Both the position numbers and the translations under genes were made by a program. The notes under the pieces were generated by a model. That model saw only the letters and a list, made by a program, of their open reading frames with translations. It made no database searches and was not told the origin of the DNA. From positions 992,001 through 1,056,000 of the forward strand of contig QPFY01000006.1 in the NCBI GenBank assembly GCA_003665825.1: a stretch of 64,000 bases of DNA, read 5' to 3'. Each line of letters starts with the position of its first letter. Position 1 is the first letter of the stretch. Origin of the DNA: Microbotryum silenes-acaulis (taxonomy: Eukaryota > Basidiomycota > Microbotryomycetes > Microbotryales > Microbotryaceae). This document shows positions 1-64,000 of this stretch, one piece after another.

Positions 1-494
1 TCAATTATGGTGGTGCACAGACATCCTTTGCTCCCTTTCAGGCCGGCTTCGATTACTGTGGATCGCGCGGTCAATGCGATGCAACAAACTTCGTTCCTAG
101 CCCACGTTACCTGGCCGAGTCCGTAAATCCCCCTTGGACGGGACAACTGACTAGTCCCGCCTCTGGCACGAATGGTCCGACAACACTTCCTTCCGATGAT
201 TTGCGCGACCCCAATTATGCCGCCATGGCGGAAGCCATGCGTATGAGGGCGACGGAGATCAGTCGCAGTCTTGCAAGACCACATGCTGGGCAGCATCCGT
301 CGCTCCATGTGTCGACACAGGGACGAGAGTCGCAGGGGAACCAGATAGGGATGCCGATATCGAACCCCTCCATAGGATCCGAGGGAACCTGGTCATTGTG
401 TAAGGCCTTCGTCCCCCAGCGTTGGAAACGAAGGATTTACGCTCACAATGTACGCCCAATGCACAGGGAATGGTATGCTCCACACCTCGGATAA
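1..494 (+). CDS. 3' end of an unrecognised gene (5' truncated)
   Basis: An open frame enters from the left edge (first full codon at position 3) and ends at TAA 492-494. The visible roughly 160 residues are rich in Ser, Pro, Gly, Asn and Ala and contain DPNYAAMAEAMRMRATEISR, which should form a short helix. No domain is recognised. The last 45 or so residues are basic and of different composition, so an unrecognised intron near the 3' end is possible. The gene converges on the Cid1-like gene, whose stop lies 178 bp downstream on the other strand. The frame is seen directly; the function is unknown. Confidence 0.5.
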   Translation, partial: NYGGAQTSFAPFQAGFDYCGSRGQCDATNFVPSPRYLAESVNPPWTGQLTSPASGTNGPTTLPSDDLRDPNYAAMAEAMRMRATEISRSLARPHAGQHPSLHVSTQGRESQGNQIGMPISNPSIGSEGTWSLCKAFVPQRWKRRIYAHNVRPMHREWYAPHLG

Positions 495-671
495 GATATT
501 ACGTCAATAGTAACTCTCGCACCAGAACTGCAGGGCGGGTATGACAGCGAAGGGATGTGATCAACAAAACTGCAATGCATTGATGCGACCTGCTTGCGAG
601 TGAATAGTGTATGCAAGGTGAGAAAGATCGAATCAAAAAAGATCGCGAGTGCGTTCTGCGTCGGTGTGCAT

Positions 672-3600
672 CTATCTCCGGACGCTTTTCTCCAGTGGGT
701 CGTCACGTATCGTCAGCTTTGACACGGACAGCCCCGTAGCTGCGCCATCGCCAAGTCTATATCCCGCGCCTGCGCTGGTATCCGGAGACCTCATCGTCAC
801 GCCTTTTCTCGATGGTACAGCCGCCACCGGCGCTGGGGCTGACGCCGTCGTCGCGCTCCTCGGCGGCCCGGGACTCGGCGTCGGCGTCGTCGAAGCTGAA
901 GAAGAGCTCCCACGTGAGTGCATCGTCGAATGGAAAGCATGGTTTAGAATCGTCGAAGGGGTCGCAAAGCTGACGGGTGCGGAGTTGGAGGGGCTCCCGG
1001 GTGCTTGCGATGTGGCGGCGATCGTTGAAGAAGTAAGCGTTGGCACGGGTGAAGATGCGCGGGCGACGCTAAGTTCCTTCAGGGGCGTTGGAGGGGACGT
1101 AGTCAGGCTCGGGATCAGCCGAGGTACCTTGTTGGTGACCGCGGTGTGTCCTCTGCTACGTGACGAAGAGTCGGCGGGCTCGACCTCGTTCGGAACCGGG
1201 TTGGGCAGGGTGACTTGGATCTCACCAAATAAGATGGACTCGCGACCGTCCGGCCCAAGTCGAACATGGGGTACGCTTCGCCCTCTCTGTCTCGGTCTAC
1301 TGGCCAGGTCCCATTCATCGGCGGGAGCAGGGAGCAAGGGCGGAAGTCCATTCAGTATTCTGCCCCTTGTCGATCCCAGACCTGGTTCCCGTTGCGCGGC
1401 GGCCAAATCTTGGGCGATATGGGAGGCGAAGCCATGTTCGGCAACATCGTCGTACGTGGCCATGGAATGAGCAGGAGTACCTCCCGTGGAAGGGGACGAA
1501 GAGGAAATCGGATACTCGTAGCCAGGATTGCCCCAAGCCAAAGCGTACGATCCGTGGGGACCCGGCCCTGTCGCGTTGCCCTCGGTTGCGGTCCACGCTG
1601 AAGACGAGCTTGGGCCCGATGCCGACAACGCAGCCGGCGGGAAGTTGCCGAAGGTGATTGAGTTTTCGAGTGCAATTTGTTCCCGATCCTCTTCGGGGAA
1701 TATAGGTCCCGGGTTGGGTCTCGTGCCGATCGGGTAAGCATAGGTCCATGTCGGCGGAGCAGCAGGGTACCCTCCAGGGTGGTACGGAGCAGCTCGCAGC
1801 GGCGGGACACGAGAGTGCGACGGCGAGGTGAATCGCGGCCCGACGTGCAAAGCAGTGCCATCGTGAGCCGACAAACTTGCACGGCCACTGTTACTGTAGC
1901 CTCGGCAGCCTCCGAACGTGGCCGAATGGTACGGTGCCGAAGCACCCAGGTCCGGACTAGATGGTGCTATCATTGCCGATCGGTGCTCGTGGCTAGACGA
2001 TGTTGAGCTTCCCTCGGGTTGGTTTTGGAAGAAACGATGAAGGTCATAAGCTCCGTTGGAAGGGGTCGACGTCGATGCCGAACCATCCCACGACATTCTT
2101 CTCTCGATCGTTGCACCCTCTGCCCCATTCAGCGTCGACGACGTCGGGTGTAGAGCCTGGCGCTGCCGGCCGTTCACGCTTGCCGATTGCAGCGTTGAAT
2201 GGCTGGAAGGTCGTCTTGGTTTGGTCCCGCTGGCAAACGGTCGCTCGGACGGCTTGACCCAGGGAGTCGGCTGCGCGGCCGCCGATAGACCCAGAATGGG
2301 GGAGGTTGGGGCCGAGTCGTCGATGAGCGCGCTTCCATTGGCCCTAGCGTCGTAATCGTGATTGTTGGCCACCGGGCCGGGCCCACCGTTCGCTGCGGAC
2401 CATATCCTGAAATCACTCATCGGGGGTATGGGAGGCACGGCCGGTGCAGGCATCCCGAAATAGCCCGGTTGAGGGGCCATACTCGATCCGAAGTGCGTGG
2501 GGACGATACGAGGTGACGGGGCTGAGCGACGCCGCCCCGAACCTCGGCTTTCGCTCGAAGGAGGCTGAATCACGAGCGAATCTTCGCGTTCTTCGCAGAG
2601 ATCATTGATCACGGCCGTGATGCGGTCCGTCGCTCGCGAAGGAGCGACAATGCGATAAGCTCGCATGAACTCGCCACGGATCTGAACGGGACGGCGGTGA
2701 GGGGTAAAACCCGACAGCTCAGCTGAGTACGCCAATTCGGACAGGGTAGGAAAGACATACCGTATATAAACCGTCCTTGGTGACTGTACGAGCCACGTTG
2801 TAGTTGAGTTGGAAAGGGTCCTGGTTCAAAAGCGAGGTGAGCGACAACTCCCAGGGTATTGATCCCGCCGCACATCGACGAGCACGCACTTCGATACACA
2901 GTTTGTGCAGATCCCGCACAATGACATCAGGGTCATATTCAACCTTTTTTTGGACCAAAGCGGGCACTTAGCGATTGCCACTAGTCTGGTGGCTGATGAT
3001 ATCATCGGCAACACTCACATCGGGATTCCATCCCTTGGCTTCCTTGGTCAATATGCCATATTCGCTCCTGAAGGACAAGACGTGGTGATGGTACATGAAA
3101 TCCTTGGCGTAGTATCTGAAAAAGTCAATCAAGAGTTCGCCGACGGTCTCGACGTTTGCGGTCTGCCACACGCGAGGTAGTGACTCCATATCATCGAAGA
3201 AGTAGACGTCGTGGCCTTGGAATTGGCGCTCTTCCGGCGGCATGGATCTCGGTGGGGGCAAGCGTTGCAAATTCCTGGTGCAGAGCAAAAAAATATGTGG
3301 AGCGTCAGTCACAAAGTTCGCGTAGCAGTGAAGCGTTTGCTGCCCTAGTGACCTACGGAAGAACCGGCGGCGACTTGACGTGGGTGAGGAAGTGGATGAC
3401 CAGCAGAACGTAGCCATAAGAGCTGAGGGTACCCCGGTAGGGGTTGTTGATCTTTCTTCTTTTGGTCCATACCTTGACTGCAGAAGCATGCGTGGAACGG
3501 GACGGGTGGGACGGGTGTCAGGGTGGCCGTGGTGCCGAGGTGAGCACACGCACCGGCTGCAGTCAGAACTCACGGAACAAGACGATTGTGCGTAATCGCG

Positions 3601-4866
3601 GGTCGATCATGGCGTAAGTCAAGAGCAGTCGCGTGTTCTCCAATGCGAGTCGATTTTCGAAGCCAATGTCGCAGGCCATGCCAAAGGGCAAGGTCGCCGA
3701 GGGCGGTATGGTCAATTTGATGATGGGTATTCGAGCGCGCGGCAACATCTTGACGTGAAAGTTGGTCTCTGCGAAAGGCGGGGCCAGGGGCACACGTCAG
3801 TAGGTCCTACGACAGAGAGATCGACCCAAAGCCAATGTTTCGTTCGTTCGGTCAATTTGGACGCACCCTTCTCTATCCGGGTGCCTAGCTTTTCGACCAA
3901 TTCGGCCGCATTCCTCACTGGCGCATCGGGGGCCAAGACACAGCACAGGTCCATGTCTGTGAGGGGGAGTCGTGTAGGACGGCGTAGGACGGCGTAGGGG
4001 GTGTTTATTTAAATGTGTCCGGCGATCGGGTTACATATCATGACGGGGATAGAAGTTCGGGGTCGGGTTGGGGTTGGGGTTGGAGGAAAAGGGAAGCAGA
4101 GAAGAGAAAGACATGAGCTCCTGACCCCTGAGTTGCGACCGTCGACAACGCGGCTGCTCGCCTCGGCCTCGTGACTGACCCGAGTTCTTGAGCGCAAAGC
4201 CATTGGCCATCGATCTAAAAGCGGTACACGTAGAAGGTGAAGACAATTCCCAATGAACGATTTGAAAGGTTGCGCGGAAAGCATGGGGCACGCGCGAGGG
4301 AACGAGCAGCGCCACACGAAACTCGAAAGCACGGCATCGCAGCAAGAGTGACTGACCCGAACGGCAACAACTTGGCACCATGGGATACCTCGCCGGCGAT
4401 TTTCTCGAGGTAGATCCTGGCCTGCTCCTTGGCGTTGTACTCGTCGGGCATGGGTACGACCGAGGGCACGAGCGTGTGTTCGAGGTAGTGCGCAAGCTCG
4501 GGCGCGAGCACATACGAGGTTGGGGCGTGGTGCTGTGGGTGCTGTGGGTGGTGAGGGTGATGATGAGGTTGATGAGGTTGATGAGGGGGATGCGGTTGCT
4601 GAGGTTGCTGCTGCTGTAGCCGTGGCTGTGGCTGCTGTAGCTGGGGTAGCTGGGGTGGCTGCGGCTGAGGATGGTAGTGGTGCGCATGGTGAGCGTGAGC
4701 GTGAGCCTGGGGTGAGAGCTGCTGTTGCGGATGTTGTTGCGGATGTTGTTGCGGATGTTGCGAAGGTGTTGCTGCTGATAAGGGTGGTAACGGAGGTGGT
4801 GTTGGCAGTGCAGCGTGGTGGGCAGGCTGGTGGTATTGCTGGCGCTGGTGGTGGTGGTGCTGCTGC

Positions 4867-4898
<32 letters not shown>

Positions 4899-5201
4899 GT
4901 GCGACGGAGCGCCTCGCGTCGTCGTCCGAGTCTGTTGGACCGGTGCAGTCATGACAACCACGGCTGCTGCACTCGCTGGCCCCGAGGAGGACGTCGAGGC
5001 CACCGGGGCTGGGGTCGTCATGGTCGAGGTCGAGGTCGAGGTCGAGGTCGTGGTCGATGCGGCCGAGGATGGCGACGACGAGGACGAGGATGATGACGAT
5101 GATCGCGGCAACGGCCTCGCGCTCCTCGGCTCCCCACTTGGACCGGCGTCGGTCGCACCACCACTCGTCACCGTGTCCGTCATCGGCTTGGCTTGGGCCA
5201 T
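672..5201 (-). CDS. Cid1-family terminal nucleotidyltransferase (non-canonical poly(A)/poly(U) polymerase)
   Basis: Nine exons fit in phase: 5201-4357, 4214-4180, 3956-3867, 3768-3574, 3477-3357, 3274-3019, 2943-2890, 2820-2761 and 2681-672, giving about 1221 residues. The first 240 residues are a Ser/Thr then Gln/His/Pro-rich tail. The nucleotidyltransferase core then has LLPFG joined to SMANGFALKNSDMDLC, where the two Asp of the DMD motif bind metal. It continues with RIPIIKL, DIGFENRLALENTRLL and the palm segment around NNPYRGTLSSYGYVL. The PAP-associated domain has GELLIDFFRYY, IEDPFQLNYNVARTV and IRGEFMRAYRIV. A 640-residue low-complexity tail follows; S. pombe Cid1 is only about 400 residues. 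Cid1 enzymes add U or A to RNA 3' ends. Uridylyl versus adenylyl specificity cannot be read here. PAN3 lies upstream on the same strand. Confidence 0.9.
4525..4920 (-). repeat. Gln/His/Pro low-complexity coding repeats
   Basis: On the minus strand this part of the Cid1-like first exon is built from CAG/CAA, CAC/CAT and CCN runs. They encode a pure Gln run of seven, HHHH, repeated SQHPQQ-type units and PHQPHQ-type units. Such runs are unstable and disordered, and may mediate condensation in RNA granules, which is inference. The GC-rich triplet repeats also make several long but spurious frames on both strands. Confidence 0.75.
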
Positions 5202-5685
5202 CTCGTACTCGGACGCGTTCGATCGAGAGTATCGTCGTACTGTACTGTACTTTGGGATGGCGCACCCGACTCGCACACGCAACTCGCACTCGCACTCGCA
5301 CTCGGGGACCGGTCGACAACAACCAATCGGCAGGCTGCAGCCCACCGTTCCACCAGGCCAAGCAGGGCCAAATCCTTAGAGCCCGAGGCCTGAGGCCTGA
5401 GCGCTCCTGAGCAGCAGTGAGCAGCTCTGAGCCGCCTCGACTTCGCCGCTCAGCGCTCAGCGCTCAGGCCTCCCCCGATCTCGCCAGGCGCAGACTTCGC
5501 ACTCATGAGTCATCACTCCGGGTCCTATGGTCTCAGTCTGGATTCATTCACGATTCATGCCGTAATCTACTTCGTCGAACTGTACTCACCCGTGCCGAGG
5601 GTGATGAACGCGACGCTGCACACAAGTCGCAGCAGCTCTACACACAAGTGAGCAACCGTTGGCTTCCGGATTGGTCCAGGCATGT
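5202..5685. other. Intergenic region between the Cid1-like gene and PAN3
   Basis: This holds the Cid1-like 5' flank and the PAN3 3' flank. It has a TACTGTACTGTACTT-like stretch and a CT-rich segment. At about 5390-5470 there is a cluster of GCCTGAG and palindromic CAGCGCTCAG units, also found near 9205 and 49078. No gene or RNA is seen. Confidence 0.5.
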
Positions 5686-8317
5686 CTACGGATGATGAGC
5701 TCCACCCGCTCTCGACAGGTCCAGGAACGCCGCTTCGATGCAGTTCTTCACCTCCCTGTAGCTGACAATCAGGCAGCTCTGCTCGTCCCTCGACACGAGC
5801 AACAGCTTCTCGTCGACCCCGGCGTCGAGCTTGTTGAGCGCGACCAGCACGTGCGACAGATCCGTCACCGGTCGCCCTTGGTCATCGACCTGGTGGAACA
5901 CGTAGTCGCGGAACAGTTTGATGATGTACCGATCTCCCGTTTCGGCCCATCGCGGGTCGTGGTCGAATTCCGGTCGCTCGTTGATGAAGCCGAACTTGGT
6001 CAGCAGGCGCACCAGACGACCGTTCTCGACCTCGCGTAGCAACTCGGATTCGAGCGTGTCCTCGGCAACGAGCGACGAGTTGAGCTCGTCGATCACCCTC
6101 GTCCCCATCAGGGCGATGACCTCTTCGATCGACTTTCTCGGACCAGGCTTGCTCAGCAGGTACAGCACCGTGTTCTTCAGGTCGGGCGAATAGACCCGAG
6201 CGATGTGCTCCACCGACTTGGGCAGGTTGTGCCCGGCCGCAGGGGAACCGCACGCGAGGGTGATGATCAACTTGCCAAACGAGAGCAAGTCCTCTTGTTG
6301 CTGCTGCGCCAAGTTGTTGACCCCGTCAAAGTGAAGCACGTCCAACACGCCGCAGCCGGCCAGTCGAACTCGATTCTTGCCTGTGACGAGCAGCCGGTTG
6401 ACTTCGAGCGTTCGAGCGGCAAGGCCGTTACTGTGAATAAGTTTGAGCACACTCCCGATTTGGACAAGGTAGCTCCATAGCACGCGCTCGGCGAGACCGA
6501 TACCTCCCCCACCCCCACCTCCTCCTCCACCACCACTTGTTGAGGTCGAATTGACCTGCCCTGCCCCTCGCCCGCGGTACTGGCCAGCACCCGGATGCGA
6601 AAGATGTGCGTGATGGTGGTTATGCTGATAGACGTTGTGGTTAGGGGTGGCCCAGGGGTTCGGCGGCATCGTCGACAGCGGCGAAAGGTGTGATTCCCAG
6701 ATAGTCTGAGATGTCGGATAATAATCGTAGACGAAGATGATAGCTGCAAGTGTGTCAGAGCCGTCAAGGGGGATCAGTATGGTTGTCTTGGGCGTTCATG
6801 TCGATCTGAGGGGAAAGGGAAGTGAGAGACGCACATTGATCGCCAAAGGCTCGTGTAGTGAACGCTTCCCGCACGGACACCAGCCCGGGATGCCTCAGCC
6901 GCGTCCATTTTTCGACCATAGTTATGGCCGATTCATGGTGTAATCGGAACCCTGAAGGCGGAAATGATCTCAATTCCGGTCAGTCATGAAACGATCCACC
7001 ATTTTCGGCGGCGTCAGGAACGCACCCTCAATCCTCCTTAGCGCATACGCCTTCCCGTCGCTTTCCTTCCATGCTTTGTAGACCCAGCTTCGGAACCCGT
7101 TCCATCCACGGTGTCCCTCTGCACCGCCCCCACTCGCTCCACTGTGCGTCATTCCTTTGTCCAGAGGGTACAGGCCGATGTACCCACCGACCTCTTCGGG
7201 CAGTTTAAGGTCGACGGTCGGGGTCGCGTGGGTCGCTTCGAGCTTGGATGTCAATGCGATGTGAAGCGACGGCGGGAGGAAGAAGGATGGGAACTGCTGG
7301 GATTGTTGATGGGTTGAAGAAGAGGGCAGCGGATGGTAGAGATGGTATTGTAGCTGTTCGAGGCGAAGAGAGGTGGTATGATGCGAACGAGTCTAGATCA
7401 GCGAATCTTTGCTCCAGTCGAGCGAAACTTCTGGATCGGAATCGAGATCAAGGGTGAATGCTCACCGGCTGACGAACGAAAGAAGGCATCGCAGATTGAT
7501 GAGGAGCATAGTACGCATCTTGCGAGCCTGCGGGGCCGACGTGTCCGCCATAGTCGTACATCGCCTGTTGAGGATCCGACCCGTGCAATGGCCCCGCCCC
7601 GACCGCTCCCCCACCATACATCACCGAGGGGCCGCCGGGGCCGGCTCGATTGTAGTCTCCGGGAACGTTCTGTACGCCGGGACGGGCAGGAATACAGAAG
7701 AACCGGTCAGGATCATTCTGTTTCCCCATACAGAAAGGGGCGGTGCGTTGCTGACGTACCACGTCCATCGACTGGGCAAAATAGTCGGCCAGATGATGGT
7801 CGTTGGATCGTGTCGGCGTGTGCACCACCGAATGCATGCCGATCGCGTGTGGTGAGTCGACGTGATGGATGTGCGCCGTAGGACCGACCAGGCCTCCCGC
7901 ATTCCCACTCCCACTCCCACTGCTATGACTGTTGGTGGCGAAATGTCCGGCCGGGGTCTGGTGTTGCAGGTGATGGCGTTGCGCGGCCGGGGTGAAGTAA
8001 GGGGCATCTTCGGACAACGCCGGTCTGGGCACGAGAGAGAAGCAAGTGGCCGCATGAGTTCGGCCCGGGGCGATGGACCAGCGGCATGAAGCCTGAAGCC
8101 TGAAGCCTGACAAAAGAAGGGTGGAAGGGTGGGAGCTCACGTTGTGGACCTCTTGCCGGGGACGAATTCCTGGGCGGCTGCATTCGGTGCGAGGGTCTGT
8201 TGGCCGGCGCTCGTGGACGCGCCTGGCTCGTTGCCATGACCAGCGCTCGCGGGAGCTGCACCACCCGGGACGAAGATGGCGGCCTTGGCCACGGCGGCAA
8301 CCGAAAGTGGTGTTGAC
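5686..8317 (-). CDS. PAN3: PAN3, regulatory subunit of the PAN2-PAN3 deadenylase (5' end unresolved)
   Basis: In-phase exons are 8317-8141, 8024-7466, 7353-7026, 6951-6835 and 6743-5686. PAN3 is the pseudokinase that recruits PAN2 nuclease to poly(A)-binding protein for mRNA deadenylation. The first exon seen contains a PAM2-like motif (LAPNAAAQEFVP), the PABP-binding element. Next come LQYHLYHPLP, KLPEEVGGYIGLYPL and the pseudokinase segment FRSWVYKA through YALRRIEG. REAFTTRAFGDQSIIFVYDY and SFGKLIITLACGS follow. The C-terminal knob domain has VRLLTKFGFINERPEF and ends near 5686. A His-rich and poly-Gly insertion (about 6490-6650) interrupts the pseudokinase domain. I could not find the start codon or the usual N-terminal CCCH zinc finger; they should lie between 8318 and about 8850. 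Confidence 0.88.
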
Positions 8318-9017
8318 CTGCACAAGTTTGAGGAGCAGCGGTTGATGAAACGAGCTGGTCAACTGCGAGGGACTTCTACAACTGCCTCGACTGCCAGCTC
8401 GAATCGTGGCCACAACGGGGACGTAAAGCACGGCTGGGGAAGGAAAAGGGAACTGACGGTGTAGCTGTTGTAGCAAGATAGGATGCAAGGTCCTTGGTCA
8501 GCTTGGGGGAGTACGTCAAAGCCAGTTCAGATGCAAACACGGTTGAAGGACCTACGCTTCGAAGGCGACGGCGGCGCGGTGAGCGAGGTCGTCCCCGCTA
8601 CAGAAGAGGGCGCGACGATCCGAATCGGGGCCATCCGAGCCTGGGATCCAATACGGGCTCAGTGGTCGAGGGAGAGAGAGACCGGGCGAGTAATGCTGGA
8701 GACCAGCTGCCAAAGCGCGTTCAAGTTGACGGGAAGGCGGGTGGGTTGGTGGTGGAGGGGGTGGGGCTGACCTGTCCAGACCGGTCCCTATTATATAGAG
8801 GCGCGCGTCACTCCAGCCAGTGCAGTCTGCTGCAGTGCAGGTCACTCAATACGGACTCCATCTGTGGGTCTCCGCGACTAGATATCACTACTCAGGAAAT
8901 TGTGGCTTCACTTTCTGACTTCATATGCGCCGCGGTGGGTACTTTCTTTGCTGAAAGCTGGCTGGCACTGATCACTGAAAACCTAGCGGGAATAACATTT
9001 ACCATTAAGCTTATTTA
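8318..9017. other. Probable PAN3 5' exon(s) and promoter
   Basis: The intron acceptor at 8318 implies at least one upstream PAN3 exon. None with a CCCH finger could be assigned. A TATATA element (around 8790-8797) and pyrimidine-rich stretches on the minus strand fit a promoter or 5' leader. Confidence 0.4.
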
Positions 9018-9107
9018 CTCAATGCTCCTTTCACACTAAGTGATTCTGTTTATGGTTCAACATTCTTCTTTGCTACAGGATTCCATGGATTACATGTAAT
9101 TATTGGA
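9018..9107 (+). pseudogene. cox3: Mitochondrial cox3 fragment in nuclear DNA (NUMT)
   Basis: Thirty consecutive AT-rich codons read like cytochrome c oxidase subunit 3: [16 protein letters not shown] followed by [12 protein letters not shown], a highly conserved helix-loop of Cox3. The frame hits TAA just upstream (before the GCT at 9006). After the final Gly codon the protein no longer resembles Cox3, so this is a fragment. AT-rich DNA of uncertain origin continues to about 9290, in contrast to the GC-rich surroundings. Homology is judged by eye. An assembly join to mitochondrial reads is the main alternative. Confidence 0.7.
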
Positions 9108-10332
9108 GTCAAAGCATGTGCTTTCACCATTTACTTTTTCCTCTTTCGTTTTTTTTTAGACTTCAAATTAATTGTTAACATTTTGCTAAATTCAAAAAGT
9201 ACAAGTCAGCGCTCAGCCTTTTTTGTTCATCTAATCGCTTTCAATAACAGCCTGATTTTACTATATTCAGGCCTAGACATTACTGAAAAAGTCGGAGGAG
9301 ATGCATTTCAATAGTGTAGGACTCGTCGATTCGACCCTGCAGCCTGCAGAATGGCCGAACGGTTTGAGTTTACAAAGCTTGATTAGATAAGGTGAATCCG
9401 GGCGACGACCTTTCAGTGAATTTACCTGCTCCCTGCCTGCTCCGCGATTTTGATCGGCTGATCCGCGTACCCCAAAGCCTAGAAGGCATGGCAAAAGGGG
9501 AATAATGACAGCCGTGACAGCCAGCTCAACTCGGGCTGTAGTTCTTCCCCTCCGACGATCGGTCTCGGCTCCATCCATATGCCAGCTACTATGCACTGGC
9601 CATGGTCCCGGAAATCAAGGGTGTAGTTGCTGCGGTAGGGCCGACAAGTGCTTCAAAAAAATGTGACCTTGTCCTGTTCCACCTGACTGTATGTACTGGA
9701 TTGAACGCCGTGCGCCGAAGTTCGGGGTAAGTCCTGAGTGCAGAGTACCTGACCAGTACGGTCGTTCGATGCCCGCGCTCAAAGCTCCGATCGCCGTCGG
9801 GGAACCTGGAGCACCTAAGCACTTAAAGCAGCAGCACTCTGTCCCGGATACCCGAGACCGTCGCCTCGCTTGTGCCCTCTTTGTGACCCCTCTCTTCTCC
9901 TCTCCTCTCCTCTTGGCTCCATCAAGGATCATTTGCCAAGCCCGTTCTCCCCAACGACGAACGTGCATGCACCAGCAAGCCGAATCGGTGGCCACCAGCA
10001 CTTGCTTTAGTTGCACTCTGGGGTCTGACGTCTGACGAGCCGCCGAATAGCTCCACCGCAAGACTTCCGGCCGACTCGACGCTCCACCTTCCAGCACAGG
10101 CCGACCCCGAAACCCCCATCCCCCGTCGACGTCCTCCTGCTTCGGATCGATACCATCAATCCTCGACTTCTCGACTTCTCGATCGCTCGACGTCGACGGT
10201 CGCTGGCTGCGAGTGCGATACCCCTCGGTGCGAGCCTCTCTTCGTTGCGATCCGCGTCGAACGAGTGCCCACAGAGTTCTGGCCGACAGCGCCCACTGCA
10301 CTCCACCCGGCGACGTTCGGATAGCCTCGACC
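9108..10332. other. AT-rich insert remainder and promoter of the membrane protein gene
   Basis: 9108-9290 is AT-rich and may be further mitochondrial or insertion-derived sequence. 9300-10332 returns to normal composition, with CT-rich runs (9890-9915) typical of fungal promoters. The long minus-strand frame at 9615-10523 overlaps the next gene's coding exon and looks spurious. Confidence 0.4.
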
Positions 10333-11861
10333 ATGGCCCGACCTCGGCGTCCACCAGGAGTTCGCCACCGTCTAGATCTTCGACACTGCATCACCATCTT
10401 GGCTTGGGCCTTTACACTATGCTCATTGCAACGCACCTCGCTGTCTCCCCTCAACGTCTCGGCGTCGCCATTGCCGATGCGCACCTGCACCTCGCTCGCT
10501 GAGGGCCCCGCGCCCATCGTCACCGCGGCCCCTATCCCCCCGCTCTACCGACGCAACAGCGTATCCGTGCCTAAGAATGATACGGACCTTACGATCGATC
10601 GATCGTCCACCTCATTTCCCATCGCATTGGGTGCCAACTCGACCTCGACCTCGCCCGCCCCGAATTCGACGCCGAGCTCCAATCCGAATAATCAGACTCC
10701 CATCTCGGGCTTGTTCGGCGCGGGGCTCACCTCGTCATGGCTAAAGTGGATCGCTGTTGTCACCGCCGGCGGAATTGTCTTCTCGCTTCTTTTTGCCAGG
10801 TGGTTCTGCGTCAGAAGATACGCCCACATCACAGTGCGGGTCAGTCCGCGTCATTTTTCTCGGACCGTTTGGTGTTCAGTCAGGGGTAGCCTCCCTTGCC
10901 CATTGCAGCCGTGACCACTGACACGAGCGCTGCGGCGGCATTTGCATTTAATGACCAGTCTTTCTTCATCCCACGGACCGGTCTGGAAAGCGCCTTTCTC
11001 CGTATCAACGGGCCCCCGCTTCGAGACCCCTTGGAACCTCCTCCGACATATCACTATGCAACCTATGGATATGGGCCCTCGAGTCGTCGCCAGCGGCGGC
11101 GCGATCGTCGAACGGCGGGACAAGGCATCTCGGCCTCGGGTGCTCGAGTTGGCGAAAGAGACGAGGATGATCGGCTCGAAGGCGAGGCTGACTTGGTCGG
11201 CGAGGGCTTGCCGGGGTACCACGTTGATCGAGAGCTGCCTCAGTATGCGACCCTCGTCGAGCAGAGCCATTCAAGCGGGGCCGCTGCCGCTGATGCGACA
11301 ACAGCCGAACGCGGGGTCGAGGCATCGGTCAATGCACCAGAGGGCCAAACGGACATGTCGAGCGACGTTGTCGAGATGCCGACCGTGCAAGAGTACGAGA
11401 TGGCAACAAGACATCGCGCGGGCACGGGTGGTGGTGCAACGGCTGACGAAGGTCGCTCGCTACCTGCAACGTCGGACGCAGCCAGAGAAGTGCGATCACC
11501 CGATTCCGCGAACGAAGACAATGACTCGTTGAGCGACGGCATCGATTCACCATCGATGAACTATCCTCCTTCGCCGCTCATTACACCTCCTCCGATCGCT
11601 CGCCTGTCGTCGTCGAGATCAGCGAGGTCCGCCGCCTCGCACTTGCCGCATTCGACAGGGGTGGTCCCCACCGGACCGTCGGAGGACCGTGACTCGTTGC
11701 GCTCGACGATTGCGAGCTTGAGTTCGGCCAAGCTCGAAGACTTTGACCACCCTCAAAAGACGGATGGATCGAGTTCGAAAGAGGATGTGCACGGCGAGAG
11801 CACGGAGGGGATCGAGATGAAGGAAGTGCACAAAAGGGAGGAGGACGATGCGCACACATAA
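10333..11861 (+). CDS. Single-pass (type I) membrane protein of unknown function
   Basis: Translation from ATG 10333 begins with a basic stretch and a hydrophobic core (CITILAWAFTLCSL), a likely signal sequence. A Ser/Thr/Asn-rich ectodomain of about 100 residues follows, with several N-X-S/T sites. Next is a transmembrane helix (WIAVVTAGGIVFSLLFARWF) with a basic stop-transfer RRY. Exon 1 ends near 10839. An intron to about 10908 is needed to reach the second exon's frame, but the exact donor is ambiguous because the best GTCAGT gives the wrong phase. The roughly 310-residue cytoplasmic tail is acidic and Ser-rich, with PPPTYHY and YPPSPLITPPP proline motifs, and ends at TAA 11859-11861. The layout resembles fungal wall-sensor or cortex proteins, but no family is recognised. 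Confidence 0.65.
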
Positions 11862-12210
11862 ATGTCGAGGGGCCACGTGGTCAAGGGCGCGTATCCGTTC
11901 ACCTTCTTTCATTCCCTGATATGCTTGCTGGGTCGACGCAGAGATTTTTGTATAACACTTGTATCTGCTGTGACATTTGCTGTGCTTCTCTTTTTCGGCA
12001 ACGTTTCGCAGTTTTCGATTACGTCCCATTCCCTGGTTCGACTTCGTCTCAATACTGTTGTAAACAGCTAGCTGAGGTGGTCCTTCTTAACGACTGACAC
12101 GAGAGAAACTTCCACGAGGGTATTTGATAATCAAGAAGAGTCATAGTAAAGGTATACACCAAGATTGATGTTGGCGACCCAGGGCGAGTCCTCCGGTTGC
12201 CCTCGGGGGC

Positions 12211-14133
12211 CTATCGATACGACCTTTCCACGACTTCCAAGGCTGCCGTAACGGCCAACGCAATCAGCGGCGTGACGACGTAGCTCGCCGTCAGAGTCCT
12301 TGCGATCTGGCCTTCGATACGAGGACCCAGATCGGCCATCTCGACAATGGCAGATAGGGTGAGCGCCGGCGGCCCCACATTTGAGAGCATGAGCACAAAG
12401 TCGAGGACGGGGTCGTTGCGCTGTTTTGGGTGACGGGCGTCGCAGGGAGTGAAGAACAAGTTAGCGGAGGAAACTCGCTGGCGCTGATCTGAGGTGCAAC
12501 GTACGAGGAGAGTGGGCAGGTGGACCCGGATGAGATAGATGGTCGAAATAGAGATGGCGGGCATGACTAAGAAGCGGAAAGAGAACAGCCACACGAGCGC
12601 CAGGTAGGACGTTTTGGATCCCTGCTTGCTGTAGAGATGGCCACCCACTGCGACGACATGGATTCGGGTCAGTGGGGCGGCCAAGTGTTCGTCGGGACCC
12701 AGTAGTGCACGTACGAATGAACATTTGGAGAACAGTGTAGAGATTGCCGACGTTGTTAATCGAGTCGGATAGCGGTGTCAGCCAGCCACCTTTGTCGAAT
12801 AAGTGATGGTGAAACCAAGAAATTAGGCCGAAGAAGCACGCCGCAGACCGCCCAGCAAAGGTGGATTCAAGAAACCGGTCAATGCGGTCGAGGCCTTGCG
12901 CAGTGATTGGCCAAGACGATGGGTGACACGCGTCCAAACCGGTGGTGGGGCTCGTTCTTCATCGCCCGTGGAACGTGCTATGGGGAAGGCGCCGGGGAAA
13001 TGATCGCTGGGTAGCCTGATTTGGCCTTCGGCTTTCGGATCACCCCTCAGCAGATCTGGGGCGGAGGGTCGATTGGGGAGCTTGGCTTCAGTTGACCCCT
13101 TTTCGGGAAATCATAAGTCCAGCCGTGAACTCACAAGGACCGAAGGCGAAGCGAGTCAGATTTCCAACCACGGCATTGATGAGGATGTAGACTCGACCTC
13201 TCGAAAGGACCAGGAACAGCGGCTCTCCCGGACGGACGAGTGAGTCGAGGGCGCCTGTTTGCGACAAGGCGTGCAGAAGGAGCAAAGGGAGAGATGTAAC
13301 CTGACTCAGGAGGAGATGGAGTCGAACGTATGAGTCACCCATGAGCGCTAAAGCTCTAATGAACGGGTCTCTTCGATGAGCGTACATTATTGAAGATTAA
13401 CAACGGCTGACGCACGAGATACAAACGAAAGAGCAAGGGTCAAAACGTCGTCGAGCGAAAGATTTGAACCAAGGTGGGCAGCTCACGACAAAATGCGATG
13501 GCATGCCCAAGGAGGTCGAGGCTCGACCAAAGGCATACGAAATAAGCTGGAATATGAGCGTGATGGGGATGATGATGCCGTCTACTCGCGATCCAGGGGT
13601 GGCACAGATGTGGGGTGGGGTAATCAGTTGAATCCTGGCACGTGGGGTCCAGGCCGGCAGCAGCGCGCGCTCACATGTCTTGATGTTGTCCACGGTCGCC
13701 AGCGGTCCAATTTCGCTGAAAAGCAAAGCCGGAAGGAGGATTGAGGTAGCTAGCCGGCTGATGTTCTGTTTTCAGGTGAGAGGATGCACAGGTCAGGGGT
13801 CCAATATGCTCTAGGGCGCAGTCCGATCGGCGGCAGAGACTCGGAAGAACTGACACTCTCGCCGGCCTGGTTGATGAAACCGTATCGTCTTGCGGTGAAA
13901 CCGTAGGCCTACGGAAGAGAGCGTCGCGTTTAGAGAGGCAATACATGTGTCCAGTCCATCGTATCCCACGAATGGGCACCCGCCCGCCCGGCTATCGAGA
14001 ACGGCGGAGGCAAAGTGGGTCAAGTGTTGAAGCGAGCACGTGGTATACTGACCAGGACGAGGATGACCGAGATGAAAGCCTGAGTTGCAGAGACTGCCGA
14101 CTCGAACAGTTGGTGGACGTGACTGTCCGACAT
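12211..14133 (-). CDS. Auxin efflux carrier (AEC) family membrane transporter
   Basis: Translation starts at ATG 14133 (MSDSHVHQLFESAVSATQAF, then the first membrane helix). Further exons give LATSILLPALLFSEIGPLAT, VDNIKT, an IIIPITLIFQLISYAFGRA helix and NAVVGNLTRFAFGP. The C-terminal half has FRFLVMPAISISTIYLI, DPVLDFVLMLSNVGPPALTL and RTLTASYVVTPLIAL. These match AEC (PF03547) transporters, including the broken helix around GPPALTL and the last helix. The stop is TAG at 12211-12213. At least six introns are implied and not all boundaries were fixed. Yeast relatives sit in the ER or plasma membrane and the substrate is unknown. The first Helitron ends 363 bp upstream of this start codon. 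Confidence 0.8.
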
Positions 14134-14496
14134 TGTTGGACCTGGCTAGAGAAGGCTAGTAGCCCGGGCGGGATACTACGATCGAACAGACCTTATCCCA
14201 ACTTGAGCGCCGCTTGAACAGCTTGAGTGGTAAAATGTCGCCGTGTATCGAAGCGCGATAAGTCCCGGTTTCAATCGAGCACGAGGTCCTGCGCTGAATC
14301 CCACTTTGGTCTTCCGGATGAGGAGTGTACGAGTATCCAATCCGTTCAAGAGGTGTTTGTTGCGACGGCTGCCGGTGCCGGCAACGGGTGAAGACTCGGT
14401 ATAGTAGGCGAAGGTAAAGGAGACTTTACGTCACTAGCTATTGGTCCACGGGAGGGTGGTGACCTGTCGGGACTTTTTTATTTTTTTATTTGATGA

Positions 14497-14524
14497 CTAG
14501 GTGCGGCGGCGCGCTCCGCGCGCC
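14497..14524 (-). repeat. Helitron A 3' terminal hairpin and CTAG
   Basis: CTAG occupies 14497-14500. The stem arms are 14508-14514 and 14518-14524, with loop 14515-14517. The hairpin is identical to those at 16908-16924 and 19295-19311. Confidence 0.85.
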
Positions 14525-14642
14525 ACCTCCCACCGTAACCGTTAACCCGCTGCAATGTGATGTACTTTGCTGCAACAGCTGCGGTACTGTTGAGTAACGG
14601 AAGCGTAGTGGTTGAAGTCGGGAGAGAAGCGCGCGACGACGA

Positions 14643-15205
14643 TCAAATGTACAGAGCCTTCATTTCATCACTGAACTCTTTTTTTGTTCTCTGGGAGCCC
14701 GATGATGTGCTCGGAGCTTTGAGGTGACTCTTAATTTCAACATTATCCGCTTCTCCGTTCTCAGTCTGATGAAGCAAAACTCTGACACCGTCCACATTCG
14801 TTGCTCGGGACAACGCGACATACAACTGGCCATGAGAAAAGACGGGCGTCTCCAGACACACTCTTACCTGTTGAGACGCTGAAGGTACTCGATCAAGAAC
14901 AGTGATTCGTCTTGCAGCAGGTCGAGCACCATGTCGTTGATCTGGTCCACCTGCGAATTTTTGGGCGCCAGAATTGCTCGATCTCGGAAGTATTCGACTT
15001 TTTCGCCCATTGACATATTGTCCAGTTCGAGCGCGGGGACGGGATAAACGTGTCTGATTAACCCGGATCTGTTCCTCGTGGTCGCCGGCAGGAGAAGCTC
15101 ACGCGGGAGCGCGATAGAGTCTTCTGTTTTGTTCGCCGAGCCATCTCCAACTCCTAAGAGCCAATCTGCAAAGTCCTGTGCGTTTGCCCGTTCCATTTCG
15201 GTCAC
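14643..15205 (-). pseudogene. Helitron PIF1-like helicase remnant (copy A)
   Basis: Two minus-strand blocks, 15205-14864 and 14861-14643, are in different frames. The first reads [30 protein letters not shown] and [19 protein letters not shown]. The second has the helicase C-terminal motif VFSHGQLYVALSRATNVDGV, which in PIF1/Helitron helicases is motif VI with the arginine finger. Compared with copy B, a segment after MVLDLL is deleted, so the two blocks no longer join in frame. No Walker A segment is visible. Confidence 0.75.
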
Positions 15206-16190
15206 GAATCCCCTGTGATGTTACAGTCCAACCGGTCAGTTAGTCATGCTGCCCTGCGTTTTGCTTTTGAAAGATTGGCACACACCTGCCAACACGAAGG
15301 TCACTCCACCGAACCGAACCGTTGAGGATCTGCCACGGGATGGTGAGCTGCAATTCACGCAACCAGAGCCAGTTTTCTTGCGTGATTCGTTACAACTATT
15401 AGTATTCTTGCTGTTGTCCATCTGTAGCAATGGCAGCGAAGACTCACATTTAGTGTCCCAATGACCCGGATTCTCACCCGTACGAAGTCGATCCTTCCGC
15501 TCAATCCTTCCGCTGTGTCACTGACGTCCAATGTCTTTTTTCGTGTCAGTTTTTCCGTCATATCTAAGACTCCACAGCCATTCAAGGGATAACTCACGCA
15601 TGCAGTGTCACCAGCTGATGGTGAAGAAACAACTCGAGGGTTGACATTCAAAGAGGACCTGTTGAAGGGAATTGCTGCTTGGTAGTTTTCCATTAGCTCC
15701 TCAACAACACACCAAGAGCACAGTTCATGAAGTTACTTACTCGAATCCGTAGCTATGCTGCATGCGGCAGCCATTTCTTGAGAAAACTTGTCCCGTACTC
15801 GTTGCAGAGCTTCCACGACGACCGCTTCGGATGTCGCGAGCTCGAGGTGGCGATGGGATGAGGTGCGATGGGTAAGGTGTGAAGAGCAGGAGGGAGAAAG
15901 ATGGAGAAGACTGCGCCTCAGTTTAAACCGGGTTCATAGAATGTCGCGGAAGGCCGCGGAACGTCGTGGAGTGAAGCCCAGTGTCGGCAAGCCGTGACAC
16001 GCTGGCGGGGCCCCTAATGGCGGAATTGGCGCACTGGCCGACACTACCCGAGGTCTGGCATAGATTTCGGCAGTGGCAGGAACTGGATGATTGAAGGAAC
16101 TACCCTACGATGTGGTAGACACGCAAGACAGGTCGTTTCAGTCTGCTTCGGGAAGCAGAGAGTCATGTGCCAGGCTGCGTTGATGGAAAA

Positions 16191-16316
16191 TGGAACCTCG
16201 GCGAACGTTGGAACCTCGGCGAACGTTGGAACCTCGGCGAACGTTGGAACCTCGGCGAACGTTGGAACCTCGGCGAACGTTGGAACCTCGGCGAACGTTG
16301 GAACCTCGGCGAACGT
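16191..16316 (+). repeat. 18-bp minisatellite, seven units, inside Helitron A
   Basis: The unit TGGAACCTCGGCGAACGT is repeated seven times with no mismatch I can see. Copy B has a single unit at the homologous place (about 17520-17545), so the array arose in copy A after the copies separated. Eighteen is a multiple of three, so it stays open in several frames (one reads TSANVG repeats), but that does not show coding. Confidence 0.9.
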
Positions 16317-16531
16317 AGGCGAAACGGTCTGTTGCTGGCCGATCCATGCTGAAACAACGCTAGCTAGCTGGGACGCGCTGGACCGAGAGCTGCCGATGAC
16401 GTCACGCCACGTGGTTTGTCTCCCTGGTTTGTCTCCCGTTCTCTGACGTTCTTTGACGTTCTTTGTGTAGACGACAGTTGTTTTTAGTAGTTTGTAGATT
16501 TTTTGTAGTTTGTAAATTAGTAGAATTAGTA

Positions 16532-16570
16532 GATAGTTTTAAGGATTTGGTAGATTTCCTTAAAACTATC
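16532..16570. repeat. Perfect 14-bp inverted repeat in AT-rich linker
   Basis: GATAGTTTTAAGGA at 16532-16545 is exactly complementary to TCCTTAAAACTATC at 16557-16570, with an 11-nt loop. A CCTACTAT microsatellite follows to about 16612. It lies between the 5' end of Helitron A and the mini-Helitron. Confidence 0.8.
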
Positions 16571-16644
16571 CTACTATCCTACTATCCTACTTCCTACTAT
16601 CTTACTATCCTTAAAATCCTTAAAACTGTATAATAAAAAAGTTG

Positions 16645-16934
16645 TCCCCAAGACAAAGACAAAGACAATGTCAACTCACGTGGCGTGACGTCACAGTTTC
16701 GGCTCTGCACGGCTCTCGGTCCAGCCCGTCCCAGCTAGCGATGTTTCAGAATTAGTTATGGTGCCACCGGTTCTCGGCGCTCCCGACGGCTAGGAGCCAG
16801 AGGTCGTTTCGCCGACGTTCCATGATCGGCCAAGTCACGACACGCATTAAATCACGTCGCTTCGCCAGTTCTGAATACATTCAAACGTTCTCATTTCAAT
16901 GTGAGGTGGCGCGCGGAGCGCGCCGCCGAACTAG
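16645..16934 (+). mobile_element. Short non-autonomous Helitron of the same family
   Basis: The right end has the same hairpin (16908-16924) and CTAG (16931-16934) followed by T. Its left part shares CACGTGGCGTGACGTCA and CGTCCCAGCTAGC-type blocks with the 5' ends of copies A and B, but the internal sequence differs and no coding is seen. The 5' boundary is a guess at TCCCC near 16645. Length is about 290 bp, typical of non-autonomous Helitrons. Confidence 0.65.
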
Positions 16935-17352
16935 TAGTCTACCAAAAACAATGTAAGGCTCGGCAGCCACTCAGTAGGTCCAAGCTCAACCCCGGACCGA
17001 CTTACCTGACCTCCCTCTCATTTTCCTGCCTTTGACTGACAACCATTGTGCATCCCCTTTGTCACCCTTTTCTATTTTTATCCTCTTTGTCTCTATTGTT
17101 CTTAGTTCACCACAAAGAACCACATTGTCTACTTGTCTCCCTTTCTTATTTCCAGATCTCCATAAGTAGCGATCCGTAGCTCTCTTCTCTCTCTTCCTTC
17201 TTTCTCATCCTTCAAGGGACCCACTCTCTCTTCACTTGACAATCGACTGGTTTTGGGACTGTCCATTCGTCAAGCACCTCGAGAGAACTACCGAGGAACC
17301 CGCCTTTACTTACGCCTACCGCTGAGTAATCTGGGCTCCTTACAAACAACTG
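16935..17352. other. Spacer between Helitron elements, pyrimidine-rich
   Basis: 17000-17250 is strongly C/T-rich on the plus strand, with CTTTGTC and TCTCTTC runs and a CTTATTTCCAG acceptor-like site near 17155. It resembles a fungal promoter or 5' leader and could be captured host DNA or pre-insertion sequence. No gene is supported. Confidence 0.4.
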
Positions 17353-19322
17353 TCGAGTCAAAGAACGTCAAATCACGTCAGAGAACGGGAGACAAACCAG
17401 GGAGACAAACCAGGGAGACAAACCACGTGGCGTGACGTCATAAGCAGCTCTCGGTCCAGCGCGTCCCAGCTAGCTAGCGCTGTTTCAGCATGGGTCGGCC
17501 AGCGACAGACCGTTTCGTCTACGTTCGCCGAGGTTCCATTTTCCATCAAAGCAGCCTGGCACATGACTCTCTGCTTCCCGAAGCAGACTGAAACGACCTG
17601 TCTTGCGTGTCTACCACATCGTAGGGTAGTTCCTTCAATCATCCAGTTCCTGCCACTGCCGAAATCTATGCCAGACCTCGGGTAGTGTCGGCCAGTGCGC
17701 CAATTCCGCCGTTAGGGGCCCCGCCGTGTCACGGCTTGCCGACACTGGGCTTCACTCCACGACGTTCCGCGGCCTTCCGCGACATTCTCCCGGTTTAAAC
17801 TGAGGCGCAGGCTTCTCCATCTTTCTCCCTCCTGCTCTTCACACCTTACCCATCGCCACCTCGAGCTCGCGACACCCGAAGCGGTCGTCGTGGAAGCTCT
17901 GCAACGAGTACGGGACAAGTTTTCTCAAGAAATGGCTGCCGCATGCAGCATAGCTACGGATTCGAGTAAGTAACTTCATGAACTGTGCTCTTGGTGTGGG
18001 ATTGTTCAGGAGCTAATGAAAAACTACCAAGCAGCAATTCCCTTCAACACGTCTTCTTTGAATGTCAACCCTCGAGTTGTTTTTCTTCACCATCAGCTGG
18101 TGACACTGCATGCGTGAGTTATGACTTGACATGGTTAGGCATGACGGTAACTGATATGAAAAACAGACATTGGACATCAGTGACAGCGAAATAATTGACT
18201 TCGTACGGTTGATAATCCGGGTCCATGGGACACTAAATGTGAGTCTTCACTGCCATTGCTACAGATGGAAGGACAACAGCAAGAATACTGATAGTTGTAA
18301 TAAACGAATCACGCAGAAAAACAAGCTCTGGTTCCGTGGATTGCGGCTCACCATCCCGTGGCAGATCCTCGACGGTCACTCCACACTCCACCGAACCGAG
18401 CCGTTGTGTTGGCAGGTATGTGCCAATCTTTCAAAAGCAAAGCGCAGGGCAGCATGACTGACTGACCGGTTGGACTGTAACATCACAGAGGATCCGAAGC
18501 AATGCCTTCCCGTTATTCCAAGTCATCGCCTGCACAAATCGTCGATGCTTGCATTATGAATGCTGGCTGACTTCTGCGGGGATCTCTCTGTAAGTAGTAG
18601 TCCTTGCCTGACCTTGAGATCCTATACTAACAACGGCACGGTGCGAGCGCAGACAAACATGCCTCTTCTGGCCGCTGCAGACCGCATGACCGAAACGGAA
18701 CAGGCAAAGGCACAGGGCTTTGCAGATTGGCTCTTCGGAGTTGGAGACGGGTCGGCGAACGAAACAGAAGACTATCGCGCTCCCACGTGAGCTTCTCCTG
18801 CCGGCGACCACGAGGAACAGCTCCGGGTTGATCAGACACGTCTATCCCGACCCCGCGCTCGAACTGGACAATATGTTGATAGGCAAAAAAGTCGAATACT
18901 TCCATAGCGAGCAAAATTGGCGCCCAAAAATTCGCAGGTGGATCACATCAACGACATGGTGCTCGACCTGCTGCCGGGTGACGCTCAAACGTTCTACAGC
19001 GCGGATTCGGTCGAAAACGAAGACGAATCACTGTTCTCGATCGAGTATCTTCAGAGTCTCAACGTCACCGGGATGTCGTTGCTCCACACTCGACGCGGGT
19101 CTCGACGACGGTCTGAGCCCATCATCGGGCTCCCAGAGAACAAAAAAGTAGTTCAGTGATGAAATGAAGGCTCTGTACATTTGATCGTCGTCGCGCGCTT
19201 CTCTCCCGACTTCAACCACTAGGCTTCCGTTCCTGAACAGTACCGCAGCTGTTGCAGCAAAGTACATCACATTGCAGCGGTTACGGTGGGAGGTGGCGCG
19301 CGGAGCGCGCCGCCGCACCTAG
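17353..19322 (+). mobile_element. Helitron copy B (decayed, inverted relative to A)
   Basis: The 3' end on the plus strand is hairpin 19295-19311 plus CTAG 19319-19322 followed by T. The 5' end has TCAAAGAACGTCA near 17357 and a 13-bp GGGAGACAAACCA unit in tandem. Spliced-looking remnants include QEMAAACSIATDS before a GTAAGT, then ELMKNYQAAIPFN. The helicase part follows at 18660-19179. Similarity to copy A is high throughout, with small indels. It ends 264 bp upstream of the hydrolase start codon, so it may sit in that gene's promoter. Confidence 0.8.
18660..19179 (+). pseudogene. Helitron PIF1-like helicase remnant (copy B)
   Basis: The sequence reads [20 protein letters not shown] then [18 protein letters not shown]. 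After a frameshift it gives [20 protein letters not shown], and after another, [20 protein letters not shown] with [20 protein letters not shown]. The order matches Helitron/PIF1 helicases. The VFSHGQLYVALSRA motif VI block kept in copy A is missing here, while the segment after MVLDLL that A lacks is present. Confidence 0.75.
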
Positions 19323-19586
19323 TTTCAATAGCAGTATAATCATATTAATACCCAGAAACCTTTGGAAAAGTCGGAGGGATAATTGAAATTGAGCGCCGAC
19401 GGAGCTGCGCCTAATGCACAATTGAGCTACCACCTACCCCGGCTTTCTCGAGACTGGCCCCGATCGAAAGGCCCACAGGCTCGAAATCCACGCTCATGCG
19501 TCGTCCGCTCCGGACACCAACCTACAGTGCCTCTCTCAAACGTCCTCCTCGCCATCGTGCGACGAGTGCCTTGCGCTGGTAGTGTG

Positions 19587-21639
19587 ATGGCGTCTGCTGC
19601 TGCGGTCGGCACCCGAGCGCCTTACACACGCGCTCGATCGTGGCTCGCGACGCCGCTGCTGGTGGTGCTGATCCCAACCCTCATCGCCGCCATCTTGGCC
19701 CTGCCATTCCTCGCCGTCTTCTCATTCGTGAGTGCTTGCAGTTTTTCGTCGACGGACGAGTCATACGATGCAAGATGCTTGGACTCGCGAGACCTATGCA
19801 ATGCGCAGGCCGTGAGGCGCACGCCCATTTCACGTGTCACCATGTCACCCCTCCCCGTCGGCGTCGGCCACGCCAGGCTCAGCTCGGTCTCAGTCTGGCC
19901 CCTGAGTCCATGCAGCCCGGCTTCTCACTCTCCCAGCAGTGATACTGAACCCATTGGTCTGATCCGTGCCATACCTACAGGTCCCCATCCTCGGTTTCAT
20001 CGCACTGCCCTCCGTACTCTCGATTGCCGTCTTCTCGCGTCAGTTCCAACTCCGAGACAGTTCCAGGCTGCGTCGTCGAGCGCGGTCACGTCACGTCACC
20101 AAACCCCCCACCCGGGTTCCGAGCTGACGAAAATCTGCACCACATATAGTCTATGCCCTGCCTTGGATCCTCTATCTCATATTTGCACAGGATGACCCAC
20201 CCCCATCGGTGCCATTGCCGTACCTCCCCTACTCGCCCTACAAGTGTCTCAAAATCACATCGGCCTCGTTCCAGTTCCTGCGGGACTTGATCGCGTCGGG
20301 CTACATCGCGCTCTGGTTCGACCTCCAGATCAAGCGCTTCACCGTGCTCTCGGGCAAAGACGGCAGTGTATACGTCCAGCGGAACATTCCCTACGCCGAG
20401 AGGTTCACCGCGAACAAGCTCGACATCTACCGACCAGAGGGCTACGACCCTGTTACCAGCAATGTCGAGGCTCCTGTCATCGTGCTCGTCGGCGGCGCCA
20501 ACTGGACGCTGTGGAACAAGACTCTCGGGGCTCAGATCGCGCTCAGGCTGAGGCGGTTGGGGTACTGCGTAGTCGTTCCTGACTTGAGGCAGTCTCCAGC
20601 CAAAACACCCGAGATGGTCAGTTCACGCCGCACTCAGGGGCATTTCCTCTGCAGGCCGAGCCTGGTCAAGAGCATCTTATTGACGTCCTTTCTTTTGACA
20701 GGTCACGGATCTGCGGCTTGCATTGGAATGGGTTGGAGACTTCATCAAGGGCTTTGGCGGGGATGGTGATGCCTTGTACATCCTGGTCAGTCCACCCTCG
20801 CAACATCCCCCTTGCTATAACGTGAGCTGACCCGTCACCCAAATCCTGCCTCTCTAAGGGTTACGGGTCAGGCGCTCACCTCGCATCGCTCACCGTCGTG
20901 CAAGACGCCGTCGTACGCTCCCGCGACGAGTACACCGCCCTCCATCACACGCCTGCTTCCCCGGGCAAGCTCTCCACCCCAGACGGTTCGAGCCCGATCG
21001 AGATTTCGGCCGGGATCCGAAGGTGTTCTATCTGGGGAGAACATGCGCGGTTGCCTCCCATCGCAGGCATGATCCTCGTCGCGGGGGTGTTTGACGTGAT
21101 CAAGCAGTTGAGGTTTGAGGCCAAGCAAGGTGTTGAGGATATCTCGGCGTTGAGGAGGGTGTGTGGACCGTCGACAAGCACTTCTTTACTCTCTTGGTAC
21201 GTCGAGGTGTGGAGCACGCCACTTGGGGTCGGACCCTTGGTACGCTGACTAAAGCTCCTGCTTCCCTTTCCCGCACTAAAAGTCCCTCTCACCTGATCTA
21301 CGGCGCGAAGGAGATCGTCGACCCTGCTCGTCTACCACCTCGATTCCTCATCATCGCGGGAGGCAAGGACACCGCGGTTCATTATACCCAGTCAATATTG
21401 TTGAGGTCTCTGCTCGAAGGTGTCGGCGTGCCCGAAGTCCACCTCAAGCTGTATAGAGACTTGACCCATGTTGGGTCATTGTGCAGTGAGTACCTCGTCC
21501 CTCGTGTTAGGAAAATAACACGTGTGGACGCGATAGCTGATTCTCCACGCTATCGTTTGGCGCAGGTCTCATGCATCAGACTCGCTACTCGCCTCTCTTC
21601 TTGAGTGAGATTGAAGGTCTAATCTCGTCAGGCTACTGA
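19587..21639 (+). CDS. Membrane-anchored alpha/beta hydrolase (isoprenylcysteine methylesterase-like)
   Basis: Seven exons keep phase: 19587-19727, 19981-20038, 20150-20616, 20702-20785, 20859-21196, 21283-21485 and 21566-21639, giving 454 residues. The N-terminus has two hydrophobic segments (LLVVLIPTLIAAILALPFL; ILGFIALPSVLSIAVF). The hydrolase fold follows: NKLDIYRPEGYD, the oxyanion region VIVLVGGANWTLW, VVVPDLRQSPAKTPEM, the elbow LGYGSGAHLASLT, AGGKDTAVHY (likely acid) and DLTHVG (likely His). Relatives include BD-FAE and ICME-type esterases. The elbow is odd: aligned to the usual G-x-S-x-G-A-H, the nucleophile position is Gly and the Ser is shifted by one. Activity is therefore uncertain. 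Confidence 0.78.
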
Positions 21640-21963
21640 ATCTTCCCGACTCCACTTGTCGGACGATCCCTTCTCCCTTCAACCACGCTGTGCTATCCAT
21701 TCAGTTTGTAGTCGCGTTCTTACTCACGAGCCCCCGTTGTCTTATTTCCATATCTAGAATGCTACTGTAGGCACTGCTCATCACCCATCTCTCCGTGGGT
21801 CTTCAATGCTGCCTCAAGCGGAATTTCATACTCGATTACATCTCTGTTGCAATGCATGCGAAACCGGAACAACACAACATCGTTACACGTTCGGTCACTC
21901 GAACGACCATCACGCCGCCTCTAGTAGGTCTGTTTCGGCATCTCGTCGCGTGTAGAAAATCGA

Positions 21964-23355
21964 TCAGAAAAGGGCCCTCCTCGAATCTCGCCAGACTTGG
22001 ACAGGTAGCTTCCAATCTGTGCGTAAGACGCGAGGATTGAAGACCTCGAAGGCTTTGTCACCATCTTCCTTGGCAAGTCGATCGAGCCACGAGCGTGCGG
22101 GAGTCTGGTGTGAAATTTCAAGACAGCGAGAAGATCAGCACGCGGGCACGCCGATGCAGCATATCATCGGTGCACGGGATACATCTGTTGCGTTCTACGA
22201 GTTAGCACTTACAAGAGACAGGAATACAGGTCTGGCCCTTTTGGGTATTCCAGCTGTGTCATTGAAACAACTCCTCGCGGTCCTCAGCTCGGCATAAGCG
22301 ATTCCGACCATGGTCGCGACGGCTTCTTTCAACCCCGGTGTGGAGGGGCCTTGCCGGAATAGAGCTTCTTCTTTGAGATCGTATCTCGAGGCTGAGGGGA
22401 TCACGAAATGAGAGCGGTCAGACTAATGGCGGAAGTCCATGTCACGAACGGTGGGCACTCCGTTCTTCATCGACTGACCAATCTCGGTGGGAATGACATT
22501 TATTCTCTTTTGCGCATGGTGTGGGATCGACCGGAGTAAAGTGGCGATGGTGTTCGTCACGGCAATGTGACTCGCTGCATGGTCCAAGGTCAAGTCGTCG
22601 ACCTGTTTCGTACTCGTGCCGGATGACGTCCGAGCGGAGGAAGAAGTGGGGTCGTGGTCATGGTCGTGTTCATGGCCGACGTGCTCAAACAGCTTCTCGT
22701 GTCGCTTCCCCGTCGACAAAACGCCTGGTGAAGAGGGATGGGGTGAGGTTGTGGATGTGACCGTGGCCGTGGCCGTGGCTTGGAGGAGAAGGTACAGCAA
22801 CGAGGACTGGGTCGACGCCGAGTACTCTGCGAGGTCCTGGAGCGAGTGGAAGTGGGGGTTGAGAAAGTGCTGCTCGCGCGCGTTGATGATGCGTAGCAAG
22901 TGATACGCCGACAGCTGGTCGAACTGGGCCAGTGAATGCAGTAGCTGGGCGATGGGATGGTTGGGTGGTCGATGCTATCGGTTGATCATTATGAAGGGGT
23001 GCAGATAAGTGATCGATCCTACTGACGCTGACGCCGCGATCGCGCCTTCGCAGCATCCGCGCATCGCATCGCATCGCATCGCATCACGAGTCGAACTGAC
23101 CTCGAACGTCTGCTTGATCGTGTCCCTCCACCACTGATACCTCATCCTGCCTACGATTGGATTCGAGACCTGGTCGTCGATCGTCGCAAGCTCGACGTTG
23201 AAGGCGCGCAGACACAGATACGCCGGCCGCACGCTCTGGGGGTACGCGAGCACCGACCACAGCGAGTCGAGGTCCGTCTTGCGCACCAGCTGCGTCGCAT
23301 ACGCCAAGGCGGAGCCGTACTGTCGCTGTTGCAGCAGCGTTCGAGCGACTCGCAT
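21964..23355 (-). CDS. NDUFAF6-like complex I assembly factor (squalene/phytoene synthase family)
   Basis: Four exons fit: 23355-23101, 22974-22479, 22391-22213 and 22104-21964, giving 356 residues. Key segments are YATQLVRKTDLDSLWSVLAY, RAFNVELATIDDQVS, RYQWWRDTIKQTFE, HLLRIINAREQHFL, EYSASTQSSLLYLLLQ, DHAASHIAVTNTIATLLRS and IPTEIASRYDLKEEALF. These match NDUFAF6, which is needed for assembly of mitochondrial complex I. The presequence is short and an in-frame stop lies upstream, supporting ATG 23355. As in NDUFAF6, the Asp-rich prenyl-diphosphate motifs of true synthases are not evident. A Ser/His/Asp insertion (near 22650-22720) is specific to this copy. A GCATC microsatellite sits in intron 1. 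Confidence 0.85.
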
Positions 23356-23774
23356 CGTTTGTCGCGTTTGGTTCGCAGAAGAGAGGAGCGGCGCAAGCTT
23401 TCTCCGCTGGAAAGCGGTCCAGTCGGGGTGGTCGGGATGGGGAGGACGGGGAGCGAAGGCAAGGGGAGCTCCACTCAGCAGTCTCGCGACGATCGCTCAC
23501 TGCACAGCTTTTGCTCGAGGTGACTCGTGATCCGGATTTTTGTTTCCATGTCAGCGAAATTCGACTCGTGAAATCGAGCTACAGCAGCGAAAAGCGTCTC
23601 TCGCAGGTACAACTTCTAGTCAGGCATGATGTGAGCAGCAAGATTTTACCGCAACTGCCTCGTAGCATACCCCGAAAGCTGGGGCTCAGAAATTCCATAG
23701 ACAACGGGTCCATATATTGGTATGCTCTTGTAATGGTGATACTAGGTACAAAGTGGACTCCTTTTCACCCAACC

Positions 23775-24661
23775 TCACGAGCCCAGATGTATCACCGTCG
23801 CAGCCCCTCGGCGGATGAGCTCGCCAATCGGGTCCTCGTCGTCGTCGTCCTCGTCGTCGACCCCCGGAGGCGCATCGGCACTTTTCACCGACTCGGCATC
23901 ATCATCCGTCGCCTGCCCATAATCGTCCGTACTCAGCTCTCCACTGGTGCGACCTGATTCTCCCGCCCCCGTTTGTTCAACCGTCGTCGTCCTTCTCGTC
24001 GTCGTCACCTCGTCTCGATTCCCCGTGAGCATCACCGCCGATCGTCGTCGAGTCGTCACGACCGTCTCCGAGATGACGACCACCTCTGCCGGGGCGGAGG
24101 CACCCATCACGTCTTCGTAGCTGGGCAATCGCCTCCTATTCGGGTCGTAACTCGGTGGGATAGGGATGCAGCCTTGAAATAGTACAGAGGGGGAGGAGGA
24201 AGGGGATGGGTATAGTCGGGAACGGGCGAAGAGGTATTCGGAAGGGAGTTGAGGCTGGAAAGGATGTTCGGGCTCGGCTTGCCGATAGGGGGTCGACGAT
24301 GGGGCGTTCACCTCAGGGGCGGCATCCATGTTGTCGACGCGCGGTCGCAGGTGAGGCGGTGTTGGGCCAGAGGGGTCGTCCTGAGTTGGATGATGAAATG
24401 AATAGTTTATTCCGATATTGTGTGGATGATGGAAAGGGTGGAGTCAGAGGGAGGTAAAGCACGCTCAGGCCCACACGCCAAGGAACGTACAGAGGATAAG
24501 TGGCTAGGGACGGACAGACCGTTCTCAACGGCCACGAGGCGACGATCGATCGCCGACTGGTGCCTAGTCGCGACGAACATGATGCTACAGAGTAGGAAAG
24601 AACCGACTACGACCACACCTAGCCCTATAAGCACGGCCATCGCCACGTTCAAGTGACTCAT
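23775..24661 (-). CDS. Small single-pass membrane protein of unknown function
   Basis: Two exons, 24661-24491 and 24380-23775, join in phase and give 258 residues. MSHLNVAMAVLIGLGVVVVG begins a strong N-terminal membrane helix that runs to about residue 32, followed by RHQSAIDRR. The rest is soluble and disordered, with PIPPSYDPNRRRLPSYEDV (a PPxY-like and a PSY motif). An acidic run (DDEDDDDEDP) lies just before the C-terminal IRRGAATVIHLGS. PSYEDV- and PPSY-type motifs can bind WW-domain ubiquitin ligases such as Rsp5, so an adaptor role is possible but unproven. No known family is recognised. Confidence 0.6.
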
Positions 24662-25349
24662 AGACCCTCTGCAGGTGGCAGTGCGTGGGATTAGGACGAC
24701 GTCGGTTTCAGGGTGGGCAAACAAGGCGGTCTTCGGATGCCTGGGCAACAGCTGAAATTGGAGCGACGTTTGCCAGCGATTTTATTGATCCCCAAGGAAG
24801 GGAATCTCGCCGAAAGGTCAAGCGATCGTCAATTCCCTACACGCTGACGCCGGAAATGTCAGACAAGGGAGGCTGTTTCAAGACGAAACGGACGCGCGCG
24901 AGACCCGCACATATCCGCTGTTCAAGCTCCTCTCTCATAAAAATCATGCATGCTCCCGACTCGTAGCTTCGCCACCAACATCATTAACAAGTAGCCCAGA
25001 AGATCCAAGGAGAGTGGCCCATCACAGGCGTCAGAACTAAACGAATGAACGAAGCTAGTGTTTGTGGGAGAAACGAACGAAGCTAGTGTTTGTGGGAGAA
25101 ACGAACGCGTCACGACTGTGCCGACCCTTGTGAAACGAGTGAGAAACGTGCTGCTACAAATCGAGCAACAAGAGAAGCAGGAGCCGAAAATATGCACAAA
25201 GCAAGCGCGTAGATATACGTATATACTTCAAGACTGAATGCAAAAAGACGGACAATGTTGTACAGACGGGACAGGGAGCGGTATCGTCCCGGAGCTTGAT
25301 CAAGCTCAGAAGCTCAAGCTCGAGCTCGAACTCGATTCCGCCGTGCAGC
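24662..25349. other. Intergenic region, RasGEF 3' side
   Basis: This contains the 5' flank of the small membrane protein gene and the 3' flank of the RasGEF gene. A 28-bp exact tandem duplication lies at 25047-25102. No gene is supported. Confidence 0.45.
25047..25102. repeat. Exact 28-bp tandem duplication
   Basis: The unit starts GAACGAAGCTAGTG, ends GGGAGAAAC, and occurs twice back to back at 25047-25074 and 25075-25102. It is non-coding and close to the RasGEF 3' end. Confidence 0.85.
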
Positions 25350-28300
25350 TCAGGGCTCGAGTCGACGCGACAGTTCGCTCATCACATCGGAGGACAAAGC
25401 CCGAAGCTTCAAGCACTTGAGGTACCAACGGGCATCGGGGTCGTAAGGGTAACCCTCGGCGAACTCCATCGCCGCGAGCACGTCTTGAACGATACGCGCT
25501 TGCACTCGGAACTTGTGCACGTTCACCAGGGGTCGCATGCGTAAGGAGGATGGGAGAGGTGCAAGCGAGTTGAAGGCGTTCGGGTCGGCGAGCGAGACCA
25601 GCGTCCCTTCGGCATCAACTTCAGCAGGTGTATCGGTCGAGGACGGGTCGAGGAAAGTGGGCAGTTCGGCGTTCATTGTCAAGTCGCGAAGGAAGAGGCC
25701 TGTACCCAAACAGGCCCATGTCAGTCCCTTTCAGAGATCCCGAGCACCATGAACAATGACCAGCGACTCACCGAGGAAAGGGATACACCCGAGAGGCACA
25801 GGGGCTCCCTTGGTGCCTTTGACGCTTCGGTAAGGATCGTTGGCCGACAAGGGTCTCCGTTGACCAGGGGGACCATACTCGGATATGAGCGCTTTGGTCA
25901 CTTCGCGCAAGTGCTTGAAGTTCTTGAGGTGCGAAACAAAGACTTGCATGCCGCGGAACTTGCGCATCTCCCACGAGGGCACGCGAGCCCACGTTTTCTT
26001 GAGTCGCTCGACGTCATGCAGCTGCAGCCCATGGATGATCTGGGTCAGAGTTTGAAAGTTTGACTGGCAGTAGCACTTGAAGGCGAGTCGGATGAATTTG
26101 GCGATGAGCGCGACTCGCTCGTCTGGGTTGGCCGTGAGCAAAATCTGTAGAATGAGAGAATTGGGAATGAGCACAGCTCTGCGAATCGCTCGAATCGAAT
26201 TGAACGTACCTCGGAAGCGACCCAATTAGCAGTCAGGTTGAACCTAGCAATCACGGCTTGTACCGCCGAAGGCGATTTGCTCTCCCCACTCTCCTTGGCG
26301 AGTATCTCAACCCGACGACGTTCCTTCAGATGCGCCTCCCAGTCCAGCACCTCGATTTGAGGCTGCGAGCGATCTCGCCAAGCCCCACTAACCAATTCGG
26401 GCCAAGCGAGTACTCGGAGCATGTCGCGTTCGATGAGGTAGAATTGTTGGGCAATTACTTCGGTGCGGCAGTGCAACAGGAACGAACGATGTCGTGGCGG
26501 TGCAGGTCCTGTGGAGGCTTGGGGACCACGGGGACCAGCAGCGGCACGGGTCGTGGCACGAGCAGGAGTCCTGGCCAGAAGATTGCCGATCGAAGCTTTG
26601 CGCGGCACAGCACGGAGTTGGCGTGATACGGTGCGATTAGGGCTGGCCGCTACGGGATGATTGTCAGAGGGTTGTGAAGGGTTCGAGGAGTTGAGAGATA
26701 CCACATCTGAAGCCACAATAGCAATCTCGCAAGCTTCGAGATTAGTTGAGGTCGGAGACACCGGCTGCTCGACCGACACCGAAAGAGAAGCTGACGTCGA
26801 AACAGAGTCGCGAGATTCCCCGTTGGCGGACGCCCCGTCCTGACTTGCAGTCGCGAGCCAGGGTAGACCTTGCTTCTTCCGCTCGCTTTTGACCATCTGT
26901 TCCTCGACCCTTTCCGCCTTCTTGCGCTCGCGGAAATCGTCGACGATACCTTCCAGTCGTCTCAGAGCGGCTTCGATATCCCCGGGTTCCTCCTCGTCCG
27001 ACTCGACTAAACCATCGAGCAAGAAACCATCGAGGCCAGGCAAAACCCCTGGTTCAGCACCACTGACTTCGTCATCGACCCACGAGACCATCATCGATTC
27101 TCGATCGTGGCCCTCGAACGAGGGTCGGCATGGTGAGCCATACGAAGAGACCGTCTCAGTCGACAAACGATGGTGGGCGGTCGATTCTCGAGGTACACTC
27201 GTAGCGAGGCGCAGATTCGCCGCTCCGGGCAACCGTTTGAGCGTCCTCTTGACTTCGACGACATCGTCATCCTCATCTGACAGATCGACGTCGTCGAGTT
27301 CGAGACAACCGGATCGAGAGGAGTCGTACTCGTTGTAGGAAGCAGGTTCAAAGATCGGAATCGACGAAGGTGGGAAGAAAAGGGTATTTGGTGGTTTGTG
27401 AGGAAAGTCCGGATCGGTCGAAGAGACTGAACTCGGCCAGCGGCCCTGAGATGCAGATTCGTCAGGTCCTGCGCAACCGATGACGTGGGTCGCGGGTGCG
27501 CTTTCGACGGGTAGCGATTCGTGAGGTGCGGTGACCGAAGGTGCTTGATCCGACTCTGAAGCATCGAGCTGAACACCTTCGAGCTCTGCGACCGGCTGTA
27601 ACGAGCCCGCCTCGACGTGCTGCGATTGCACCTCTCCACTTGATATATCCTCTGGATCAGCGACGTCGCGGGGTATGTTGTAAAAATCAAGGTACCGATC
27701 GAGGCCGTCCTTGATCCACAACAGGTCACCTGTGTCATGCTGCTCGTATTCGACCGCCTCTGCGCTCGCTGATGGATTCGAGGAACTGGATGAGGCTTGG
27801 GCAACGTGGGCACGATTGCCGAGCATGCGCTTGAAGCGGCCGATCGTCCCCAAGGTATTGTTGATGGATCGTGCTACGGCAGATTGCCCTCCAGGTAGAG
27901 GGATCACCGATGTCGGTCTCGTCGTGAGCTTGTCCTTGGCCGAGGAGGTGGGCAACCGAGATCGATCACGAGGCGCTCCTCCGAACTCCTTGGGAGCGGT
28001 TGGGCCAGACCCCATGGCGGGGACGACATCGAGATCAACATCTTCATCTGACAGGGCGGGCGACTTGGGCATGGGCGGCAGGTCAGTCGGTTGTCTAGCG
28101 ATCGCGGCGCGAGCTTCAATCGTGTCTGTCGGCCCAAGTACGGCGTGCATGTCCTTGAGCCGTCGCACGAGCTTCTTGAGTCCTTTGATCAAACGTTGAT
28201 CTTTCGGATTGTTCCTGATCGCTTCGTCTCGACCTCTTTTATTCAGCCACTCCGTCAACGTCGTTCTCAATTCTCGATCGGGGTAGAAATCGAGCCCAAA

Positions 28301-30234
28301 GTGGTTCAGGAGCCAATAGCGAATGACGACAAAGGTGCGTACGCGAACAATTCGTCGTGCTGCATCGTCAGCGGGCGATGAGGGCGGTTGCATTGCCCAA
28401 TCAAAACGAGTAGTAAAGGCTTGAAGAAGGTGAACGGGTTGAAGGAATGTGCGGTAAGTGAGGAAGAAGCTGGCCAGCAGTTCGACCTCGATCTTGCTCG
28501 TCAGTTCGGCGACGAGGCGTTCGACAGTCGCGGCCATGAGCACACGCTGGGGAGGGGCGAAACTGCCGGGCGAGGAGCGGCCCGTCATGGACGATGAGAG
28601 AGGGGATTGAATCGAGGACTGTGAGCCGACTGAGTCTCGAACCGAGGTGCCGGGCGACTCGCTCTGGTGGTGGGGTTGACTGAGGCTCCACCGACTCGAC
28701 GACGAGGCTGTAGCAGGGCTGCTCATGACGGGGCTCGCGACGGCCGGCGCGGGAGCAATGCTACCTCGGCGTTGACCCCCGTCGGAACTTGCAACATTGA
28801 CCCGACTGTCTTCAGACGGCTTGGACGCGACTCGTGCATGTCCTCTTCGATCTTTGACTCCCCAAATAACGAAGCGCGGATCATCTCCGGGAGTCGAGAG
28901 CACCGTGATATCTTGCCCCGTCGTTCTCGAGATGTCCGAGGCCGAGGAGCCTACAGAGGCCGACGAGGCGGCAGGGTGACGACCAAACCGGAAGATTGGT
29001 TCTCGGGGCAGTGAATGAGGGTCAAGGGTATCTAGATTCTGAAGCAGATCGTAGGCCGTCCAGTCCTTGTAGCGCGACTGATGCGGTGAAGGCATTGGGA
29101 GCCGGTCGTCCACGGCTTTGGCGGTTCGAATCGAATCACTCGAAGCCACTTCTCGCATCTCGCGGCGCCGAGGCGGGTCGGCAAGGAGAAGAACAGGGAG
29201 AGGCGAGGCGGTATCAGATGCTGGGCTTCGAGGATGGAGCGAACCTTCGGCCAGTCGCACGCCGGCGCCGAAAGGGGTGCTCGAAGACGGACTTGGCTCA
29301 CGGTATTGCGGCGTCGCTGGTGGTGCACGGCCTTCAAGTTCATCGACTACTGGGACAAGCCATGCACGACAACGAATCAAATCGCTAAGCTGACATGCCC
29401 CGTGCCGTGAGATGACAAGCGCGCTTCTCCACTTACAATCTTGCGGCAGATCACTCTTGTCCTCGTCATTCACGTTGGACCTCGTCTCGGTCCCAGGGGT
29501 GAACCCAAGATGAGCCGTGCCGCTCGTGCTCCATCCCAGTATCCTCCCCAGTACATCGCTCTGCTCCCGCGATGCAGTTCGAGTCGTCGTGGACTTCAAG
29601 CCGTGACTTTGCGATCGTGCGGCGCCGAGGGTTGGTTGACTTCCCGAGCGCTGGAGAGCTGTGACGGTGGAGGACTTGAAATAAGGCGAGAGACCTTCGT
29701 TGTCCGATGCGGTTTGTCGTGGGTACCGTTCCGGTCGTTGTGTAGGGCCGGAGCGAGGTGTCGGCTTGCGAGGCGATGGGGTATGAAGGGCGATCGTTGG
29801 GGCTGGTGCTTCGGAGGAACCGGAGCATTTTGCAGGGACTTGGGAGGTTGAAGCTGTTGCAGAGCCGCTACTTGCTTCCGAGGTCGATGCAAGAGCCGGC
29901 GTAGGCTGGGGTCGTGGTCTAGTAAATGTCCCGAAAGGGGAGACAATCTAGCGTCAGTCCGTGCGCTGTGGCGACCACCTCGGCGAACGTCGACGTGGGG
30001 GTAGTGTGATGATGCCGGCAGTGGCCCATTCGACTGTGCGTTCGTGTTCCTAACTGACCTGATACGGTAAATGGTCTTGCCATTCGGTTCGACGCGTGCC
30101 TGGACGTAATAGACGGTCTGTCCTCCGTCCTGGCTCGCGTAGTGTCGTGCTAAAGCCTGCGCAGCCGATCGCGAGGTGGTTTCGACGAACGAGCCGTCCA
30201 GAGCGACGCCAAGATCATGCTCGGTCCTTGCCAT
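25350..30234 (-). CDS. Ras-family guanine nucleotide exchange factor (RasGEF_N plus CDC25 homology domain)
   Basis: Five exons fit in phase: 30234-30059, 29918-29437, 29349-26210, 26144-25772 and 25699-25350, giving 1506 residues. The N-terminal 350 residues are Ser/Pro-rich. A RasGEF_N domain follows: RVLMAATVERLVAELTSKIE, ASFFLTYRTFLQPVHLL and YWLLNHFGLDFYPDRELRT. After a 500-residue acidic, Ser-rich linker comes the catalytic CDC25 domain: QFYLIERDMLRVLAWPELV, ARFNLTANWVASEILL, LIAKFIRLAFKC, NFQTLTQIIHGLQ, VERLKKTW and CIPFLGLFLRDLT. It ends with VQDVLAAMEFAEGYPYDPDA. It would load GTP on a Ras or Rap/Rsr1-like GTPase. No SH3 domain is seen, which is closer to Bud5/Lte1-like proteins than to Cdc25. 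Confidence 0.88.
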
Positions 30235-31146
30235 TGCTGGATGGGGTGGTGTACACTCCGATGCGTCGTGGTGGCTTGTTGTCGTTCAACAGCAGTCGCC
30301 AGCCCGGGCACCAAGCGCGGGGTGGGTCAAAAGCGTTCGCAGGCACACGTGACGAGATCAGCTCAAATGTAGCGGTCGCGTCGCTCGGGAGGTATCAAGA
30401 GGTAGGGTGCGGCGGTAAGGTAAGCGGGCGTGTATGGTATGCTAATCTGTACAAACAAGCCCAATCCGACAAGGTGCCGTGGTCGTAGCCGTGGTCGTCC
30501 TCGAGTGGAGGGGGAAGGCTCGAGCGACGAGTGCGCTTGGCTCGTTCGTCGGCCACTGGGCGGGCCGGCCGGCCGGGCGAGCGAGCGATCCGGGGTACTA
30601 AAAACTGGCGTTGGTTTTGATGTGAGCGTGATGGAGGGCACTGAAGTACCCGGCGAACGAAGCGCTGCAGAGGAAGGACCGTGACGGTGGTTGTGCTCAA
30701 TGTTGGCCGTCGATACGCAGCTGATAGGGTCTCGCTCAGGCTCCAACGTGCACCAACATCGCCAACATGCGGGTGGTCGACTCTTGGGGGCCTTTGTGGG
30801 AGCGCCTGTACTAAAGATAAAGGGCGATTCGAACGCGCGCCGCGAGTGTCGAGGTTGAGCCGCTCGACTGCCCGCAGACGCGCAGACTGCCGCTGTCGCC
30901 CAACTTATATCGAGCTCAGTAGCAGGTTCTTCTTCCCCAACCAGCTTTCATATAATTGAGGCTAGCACTAGTGGCCTCCACTTGTGACAGCCAGAATAAC
31001 GCTCTTTGCGGGCTAGAAGAAAATCACGAAAATCACCTCCTATCGGGGCAGGGCCGCTCCCGCTCGATCGGTATAACCTCATACTGCCGGTTGCTTTACA
31101 GAATATTTTTCTTACAGGAAGTGATTTGCAAGGGTAGGTATCCTCG
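30235..31146. other. Promoter of the RasGEF gene and 3' flank of the dehydrogenase
   Basis: GC-rich with CGGCCGGCC-type runs near 30560. Frames on both strands have no recognisable protein and no splice continuity with neighbours. No gene is supported. Confidence 0.45.
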
Positions 31147-32711
31147 CTAGATACCGTTACCGGCGGTGACCTGGAACACAAGCCATCAAACCGCCACATC
31201 ATCAGTTCCGCGGACGGGTGGAACGAACTGGAACGAGAGTGGTCGGCGACTCAGATACTCACCTCAAGTGTGTGGCCCGTGACGTACGAAGCCAAGGGGG
31301 AGATGAGGAAAAGGACACCGTTCGCTGCCTCTTGGGCCGTTCCGGGTCGACCAAGCGGAATGCTGCGAAAGGAGTTGGGAGGTCGTCAGGGGCCGAATTC
31401 TCTTTAGGAGATCGACTTCACTCAGACGCACCCCGGAACCGGCCCTTCTTGCTTCTTGCCGCCAGTCGGGATACCGAGGGCAATCTTTTGTCCGGCGACT
31501 TCAATCGTCTCGCCGAGTTCCTTGGCCTCTGCAGCAAAGAAGTGGCGGAACGAGCCCTGTTCAGCACTCCATGTCCTGCCTTGAGATCGAGTCTTTAGAC
31601 TCACGGGTCAAGCGCGAGAGAATGTAGCCAAAGGCAACGGCGTTGCAGCGAACGTTAAACGCACCTGAGGGGTTAGGCAAGATGGGCGATGTCAGCAGAC
31701 GAGTGAGCTCTTCGAGGAGGCTAGAGGAATCGCATACCCCACTCCTTGGCAACGGTCTTGGTGAAGCCAAGAATACCGGACTTGGCCGTAGCGTAGTTGG
31801 TCTGGCCGACGTTGCCGTGGAGACCGGCGATCGATGAGATGTTGACGATGGATCGGTTGGTCGCAATGACCTTGGGGTCCTTGGCGCGCCAGTACGGGGC
31901 CGCCTCTCGGACGATGCGGAAGGGGGCCGAGAGGTGCACCTTGAGGATCAGCTCAAACGCGTCGTTGGTCATGGTGTGGAGCATCTTGTCGAACGTGAAC
32001 CCAGCGTTGTTGACGATGTGGTTGATCTTGCCGTAAGCACTGAGGAGGCAAGGGGATGTCGTCCACGAGGTCAGGTACATCGTACTCGGTCTCGTGTCCT
32101 ATCTCCCGAGTGGAACAGGACTCTGCACTCACTCGATCGTGGCCTTGATGAGCCTTTTGGGAAAGTCATCGGCAGTGACATCACCCCCAACGGCGATCGC
32201 ATCTCCACCAGACGCCTTGATTTCGTCAACAACGATCTGCGCCTTCTCTGTAGAGGGTGTGATGGGATGATGATCAGTCACTTTTTTCAGCGGAACGGTT
32301 GTTGCCGCGGAGATGTGGGCTGTGGACTGACTCTCGTCAAGATCCGAAACGACAACCTTGGCACCTTCACGAGCAAAAGTCAAGGCACATGCTTTTCCGA
32401 TACCTTGGGCGGCCTGGAGGGAGAAAACGCAAGCTGTCAGCGATGGTGCCTCGAGGGAAGGGCTCGCTCGCTTGTGGGGTATGTGCCAAGTGGAGCCGCC
32501 GCACTTCAGTTGTAGACGAGCGGTGATCACTCTGCCGCGCCGCGGAGAGACAACGAATATCGTAGACTACAATACCGTCATCCAGATCTTGTAGTGCACG
32601 CGGGCTACTTACACCGGTGATGATGACCACCTCATCCCTCAAGAGACCCTGAGGGTACGATCCCGTGATGGCTCCCGAGACTTGGGCGAGACGTTGCTGA
32701 GGCGAAGACAT
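31147..32711 (-). CDS. FabG-like short-chain dehydrogenase/reductase (3-oxoacyl-ACP reductase type)
   Basis: Start ATG 32711, stop TAG 31147-31149, at least six introns. The joined protein reads VVIITG plus [19 protein letters not shown], giving the TGxxxGIG NAD(P)-binding motif. It continues with [48 protein letters not shown] and [16 protein letters not shown], then [17 protein letters not shown] and [17 protein letters not shown]. The NNAG motif, the catalytic Ser of SSIAG and YxxxK (YATAK) are all present. Length is about 300 residues with a roughly 28-residue N-terminal extension. Family enzymes reduce 3-oxoacyl thioesters in fatty-acid synthesis, often in mitochondria, but substrate and location cannot be fixed. 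The C-terminus (TAGNGI) is not a peroxisomal signal. Confidence 0.85.
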
Positions 32712-34797
32712 GATTTCGAGAGTCGGGACGTGGGAGTTCAAGTCGAGCTAGCAGTTAGGTGTGCAGTCGAGGCAAGATCGGAAAGAGCAAGCAAAAGAGA
32801 CGTCCAGGTGGTGATGGAAGGATGGCAAGAGCGCCAAGACAGAAGCCGGTGGTTAACTTCTAGGCAATGCTTGATCCCGAGTGCCGGCTAGCCGAGGCAA
32901 ATGAACCGTCGCGAGCAGATCCCAAGGCCGCGCTTCCGGACTGCGCCACGATCGGCTAATCTATCCACCCGACTTGAAGTTGCGGATCGCGCTCCCATAC
33001 ATGCACGCAGGGGAACGTCGGCAGGAGCCCTTTATGCCAATTTTCGCCCGCGCCAAAATCGCTTTCAGGATGAAGTGGCCGCTTTGGTGAGTAAAAGGTA
33101 TGCTCTTCCCAGACTCATACCGCCGGGCCCGGCGCTGGCCCGTACCAGGCCATCGGGTAGTTAGTTGTATTCGAGTCATCGACCCAAGGGAATATGGATC
33201 AAAGCGATCACTGAGCTCCAACATCTGCGCCATTGCATCCTCGATCCTATGAACCCATTCAGTGGAAGATCCCACCGACCCCTTGCTTCGTTCAGCAAGA
33301 ACGTCGATGTTTCACTCTGGACTTTTGAAGCCCCCACCCCCACTACTCCCCCACTCGGTGCGTAACCGGGACGAAATCGCTGTCGCTGGCAGCCTCCCTA
33401 CCTCTGTCGCCCCCGCATACACGTGCATACACGTGTACATCAGTGGATAGTCATGCCTACTTGTTCCTTTCTCGTTCAAACGTATCTGCAGGTCATTGCA
33501 CAGCTACGCACCCTCGCGCAGCTCGGATCGAATCAACCTCCGCGAGCCCGCGAGCTGCTTCGGTGCGAAGCCTCCTTTCTTCTCCCACCGCCGAGTGCAC
33601 TGCGTCGATCTGGAGGCGGAGAAGTGGCAGGGTGAGGACCGTAATCCACGAGGGACATCAGGCGGTATAGGACGAGACGGAACGAGACGGAACGAGACGG
33701 AACGAGAACACCTGTGGGAGAGCTGGCAGGAACGTGCCAGGGGCCAGTGAGGACTCAGTCGATTCTCTTCGGAGCAGGCTGAGATAAAGTAGGAATCACT
33801 CCTTACTGGGGTAGGATCTTAATCAAAACTCTGGAATACCGATACACGCGTGGGCAAATTGATGCAGATCGATGCATCCGTATGCACCGGCAAGCAGTTT
33901 CGGCCCCTCGTCTGCAGTGCGAACCCAGTAGTACGCATATGCGAAGATCCTGATTAGCACGCAGACATCTGCTTCGAGTCTCTTTTGTGCTCTTCACCAA
34001 CTTTTCTAGGCTTCAAGAAACTGTCGCGCACCCCCTTGCGTTTTCAGCTGGTTTCGACGGGGAAGGCCCTCGGCTATGCGCATGCTGGCGCTGCGGACAC
34101 CGATTCTTCCCCCCACGCATGCTTACCTCCGGAAGTCATCTGGATAGCCATCCAGTATATACAACCCGGCCAACGCTCTAGCTGGAAATCTGGAATGGTC
34201 AGGAAAGGGGTCCCTAGTGCTGACTCGTGAGAACTCCTTCTCGATCGCGTCTCGCGAATCGACCAGTGCTGGTGTTCGAAATAGGGGCTCCTGAGTCCCC
34301 AAGGTGCCTTCGCCGCTATAGCCTCAGTTAGTTCCTTTGAAGAATAATTCAGAAGTATGGCGAGCTGTAAGTGGTGCCACTAGAGTTTGGGCCTGGGCCT
34401 GGGCCTGGGTGGGACATCGACGGGCGAGCCTGCCCCGGCGAGGGGGCGAGGCTAGCGGAGGCTCACGCGCTGTTTCCTGATAGCAAGCGCTCGAGGGCGC
34501 GTAGCTCTCGCCTCCTCTTGCGACCTGCAGAGCATGCAGAGGCTGGGCGCGACAGGGCGTGACTAAATCAAGGCAGGCGCTGGCACTCGCTGGCAGGCGT
34601 GACTCGAAGCTTGAAGTGGACGCAGCCGCGCCTCGAGTCTCTCCCCTCTTGCTCTGGCACGTGATCGGTCGCTTCGACCCACCATTGAATACCAATCAAT
34701 CAAGGTTGGTACAAAGCAGCCACAGCTGTAGAGGGTAACGTGGTGGTGTCGACCCTCAACCGCAGCAGCAGCGCCAAGCCGGGCGTGTGTGTGCGCG
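32712..34797. other. Gene-poor 2.1-kb region with short tandem repeats
   Basis: No convincing exon, tRNA or transposon is seen between the two divergent genes. It contains a GAGACGGAAC unit three times (about 33674-33703), GGGCCT repeats (about 34388-34409) and ACGTG-rich palindromic bits near 33420. A minus-strand stretch near 33190-33275 (WVHRIEDAMAQMLELSDRFD) looks protein-like but has no continuation. Confidence 0.45.
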
Positions 34798-37251
34798 ATG
34801 GAACGCTTCGACCCTTCCCAGCTCCCCCGTCAGCTGCTACACCTCTCGACACTGCAACTCGTCGCCCAGGCCGCACCTTCCTTCACCCATGCTCGTTCCC
34901 TGCCGATCCACACCCTCTCGGACCTGCTGCAGGACTATCTGGGGCTGCTCGCGAGCTCAGCCACGGCACGCGCCGAGCTCGCCGGAAGGGACAAGGTCTC
35001 GGTGTGGGATATCGGGGCTACGATGGACGAGTTCGGCGTCGGACCCATCTATGAACTCAAGGACGAGGCGGTGAAGCCCAGATCACCACCTACAGAGGAT
35101 GACCGGTTGCGGATACCCGAGGTCGCGCACGAGCTCGCAGGTCAGTCACCGGTCATCGCATCCCATCGCAGACTCATCGCAGACTCCACGGTGCATGTGG
35201 CCACGACACATGTGTCACCTCCTCACACCCACCGAATACAAGACAGCGGCGCTGATCTCGCTGATTGTGCTCCTACAGAACATCTCGATGTGCGACTGCC
35301 GCTGCCTCCGATCGCTCAGCTCGCGTATGACGTGTTGCACCCGATCGAGCTACACACCCTGCACCATCTCCCCGATCTCATGCCTTCTTCAATCGACTCG
35401 CCCCCTTCAGATGATTCGGAGCTCGAGAGCTCACCTCAGCACGTCAAGGCATCGACTTCGCCCGTCAAGAATGGCCATCGATCGAACCCTTCCTTCACCC
35501 TTGTCAAGCAAGAGCCCGACGTCGGACATTCGCTCTTGCTCGATGCGTGGGATCAAGATCCGGCCTTTGATTTGGAAAAGGAGATTGACATGCTCAATCT
35601 GCCCATGTTGGGGAGGGGAGGAATGTACGCCGCCGCAGAGGAGGAGCAGGAACCGGTGCACGAGGATCCAGCGCTTGCGTGGAGGGATCCGTCGCTGATC
35701 CCGCCGTGGGTGCCCGACTTTCTACCACCGTTCCCGGGCATGGAGAGGCAGAGGGAAGCTCCGTTGGCCGCGAGAAGCCGGCGTGAACAAGCAGACTCGG
35801 CGTGGGACGGTCGGCCTCGGGGCGCCCAGTACGCTGCAGGAGGCGACCCCTGGAACGCCCCCATCCCTTACAACACGTCGATGCTGTCCGACATGCACCC
35901 CATCAGTCACCTACCCCCTCTTTCCCCACCCCCGCTCTCGCCTATGATGGAAGAGGACGAGCCTCTACTCCCTCGGCCGACAAAACGACGACGTCGAGCC
36001 GTCTCGCCGCTTCCGTCGGCGCTCGATTCGCTCGATGCGTACCGCACGGCCCTACCCGAGATCTCTCACATGCCCACCTATCGACGACCCAATCTCGATC
36101 GGCGAAGGGCGGCAGCCGTTATTGGTCTGCACCCCGATCTTTCCATCGCCGGCGTGGACTCGCTGTTTGGACTATTGCCGATGCCCTGGACACGACAACC
36201 GATTCGGCCGCCAGGATATTTGCCCGAGACGGCCACAACAGCAGCGATCCATCCTTTCAACACCGCTCTACCCCATACGGCTACCGTTCCGGTCCCTTAT
36301 CACCAAGGTGCGGCCGGTACTCATCTTGCTGCTCCTGTTCCTCACCCTCGTGTGCCGACGACGCTCGCTCGCGCCAAGGATCAACTCTTCAAACCGAGCG
36401 AAACGAACAACAACCTCGCCATCTACTCTCGACTTACGCGCATCGGGCCCCCTGGTCCTTTGGGCCCCAAGGGGGAGGCTCTCGATTACGAGTACGTTGG
36501 ACAAACGTCGATCATCGCTTTGAATGTCGACTGGCCCGTGCGAAGGCACGATCAACGTCTACCCGTTCGAGACGACGAGGGTCTCGGAAGTGGGACGGTG
36601 GGGGGGATAGGATCGGCAGGAGGGACGGGAGGGACGTCGACTCCAGCGGCCAGTGGGATCAAGCTTAAGCTTGGTCGGGCGGGGAGTGCGAGCGTTGTCG
36701 GCAGTCCGGCACCTGCGACGATGCCTACGCCCGGACCGTCGACGGGGACGTGGTTGGGTGGCTTCGCCAACAATGGTCCTCCGAGTGCGAGTGCGACACC
36801 TGCGTATCTCTCACGCGCGGATAGTCCCCTCTTGACGATGCATCGTGATTCCATCACCTCCATGGGTGGCGGTGGGGTCCGATACCCTTCCATCAGTCGC
36901 GAAGCCTCCGTCGCGAGTCTCCCTCAAGCAGTCGCCGATATGCTAGTGGCAAACGGGATCCCCTTGGACCAACTCGAATCAACCGCATTGAATCTAGTCG
37001 ATCAAGCCATGACGACCTCGACGAACGACCTTTTCAACCAGATCGCGAACGACCAATCCGCCACGCAGTTTGATGCGAGTTTGTTTGGATTCGGCAATGC
37101 GTCGGGGGCGTTTGATCCGATCAGTTCGGATGGGTTGCTGAGTGGGGGGGAGGAGCTCAAGCCGCCCGTAGGACCGATTAGCTTCAAGTTTACGACTAAT
37201 AAGGATGACAGAGGTTCGGGTGCAGGGGCGTCGACTTCGACTGGGCATTGA
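34798..37251 (+). CDS. BTP histone-fold protein, TFIID subunit TAF3/TAF8-like
   Basis: Exons are 34798-35140 and 35279-37251, giving 771 residues. The 138-bp intron is a stop-free multiple of three. The N-terminus (QLLHLSTLQLVAQAAPSFTH, TLSDLLQDYLGLLASSATAR, VSVWDIGATMDEFGV) is a bromodomain-associated histone fold of the kind TAF3 and TAF8 use to pair with TAF10-type partners. LIPPWVPDFLPPFPGM resembles the conserved TAF8 motif after the fold. A basic patch (PTKRRRRAV) is a likely nuclear signal. The rest is low complexity with Gly/Ser runs. The PHD finger of animal TAF3 is not seen. ATG 34798 is chosen because it precedes the fold directly. TAF3 versus TAF8 is not resolved. Confidence 0.75.
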   Translation: MERFDPSQLPRQLLHLSTLQLVAQAAPSFTHARSLPIHTLSDLLQDYLGLLASSATARAELAGRDKVSVWDIGATMDEFGVGPIYELKDEAVKPRSPPTEDDRLRIPEVAHELAGQSPVIASHRRLIADSTVHVATTHVSPPHTHRIQDSGADLADCAPTEHLDVRLPLPPIAQLAYDVLHPIELHTLHHLPDLMPSSIDSPPSDDSELESSPQHVKASTSPVKNGHRSNPSFTLVKQEPDVGHSLLLDAWDQDPAFDLEKEIDMLNLPMLGRGGMYAAAEEEQEPVHEDPALAWRDPSLIPPWVPDFLPPFPGMERQREAPLAARSRREQADSAWDGRPRGAQYAAGGDPWNAPIPYNTSMLSDMHPISHLPPLSPPPLSPMMEEDEPLLPRPTKRRRRAVSPLPSALDSLDAYRTALPEISHMPTYRRPNLDRRRAAAVIGLHPDLSIAGVDSLFGLLPMPWTRQPIRPPGYLPETATTAAIHPFNTALPHTATVPVPYHQGAAGTHLAAPVPHPRVPTTLARAKDQLFKPSETNNNLAIYSRLTRIGPPGPLGPKGEALDYEYVGQTSIIALNVDWPVRRHDQRLPVRDDEGLGSGTVGGIGSAGGTGGTSTPAASGIKLKLGRAGSASVVGSPAPATMPTPGPSTGTWLGGFANNGPPSASATPAYLSRADSPLLTMHRDSITSMGGGGVRYPSISREASVASLPQAVADMLVANGIPLDQLESTALNLVDQAMTTSTNDLFNQIANDQSATQFDASLFGFGNASGAFDPISSDGLLSGGEELKPPVGPISFKFTTNKDDRGSGAGASTSTGH

Positions 37252-37414
37252 TCGGGCGAGTAGGATGGTCCCTGGATGTAGCATGTGCAAAGAAGGCCTT
37301 TCGAAGCACCAAGCATTGCAATTGCTTAATGATAACAATCAGACAAGATTGCCGAGCTATGATAGTAGTTCAAGAGCATACAACAAAGTATGCACCAATG
37401 CAAGCAGGTGAAAC

Positions 37415-39317
37415 TCATGCCAACTCTTCCCCACCCATGATCATCTCAGCAAGATACTCATGCACCTCCCCTCCTGCGCGTCGAAAGTCCGCGAAGAGGT
37501 CCTCGCCTCTCTTGACAGCTTGAATTGTTTCTCGCAGTCGAACATGCATATCGATCTTGTCCGGAAGCTGCAAAGACGACGCCGAGAGGGTGAGCTGCGA
37601 CGAAGCAAAGCTGTCCAGGGTATGCATCCCCACACACCTGATACGGTCTGACCAGTCCAGACGGTGAAGGGAACAACCAAAGGTACGTTTTTGTGCGCCT
37701 CGTCGATCCTCGAGCATGCTTTCCGTAAGGTGGGAAGGATAGTATAACGGGTTGCAGGCCCAAATCCCGGGCCCAACCTTTGGGAAGCGCTTTGGGCTCG
37801 GTCTTGATCTTGGTGTCCACCCCTGATATCATGAGTTGTCGACCTTCTATCTCCTCCTCTTTGGTCTTGGTATGGACACCGACATGCGTGTCCTCCTTCT
37901 TCAACCCAAGTGGACTCTCGACCTTCGGCCCCGGACTTTGGTGTCGCTTGACGGGTGTACGAGACTTGGGAACGAAATAATCGGCTTCGTCAGAATCGTA
38001 GCTTGCATCCAAGATCGGTAAAGGCACAACAGGTGGCAGTTCTTGATCACCCCGATACTCATACGTTCTCTTAGCCCCCGCATGCGCCACCAAATAATCC
38101 CTGAAGACCCTGCCGACGTCCAGTCCAGCAAAGGCGACGAAATGAGGTCGATTCTTCTCGATCTTGACGAGAAGGTTCGCGCACCCGGCTCGCTTCTCAT
38201 CCCTTTTCAATTCGGTCTCTTGGCGTGTTGGTCGTTCGACGAGATTCGTTAATCCAATGGAGCATTTCTTGATGAGTTTCCGACAGGCAGAAGGGTCGAC
38301 TCGGCGGGGCGTGAGGCCGGATTGGTGCAGGCACGTATAGAAATGGTTGGAGGGGTGGGCATCTGGAGGCGGGAGATGAAACGAGTCGGGTGAGCTCCTT
38401 GTTGAAGAGCAAGCTGCCATGAGTTTTAGATACGCACAGTGGTGCCCCGTTCTCGCACTCTGACATCCAGGATTGATGCCGCACATGACCAGGTCTAGCC
38501 CGGGGACGAGGTAGTCGGTCAAAGGGTCCAAGTCGGCATAAACGGAAGGATCAGCGAATTTCAGCGCGGGTGTCGTCGCCGGTTTCTTCGGCGGACTCGG
38601 TGGCAAAGCCGGCTTGGATGGTGTAGAACGTTTGCGTTTCTTGTGCTTGTTGACGAGACGAGACGAGGTCCGCGAAGAGAGGGCAAAGTTGTCGTCGTCG
38701 GTGGAGCCGTAGCAGATGTCGTTCTCGTCATCGAGGTCCGAGAGTGAGCTTTCCGAGGAAGGGTCGCTGGGAGAGGATTCAAAGTGAGGACTTGAAAGAA
38801 GCGATGCTCTTGGACCGGGACGAAGTGATGTAGTCGTCGATGGTCGTGTGCTCGGACTCGTGATGGCCGGCTGGGATCGGGATGTCGAGCTGCGACTCGA
38901 GCGCCGAGGCCGACGACTCTGACTGCGTGCGGGTGTCACAGATGCTTTGATAGGAACTAGGATGTTCGAACTGGAGGTGGATGCTACGGGTGAGGCTGCT
39001 GTGGGTTCCCTCATGGCCAGTGAGCGCGGCCGCGGCGGCAAAGCAGATGCCGGCGGCACTTTTGACATCCAGTCGCGTCGATCGCGACTGCCGGTGGCGG
39101 TGGGGTGCAGAAAGCGCTGCAACAGGCTCGAGAACGCGGACAGGCCTGCTGGTGGTTCGTCCTCAAAGTTGGCCAGGTTGGGTTTGTTGTCCATATCGCG
39201 AAAGGGACTGTGCGACTCGAGCTTGCCCATCGTGGGCACTGGGACGGGGCACGGATCGCGGGAACAGAAAGTCAAGAAACACTTCTCGTCGGCGCGGGCA
39301 TGAGTAGTCACTGGCAT
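37415..39317 (-). CDS. G/T(U) mismatch-specific DNA glycosylase (TDG/Mug family)
   Basis: Exons 39317-38438, 38362-37653 and 37567-37415 give 580 residues. The first 270 are disordered, basic and Ser-rich. The glycosylase fold starts at LVPGLDLVMCGINPGCQSAR, where Asn of GINPG is the family's catalytic residue. It continues with TGHHYAHPSNHFYTCLHQSG, CSIGLTNLVERPTRQ, LLVKIEKNRPHFVAFAGLDV and WLFPSPSG, matching the minor-groove wedge region of Mug/TDG. It removes T or U opposite G, starting base excision repair. A roughly 110-residue charged insertion lies between the last two blocks and carries VESPLGLKKED and IKTEPK. The gene is divergent from Mms22 across 319 bp, suggesting a shared repair-gene promoter. 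Confidence 0.88.
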
Positions 39318-39636
39318 CGACGCTCAAATTGACAAAGTTTCTTTAATTCAGGGGCACCAAGGAGATTGGCGCAATTTCTGGAAAAATACTGTAACGTAGC
39401 TCCGCTCTGCTGTTTCAATAGTTTCCTTTTGTCGCGGTACACTAGTCACACCCGAAAATCCACGTCCGACTCCGACGCACGGCACCCCCAGCGCACGGAC
39501 CTCCCGATTCGCGTCGAAGCTGTGAGAGGCTGTCGACTGTCGCGTCCGACCGAGAAGAGCGGTCTGCCCGGGCCGTCGGCTGCTGCAACGCCTCCCTCGC
39601 ACCAGCGCCACCTGCTTCGGGGTTTGCTCTCGAGCG
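39318..39636. promoter_or_regulatory. Shared divergent promoter, DNA glycosylase and Mms22
   Basis: The start codons of two DNA-damage genes face away from each other across 319 bp. The stretch has AT-rich boxes (TTTCTTTAATTCA near 39342; TTTCAATAGTTTCC near 39412) and a GC-rich part after 39480. A bidirectional promoter is inferred from layout only. Confidence 0.55.
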
Positions 39637-42600
39637 ATGAACATCCTTGGTCTGGAGGAGGATGGGTGGTCACCCCAATCGCCGGCACCTTCACCCGTGT
39701 CGGCTCCTTGTACAGCTTCTGAACGCGACGCGACGCGCCGACCGTCGATCATGACTTGCACGCTTCAACCGATGACGACACCCACAGAACGGTCGAGTAG
39801 CGTCGCCCCCTCGGACTTGGGTGAAAGGGAAGAACGATCGGTCAGGCTCGAACAGGAACACTACTGGGAACGCATCGAGGAACTCGCGAGAATGACCGCC
39901 TTGGCAGACCATCTCGAGCTGCAGCAGCCCGTTCAGGTCAGTCCTCTTCCCATGGCTCTGTTCAGCATCGACCCGGGAATTGACTGGTGACATTGCTTGG
40001 CATCAGACTCCTCGATCAGCGATAATTCCACCTGGACAAGCTGAGACCTCTACCGTGCACCCATCTGCCCCTGGTCCGAGCAGCTCGGCCCATTCGACCA
40101 CCAGTGTCCGACCGCCTGCCGCGAATCGAATTGGCACGGCCTCGCCTCGCAGACGGATTGCCACACCTCCCGTGGAGTTCCCAGCGATCAGTGCCTCGTT
40201 CCAACAGAATTCGCCTCTTCCCTCCCCGACCCGCGAATTCTATCGACCCTTACCCGGACCAGGCCCCCGTCTCGGCAGTCCGAACAACGTCCCCTCGTCT
40301 ATTCATTCATCCCAAATCTCGGTCGAGTCGCGCACACTCTCGCAGATACTGGCCTCGCAGATACTGGCCTCGCCCTCGGGTACCCATCAGTCGCAAGTGA
40401 TCGTCCCGTCCTCTTCCTCTTCCCCTTCCCCTTCCGACCGCTCCGAGAATCGCCACTCGCCTCGCGCTCGATCAAACTCTGCGCATGCCGTCCGCCCATC
40501 TCGATCTCCAACGCCAAACCGTCCTCGACCTCATCTACCGGCCCTCTCTCCGTCTTCAAAGTCATCCCCACCTTCTTCATCTGCGCCCGATTCCCCCGCC
40601 CAAATACGTCCTCCCGAACCCGAACCGGCAGGTCGAGGACTGCGCCAACGCACCTTGGCCCAACTCAACCCCTATTCGATCGAACAAGCGCGCTACACCC
40701 GTACCTTGCTCAAGAACGGCTGGCAAGGTGCGGTCGTGGCCGGAGTCAGGAAGGGGGACGAGATGACGAAAGAAGAGATGATGAGGAAAAAGCAGGAGTT
40801 GAGGAAGAAGGGCAAGGATGATTTAGGGGGGTGGTTGGAGTTTGAGGAAGGGGAGATGGTTAGGAGAGGCCAGGATGGATCTGGAAGGATGGATACTGAA
40901 CAGACTAGTGGGTCAGAGGACGGCGAGGCTCTGCTTGAGAGGGAGGCGAGGAGGAGGAAGAGGATGCAGAGGGAAGTGACGCGAGCGATGGGGCCGAGAG
41001 GGGTGGGAATCTTAGGTGGGCGATCGCCTACTGTCAGACTGTTTGAAGAACCTGAGACCGACTTTGTTCTTTTTCAGAATCATCTGTGCCACTACGCAGG
41101 CCGAATGACGGCAACGACCATCGAGGCACTCCTGTGGAAAGAGCTAATCAGGATCAAGCTCACCCAACAGCCAAGCGGATACCCGGGAAACTGTCCAAAG
41201 GCATGAGTCAATCGCGGATACGAAAGAACGAGGGGGAAGAACACACATCGGATGAATCCTCGGAGCAGGACGATACGGATTTGTCCGCCCCATCGAGCGC
41301 TCCTGTCGTCGGCGAGTCGAGCAAGAAACGGAAGAGGGCACTGCCGTCCAAGTCGCTTCACGCGCGATCAAAACGGTCTGCGTTGGACAAGTCAGCTCTC
41401 GATTCTAGGATTTTGGAGGTTGAGATGTCGGCATCTTCCGACTCATCTGATCAGGAGGAGGATTCGGACGAAGAAGAGGATGAAGATCAGTCCATGGATT
41501 CAGCATCGTCCTCGTCACCTCGAAGACCGCCTTTGGTATCGCCCAAAGACAAGACGAAGCTCCAAGGCAAGCGGAAGAAAGCGCTAGGGATGATGATGCC
41601 CGCCGTATTCATGAAGAAGGCCCAGAAAGACCTCGTCGCGATGGAAAGGGAGAAACGAGAGGGTTTCACGAGCGGCTCGGATTTCGGATCGGGCGATGAC
41701 GAGCGGCTGTCATCGTCGGATCATGCGCCGGCTAAGGGGGTTGCGAGAATCAGAAGGGTTCCGGGACTTGACCTGGCAGGGCCCTTGAGGCTCAAAGGGG
41801 ATGCTTTTACAGACGAGTCGGGTGAGGATGAGGACATGATGGGTCGAGGATCCGAGGAGGAAGCGGAGGAGGACGCCGTCGAGTCGTGGTTGCACGCTTT
41901 CGCACCTCGGCGACGGGTCAACGACGATGAAGATATCGTCGATCGGTTCCTCAAGAGGGCGAAGAGAAACACGGTGGGAACCAAGAGGAAGAACACCAAA
42001 GCCGGAAACCCTGCTGGCTCGAAGACGAACGAGAAGAGCAAGACGCGCAGGCGCCCTCCTTTGCACGACAAGGGCAATCGCCCTTCACACGATCAAACTG
42101 GGCTCACAGCGAATAAAGCTAACACCCGACCGAGTGATCAACACAGTCGGAGCAATCGAAGATCGTCTAGGCCCATGAGAAAAGCGGTCTCGCTCGACAC
42201 GGGTGACGCCATCTTCAGTTATGCGCGGCAGGCAAGTCTACACCTTGTCCTCGACGAAGAACCCGGACAAAGCGATATCGAGCAAATTTCTCCCCGCTTG
42301 GCCCCTCGGAATATGGGAGGAGTGCCAGCCGTGGTCACTCGGGACGCTCCTCGGCCCCCTTCGATGACCGCGACGAAGACGACGACGACAGCGGCGCCTT
42401 CACGAGCGCCAGCAGATGAGAACGAGCACTGGGCAACCTTCGGCAAGTTTTCGCATGACTTTGAGATTGAGCTTCTGCCGGTTGGTCTTCAGCTCGATGG
42501 CTCCTCTTTCGTTCGTCGCGGTCACCTCGAATCACTCCTCCGTCGACATACGCCTGACGAGTCAGCTCACAATACTCGTCTCACATTGGGCGAACTGACA

Positions 42601-45600
42601 CTCGATGGCGCCATGACTCCGGAGGCGATCGAAGCGATGCTACCACAGTTCTGCGACGGCGTCTTTGAAGTGATATGCCAAGGTGACGAGGCCGAAATGA
42701 TGACTTGCAGTGGTGCTCTCCATCTCTTGGGTCGCGTAATTTCGAGCGGAAGCGTTATTTCCACTTCGCTCTCGGCATCGATCTCGTCGCAACTCAATCG
42801 CTTGGAAGAGCGATTGGACTCTGTTTCTGATGTCGCCAAGGACGTCAAAGCTTTCAGTGGTCGTCGATTGGTGCTGTTGTGGTACGGCTTCGATCTGGCG
42901 ATACGACTCGCCCAACCCGCCGAGTTGGTACACTCGCTCGCATCGAAATTGATCGACCGGCTTGTCCACCGTGGGGTCGAGTCGACGATGAAAGGTCTCA
43001 AATCCGCCTCTTCTTCGTCCGAGACCGGGCTCAACGACATTAGCCTGCATGTGTGGCTTGGATTGGTCAGCGTCGCGGTGCAAGATTTTGATGGTATAAC
43101 GTGGCGCCAAGCTGACCTGTGGATGATCACGCTGGAGCGAATTGCTGCGCAGCTCTCACCGCGCGCTCAGAAGGGACCCATCGCTGGCGAGATCATGTCC
43201 TACACCACGATGATGCTATGCGCAATATCTCAGTTCTCGTATTTGGGTATTTCGACCTCGACACCTCGTCTTTCTGCGCATTGGGGTGTGGTAATGCGTG
43301 CGCTCGAGCCCATTAACGTCGTCGCGCTCGCTCGTCCCGATCGTGCACTTTCTAACACGGCCATCGCCCGTCGGGATCGCTACGTCTGGACGCTCTTCGC
43401 CCGGTGTCTCGTCTTCGTCGATCGATGGAATTGGAAGATTGACCAACGCAGCGACGTCCTCCCCAAGCTGTATGATATCCTCAACGCTCGCCGCCTGGCG
43501 GATTTGTCGATCGAGACCCACGGTGACTTCGCCATATTCTTACAGCACCCCGACCAGTTTGACTCGACGAAAGCGCTTGTGCTTCATCCAAAAGATGATA
43601 CAGCGTTCTCTATCATGCTCAAGCTCATCACCAATGCATCACAAGCAGCCGTCGCCTCCGGAGAGTTCCGCCAACTGACTCGGCTCTTCTCGCGCCTGAC
43701 GCCCATGACCTCGCAAGCATGGACCCGTGCGTCTCCTGAGTTGCTTCGGTCCCATTCGACCTTGGTCAACCACTACAGTCTCCTCATCACATTTGCTCGA
43801 CTCATCGCTGCCGCTCGACCCGCCTCGAACCTGGCTTTGCAGTACCTTGATCAAGCACGCCGTCTAATAGATTTCGCGCAAGTGGATGAAGAAGCTCGTC
43901 GCATCAACGTGCGCGCCGTGCTGTACTTTATGCTCGCCTTCCAAGCCCATGATCTTGACCTTGCATCCGCTGCTATGTGGTTTGGGTCGATCACGACTCA
44001 GCTCAAGAAGGAGTACATCGACATTGAGAAGCAAAGGCGCATCGACAACCGAGGGCTGGGTCGCAAAGCCGGCAATCTGCCCCGACCGACAGGCAACGAT
44101 CCGCTGTGGCATCGAGCTGTGCTGCTGACGATGATTCTGCGATCGATCCAACTCGTTCTGAGGTCGACGGTTAAAGACGAGAACGCATTCCCTGAGCTGT
44201 GCCTGCTCGGGTCCGGTGAGTCTACGGCTCCACATCTGCTCTAAACCCACGAAACGCCTCGCTGACGAGACGGCGCTTTTCTACTCCAGCATGGACCTCT
44301 TCGCTACTCGAATCTCCGCTTGCGCTCGATCCCATGATAGGCCTCGAGATCGTCCGCACGGTGGCCTGTTTCCTCGATCTACGGGCCAGGGCAAAGCCTC
44401 GAATCATTGCGACCGCTCCACTCGCGGCAACCGGTGCCGATGCCGAGATCAGCCAGGATGAGTTTGGCATGTTCGACGAGATGGACTTTGAGGACCCAGC
44501 GTTGAACGCGATGCTGGGGGTCGAGTCGACTACGGCCCCGGAGGGCGGCGACGATCGTGACCTGTTCAAGAGGAAGGATGCAGGGTTTGCTCAGGTGAGT
44601 GATGCGAAAGTTCCCTGAGCTTTCGAGAGCCCGTGTTGAGACGATGTCGCTTCACAGATGATTAAAAGCGAGCTCTCTCCGGCTTTCTTTCGCTTTGTAT
44701 CCAACATTTTTGGGTCGACAGAATGGAGAGGCCCTACGGTCGGCGATCGGGTTGCCTACGCCCAGCAGGTTGTTGAGACATGGATTAGATGCGTTGCTGT
44801 CATGGTTCAACACAATCTCGTCGTGAGTGCCCCTCATCTACATTGGTGGTGCTAGCCCTGACCTACGGCGCTTCTCATGCAGGACTGGAGCGGCTACCTA
44901 CGCTACGGGGATCAGTCGTGGAAACGGGTCATCGATCCTATAGGTCGACGCACGATCGGTCTCCTACTCGCTATCCTGATCCTACGTCACGAGCCTGATG
45001 CCTACTCGGTCAGTCCACGTCTCTCCATGCTGATCAACGAATCGGCACCAAAACTGACGCCATTCGCTTCAAATTGCAGTTGTTCCAGGATGACATTCTG
45101 GAGATCTGGTTCCAAACCATTGTCGCTTACCCCCTCTCGTCGGAGCACATCCTCACCTCGCGCTTGCTCAACGCCGAGCCGGTCTTGCCGCTCTTCGAGG
45201 ACGCTCAAACCCTGCTCGAACGCAACGAGGATTGTCACTTCGAGCTCGATGAGCATACCATCGACGAACGTCGTCTCGATATCCTTCGCAGTGAGTCCCT
45301 CCCTCTCGCGCTGCATTGAACGAAGCTCACCCAGCTAGTCGACCGTGGAATGCTCACAGGCGTCTTCAAAAGCGCTGCACGACATCTCGTCGCATCCAAC
45401 GCAAACCCGCCACTCTTTGCGGGATCAAAATCATCGTTGAACCGAGCCATGATCCTCAACTTGTTTCGTGCCATGCTCGCATCGATGAAGGATCATCTCG
45501 CGGTCGGTTCACTATTTTCGTTCCCTCTGCGAAGCGCGTGCGTTCCTGAACTTTATTCTCCAATCTCTCAGGCCATCACCAACGAACGTAGTCGAGACAG

Positions 45601-45709
45601 CTACGCCACCTTCGTTCGACACGTTTTGGATGCATTGAGGGGGTGCGGTGCGCCGGACGTGAACGAGCAGTCGTTGGTCGATTGGCGAGTGCTGGAAAAA
45701 ATCCTGTAG
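39637..45709 (+). CDS. Mms22/Mus7 family DNA replication-repair protein
   Basis: Exons 39637-39936, 40007-41015, 41078-44215, 44290-44594, 44658-44822, 44883-45008, 45080-45290 and 45339-45709 keep phase and give about 1874 residues. A further 69-bp stop-free intron (45503-45571) is possible in the last exon. The family signature is GRGLRQRTLAQLNPYSIEQA with RYTRTLLKNGW. Disordered acidic stretches with NLS-like KKRKRA precede a long helical C-terminal region (WLGLVSVAVQDFDGITWRQA; DWSGYLRYGDQSWKRVIDPI). In yeasts Mms22 is the substrate adaptor of the Rtt101-Mms1 cullin ligase that restarts damaged forks. Size matches fungal members (about 1450-2000). It is divergent with the DNA glycosylase gene. 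Confidence 0.85.
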
Positions 45710-45926
45710 CTGGCGCTAGTGCCTGAGAGTTTGACTCTTGAGAATGCAAAGTACGATCCTCTCACTCGCACGTCTCTCTGCAATTTTCAGTGGAAACTCG
45801 ATGTTTTATTTTGCACACTCAATTGATCCACTCCTCGGGTCAGGTCCGAGCGCCTATAGAGCGACGCTTCCTAACCACGAGAATGGCCCAACAGACACGT
45901 CAAATGCATTACACGACATCAGATAA

Positions 45927-48312
45927 TCACTACATGGGCAAAGGCAAGGCAGGAGATGTCAGCGTGCCTCTCGTAGGGAGAAAGACGATCCAGAATACAA
46001 CTCACAAGCTCGTCGTGGTGGTCAGCGATGACGGTCTGTTCGCTAGCAGCCCCTCCAGCTACGGCGGGCTCATCAGCGGCGCTGATGTCGTTGGTCGCGT
46101 TAGACTCGAGGAACTCGACCAAGGACTCAAGCGTACGGTCACCCTCGTACGAGATCCATTCGTTGGTGTTGGCAGCGCGGAACTTGATGGTGGGGAAGCC
46201 CGAGACGCGGAAGCCAGCCGAGGCGGGGACGTCGTTCTCGGTCGCGTCGAACTTGGCGATAGTGACCTTGGACTTGGCGCCGGCGTACTTCTCTCCAAGC
46301 TCATCCCAAGTGGGCTTGAGCTTCTTGCAGTGGCCGCACCACGGGGCGTAGAACTCGACGAGGAGATCTTTTGACTTGTCGGCGACCACCTCATCGAACT
46401 GGTCGGCCACGAGCACAAAGACGGACTCGTCTTGCGAAGCGGGAACCTTCTCGGACTTGATCGAGGCGGCGATCTTGCCACCGAGGAAGTCCTGAACGAA
46501 GGCCGAAATGGTCTTGTGGTCGACGGGTTTGGACTGGTCGAGTGGGAACTTGGTCATCTCCTGGATGTTCTGGATGGCGAACGATGGCCACGTAGGCTCG
46601 AGGAGGTTGAGCGACTTGGCGTGGTCAGCAAACTTGTTGGCATCGATCCAGACAAAGTTAATCTTGCCCTTGTGCTCGCGGGCGATGGGCTCGATCGACT
46701 TGGTGATCTCGCTGCGCTTCTCGTGATCATCGGGAATGAAGATGTAAGCAAGAGGAATGCCCGCTTCGGCGTACATGGCGAAGTTGTCGGGCGAGATCTC
46801 GTCGAGAATGGGGACGGTGTGCTCCTTGGCGAACGCATCGAGTGCCTGGGACGAGAACTTGTCGGTGAAGTCGTTGCGGCCCTCGTCGAAGGTCTTGTAG
46901 AGAACAACGGCAGGCGGGGTCACGCCGGCGACCTTCTCGGCATCATGGGAGAGACCAAAGAGATAATCGTCGCGATGGGACTCGGCGAAGGCGGTGAAAA
47001 CCTCCTTGCTCGTCTTGTCATCCTCAGCAATGTAGGCGATGAAGACGAGCTTGTCAGCCTTGGAGAACTCGTCGTGGGTCGAGGCGGTGACATCCGAAAT
47101 TGCGGGAAGAAGTTGCCTGAGAGCGAAGAAAGAGTCAGTACGACTTGGCCTGCACACCGTGAAGGCCGTGGAGATTAAATTCACTTTTTCATGTGAGAGA
47201 CTGTTCGAAACAAGCAACGGGACGATGCAGAAGTCAGTATTGCAGATTCTGCTTGGTCATCCGAGAGCAAGTGTGACTTTAGGTGCGAGGAACGTACCGA
47301 TACCATCGGTCTTGCGACTTCCACCGTAGTCGGACGATTCACCCTTGCGGAAGATCTTGAGTGTGCTGTGAAGCCAGGAGCGTACAAGATGTAAGCCTCG
47401 TGATCTAGGGTGAGGTCTGGAGCTACACCCCAAAGCACAGACAAGGGGCCATGTGGCGCGCTCGTTCGGCCACGATAACGGTCAAAGTGACCCGGTTCAA
47501 CTTACGGGTAGCCCGAAACACCGTGGGAGCTGCAGAGGTCGGCTTCAACGGTGCAGTCGACCTTGGCCAGTACGACGCCGTGCTTGGCGAGGATGTCGGA
47601 TGCCTCATCGTACTGTGGGTGGGAGAGAGGAGAGAGAGAGGACGAAACGGCGGACGGGAGAGGCGTACGCGAGGCAGACAGCGGACAGCGGACAGGACAG
47701 GAGGACGATTCGGGCTTGGTCAGCGAGCGTTCTGCGGGATTGTGGCGCGGCAGTGGCTGCTGTGCGCTGGCCGGCCTGGCCGTCTTCGGGTGCGCGCGAA
47801 CGACGCTTGGCTCGGGAAGGAAGCCCAAGTGTGGCGCGCGCGCACGAGTCCGGCAGGCAGAGGCACATTAGGCAAAGCTGGGGGAGCTTACGTGAGGTGC
47901 CAAAGCCTTGCAGTGACCGCACCTGGGTGTGCATAGGATCGACAGTTGGAACGGCACGATGTCAGTATCGAGTGCGCTTTCATCAGGACGTATCATCAAC
48001 ACGGTGCAGCAGACTCCATGAACGTTGCTGCCACGTGCTAGCCGCCGAAGGAATTGCCACGTCGCCACTTTTGGCTCCAACCGTCGACGATGTCTCACCG
48101 CGTGCAGCATCCTACAACACCTCGATCGCACCACGAGCGTCGAGTAGACGATGGAACACATTCCGAATGATCACGTACCAGGGGGCAAAGAACTCGATCA
48201 AGGACAAGTCACCCTTGGCCACCTCGTCAAAGTTGGCCGTGGTCAAGTCAATCACGGAGCTCGCTCGAGCGGCAGCGTAGAGCGCGGCCGTAGCCAAAAG
48301 AGAGAACCGCAT
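45927..48312 (-). CDS. PDI1: Protein disulfide isomerase with HDEL signal
   Basis: Seven exons close exactly in phase: 48312-48179, 47922-47892 (31 nt), 47612-47506, 47365-47298, 47200-47185 (16 nt), 47116-46006 and 45929-45927 (stop codon only), giving 489 residues. A signal peptide (MRFSLLATAALYAAARASS) is followed by thioredoxin domain a with PWCGHC split across exons 1 and 2. Domains b and b' follow, then domain a' with EFYAPWCGHCKKLKPTW, the cis-Pro region VSGFPTIKF, an acidic Ala-rich tail and HDEL. It forms and rearranges disulfides in the ER. The last intron (46005-45930, GTGAGT to TAG) lies between the HDEL codons and TGA. If it is retained, the frame runs on for 24 more codons and hides HDEL. 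Confidence 0.93.
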
Positions 48313-49779
48313 ACTGCGAAAGTACGGTCTAGATAGGGTGGAGCGGAAAGGAGTAGGTGGTGTGGTGGGACAGAATCGAGTCGAAACACGGAGGCGAGCC
48401 GAGTCGAAGGTGCTACGAATGAAAGCAAAGAAGCTAATCCGAGGCGCGCTTCAGCTTACCAGCCTCTACAAGCCTTTACCTGCTTTTACCTGCCGCAGCG
48501 TGCCGCGGGGGCCAGGCTCTGGGGCAGGGCAGCTCTGGATGGCTTTGGGCCGGGCGCGTGCCTCTGGGCCTGCCGACCAGCCAGCCAGGGCCAGGTGTGT
48601 TCAGACTCTTTGCCCGAGAGAAACCGTCTCCGAAACAACCAACGACCGGCAGCCCTATTCGTTTGGCACGAGTGGGACGGCGCTGAGTTGCGCCCTCACC
48701 AACACGGTCAGTGGCAGTGGGATCGGTCACTGTAGTAGACTGCATGCGTCGGTGTGTGGTAGCTTGAATGCAATCCACATGGCTCATGGCGATTACCGAT
48801 GGTCGCACAGAATGACATGTGCCCGCTGCCACGTGTTCCTGACGTTGGAAAACATGTTCGCAAAGGCTGTACTAGTGGCGATCATAAGGCCGTCGGGGAG
48901 GCTGACTCGGAGCTTCGACTTGAGCATATCATCCGGCGCGTGCAGGAGTCACTGTAACCTGAACTAACTGGACGGAAAACGTGTCTTATACGGTATCTCT
49001 GAACTTCCCAGAGAGTATATTGGAGCCTGGCGGTTCACACGTCAGGATTTCAGCCCTGGACTGAGCTGCTAACGATCAGCGCTCAGCGCTCAGCGGCGAT
49101 CGCCGACCCGAGCTCCTCCGTCACCGTCTTTACCCCTGAGGGAGCCTCAGGCCAGCACCCCTGTCGGCGCTCTCTCATACATATGTTGTTCCGATCGAGC
49201 GCAGCAGGGGCCGAATAACGCATGGAAAAGGTGCCGAAATATCAGCAGACCGTACCCGTGCATACACTTAGCTCGAACAGGCTCAAGTCGGCATGATCAG
49301 CAGAGCCCCTACGATTTCATTAAGCCAGAGCAACGTTTCCGGTGCTCATCGCAGTGCTATCTTTGATTTGTAATGTCGCATTCAGTCGCACAATAATGAA
49401 TGGCATCAACCCCATCATGTTTGAAAAAATAATTGGGTCACTCCGGCGGCGGATATAGAGCCCGGTGCATAGGCCCCCTCTCCTCACGCGATCCGCGTCG
49501 GGCTCCTCGGGACCGTTCATGCCACGGCGAATCGACCCTCCGCACCCTTGGCCTTCCGCCATCTTACACTACCGCACTCTCTTGCCGATTCACCCCAGTC
49601 TCACTTTGTGTGGCCGCCGCTCACCTCCCAACCGCCTGGACACGACTCGATCCGTGTTATTGCCCAAAGCAAGTACCGAGCTCGCTGTCATCATCGCATC
49701 AGCGCTGCTTCGACTCGATCGTTCAATTGACTAACCCCGCTTCAGAACCCATTTCGCTCCATCAGCGGCGACCACGACG
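48313..49779. other. Intergenic region between PDI and the zinc-finger gene
   Basis: This is the promoter region for both divergent genes. A palindromic CAGCGCTCAG tandem lies at about 49075-49094. A small AT-rich stretch (49320-49440) was examined as mitochondrial-like but not supported. C/T-rich DNA from 49560 on suits a 5' leader of the zinc-finger gene. No other gene is supported. Confidence 0.45.
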
Positions 49780-51960
49780 ATGCCTCCTCCTTCCTTGCAG
49801 TGCGATGACTCTCCTTATCGCTTCCCACCCCCTAGTCCACCTGTCCATCGTTGGTTGCATCAGTTGGCCTCAAGCTCGTCCACCTCGACAACCGCCGCCG
49901 CCGGTGCTCGATCGGCTTCGACAACGTCGACGACTTCGCGTGCCGCTCCGCAATCGCGGGCACCGGCGGCGGCCCAAGCGCCTCCGGGCTCTCCTTTCCC
50001 CACTTTTGACTCGGAGCCACCCCGCGAGCTCGACCCCTTCAATTCGTCCGAGCTCGGCCAAAGACACTCGAATGGCTCCGAGAAGCTCCGTGAGCAGACC
50101 ATAGATGCGAGTAGAGTTCGATACGCCGATGCGCAAGCACGCGATGCGATCTCGGAGTTTGGTCTGTTCCAGTGCCAGGGCGCTTCGACCAAGACGGACT
50201 GGAGTTCACCGGTCGCTGCCATCTTGGGTGGAAACGGTGCCAATCGAGCCACACGATCCCTAACTACCCCTTCTCGAGATTCCATTTTAATCGTCAATTC
50301 GACTCCGTCGTCCGATCATTTCTCGACGTGGCCCAACTCGAGCTCGTCCTTCTCGACGCCACTGTCCTCGATCCTCGACGACTCGCGCGGAAGTGATACT
50401 TCGTTCCTCGATACCTCCATCTCTTCCCATAAGCCAATACCACCTTCCTTGTTCCCTACCTTCAGCGAATTCTTGCCCTCAAGAGCTACCTCGTCAAGGT
50501 ATTCACAATTCGACGAGGTTCAACCTCCTCGTGCCTCTGCTGCGGCCGCCGCCCCGTACAACCCCCCTTCGTCTTCTTTTCGCTCGCTTCGACATCACCA
50601 CAACGAACTACTCCCATCCGCCGAGCTCGATCTTCCGAAGATGATTACAGACCAAGACAAGCGACATTGGAGGTCAGGCTACGACTCTGAAAGTGGCTCA
50701 AGTGGACCCGCCAACTTCTCATTGCCCAGGTCACCCGCCAAACCTATTCGTGCGGGGCACAATTCTTCCTTTGCGTCGCCTGGACAGCCATCCGGTGCTC
50801 ATTTGAATCAGAGCTCTCACTCAAGCCTTGGTACTCCGCCTTCAAACACTCGGAAGGACACTTTCGATGATGTCATGAGCGTACCTGCGTACACAACACC
50901 CATTCGATCGCAAGCTTCAGCTTGTCGCGTGCCCAGCTCGTCGGACTCGAGCGGTGGTGGCTCTCAATCCAGCCCCCTGCGCTCGCTTGTTCCTGTCGCA
51001 TCGATGCTGGGCAGTGACGATGACTCCAACTTGAACACACCTTACCCTTTGAACCCATTTGATACCGACCGCATCGCTCGACTTCATGGCGGTCGTATCC
51101 CTCGAATCGGCCAACTTGCGCCCGCCGAGTCGACGTCAGCGAACCAGGCTCCAATCATCAACACGGGCAATGTTGGTCCGATGCAGCGTCAGCAAGGCGA
51201 TTGGACGTGCGAATGTGGTTTCGTGGTGAGGCTCTTCCCTCTTCACCGCGGCGACATGATTTGAACCTACTGACGAGCAGATGATGTGCAGAACTGGCGC
51301 CGTCGCAAGATCTGCCTGCGCTGTTTCCCCTTCGCGCATGACTTGGCCAACTCGATCACGATCCATCGCTCTCAATCGCTCAGCAATGAATCCAACACGC
51401 AAATTGAGAGTATACCTGCAACCGTTTACGCACAGTCGTATCCCTCGAGCCGCTCCATGCCGATGCTTTCGGCGGTCGCCGCCCAGGACGTACCACCGCT
51501 CATCTCAGCATACACCCATCTTCCTTTCTCGAGGAGTGCTCATGCGATACTGCCTTCTTTGACGAGCTACAATACTTCACCCATCAACCAAGTCGTTCCT
51601 CCACCTCCTCCTCCTCCGATGCCTTTCCCCTTAGCACCCCCGAACTTCTCCGCGGCCGCACCGAGCCCCACGCGTCGTCAAGTTCTGGCCCCCTTGACGC
51701 CCCTTGTGCCCGTCCTCCCTCCTCAGAAGCCCTTCTCCACCCCCGTCTCGGACGCGATTCTCAACGCAAAGTGGAGCGAAGGCTTTCACATGGGTCTAGC
51801 GGCTCGAGCGCGGTCCTCCTCTGATGTCAACCATCGCCAAAACGATCAACCGCAACCACTTCATCAGCAAACCTTCCCTGGCGCTACGTCGTACTATTCG
51901 TCGTCGTCTTCGGAACAGCATCAGTCGCAGATGTCGTCTCTTTTCGGGCGTCGTCCTTAG
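49780..51960 (+). CDS. RanBP2-type zinc-finger protein, probably RNA-binding
   Basis: Exons 49780-51225 and 51292-51960 give 704 residues. The only recognisable domain is one RanBP2-like zinc finger, created across the splice junction: GDWTCECGFV joined to NWRRRKICLRCFPFA. It has two Cys pairs and the central Asn-Trp seen in RNA-binding fingers of this type, but the first pair is spaced C-x-C rather than the usual C-x2-4-C. The 470 residues before it are Ser/Pro-rich with Ala runs. The segment after it has a PPPPPPPMPFPL run and SDAILNAKWSEGFHMGLAAR, possibly a conserved helix. No other domain is seen, and a binding target cannot be assigned. Confidence 0.75.
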
Positions 51961-52507
51961 TCGACTGATTGGAACGGAAGACTTGAGGAAAGGAACCCAT
52001 GTCAGAGCGCTTGGAGACAGGAAGGTTCGGATGGTATAGTGGCTACAGTGGAAGAGGCGGAGGAGCGGAAACCGATCCAAAGGGTCCTCACCCTCATTGG
52101 GCGTTCAGTCAGTCGACACTTCGATATCCATCTCAACTCGCTTGCTGTCCTTCGTTACTTGTTCTTCGTATCATCAAATTTCGTTTTATCGTCGTCGCAG
52201 CAGTCATGTCTCGCCGTTCATTCGTGGAATTTCGCATCTCGCGCCGTCAAACGACATAAGCTGCTCTTTCTCTCATGGTTTGTGTCCTTCGTCTTTATTC
52301 TTTGTTATACGGTTGTGTGCTTGTGCTTTGTTGCAGTCGTAGATGAAGCTGGGGCGAGCGTTACATTTTTTCCGACCCCGTTTCAATTTGCAATTTTTCA
52401 AGCTCGATGGCAAGCATCGCAATTTCGGTCTAATCCAGAAAGTGGTAATTTTTCGTTGACAAGATATTTTATTGACAAGCAACCTGGACCAAATTTACCA
52501 CAGCGCA
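51961..52507. other. Convergent intergenic region
   Basis: The 3' ends of the zinc-finger and RhoGEF genes face each other here. The DNA is T-rich on the plus strand from 52100 to 52480. A plus-strand frame at 52039-52593 has a hydrophobic stretch but no known relative and overlaps the RhoGEF last exon, so it is treated as chance. Confidence 0.5.
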
Positions 52508-55500
52508 TCAAGCACCTCTCTTTGGCGCCGCACCCATCGTCTCACCTTCCTTTCCCCTCGTCAACAAGCTCGTCAATCTCCTCTTCATCTTGACCGTCCC
52601 CCCAACTTGACGCACCACCGAGGAATGGGCAATGATGGACGAAGGCAAGACGAGACTTTCCATACGCTCTTCCTCGTTGCCTATGGCGCGAGTTTGGAGG
52701 ATTAGATTGGGAGCTGTCTCTGATATATGGGGGTTGGGAGGGGTTTGGGATGAGGTTGAGGTTGAGGTAATGGATGTGAAGCAGAGTTCGCATGTTCGTG
52801 CGATCTGTTCTTGTTGACCGGGTAAGATCACCTCCTGTTCGAACACAAGCTAAATCTTGTCAGGGTAAGCACGAGAGAGATGAACGCGCAGCGGACAAAC
52901 CCTTTGTGAGCACCTCCAGCAAACGACCAGTCCGCACAACCGACAATGGTGTCTCCTCCTCCACAGCCCAAACAGCTCACAACACCGCATACATCTTGTT
53001 GCGGACGCATCGGATATCCAGACCGGTGCTGTGTAGTCTTGGACTCGGACGATAACATTCATTGAACTAGAGGGTGGTGAGGCGTCAACAGCTTCGACTT
53101 CATTCAGAGGCATTCGTGGGGTTAAATTGAAGTAATCTTGCTGTGCGTGTTTTGATTCCTCTGCGGTTACGTCTTGGAATGTCAGAGGGGTAGGGGGAAT
53201 CACCCCCAGCGACGTTGGGTGGGGCAACAGGGTCGATGCGGGCGGGGTGAACAGGGAGGAGGGCACTGAGACGCGACGATCGTGAGTACGACCGAGTCGT
53301 AGGCTGCGTTGAAGCGACTGCCGCGCTTCAAGAAGACGGGAAGAAGCGAGGCGAATGGCATCGATCCAAGCAGTTTTGGTGACAGGTGAGGCTGGAGAGC
53401 ATCACATTAGCATCAGAAAGGTGCGCGGTCGCAGTCCACGTATGACTCACAGACGCAGACGGTGAAACTCCTTTCGGGACTGACGAGCTGGAATTGAAAT
53501 GTTGCCGGATTGGCGACGGTCGTAGAAGTGCTACTGTCATCGACAACCAGAACCGTCAAGGTTTCTAAGGCGAATCGATGCTCCATTCGCAAGACGCTCA
53601 TGGCCCACTTGGAAGCTGTGCCCAACCCTTTCGAGGGGGCGGCTTGAACTTCTTCAGCCGAAGAAGAGTCTTTTGCACAGATAAGCATGTCGTTGAAAAG
53701 AAGGAGGAGGCACGGCTGCTTGTTGTTCTTGTGGTCGACCTTATGCACCTTGCCCGACTTCACCAACCGTCTGCCAGGCTCGAGCAGTGCAAAGTCGAGA
53801 TTCGCAAAAGCTCGTTGCAGGTGCACAAGCTCGAGATCGGAATCATGGGACCGGATCTGGGCCTCCAGATGGGATGCGACTGTAAGGGAAGCAAGTCCGC
53901 TTCTAGCGAGTCAGCTCAAATCCACTGCGCAGCCATTTCATTGGCATTTACTTGCCTTCATCGACCAGAGCGAACGCTTTCTCCAGTGCCCCATAATCTT
54001 GGTGATCCCACTCCGTGAATCGAATCAGATCTTTCAGAAGTAGTCGATACCGTGGGATCCGCTGCACGATGTTGAGCAGCAACCCACTGAGACCGAGACC
54101 TCGTGCCCGACCGTCGTTCCCGCGACCATCCTCGGTGATGAAAACTTGCCAACGAGATCGATCGTCTGGAGATGAGACAGACCTGCCGGTTCCATCAGGG
54201 TCTTCCAGTGATGACAGTCGAGCAAGTGAGGCGGAAAAGTTCGAGACGAAGATCGAGTACTGCTTGAGGTAGGGAAGGACAGGGAGCAGAGAGCAGCCAA
54301 TATCTCGAGGTGGCGTAGATCGGCGGTGGTTCGAGGACTGTCGACGGAGATTTGCCCTCTGACCAGAAAAAGATGTAGGTTGCTTCGAGGGGAGTTGTTC
54401 TAGTGACGGAGATTCGAAAAGTCCCTTTTCCGGAGGGCTTGCGGCTGTTACACTTGGAGTATCCCCGCTCTGTCCAAGCCCGCCTCTGCGACCGTCAGAA
54501 GGACGACTAGACGTATCCCAGTCGGAGGATGAAGCGAGAGTCGTAGAAGATAGATGCATCGGAGGTAGAGACACGGGGATTGATGGTCGGGGGGGTATAC
54601 TAATTTCGAGGGTGGCGAGCACGACGCGAGAGAGGTTGAGGATATCCCCGAAATTGGAAAAGATCTCTTTGATGATGTGACGACCGACGACGGGTGCCGT
54701 AGTCTTGAAAGACATCGAGGCAGCAACAGAGACGCTGGATGAGGAGCTTGCAGGTTGTGCTGAGGACATCAGACTCGTCGACGCATCGGCTGATGGTTCC
54801 GCAGCGGCTGTCCCGGTGCTTCGGCGTCGCAACTGGATCGCCTCGGCGGGTAGAGCCGCACACAGAGGTTGGTAGTATACCTGCAAGGTAACAGATTAAT
54901 ACAGGCTCGGCTGTTGAGTCTTCGGTCAGGCATGAACTCACAGTGTCGATCATCTCCAGCGTAGCAAGATAGGCCCGCTCGGAGTCTCGGAACTCCTCGG
55001 CGATCGTCCACCGTCTCTTTTGACGCCGCAAAATTTCTTCCTCATCCAGGGACGTAACGCTCTGGGGGCGGCTGAGAGGGCTCGAAGCTCTCAAACGCGG
55101 AGAGCCGTAAGGAGACGACGTAGCTGATCCCGGTCCCACCATATTGAAAAGCTGAAACCCTTCCAGCCCGAATGATGGATGGCGAGCGCTGGTGAAGCTT
55201 GCTGTTGACAGTCTCCTTGAAGTGGAGGGGCGGGGACGACGCGGTGCTGAGTCCATAGAAACGGTAGAGTTGACCGATGCACCACTGAGCGCTCTCTCAC
55301 GATTCCCAAAACGAGTGCTGTCGGAAGTTGTCGTGCACTTTTCTTCGTTGTCCCTTTCGAGGTCACTTGTCCGGATGGTGAGAATAGTGCTGGAGAAGGC
55401 GCCGGGTCCACGCTCGTCCTCTTCGGGTAGACATTCACAGCTAGTCGTCGATGCGAAACTCGATCGATGGGTAGGATCGGTGGAAACCGTTTGCCGTCTT

Positions 55501-55766
55501 GCGAAGTTGAGTGCTGCAAGATGCTGATGCTGCCGAGACGCTGATGCTGCGAGGAAGTCGCGTGGTACCAAGGGGTTGACCAGACCATGGTCCTGGTGAG
55601 ATCCAGCTTGAGGCTCGAGTGTGTTAGACGAGTTCGGAACAGATTCAGACTGGGGAGCAATGCCGTCATCGATGATCGGCAATTCGGCTGTGTGTGGCGC
55701 TCGTCCGTGCGAAGCGTTCGTCGTCTCCTCCGTTGCTGAGTTCACCGAATTTACAGAAGGCGACAT
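52508..55766 (-). CDS. RhoGEF with DH, PH and FYVE domains
   Basis: Exons 55766-54942, 54880-53956, 53879-53451, 53391-52901 and 52834-52508 keep phase and give 998 residues. After a Ser-rich N-terminus, the DH domain begins at [20 protein letters not shown] and continues through [31 protein letters not shown] and [21 protein letters not shown] long Ser/Pro insertion splits it. The PH domain has [15 protein letters not shown] and [16 protein letters not shown]. The FYVE finger has [27 protein letters not shown] and, after an intron, ARTCELCF. It would activate a Cdc42/Rho GTPase on PI3P membranes, like FGD proteins. Intron 2 appears to use a GC donor (GCAAGT at 53955), since a GT donor would break the frame. 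Confidence 0.88.
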
Positions 55767-56980
55767 TTTGAGTGTTGATGTCCCGAGTATCCGGTATCAG
55801 CTTCTGGGACACTGCAGATAAGACGATAGCAGAAACTAGGTGTCAGTATAGCGTTCTGTTCAATGTCGTACCGCCGGCGCCGTCGAGCCGAGTTCCCGGA
55901 CGCCGTGAGCGTCTGTTAAAACACTGACCGGCGGTGCTGTGACCTGCTTCGAATGCCGAGTGAGTTCAACCAACACGATTACCCGCCTAAAAAGTGACCA
56001 GCACTATGACCAATCCTCTTCCCTGAGGAGCCGATCTGATGCGCCCAGCCTGGTCCAAACGACGGGAGCCGATGAGTCCTGAGGAGTCGGAAATGATGAG
56101 TCGGGATCGAGAGAGGGTCCCCTGTTGAGCTGATCGAAGGCGTTCAAGACTCCACCAGGCCCAGCGCACAGGTTTGCGAAACACTGATGTGGATCGCGGG
56201 TGAGGGAAGGGCAACCGGGCCAGATCAAACTCAGCAGCCGCCGATCCCTCGAATCGACATGCTCAGAGAGGGGATCCGTGCACGTCGGCAGGCCGGGGGG
56301 AGTCTTCGGTGAAAGCGAACTGTCGGTCGTCGGTCGGTCACGGTGGCCAGCCCGGCTGTCGGAATCGCCGATCGAAGGGCTCTCCGCCTGAATTATCGTT
56401 TCACCTCGCACATGTCTTGGCTCGTTTTTGCTATCTTGTTTGAGTGATTCGAGCAACGCTGCACGGTACCAACATAATTCCGATGTACGGCGGCGATTAT
56501 TTTTGGCGCGCGCCGGGGTTGCAATCTGCCGCATGCCACACTCAGCCCGACTCAGCCCCCCATGCCCATCTATGCGCGCCCATACTCGCCCCTTATGACG
56601 CAGCTCAGCCGATCAGGGCGGCCGGCACTCTCTTTAGCTCTTTCCCTTGCCCCCTGCCCTCCACCGTGCAAGTCCACCTTCTCCGGCTGCTCGATACCAC
56701 GTGGGCACGACCCCAACCCAGCACCAAGTGTGCACAGCCCCGAAGTGACGTGACCTGTGCTCGTCAGAGCTCGTATCGCACTGTACTCAGCCCCGCGGCC
56801 CCCCCGCCGGTGCACCTCCCGCCTCATACTTCCCCACTTCTGAGGCCCGGTCGACTGCATTCACTCCGCACTTTCGAGCATCGAGCGTGACGATCCCGAT
56901 CGCACCGCCCTGGCCGCATCCGCTTGACCTACTTCTACTCCTGTCCCCATTGTTGACACCACCATATATCCGGTCATAGC
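55767..56980. other. Intergenic region between RhoGEF and SYP1
   Basis: Divergent promoter region. It contains one ATG-initiated minus-strand frame (56004-56534), listed separately at low confidence. Otherwise it has GC-rich and CT-rich promoter-like DNA. Confidence 0.4.
56004..56534 (-). CDS. Possible small hypothetical protein (low confidence)
   Basis: This uninterrupted 176-codon frame starts with ATG at 56534 and ends at 56004. It is rich in Arg, Ser, Pro and Asp. The part around CPSLTRDPHQCFANLCAGPG has a Cys-rich look but no known family. It fills much of the gap between two divergent genes, so it may be a chance frame in GC-rich promoter DNA. No introns or homologous neighbours support it. 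Confidence 0.25.
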   Translation of the reverse strand: MRQIATPARAKNNRRRTSELCWYRAALLESLKQDSKNEPRHVRGETIIQAESPSIGDSDSRAGHRDRPTTDSSLSPKTPPGLPTCTDPLSEHVDSRDRRLLSLIWPGCPSLTRDPHQCFANLCAGPGGVLNAFDQLNRGPSLDPDSSFPTPQDSSAPVVWTRLGASDRLLREEDWS

Positions 56981-59900
56981 ATGTCGTCGACCATCTACCA
57001 GGACTCGTTCGTCAATGCTCGGCCCGGTGCGCCGTACCATGCCGTCACCGCCCGACTGTCGCTCGCTCGTGCGTTGACGCAAGACCTCGCATCCTACTAC
57101 CACGAGCGGGCACTGGTTGAAGATGCGTATGTCAAGTCGTTGCAGAAGCTCTCGACTCGACTGCACCAGGCGGGCTCGCACACGGTCTTTGCCAGCATCG
57201 ACGAGCTCGGCCTCGACTCCCGTGAGCGCCAGCGTCAACTCGGAGCATGGCATGCCGTCCGAGTGCGTCTCGAGGTCGAGGTCAACGAACTGGCCCAGCA
57301 GCACGAGACGTGGAGGAGGAAGACGGTTGAAGAGGTCGAGACTCCGTTGCGACAGAGCTTGTCCAGGCCAGAGTGGGCTCGCTGGCAGCAGGGCGAGGCG
57401 TCGCTCGGCTCGACCGTCCGAGAGTACGAGAGCACGCTTGACAAGGTGCAAAAGGTCAGTAGCAGTCACAGTATTCTAATGCTTATGTTTGGTTCAGGGT
57501 CCGGGCTAAGACTGACCTCATCCGCTACGTTACTTCCCCGCGGCTCCTCTCGTATCTCATCTGTGTCTCACCCGCTTCGTGCCGTCATCCGAAATTCGCA
57601 CACTGTCTCGGCCCCTGTCGACAATTTGCTTCCCTTAACATCCTCAAAGGCTTCTAGCCATCAAGGAACGAAACCGGCAGGGTCCACTTCGACCAAGCTT
57701 CTGACCTCCCAGGCCCACTTGGCCACGCTCGGTTCATCTCTCAAGTCGGCTACGCCGGCTTTCCTCGACACCTCGCAAAAGCTTGATGAATCGCACCAGC
57801 TCTTCCTCAAGGAGGCTCTCATCCGATCCGGAACGTTTACGTCCGATCTTGGGCGCGACCGAATGGAAGCCGGCGAAGGTCTGCTCAACACCGTGCTCGG
57901 CGTCGATGAACAGGCCGAGATCCAGGGCTGGGGCTTGAGAGAAGGCATGAAGGCCTCGGGTGGTGGATCCGCGGCTGCGAGCGGTGTTCAAAGCACAAAC
58001 GAGTTTGGAGCCACGTCCGCCACGAGTGCATCCGGGTATGGCGGCGCGATCCGAGAGCAATCTATTGCCGAGGAGCCGATCCAGGCTCCGCCTCCAACTC
58101 TGGCTCCGCCAGCGCAGACCCAGGATCGAATGCGAGCTTCTTGTGAGTGCCGAGTCCGCCAGATACGCAGGTTAAAAAGGCTGTATAGCTGATGATCGAC
58201 ATCGAACGGCCTACCTTAGCCAGCGCTCGACCTGCACCCCCTCCCGTCGCCCCTCTGCCCCTCCCCTCCCCGGCTGCACCGAAAAAGTCCGGCGGAGGCT
58301 TCAAGTTCTCAAAGGTCTTTAAGCGCGACAAGGGATCGTCAGGAGCCGCCTCTTCCAAATACGGTACTATCGAAACCAGCAACCAGTACCGAGGCTCTGC
58401 GGACCGTCAGTCGATCGAATCTCGTGATTCGGCGTCAGTCGTTAGTCGACCCGAAGCGGCGACGCGCTCGTCCCTTCTGGCTCCTCATGCCCCCCGGTTG
58501 GACCGCACGGCTAGTGGATCGAGCAGTCTGATGGGTGGTTCTTCAAGCGCGGGTGCGATGCAAGCCCCCATCATGCCCACGGCGTCGACCCAGAATCGCG
58601 ATAGCTTAATGCCAGGTGGTACCGGCGGCCTCTTCCGACGGGCATCGTCGGCCAGGATGGGCAGCGGTAGCAAGAATGGCGGGCAGGCAGCAAGTGGCTC
58701 GGGTAGAGACGAGCCACTACAAGAACCGACGAGCAGCAATGGCGCGACTGTTGATGAGGAAGGGTACTCGGTTCCTCCGGCTGGCTACGACAAGCAGCCG
58801 TGGGAACGAACGGCGCAGGGCTCGAACCTGATGGATGATGATGACGACGACGAAGCTGCCGACACTGCTGCGCCCTTGCAAAGCTCTTCTCGAGCCCCCG
58901 CCGTGGCTCTTGCTCCGGCCATCATCACCGAAGCCGAAAGCGATCGTCAAGCCGCGCTCGAAAAGGTGCAATCGACGCTGCTCTCGTCGGGCCCGGCTTC
59001 GAGTCTGAGTCGCCGAACGACTCGCGGTCGTCGAGATATCAATCGTTTGTCGTCGATGCCCGGGCTCTCCGGAGCCACTTCGCCGATAATCGCCGATGAG
59101 AGCCCCGTGGCCCAAGCGGTCGAGCGAAAACAGCAATCACGCGAGACATCGTTGGACTCGTCGTCGGCCTCACCCGCCGCAGCAACGACGGTCTTTGCCC
59201 CCTCGGCGTTGAACCGCGTCGGATCACCTACGATGTCGTCCGACCGGGCCATGTCAATGATGTCGACAACGTCTCGCTTCGGTGGTGCGGCCGATCCTTT
59301 CGAGCACGAGGCCTCCCCTGGGTTGCGCGCGAACATCGTCGAGACCGTGAACGTCCTTTCCAAAGGTGGTGAAGTGACTCGGGTCATGATCACCGGCGAG
59401 GTTCATCTATCCTACCGCGCCGACTCGTCCGCAACGGCGGCCTCGCCACTCCGCTTCCGCATCGCGCAATTCGACCAATTCGAAAAGGCGGTCCCCAACA
59501 CGACGTACATCTCCCCTGTTGCCGGTGGGTTCCCCGGCGAATTCAAAGCTCTGCCTGCTCTAGCCGCACAACACGGCTCGACCGTCGTCGTACTCAAATA
59601 CCAAGTCCGTATCGGTGCGGGTCAAGAATTTCGCTACAACCCGCTTTCGGTAAAGGCGTTGTGGAAATGCGAACCGACGCAAACGAAGTTGATCATCAGC
59701 TACAAAGCCAACGTTTTACCTTCCTCTTCGTCGAGTCCCTTCGGCGAGGACGAAGAGGAGCCTTTGAGGGATCTCGAATTTTCGGTTCCCTTGGTGGCGA
59801 ACGTCTCGACTGTGCAAGCTAAACCTGCTGTGGCGAAATGGCATGCTGATACACATCGGTTGATCTTCAGCCTGCCCGAACCATTCGAATCGGGTCCGAC

Positions 59901-60081
59901 GGAGGAGAAGAAGTTGTTGGCAAGTGTGGGAACGGACGCGCAGTGTTGGGCACAGCCTTTGGCGGTGAAATGGGCGATCAGGGGGAGGTTGCTGAGTGAG
60001 GTCGGGGTGGAGATGGAGGGGGAGGGGTTCAAGGAGGTGAGGAAGGCGGTGGTGGCGGGCAAGTATTTGGTTGCCCCCTGA
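56981..60081 (+). CDS. SYP1: Syp1-like muniscin (F-BAR and mu-homology domain), endocytic adaptor
   Basis: Exons 56981-57454, 57650-58142 and 58220-60081 fit in phase and give 942 residues. The N-terminal F-BAR helices (YQDSFVNARPGAPYHAVTAR; YYHERALVEDAYVKSLQKLS) pass through HLATLGSSLKSATPAFL. A 350-residue Ser/Pro/Ala-rich linker with a lysine patch (FKFSKVFKRDKG) and an acidic run leads to the C-terminal mu-homology domain. That domain contains ANIVETVNVLSKGGEVTRVM, ITGEVHLSYRA, FQYNPL-like FRYNPLSVKALWKCEP and VKWAIRGRLLSEVGVEMEGE. Muniscins arrive early at clathrin sites, bend membrane and bind cargo. The first intron is a stop-free multiple of three (195 bp). Stop TGA at 60079-60081. 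Confidence 0.9.
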
Positions 60082-60305
60082 GTGGAGTGGAGTGGGATCT
60101 CTTGTTTGGGTTGGGATGGGGAGGCGTCAGAAGGACATTCTACACTCGTTTTGACGCAAATCGGTTTGCTCTCTTTTTAATCTATTGAAATGGAATGCAG
60201 TAGCTCTCACTTTGCAGCGACCCTCCACGAGAAACAGATGTCCTGCATTATGTAAAACCAAAGCTGCACTGTCAAAGCGTACCTCCCTGCCCCCCTTCGC
60301 CGTCA

Positions 60306-61992
60306 TCATCGCTTGTGCACGGTCCTCCTATCCTGCGGGAACTCGAGCGGGATCCTCAACACGGCCTGTTTCCTACTCCTCGCTTCGGAACTGGTCTTGA
60401 CGATTTTGGCGGCGAGGAGACGTTCCCTTTCGGCAGGGGAAGGGGTAAGGAGTTGACAGCCGAGGGAACGGAAAACCTCGCCAACCCTGAGTGAAAGAGG
60501 AGAGCGGGTCAGTTGATTGTAGGAAGAGCCAAACTTATGCGAGGTGGACCTACCTCTTTGCGCCGGTGCCCAGATCGTGCGCGATCGTGCCGACATCGGT
60601 CGCATAACTATCAATCCTGAGGCACAAGACCAACACGAACGACAAGAGCTTGGTCTCCATCGTACTCGTCATCTTGACCTGTTCCGCACCGCCGCCCAAA
60701 CCACCGCGATGCGATTCGGTGAACTTTTCCAACAGACCATCGATGATGATGGGCGAAGAGAAGAGAGGACCTAGACGTTCGGTAAGTTTAGGCCGGGCGA
60801 GAGAAGCCGTGCCTCCGAATTGGGTCGTTTGACGGAATTGCAAGAGGATCGAAAGGTAGACCAAGAGACGGAGTTTCTCCTTGTCCTTTTTACCGAGTTG
60901 GATTGACGAGGCGACGTCTTCGGAGTGGGAGGAGAGGAGACGACGAACGCGATCGTTGACGAAGCGACTTTTGCGAAAGGGAAGGAACGAGAGACGGGTT
61001 TTGAGGGGATCCGAGCGTTTGGAGTGGGTGGTCCGTCGGCAAGGGTTGGCACTGTTGGGTGTTTCCGGCGTTGGGTGTTCCTCCTCCTCTTCGACAGGTT
61101 CTTCTTCGACAGGGGGAAGAGCGTCGACAAAGCTCTCGATCCCGATGGAAGCGAATTCGTTCTTGGAGACGATCCCGTCGAGCGGATAGACATCGTCGAC
61201 CTTGGCCGCGTGCAAGTCCAACCTCGGAATGGTCGCTCTCTCGACATTCGCACTCAATTCGATCTGTGCACGATCGGGTAGACTCGCCGAGTTGTGGACG
61301 ATCGTTTGCTGCAGATGGGATTGGAGGTGCTTGGAGCGGACCGAGTCGCCGTAGCTCGATTCGGAGAGCTTGTTCCTCTCTTGGGCGTTGAGTTGACGTT
61401 GCGCCTTCTTGGTGCCGAACGCGGCTCCCAATGCTGCCCGTTGCGCGGAGAAGAGGGAAGACGCGGAGGGATGGGAAGGGTCGTGGGGGAGTGGTTTGAG
61501 GGACTTTATGGTGGGGTGAAAGATGTGCAAGGGGGCCGAGTGGAGGACGAGGGAGTTGGTGAGAGGGTCGTGGATGCCGATGAGGTATTGCGCGGAATCG
61601 GGTTCGGCCAAGAGCGACTGGGAATAGGAGGCGGCTTCCTCGGAGGCGTCGAGTAGGCGCACCTGGGCTTGGTGACGTGTGGTCGACTCGAATTCGATCG
61701 CGCCCGTCTCGGCGACGACGAGGTGAGCTGAGCTGAGCGAAGGCGGTTGACCGTCCGGTGTGTAGAGGTCAAAGGGGGTGGAGGGGGACGGTCGCGTCGA
61801 GGGGAACATGCCTGGGTGAGCGACACAGGCGTGAGCCAGTCCACACGAGGGGGTTTAGACAGGGTGCGCTGCTTGGAACTGACCTAGAATGGGAGCGACT
61901 TGGCCTCGTTCAGGACGGTGGTAAGCAACCGCGATCGCTTGTCCTGTACTCGACTTGCGCTTCTTGGACGTCGAAGCCACCGAGGACGCCAT
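60306..61992 (-). CDS. RPA49: RNA polymerase I subunit RPA49
   Basis: Exons 61992-61884, 61811-60554 and 60486-60306 give 515 residues. The start MASSVASTSKKRKSSTG precedes a dimerisation domain (SAQYLIGIHDPLTNSLVLHS; APLHIFHPTIKSL). The family's linker signature is RAALGAAFGTKKAQRQLNAQ. The C-terminal tandem winged-helix part has FRKSRFVNDRVRRLLSSHSE, LLVYLSILLQFRQ and LLSFVLVLCLRIDSYATDV. RPA49 pairs with RPA34.5 and supports Pol I initiation and elongation on rDNA. An acidic insert (EEEPVEEEEEHP) lies in the middle. It is divergent with NOC2 across 350 bp, fitting co-expression of ribosome-biogenesis genes. Confidence 0.9.
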
Positions 61993-62342
61993 GGTGAGGT
62001 GAAAAGTGGGGGTGCGATTGCGATGGCGATGCTGGAGAGGGAGCGAATGAGTCCGGCTCGAGGCGCGAGTGGAAGCTGAAGCCGGTCGCTGCGAAGCGCG
62101 GAGGAAGGCCGAGACTGGCGGAGAGGCGCTAAAGCTCCCTAAGGAGCCCTATTAAAGAGCCCTAATACCCATAATAAAGCGCCCTAAAGCCAGGCGAAGC
62201 CCCTTGCCCCTTGCCTCGCCTTGCCGGCTGCGAAGCGTCCGAGCCCGGGCTTCAGACTCGGCTCCCCTCCTCCTCCGCTCTCCCTTCCTCCAGCCCATCC
62301 CACCCGGCCTTCCTTGATTCATCGCCGTCCACTCGGTTCAAG
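61993..62342. promoter_or_regulatory. Divergent ribosome-biogenesis promoter with CCCTAA motifs
   Basis: The start codons of RPA49 and NOC2 are separated by 350 bp. CCCTAA occurs at 62137-62142, 62160-62165 and 62182-62187, with a near copy CCCTAT at 62148-62153. This is the fungal telomere-repeat core. In several yeasts Tbf1-type factors bind such sites at ribosomal genes. The motifs are seen; the factor is inferred. Confidence 0.6.
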
Positions 62343-64000
62343 ATGGGCAAAGTCTCCAAAGGCAAACAGACGAAAGCGTTCCTCAAAAAAGGGCTCTTGT
62401 CCGGCCAGATCAAGAAACGGCACGAGGTCAACGCGTTCAAACAAAAAGTGAAGGGGAGGCAGGTCAAGAGGAACAGGAGCGCTGACGATGTAAAGCCAGC
62501 TGACGGGGACAACGACGACGGAGAGGACAGTTTGGATGAAGAGGCGGGTAAGCGAGCCAAGGATAGCGAGGATGAGGACGAGGATGAGATCGACGTCGAG
62601 GACGTCTTGGGCGCCGATGGGTTACAGAACGATCATCAGGTCCGTCACAGCAGAATGCGATTTGGTGTCCTTGCCCAAACTGAAACCATTATTCCCCCCA
62701 CAGAGCGGCGGCGACGACGACGACGATGATCTCGCGCTCGAGGACGACGACTTGTCCAATCTCGGCTCCGATTCCGACAACGAGACCGCTTCACGCTCGG
62801 GCAAACGATCCCACGTCGCCGATCTCAAGGCTTTGGCCGAGAAGGACCCCGAATTTTTCAAGTACTTGCAGGAGAATGACGCTGAATTGCTCCAGTTCAA
62901 CGAGGACGAGGATGAGCAGGACGACGATGACCAAGAGGAGCACGATGAGGACGACGACGACGACGACGACGAGGATGAGGAAGACACCAACAGTCGAGGC
63001 AAAAAAGTCGAAAAGGAGGAGAAGCCAGCACCCGTCTTGACGCACGAAGTTCTCAGGAAATGGCAGAAATCCATCCTGCAGGTTAGTGTTGTCAGCCCGA
63101 GGCGTCCGAACCCTGGACTGATCACGTTTCTCCCTCCTCAGACCCGCTCGATCCGCTCGCTCAAGAAACTCTTGCTCGCCTTCCGATGCGCCGCCACGAC
63201 CGGATCGCACCAGACCTCACTGCAAGGCGCACGCTGGGAGATCCAATCGCCCAAAGTGTTCCACAACCTCATCATCGCCTCGCTCAAATTCACCCCGGTG
63301 ACTCTATCCTCTGCCGTGCCGTACAAGGAAAAGGACGGCAAATACAAGCTCGCGACCAATACGAAAGCCTATGCGTTGGCCCAACGACTGATCAAGTCCT
63401 ATTTTGTTTCCTTGCAAGCCCTCTTGGGCAGCGTGTCGACTTCTTCGGGGATCCCTTCGGTTGCGGTGAACGAGTCGTCCAAGCTGGTGCCCTACATCGT
63501 AGGCAATCGCAAGATCGCTCGAGCATGGGTCAAGCTCTTGCTCTCGTTGTACGAATCCTCGGCCGACGAAGTGCGCGTCGCAGCTTTCCTCGGCCTTCGT
63601 AAACTTGCCATCGCTTCCGACCACAGTCTGCGTGAATCCGTTCTCAAAGGCGTCTACGCGACCTTTTTGAGCTCGTCAAAGACGACGAACGTGCATTCGT
63701 TGCCGAGTCTGAACCTGATGAAGAACGCGGCGAGTCAGTTGTTCTTGATCGAGGGGAAGCAGGAGCAGGAGTTGGTGTACCAGTTGACGTTTGGGTACGT
63801 GAGGATGTTGGCCATGTTGTTGAGGAAGGCCGTCAAGGAGGGGTCCAAGGTGGGCCGAACTCTCTCACCATTCTCGGAAAAAAAAGCTGTGCTAATCTAA
63901 CGCGTTTCGAGCCAGGACTCGTTCAAATCGGTCTACAACTGGCAGTTCGTACACGCCTTTGACTTTTGGTCGATCGTGCTCAGTTCAGCGTGCGACCTCG
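62343..64000 (+). CDS. NOC2: NOC2, nucleolar complex protein 2 (3' truncated by window)
   Basis: Exons 62343-62639, 62704-63081, 63142-63849 and 63916 onward keep phase to the right edge, giving 489 visible codons. The start MGKVSKGKQTKAFLKKGLLS and the basic KKRHEVNAFKQKVKGRQVKR match the Noc2 N-terminus. Long Asp/Glu tracts with FFKYLQENDAELLQFNEDED follow. The conserved repeat region has SLKFTPVTLSSAVPYKEKDG, RKIARAWVKLLLSLYESS, SLPSLNLMKNAASQLFLI and FKSVYNWQFVHAFDFW. Noc2 works with Mak21/Noc1 and Noc3 to move pre-60S ribosomal particles from nucleolus to nucleoplasm. The remaining C-terminus lies beyond 64000. Confidence 0.92.

Follow-up and report, generated by a model that had tools for sequence, protein, structure and literature searches.

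An intron separating HDEL from the stop codon in a protein disulfide isomerase gene of Microbotryum silenes-acaulis

Targeting signals that depend on splicing

Protein targeting that is conditional on splicing is of a kind already known, since splice forms of human P3H1, peroxisomal splice forms of fungal enzymes and intron-retention forms of a wheat protein disulfide isomerase (PDI) have all been reported. The human P3H1 gene (LEPRE1) is described as giving rise to isoforms a, b and c, with retention of intron 14 removing the KDEL signal (PMC9956579). In fungi, peroxisomal and cytosolic forms of GAPDH in Ustilago maydis and of Mdh in Yarrowia are reviewed as products of splicing (PMC3798809). 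The Drosophila serpin Spn42Da (Spn4), crystallised in a form that has a likely ER-retention signal at its C-terminus, has isoforms destined for different cellular locations (PMC4006314), and the wheat gene TaPDIL1A is reported to produce splice forms of the intron-retention type (PMC4355359).

Here we describe a PDI gene of the basidiomycete Microbotryum silenes-acaulis, found in a 64,000-nt stretch of contig QPFY01000006.1 (the whole of the DNA analysed around the gene, hereafter the window), in which the last intron of the predicted coding region parts the codons of the ER retention signal HDEL from the stop codon. By comparison of the published descriptions, we regard human P3H1 as a nearer match to this case than the peroxisomal splice forms, as it too is an ER enzyme with a C-terminal retention signal that depends on a late splice. 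The two differ in that P3H1 is reported to lose its KDEL by a frame shift, whereas in the Microbotryum gene HDEL is encoded ahead of the intron, whose retention would bury it by lengthening the protein. An earlier note on this DNA had likened the locus to the splicing-controlled peroxisomal targeting of basidiomycetes. That precedent is genuine according to the review, and it shares with our gene a fungal C-terminal targeting signal that is conditional on alternative splicing, but there splicing adds the signal by producing the form with PTS1, whereas retention of the PDI intron would remove the ER signal (PMC3798809). For P3H1, moreover, the isoform transcripts have been reported, and the U. 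maydis and Yarrowia cases likewise come from published work, whereas the two forms of Microbotryum PDI are predictions from genomic sequence. The remaining systems are more distant: Spn42Da directs its isoforms to different locations by alternative splicing, as reported, but through alternative exons rather than retention of an intron behind an intact HDEL, and TaPDIL1A, although a PDI gene with alternative splicing of the intron-retention type, is described as affected in its first exon and as keeping KDEL in all four forms.

No description of a fungal PDI with an intron parting HDEL and stop, and no earlier case of a splicing-gated ER retention signal in a fungus, was found in the open-access literature searched, mainly titles and the starts of abstracts; at that level, the papers that bring together HDEL, intron retention and the endoplasmic reticulum concern plants.

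The PDI gene and its last intron

The gene occupies positions 48312-45927 of the minus strand and has seven exons in our spliced model, the product of which is 489 residues long, contains two CGHC sites and has the C-terminus ...EQTVIADHHDEL. Exon 1 (48179..48312, minus strand, as are all features below) holds the ATG, an N-terminal signal-peptide-like stretch and the beginning of the first thioredoxin domain, and its model is consistent with Microbotryum PDI proteins; exon 2 (47892..47922) carries CGHCKALAPH and is followed by exons 3 (47506..47612), 4 (47298..47365) and 5 (47185..47200), the last of these being 16 nt in length. The inactive thioredoxin folds, the second catalytic thioredoxin domain, the tail and HDEL are all encoded by exon 6 (46006..47116), on which Pfam recognised PF13848 (Thioredoxin_6) and PF00085 (Thioredoxin), and the solved structures matching this exon are proteins named protein disulfide-isomerase. 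The protein has the composition of a classical PDI (PDIA1/Pdi1), with two catalytic CGHC thioredoxin domains flanking two inactive thioredoxin folds and a C-terminal ER retrieval signal, HDEL, once the message is spliced.

The HDEL codons (CAC GAC GAG CTT, 46006..46017) close exon 6 at 46006 and are directly followed by GTGAGT, the donor of a 76-nt intron in phase 0 (intron 6, 45930..46005). This intron ends with the acceptor TAG (45932-45930), whose AG lies at 45930-45931 and is directly followed by TGA (45929-45927); because the intron is in phase 0, the coding part of exon 7 (45927..45929) supplies the stop codon alone. In these respects, and in the count of six exons ahead of the stop-only exon, the sequence and the spliced model agree with the earlier note, as does the ending of the spliced message in HDEL and stop, which the phase 0 model bears out and which the HDEL ends of Microbotryum relatives fit. 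The note had also taken the acceptor to be the next AG after the donor, which does not hold, as AGs occur earlier, in GTGAGT itself and in ACGAGAGG. The acceptor AG is, rather, the first after CTGAC (45962-45958), a motif match to the branch-site consensus and a putative branch site. The sequence of intron 6 has the properties of a spliceosomal GT-AG intron, namely a donor, then a branch-like site, then an acceptor, and a reading frame that is restored on removal, and its GTGAGT and CTGAC, judged by eye, are no weaker than the signals of introns 1-5. An 18-base word at the junction is present once in the genome (29.85 Mb, 88 contigs). RNA structure was considered as a means of controlling splicing at the junction and was rejected, the junction RNA not being unusually structured (z 1.12; 170/200 shuffles fold at least as well). 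Further downstream, an AATAAA at 45805..45810 may serve as polyadenylation signal.

When intron 6 is retained in the reading, the frame continues past HDEL for 28 codons (VSCILDRLSPYERHADISCLAFAHVVII) to a TGA at 45921-45919 (extension and stop together, 45919..46005), giving a product of 517 aa as compared with 489. The earlier proposal that read-through hides HDEL therefore stands, with the extension amounting to 28 codons and not to the 24 that had been given. That this frame is open is unremarkable, as it is likewise open in 46% of shuffled copies of the intron; it is what chance would provide and no sign of selection. The last 12 residues of the tail are hydrophobic (mean 2.55); a membrane- or GPI-anchoring role was considered but not favoured, this hydrophobic end being short. 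A protein database search with a 49-residue tail query found no protein bearing the retained tail: two of its six candidates had E <= 10, and both are Microbotryum PDIs ending in HDEL, with 95-100% identity over 43% of the query, a coverage that corresponds in length to the query residues as far as HDEL.

HDEL ends among homologs and across the genome

In a homolog search, 5244 proteins passed the threshold, and the figures that follow rest on the best 120 of them. The C-terminus is HDEL in 91/120 and ends with EL in 118/120 of these best matches, and none of the 120 carries the 28-residue read-through tail. The two that lack the EL end are a protein of 326 residues that stops short of the tail region (P0037) and Sporobolomyces salmonicolor SPOSA6832_03516 (P0016). 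The closest proteins among the matches listed were those of Microbotryum, in keeping with the origin of the window in a species of that genus: MVLG_06268 of M. lychnidis-dioicae and the PDIs of M. saponariae and M. intermedium showed 97%, 99% and 91% identity, respectively, in alignments covering 93% of the query. For M. lychnidis-dioicae, the gene models are reported to have been updated with RNA-Seq, and nutrient-limited, rich and late-infection RNA-seq samples are described (PMC4469406). All three proteins end in HDEL, which fits the spliced reading proposed here, although a stop codon placed directly behind HDEL in these relatives would account for such ends equally well. Pattern scans for related fungal DNA yielded 33 matches in a genome contig collection and 41 in a viral contig collection, with 0 confirmed in either.

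Across the genome, the pattern GAYGARYTN followed at once by GTRNGY, which represents DEL or DEF codons running into a donor-like site, occurs at 67 places, as compared with 42 for a reversed-pattern control. All 67 were examined (60 distinct contexts, the other 7 places repeating a 70-nt context already in the set). Some YAG directly followed by a stop codon exists within 300 nt in six of the 67, PDI included, and only in PDI is this combined with a CTRAY located 18-45 nt before the acceptor; PDI is also the sole HDEL in the set. KDEL precedes the donor at two places (L014 and L071), neither of which has both a YAG-stop acceptor and a branch-like site. Within the window, 3 of the 404 GTRNGY sites satisfy comparable acceptor criteria, that of PDI intron 6 being one of the three. 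The pattern for an intron placed inside the signal (HDE/L with a donor) was found at 18 places versus 5 in the reversed control, and in none of the 15 of these 18 that were examined did Leu and a stop come after an acceptor. For EEL ahead of a donor, the genome and the reversed control gave 49 places each.

HDEL codons with a direct stop were matched at 10 places, eight of them true HDEL-stop ends, versus 11 for the reversed control; the count alone therefore displays no excess, and some of the eight may have arisen by chance. A Pfam scan covered four of the eight frames, the others being short ones of 12 to 48 residues, and one of the four scanned scored above the curated cut-off, while frames of 55 and 207 residues had no match for the parts scanned. 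The only other confidently identified HDEL gene encodes an Hsp70 ending in SNHDEL, by inference the ER form, in which the stop directly follows HDEL. An intron between HDEL and stop thus looks like an exception in this genome, although HDEL genes are so few that a single chance placement of an intron behind HDEL would not be astonishing.

Two further observations were made in these scans. Eight of the 67 places with DEL or DEF codons (L005, L011, L013, L022, L048, L049, L050 and L058) have in common a reading frame that ends in ...SQWQPDEF ahead of GTGAGT, which probably marks a transposable element or another kind of dispersed repeat. In addition, a frame on contig 11 at about 1128473 (L038), weakly EI24-like and below the Pfam cut-off, ends in HDEL with a direct stop.

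Probable constitutive splicing and other readings

We consider it probable, at roughly 0.75, that the gene encodes an ordinary ER-resident PDI whose last intron, normally removed, happens to lie in phase 0 between HDEL and the stop codon, with any retention representing leakage. The spliceosome would normally remove intron 6 and so yield a PDI ending in HDEL, as suggested by the sequence model and by the proteins of the relatives. A message that retained the intron should escape nonsense-mediated decay, because its stop lies in the last exon with no junction downstream, and would be translated into the 517-aa PDI with its HDEL buried. The HDEL receptor requires its signal at the C-terminus; the long form would therefore be beyond retrieval and should leave the ER. 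What we expect from retention is a low-level leakage of a little HDEL-less PDI, rather than a regulated switch. We take the intron to be real, neatly placed and cheaply testable, and infer that its splicing is most likely constitutive. In another basidiomycete, Cryptococcus, 7% of intron-retention events are reported to be theoretically capable of yielding an alternative protein, and the authors conclude that alternative splicing adds little to protein diversity; they also report that alternative splicing, which consists mostly of intron retention, is regulated by environmental cues and growth conditions (PMC5006051), and by analogy this regulation would count against a constitutive intron.

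The same responsiveness of Cryptococcus intron retention to growth conditions (PMC5006051) speaks for a regulated retention switch, a candidate use of intron 6 in which the cell would control its splicing and thereby either keep PDI in the ER through HDEL or release it with the 28-residue tail burying that signal. The exact phase-0 placement behind HDEL, a retained frame that is readable and terminates within the last exon, the uniqueness of PDI among the 67 donor-like sites and the precedent of human P3H1 isoform c, which is reported to keep intron 14 and lose KDEL (PMC9956579), all point the same way. We nevertheless judge such a switch improbable, as the splice signals of intron 6 look normal by eye, the matches of the tail search are PDIs that end in HDEL and cover only 43% of the query, and the openness of the retained frame is expected by chance. 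Slightly less probable again is the more specific proposal that Microbotryum, and possibly other Microbotryomycetes, secrete PDI with the 28-residue, hydrophobic-ended tail through regulated retention of the terminal intron, for example during infection or ER stress.

Terminal introns are coupled to 3' processing, and intron 6, the final one in the coding sequence, ends ~120 nt ahead of the possible AATAAA signal. The intron might accordingly serve expression, its splicing being coupled to the export of an abundant mRNA or to the making of its 3' end, with its place behind HDEL having no meaning for targeting; we hold this to be unlikely, to a degree similar to that of the secretion proposal, and the Hsp70 that ends in HDEL, with its direct stop, argues against it. 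By far the least probable reading is an assembly error, in which the true sequence would have a stop directly after HDEL and no intron. The HDEL-ending proteins of the relatives are as compatible with an immediate stop as with one brought up by splicing, but an error of one base would not produce a donor together with a branch-like site and, exactly before TGA, an acceptor, and the scarcity of donor-like sites in the window with such an acceptor (the 3 of 404 that include the PDI site) likewise weighs against it.

Were retention both real and regulated, the choice between keeping the cell's main disulfide-forming enzyme in the ER and letting it leave would depend on a single intron, and this would offer a plant-infecting fungus a simple route for releasing active PDI. 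If it is not regulated, as the preferred reading of a constitutive intron supposes, the gene would still offer a clean example of a targeting signal that depends on the last splice, and also a caution for gene prediction, in that a last exon consisting of a stop codon would be easily misplaced.

Several database models of homologous proteins showed irregularities of their own. S. salmonicolor SPOSA6832_03516 is alone among the best 120 of the 5244 homologs in continuing past HDEL (HDELRTRAI), and its model also departs from the other homologs ahead of the second domain; its end may reflect an error in gene prediction, with the last exon called across a terminal intron comparable to intron 6. 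The M. saponariae model contains extra residues at the positions of window introns 1 (48178-47923) and 2 (47891-47613), and the M. intermedium model at that of intron 2, in both cases probably reflecting mispredicted splicing.
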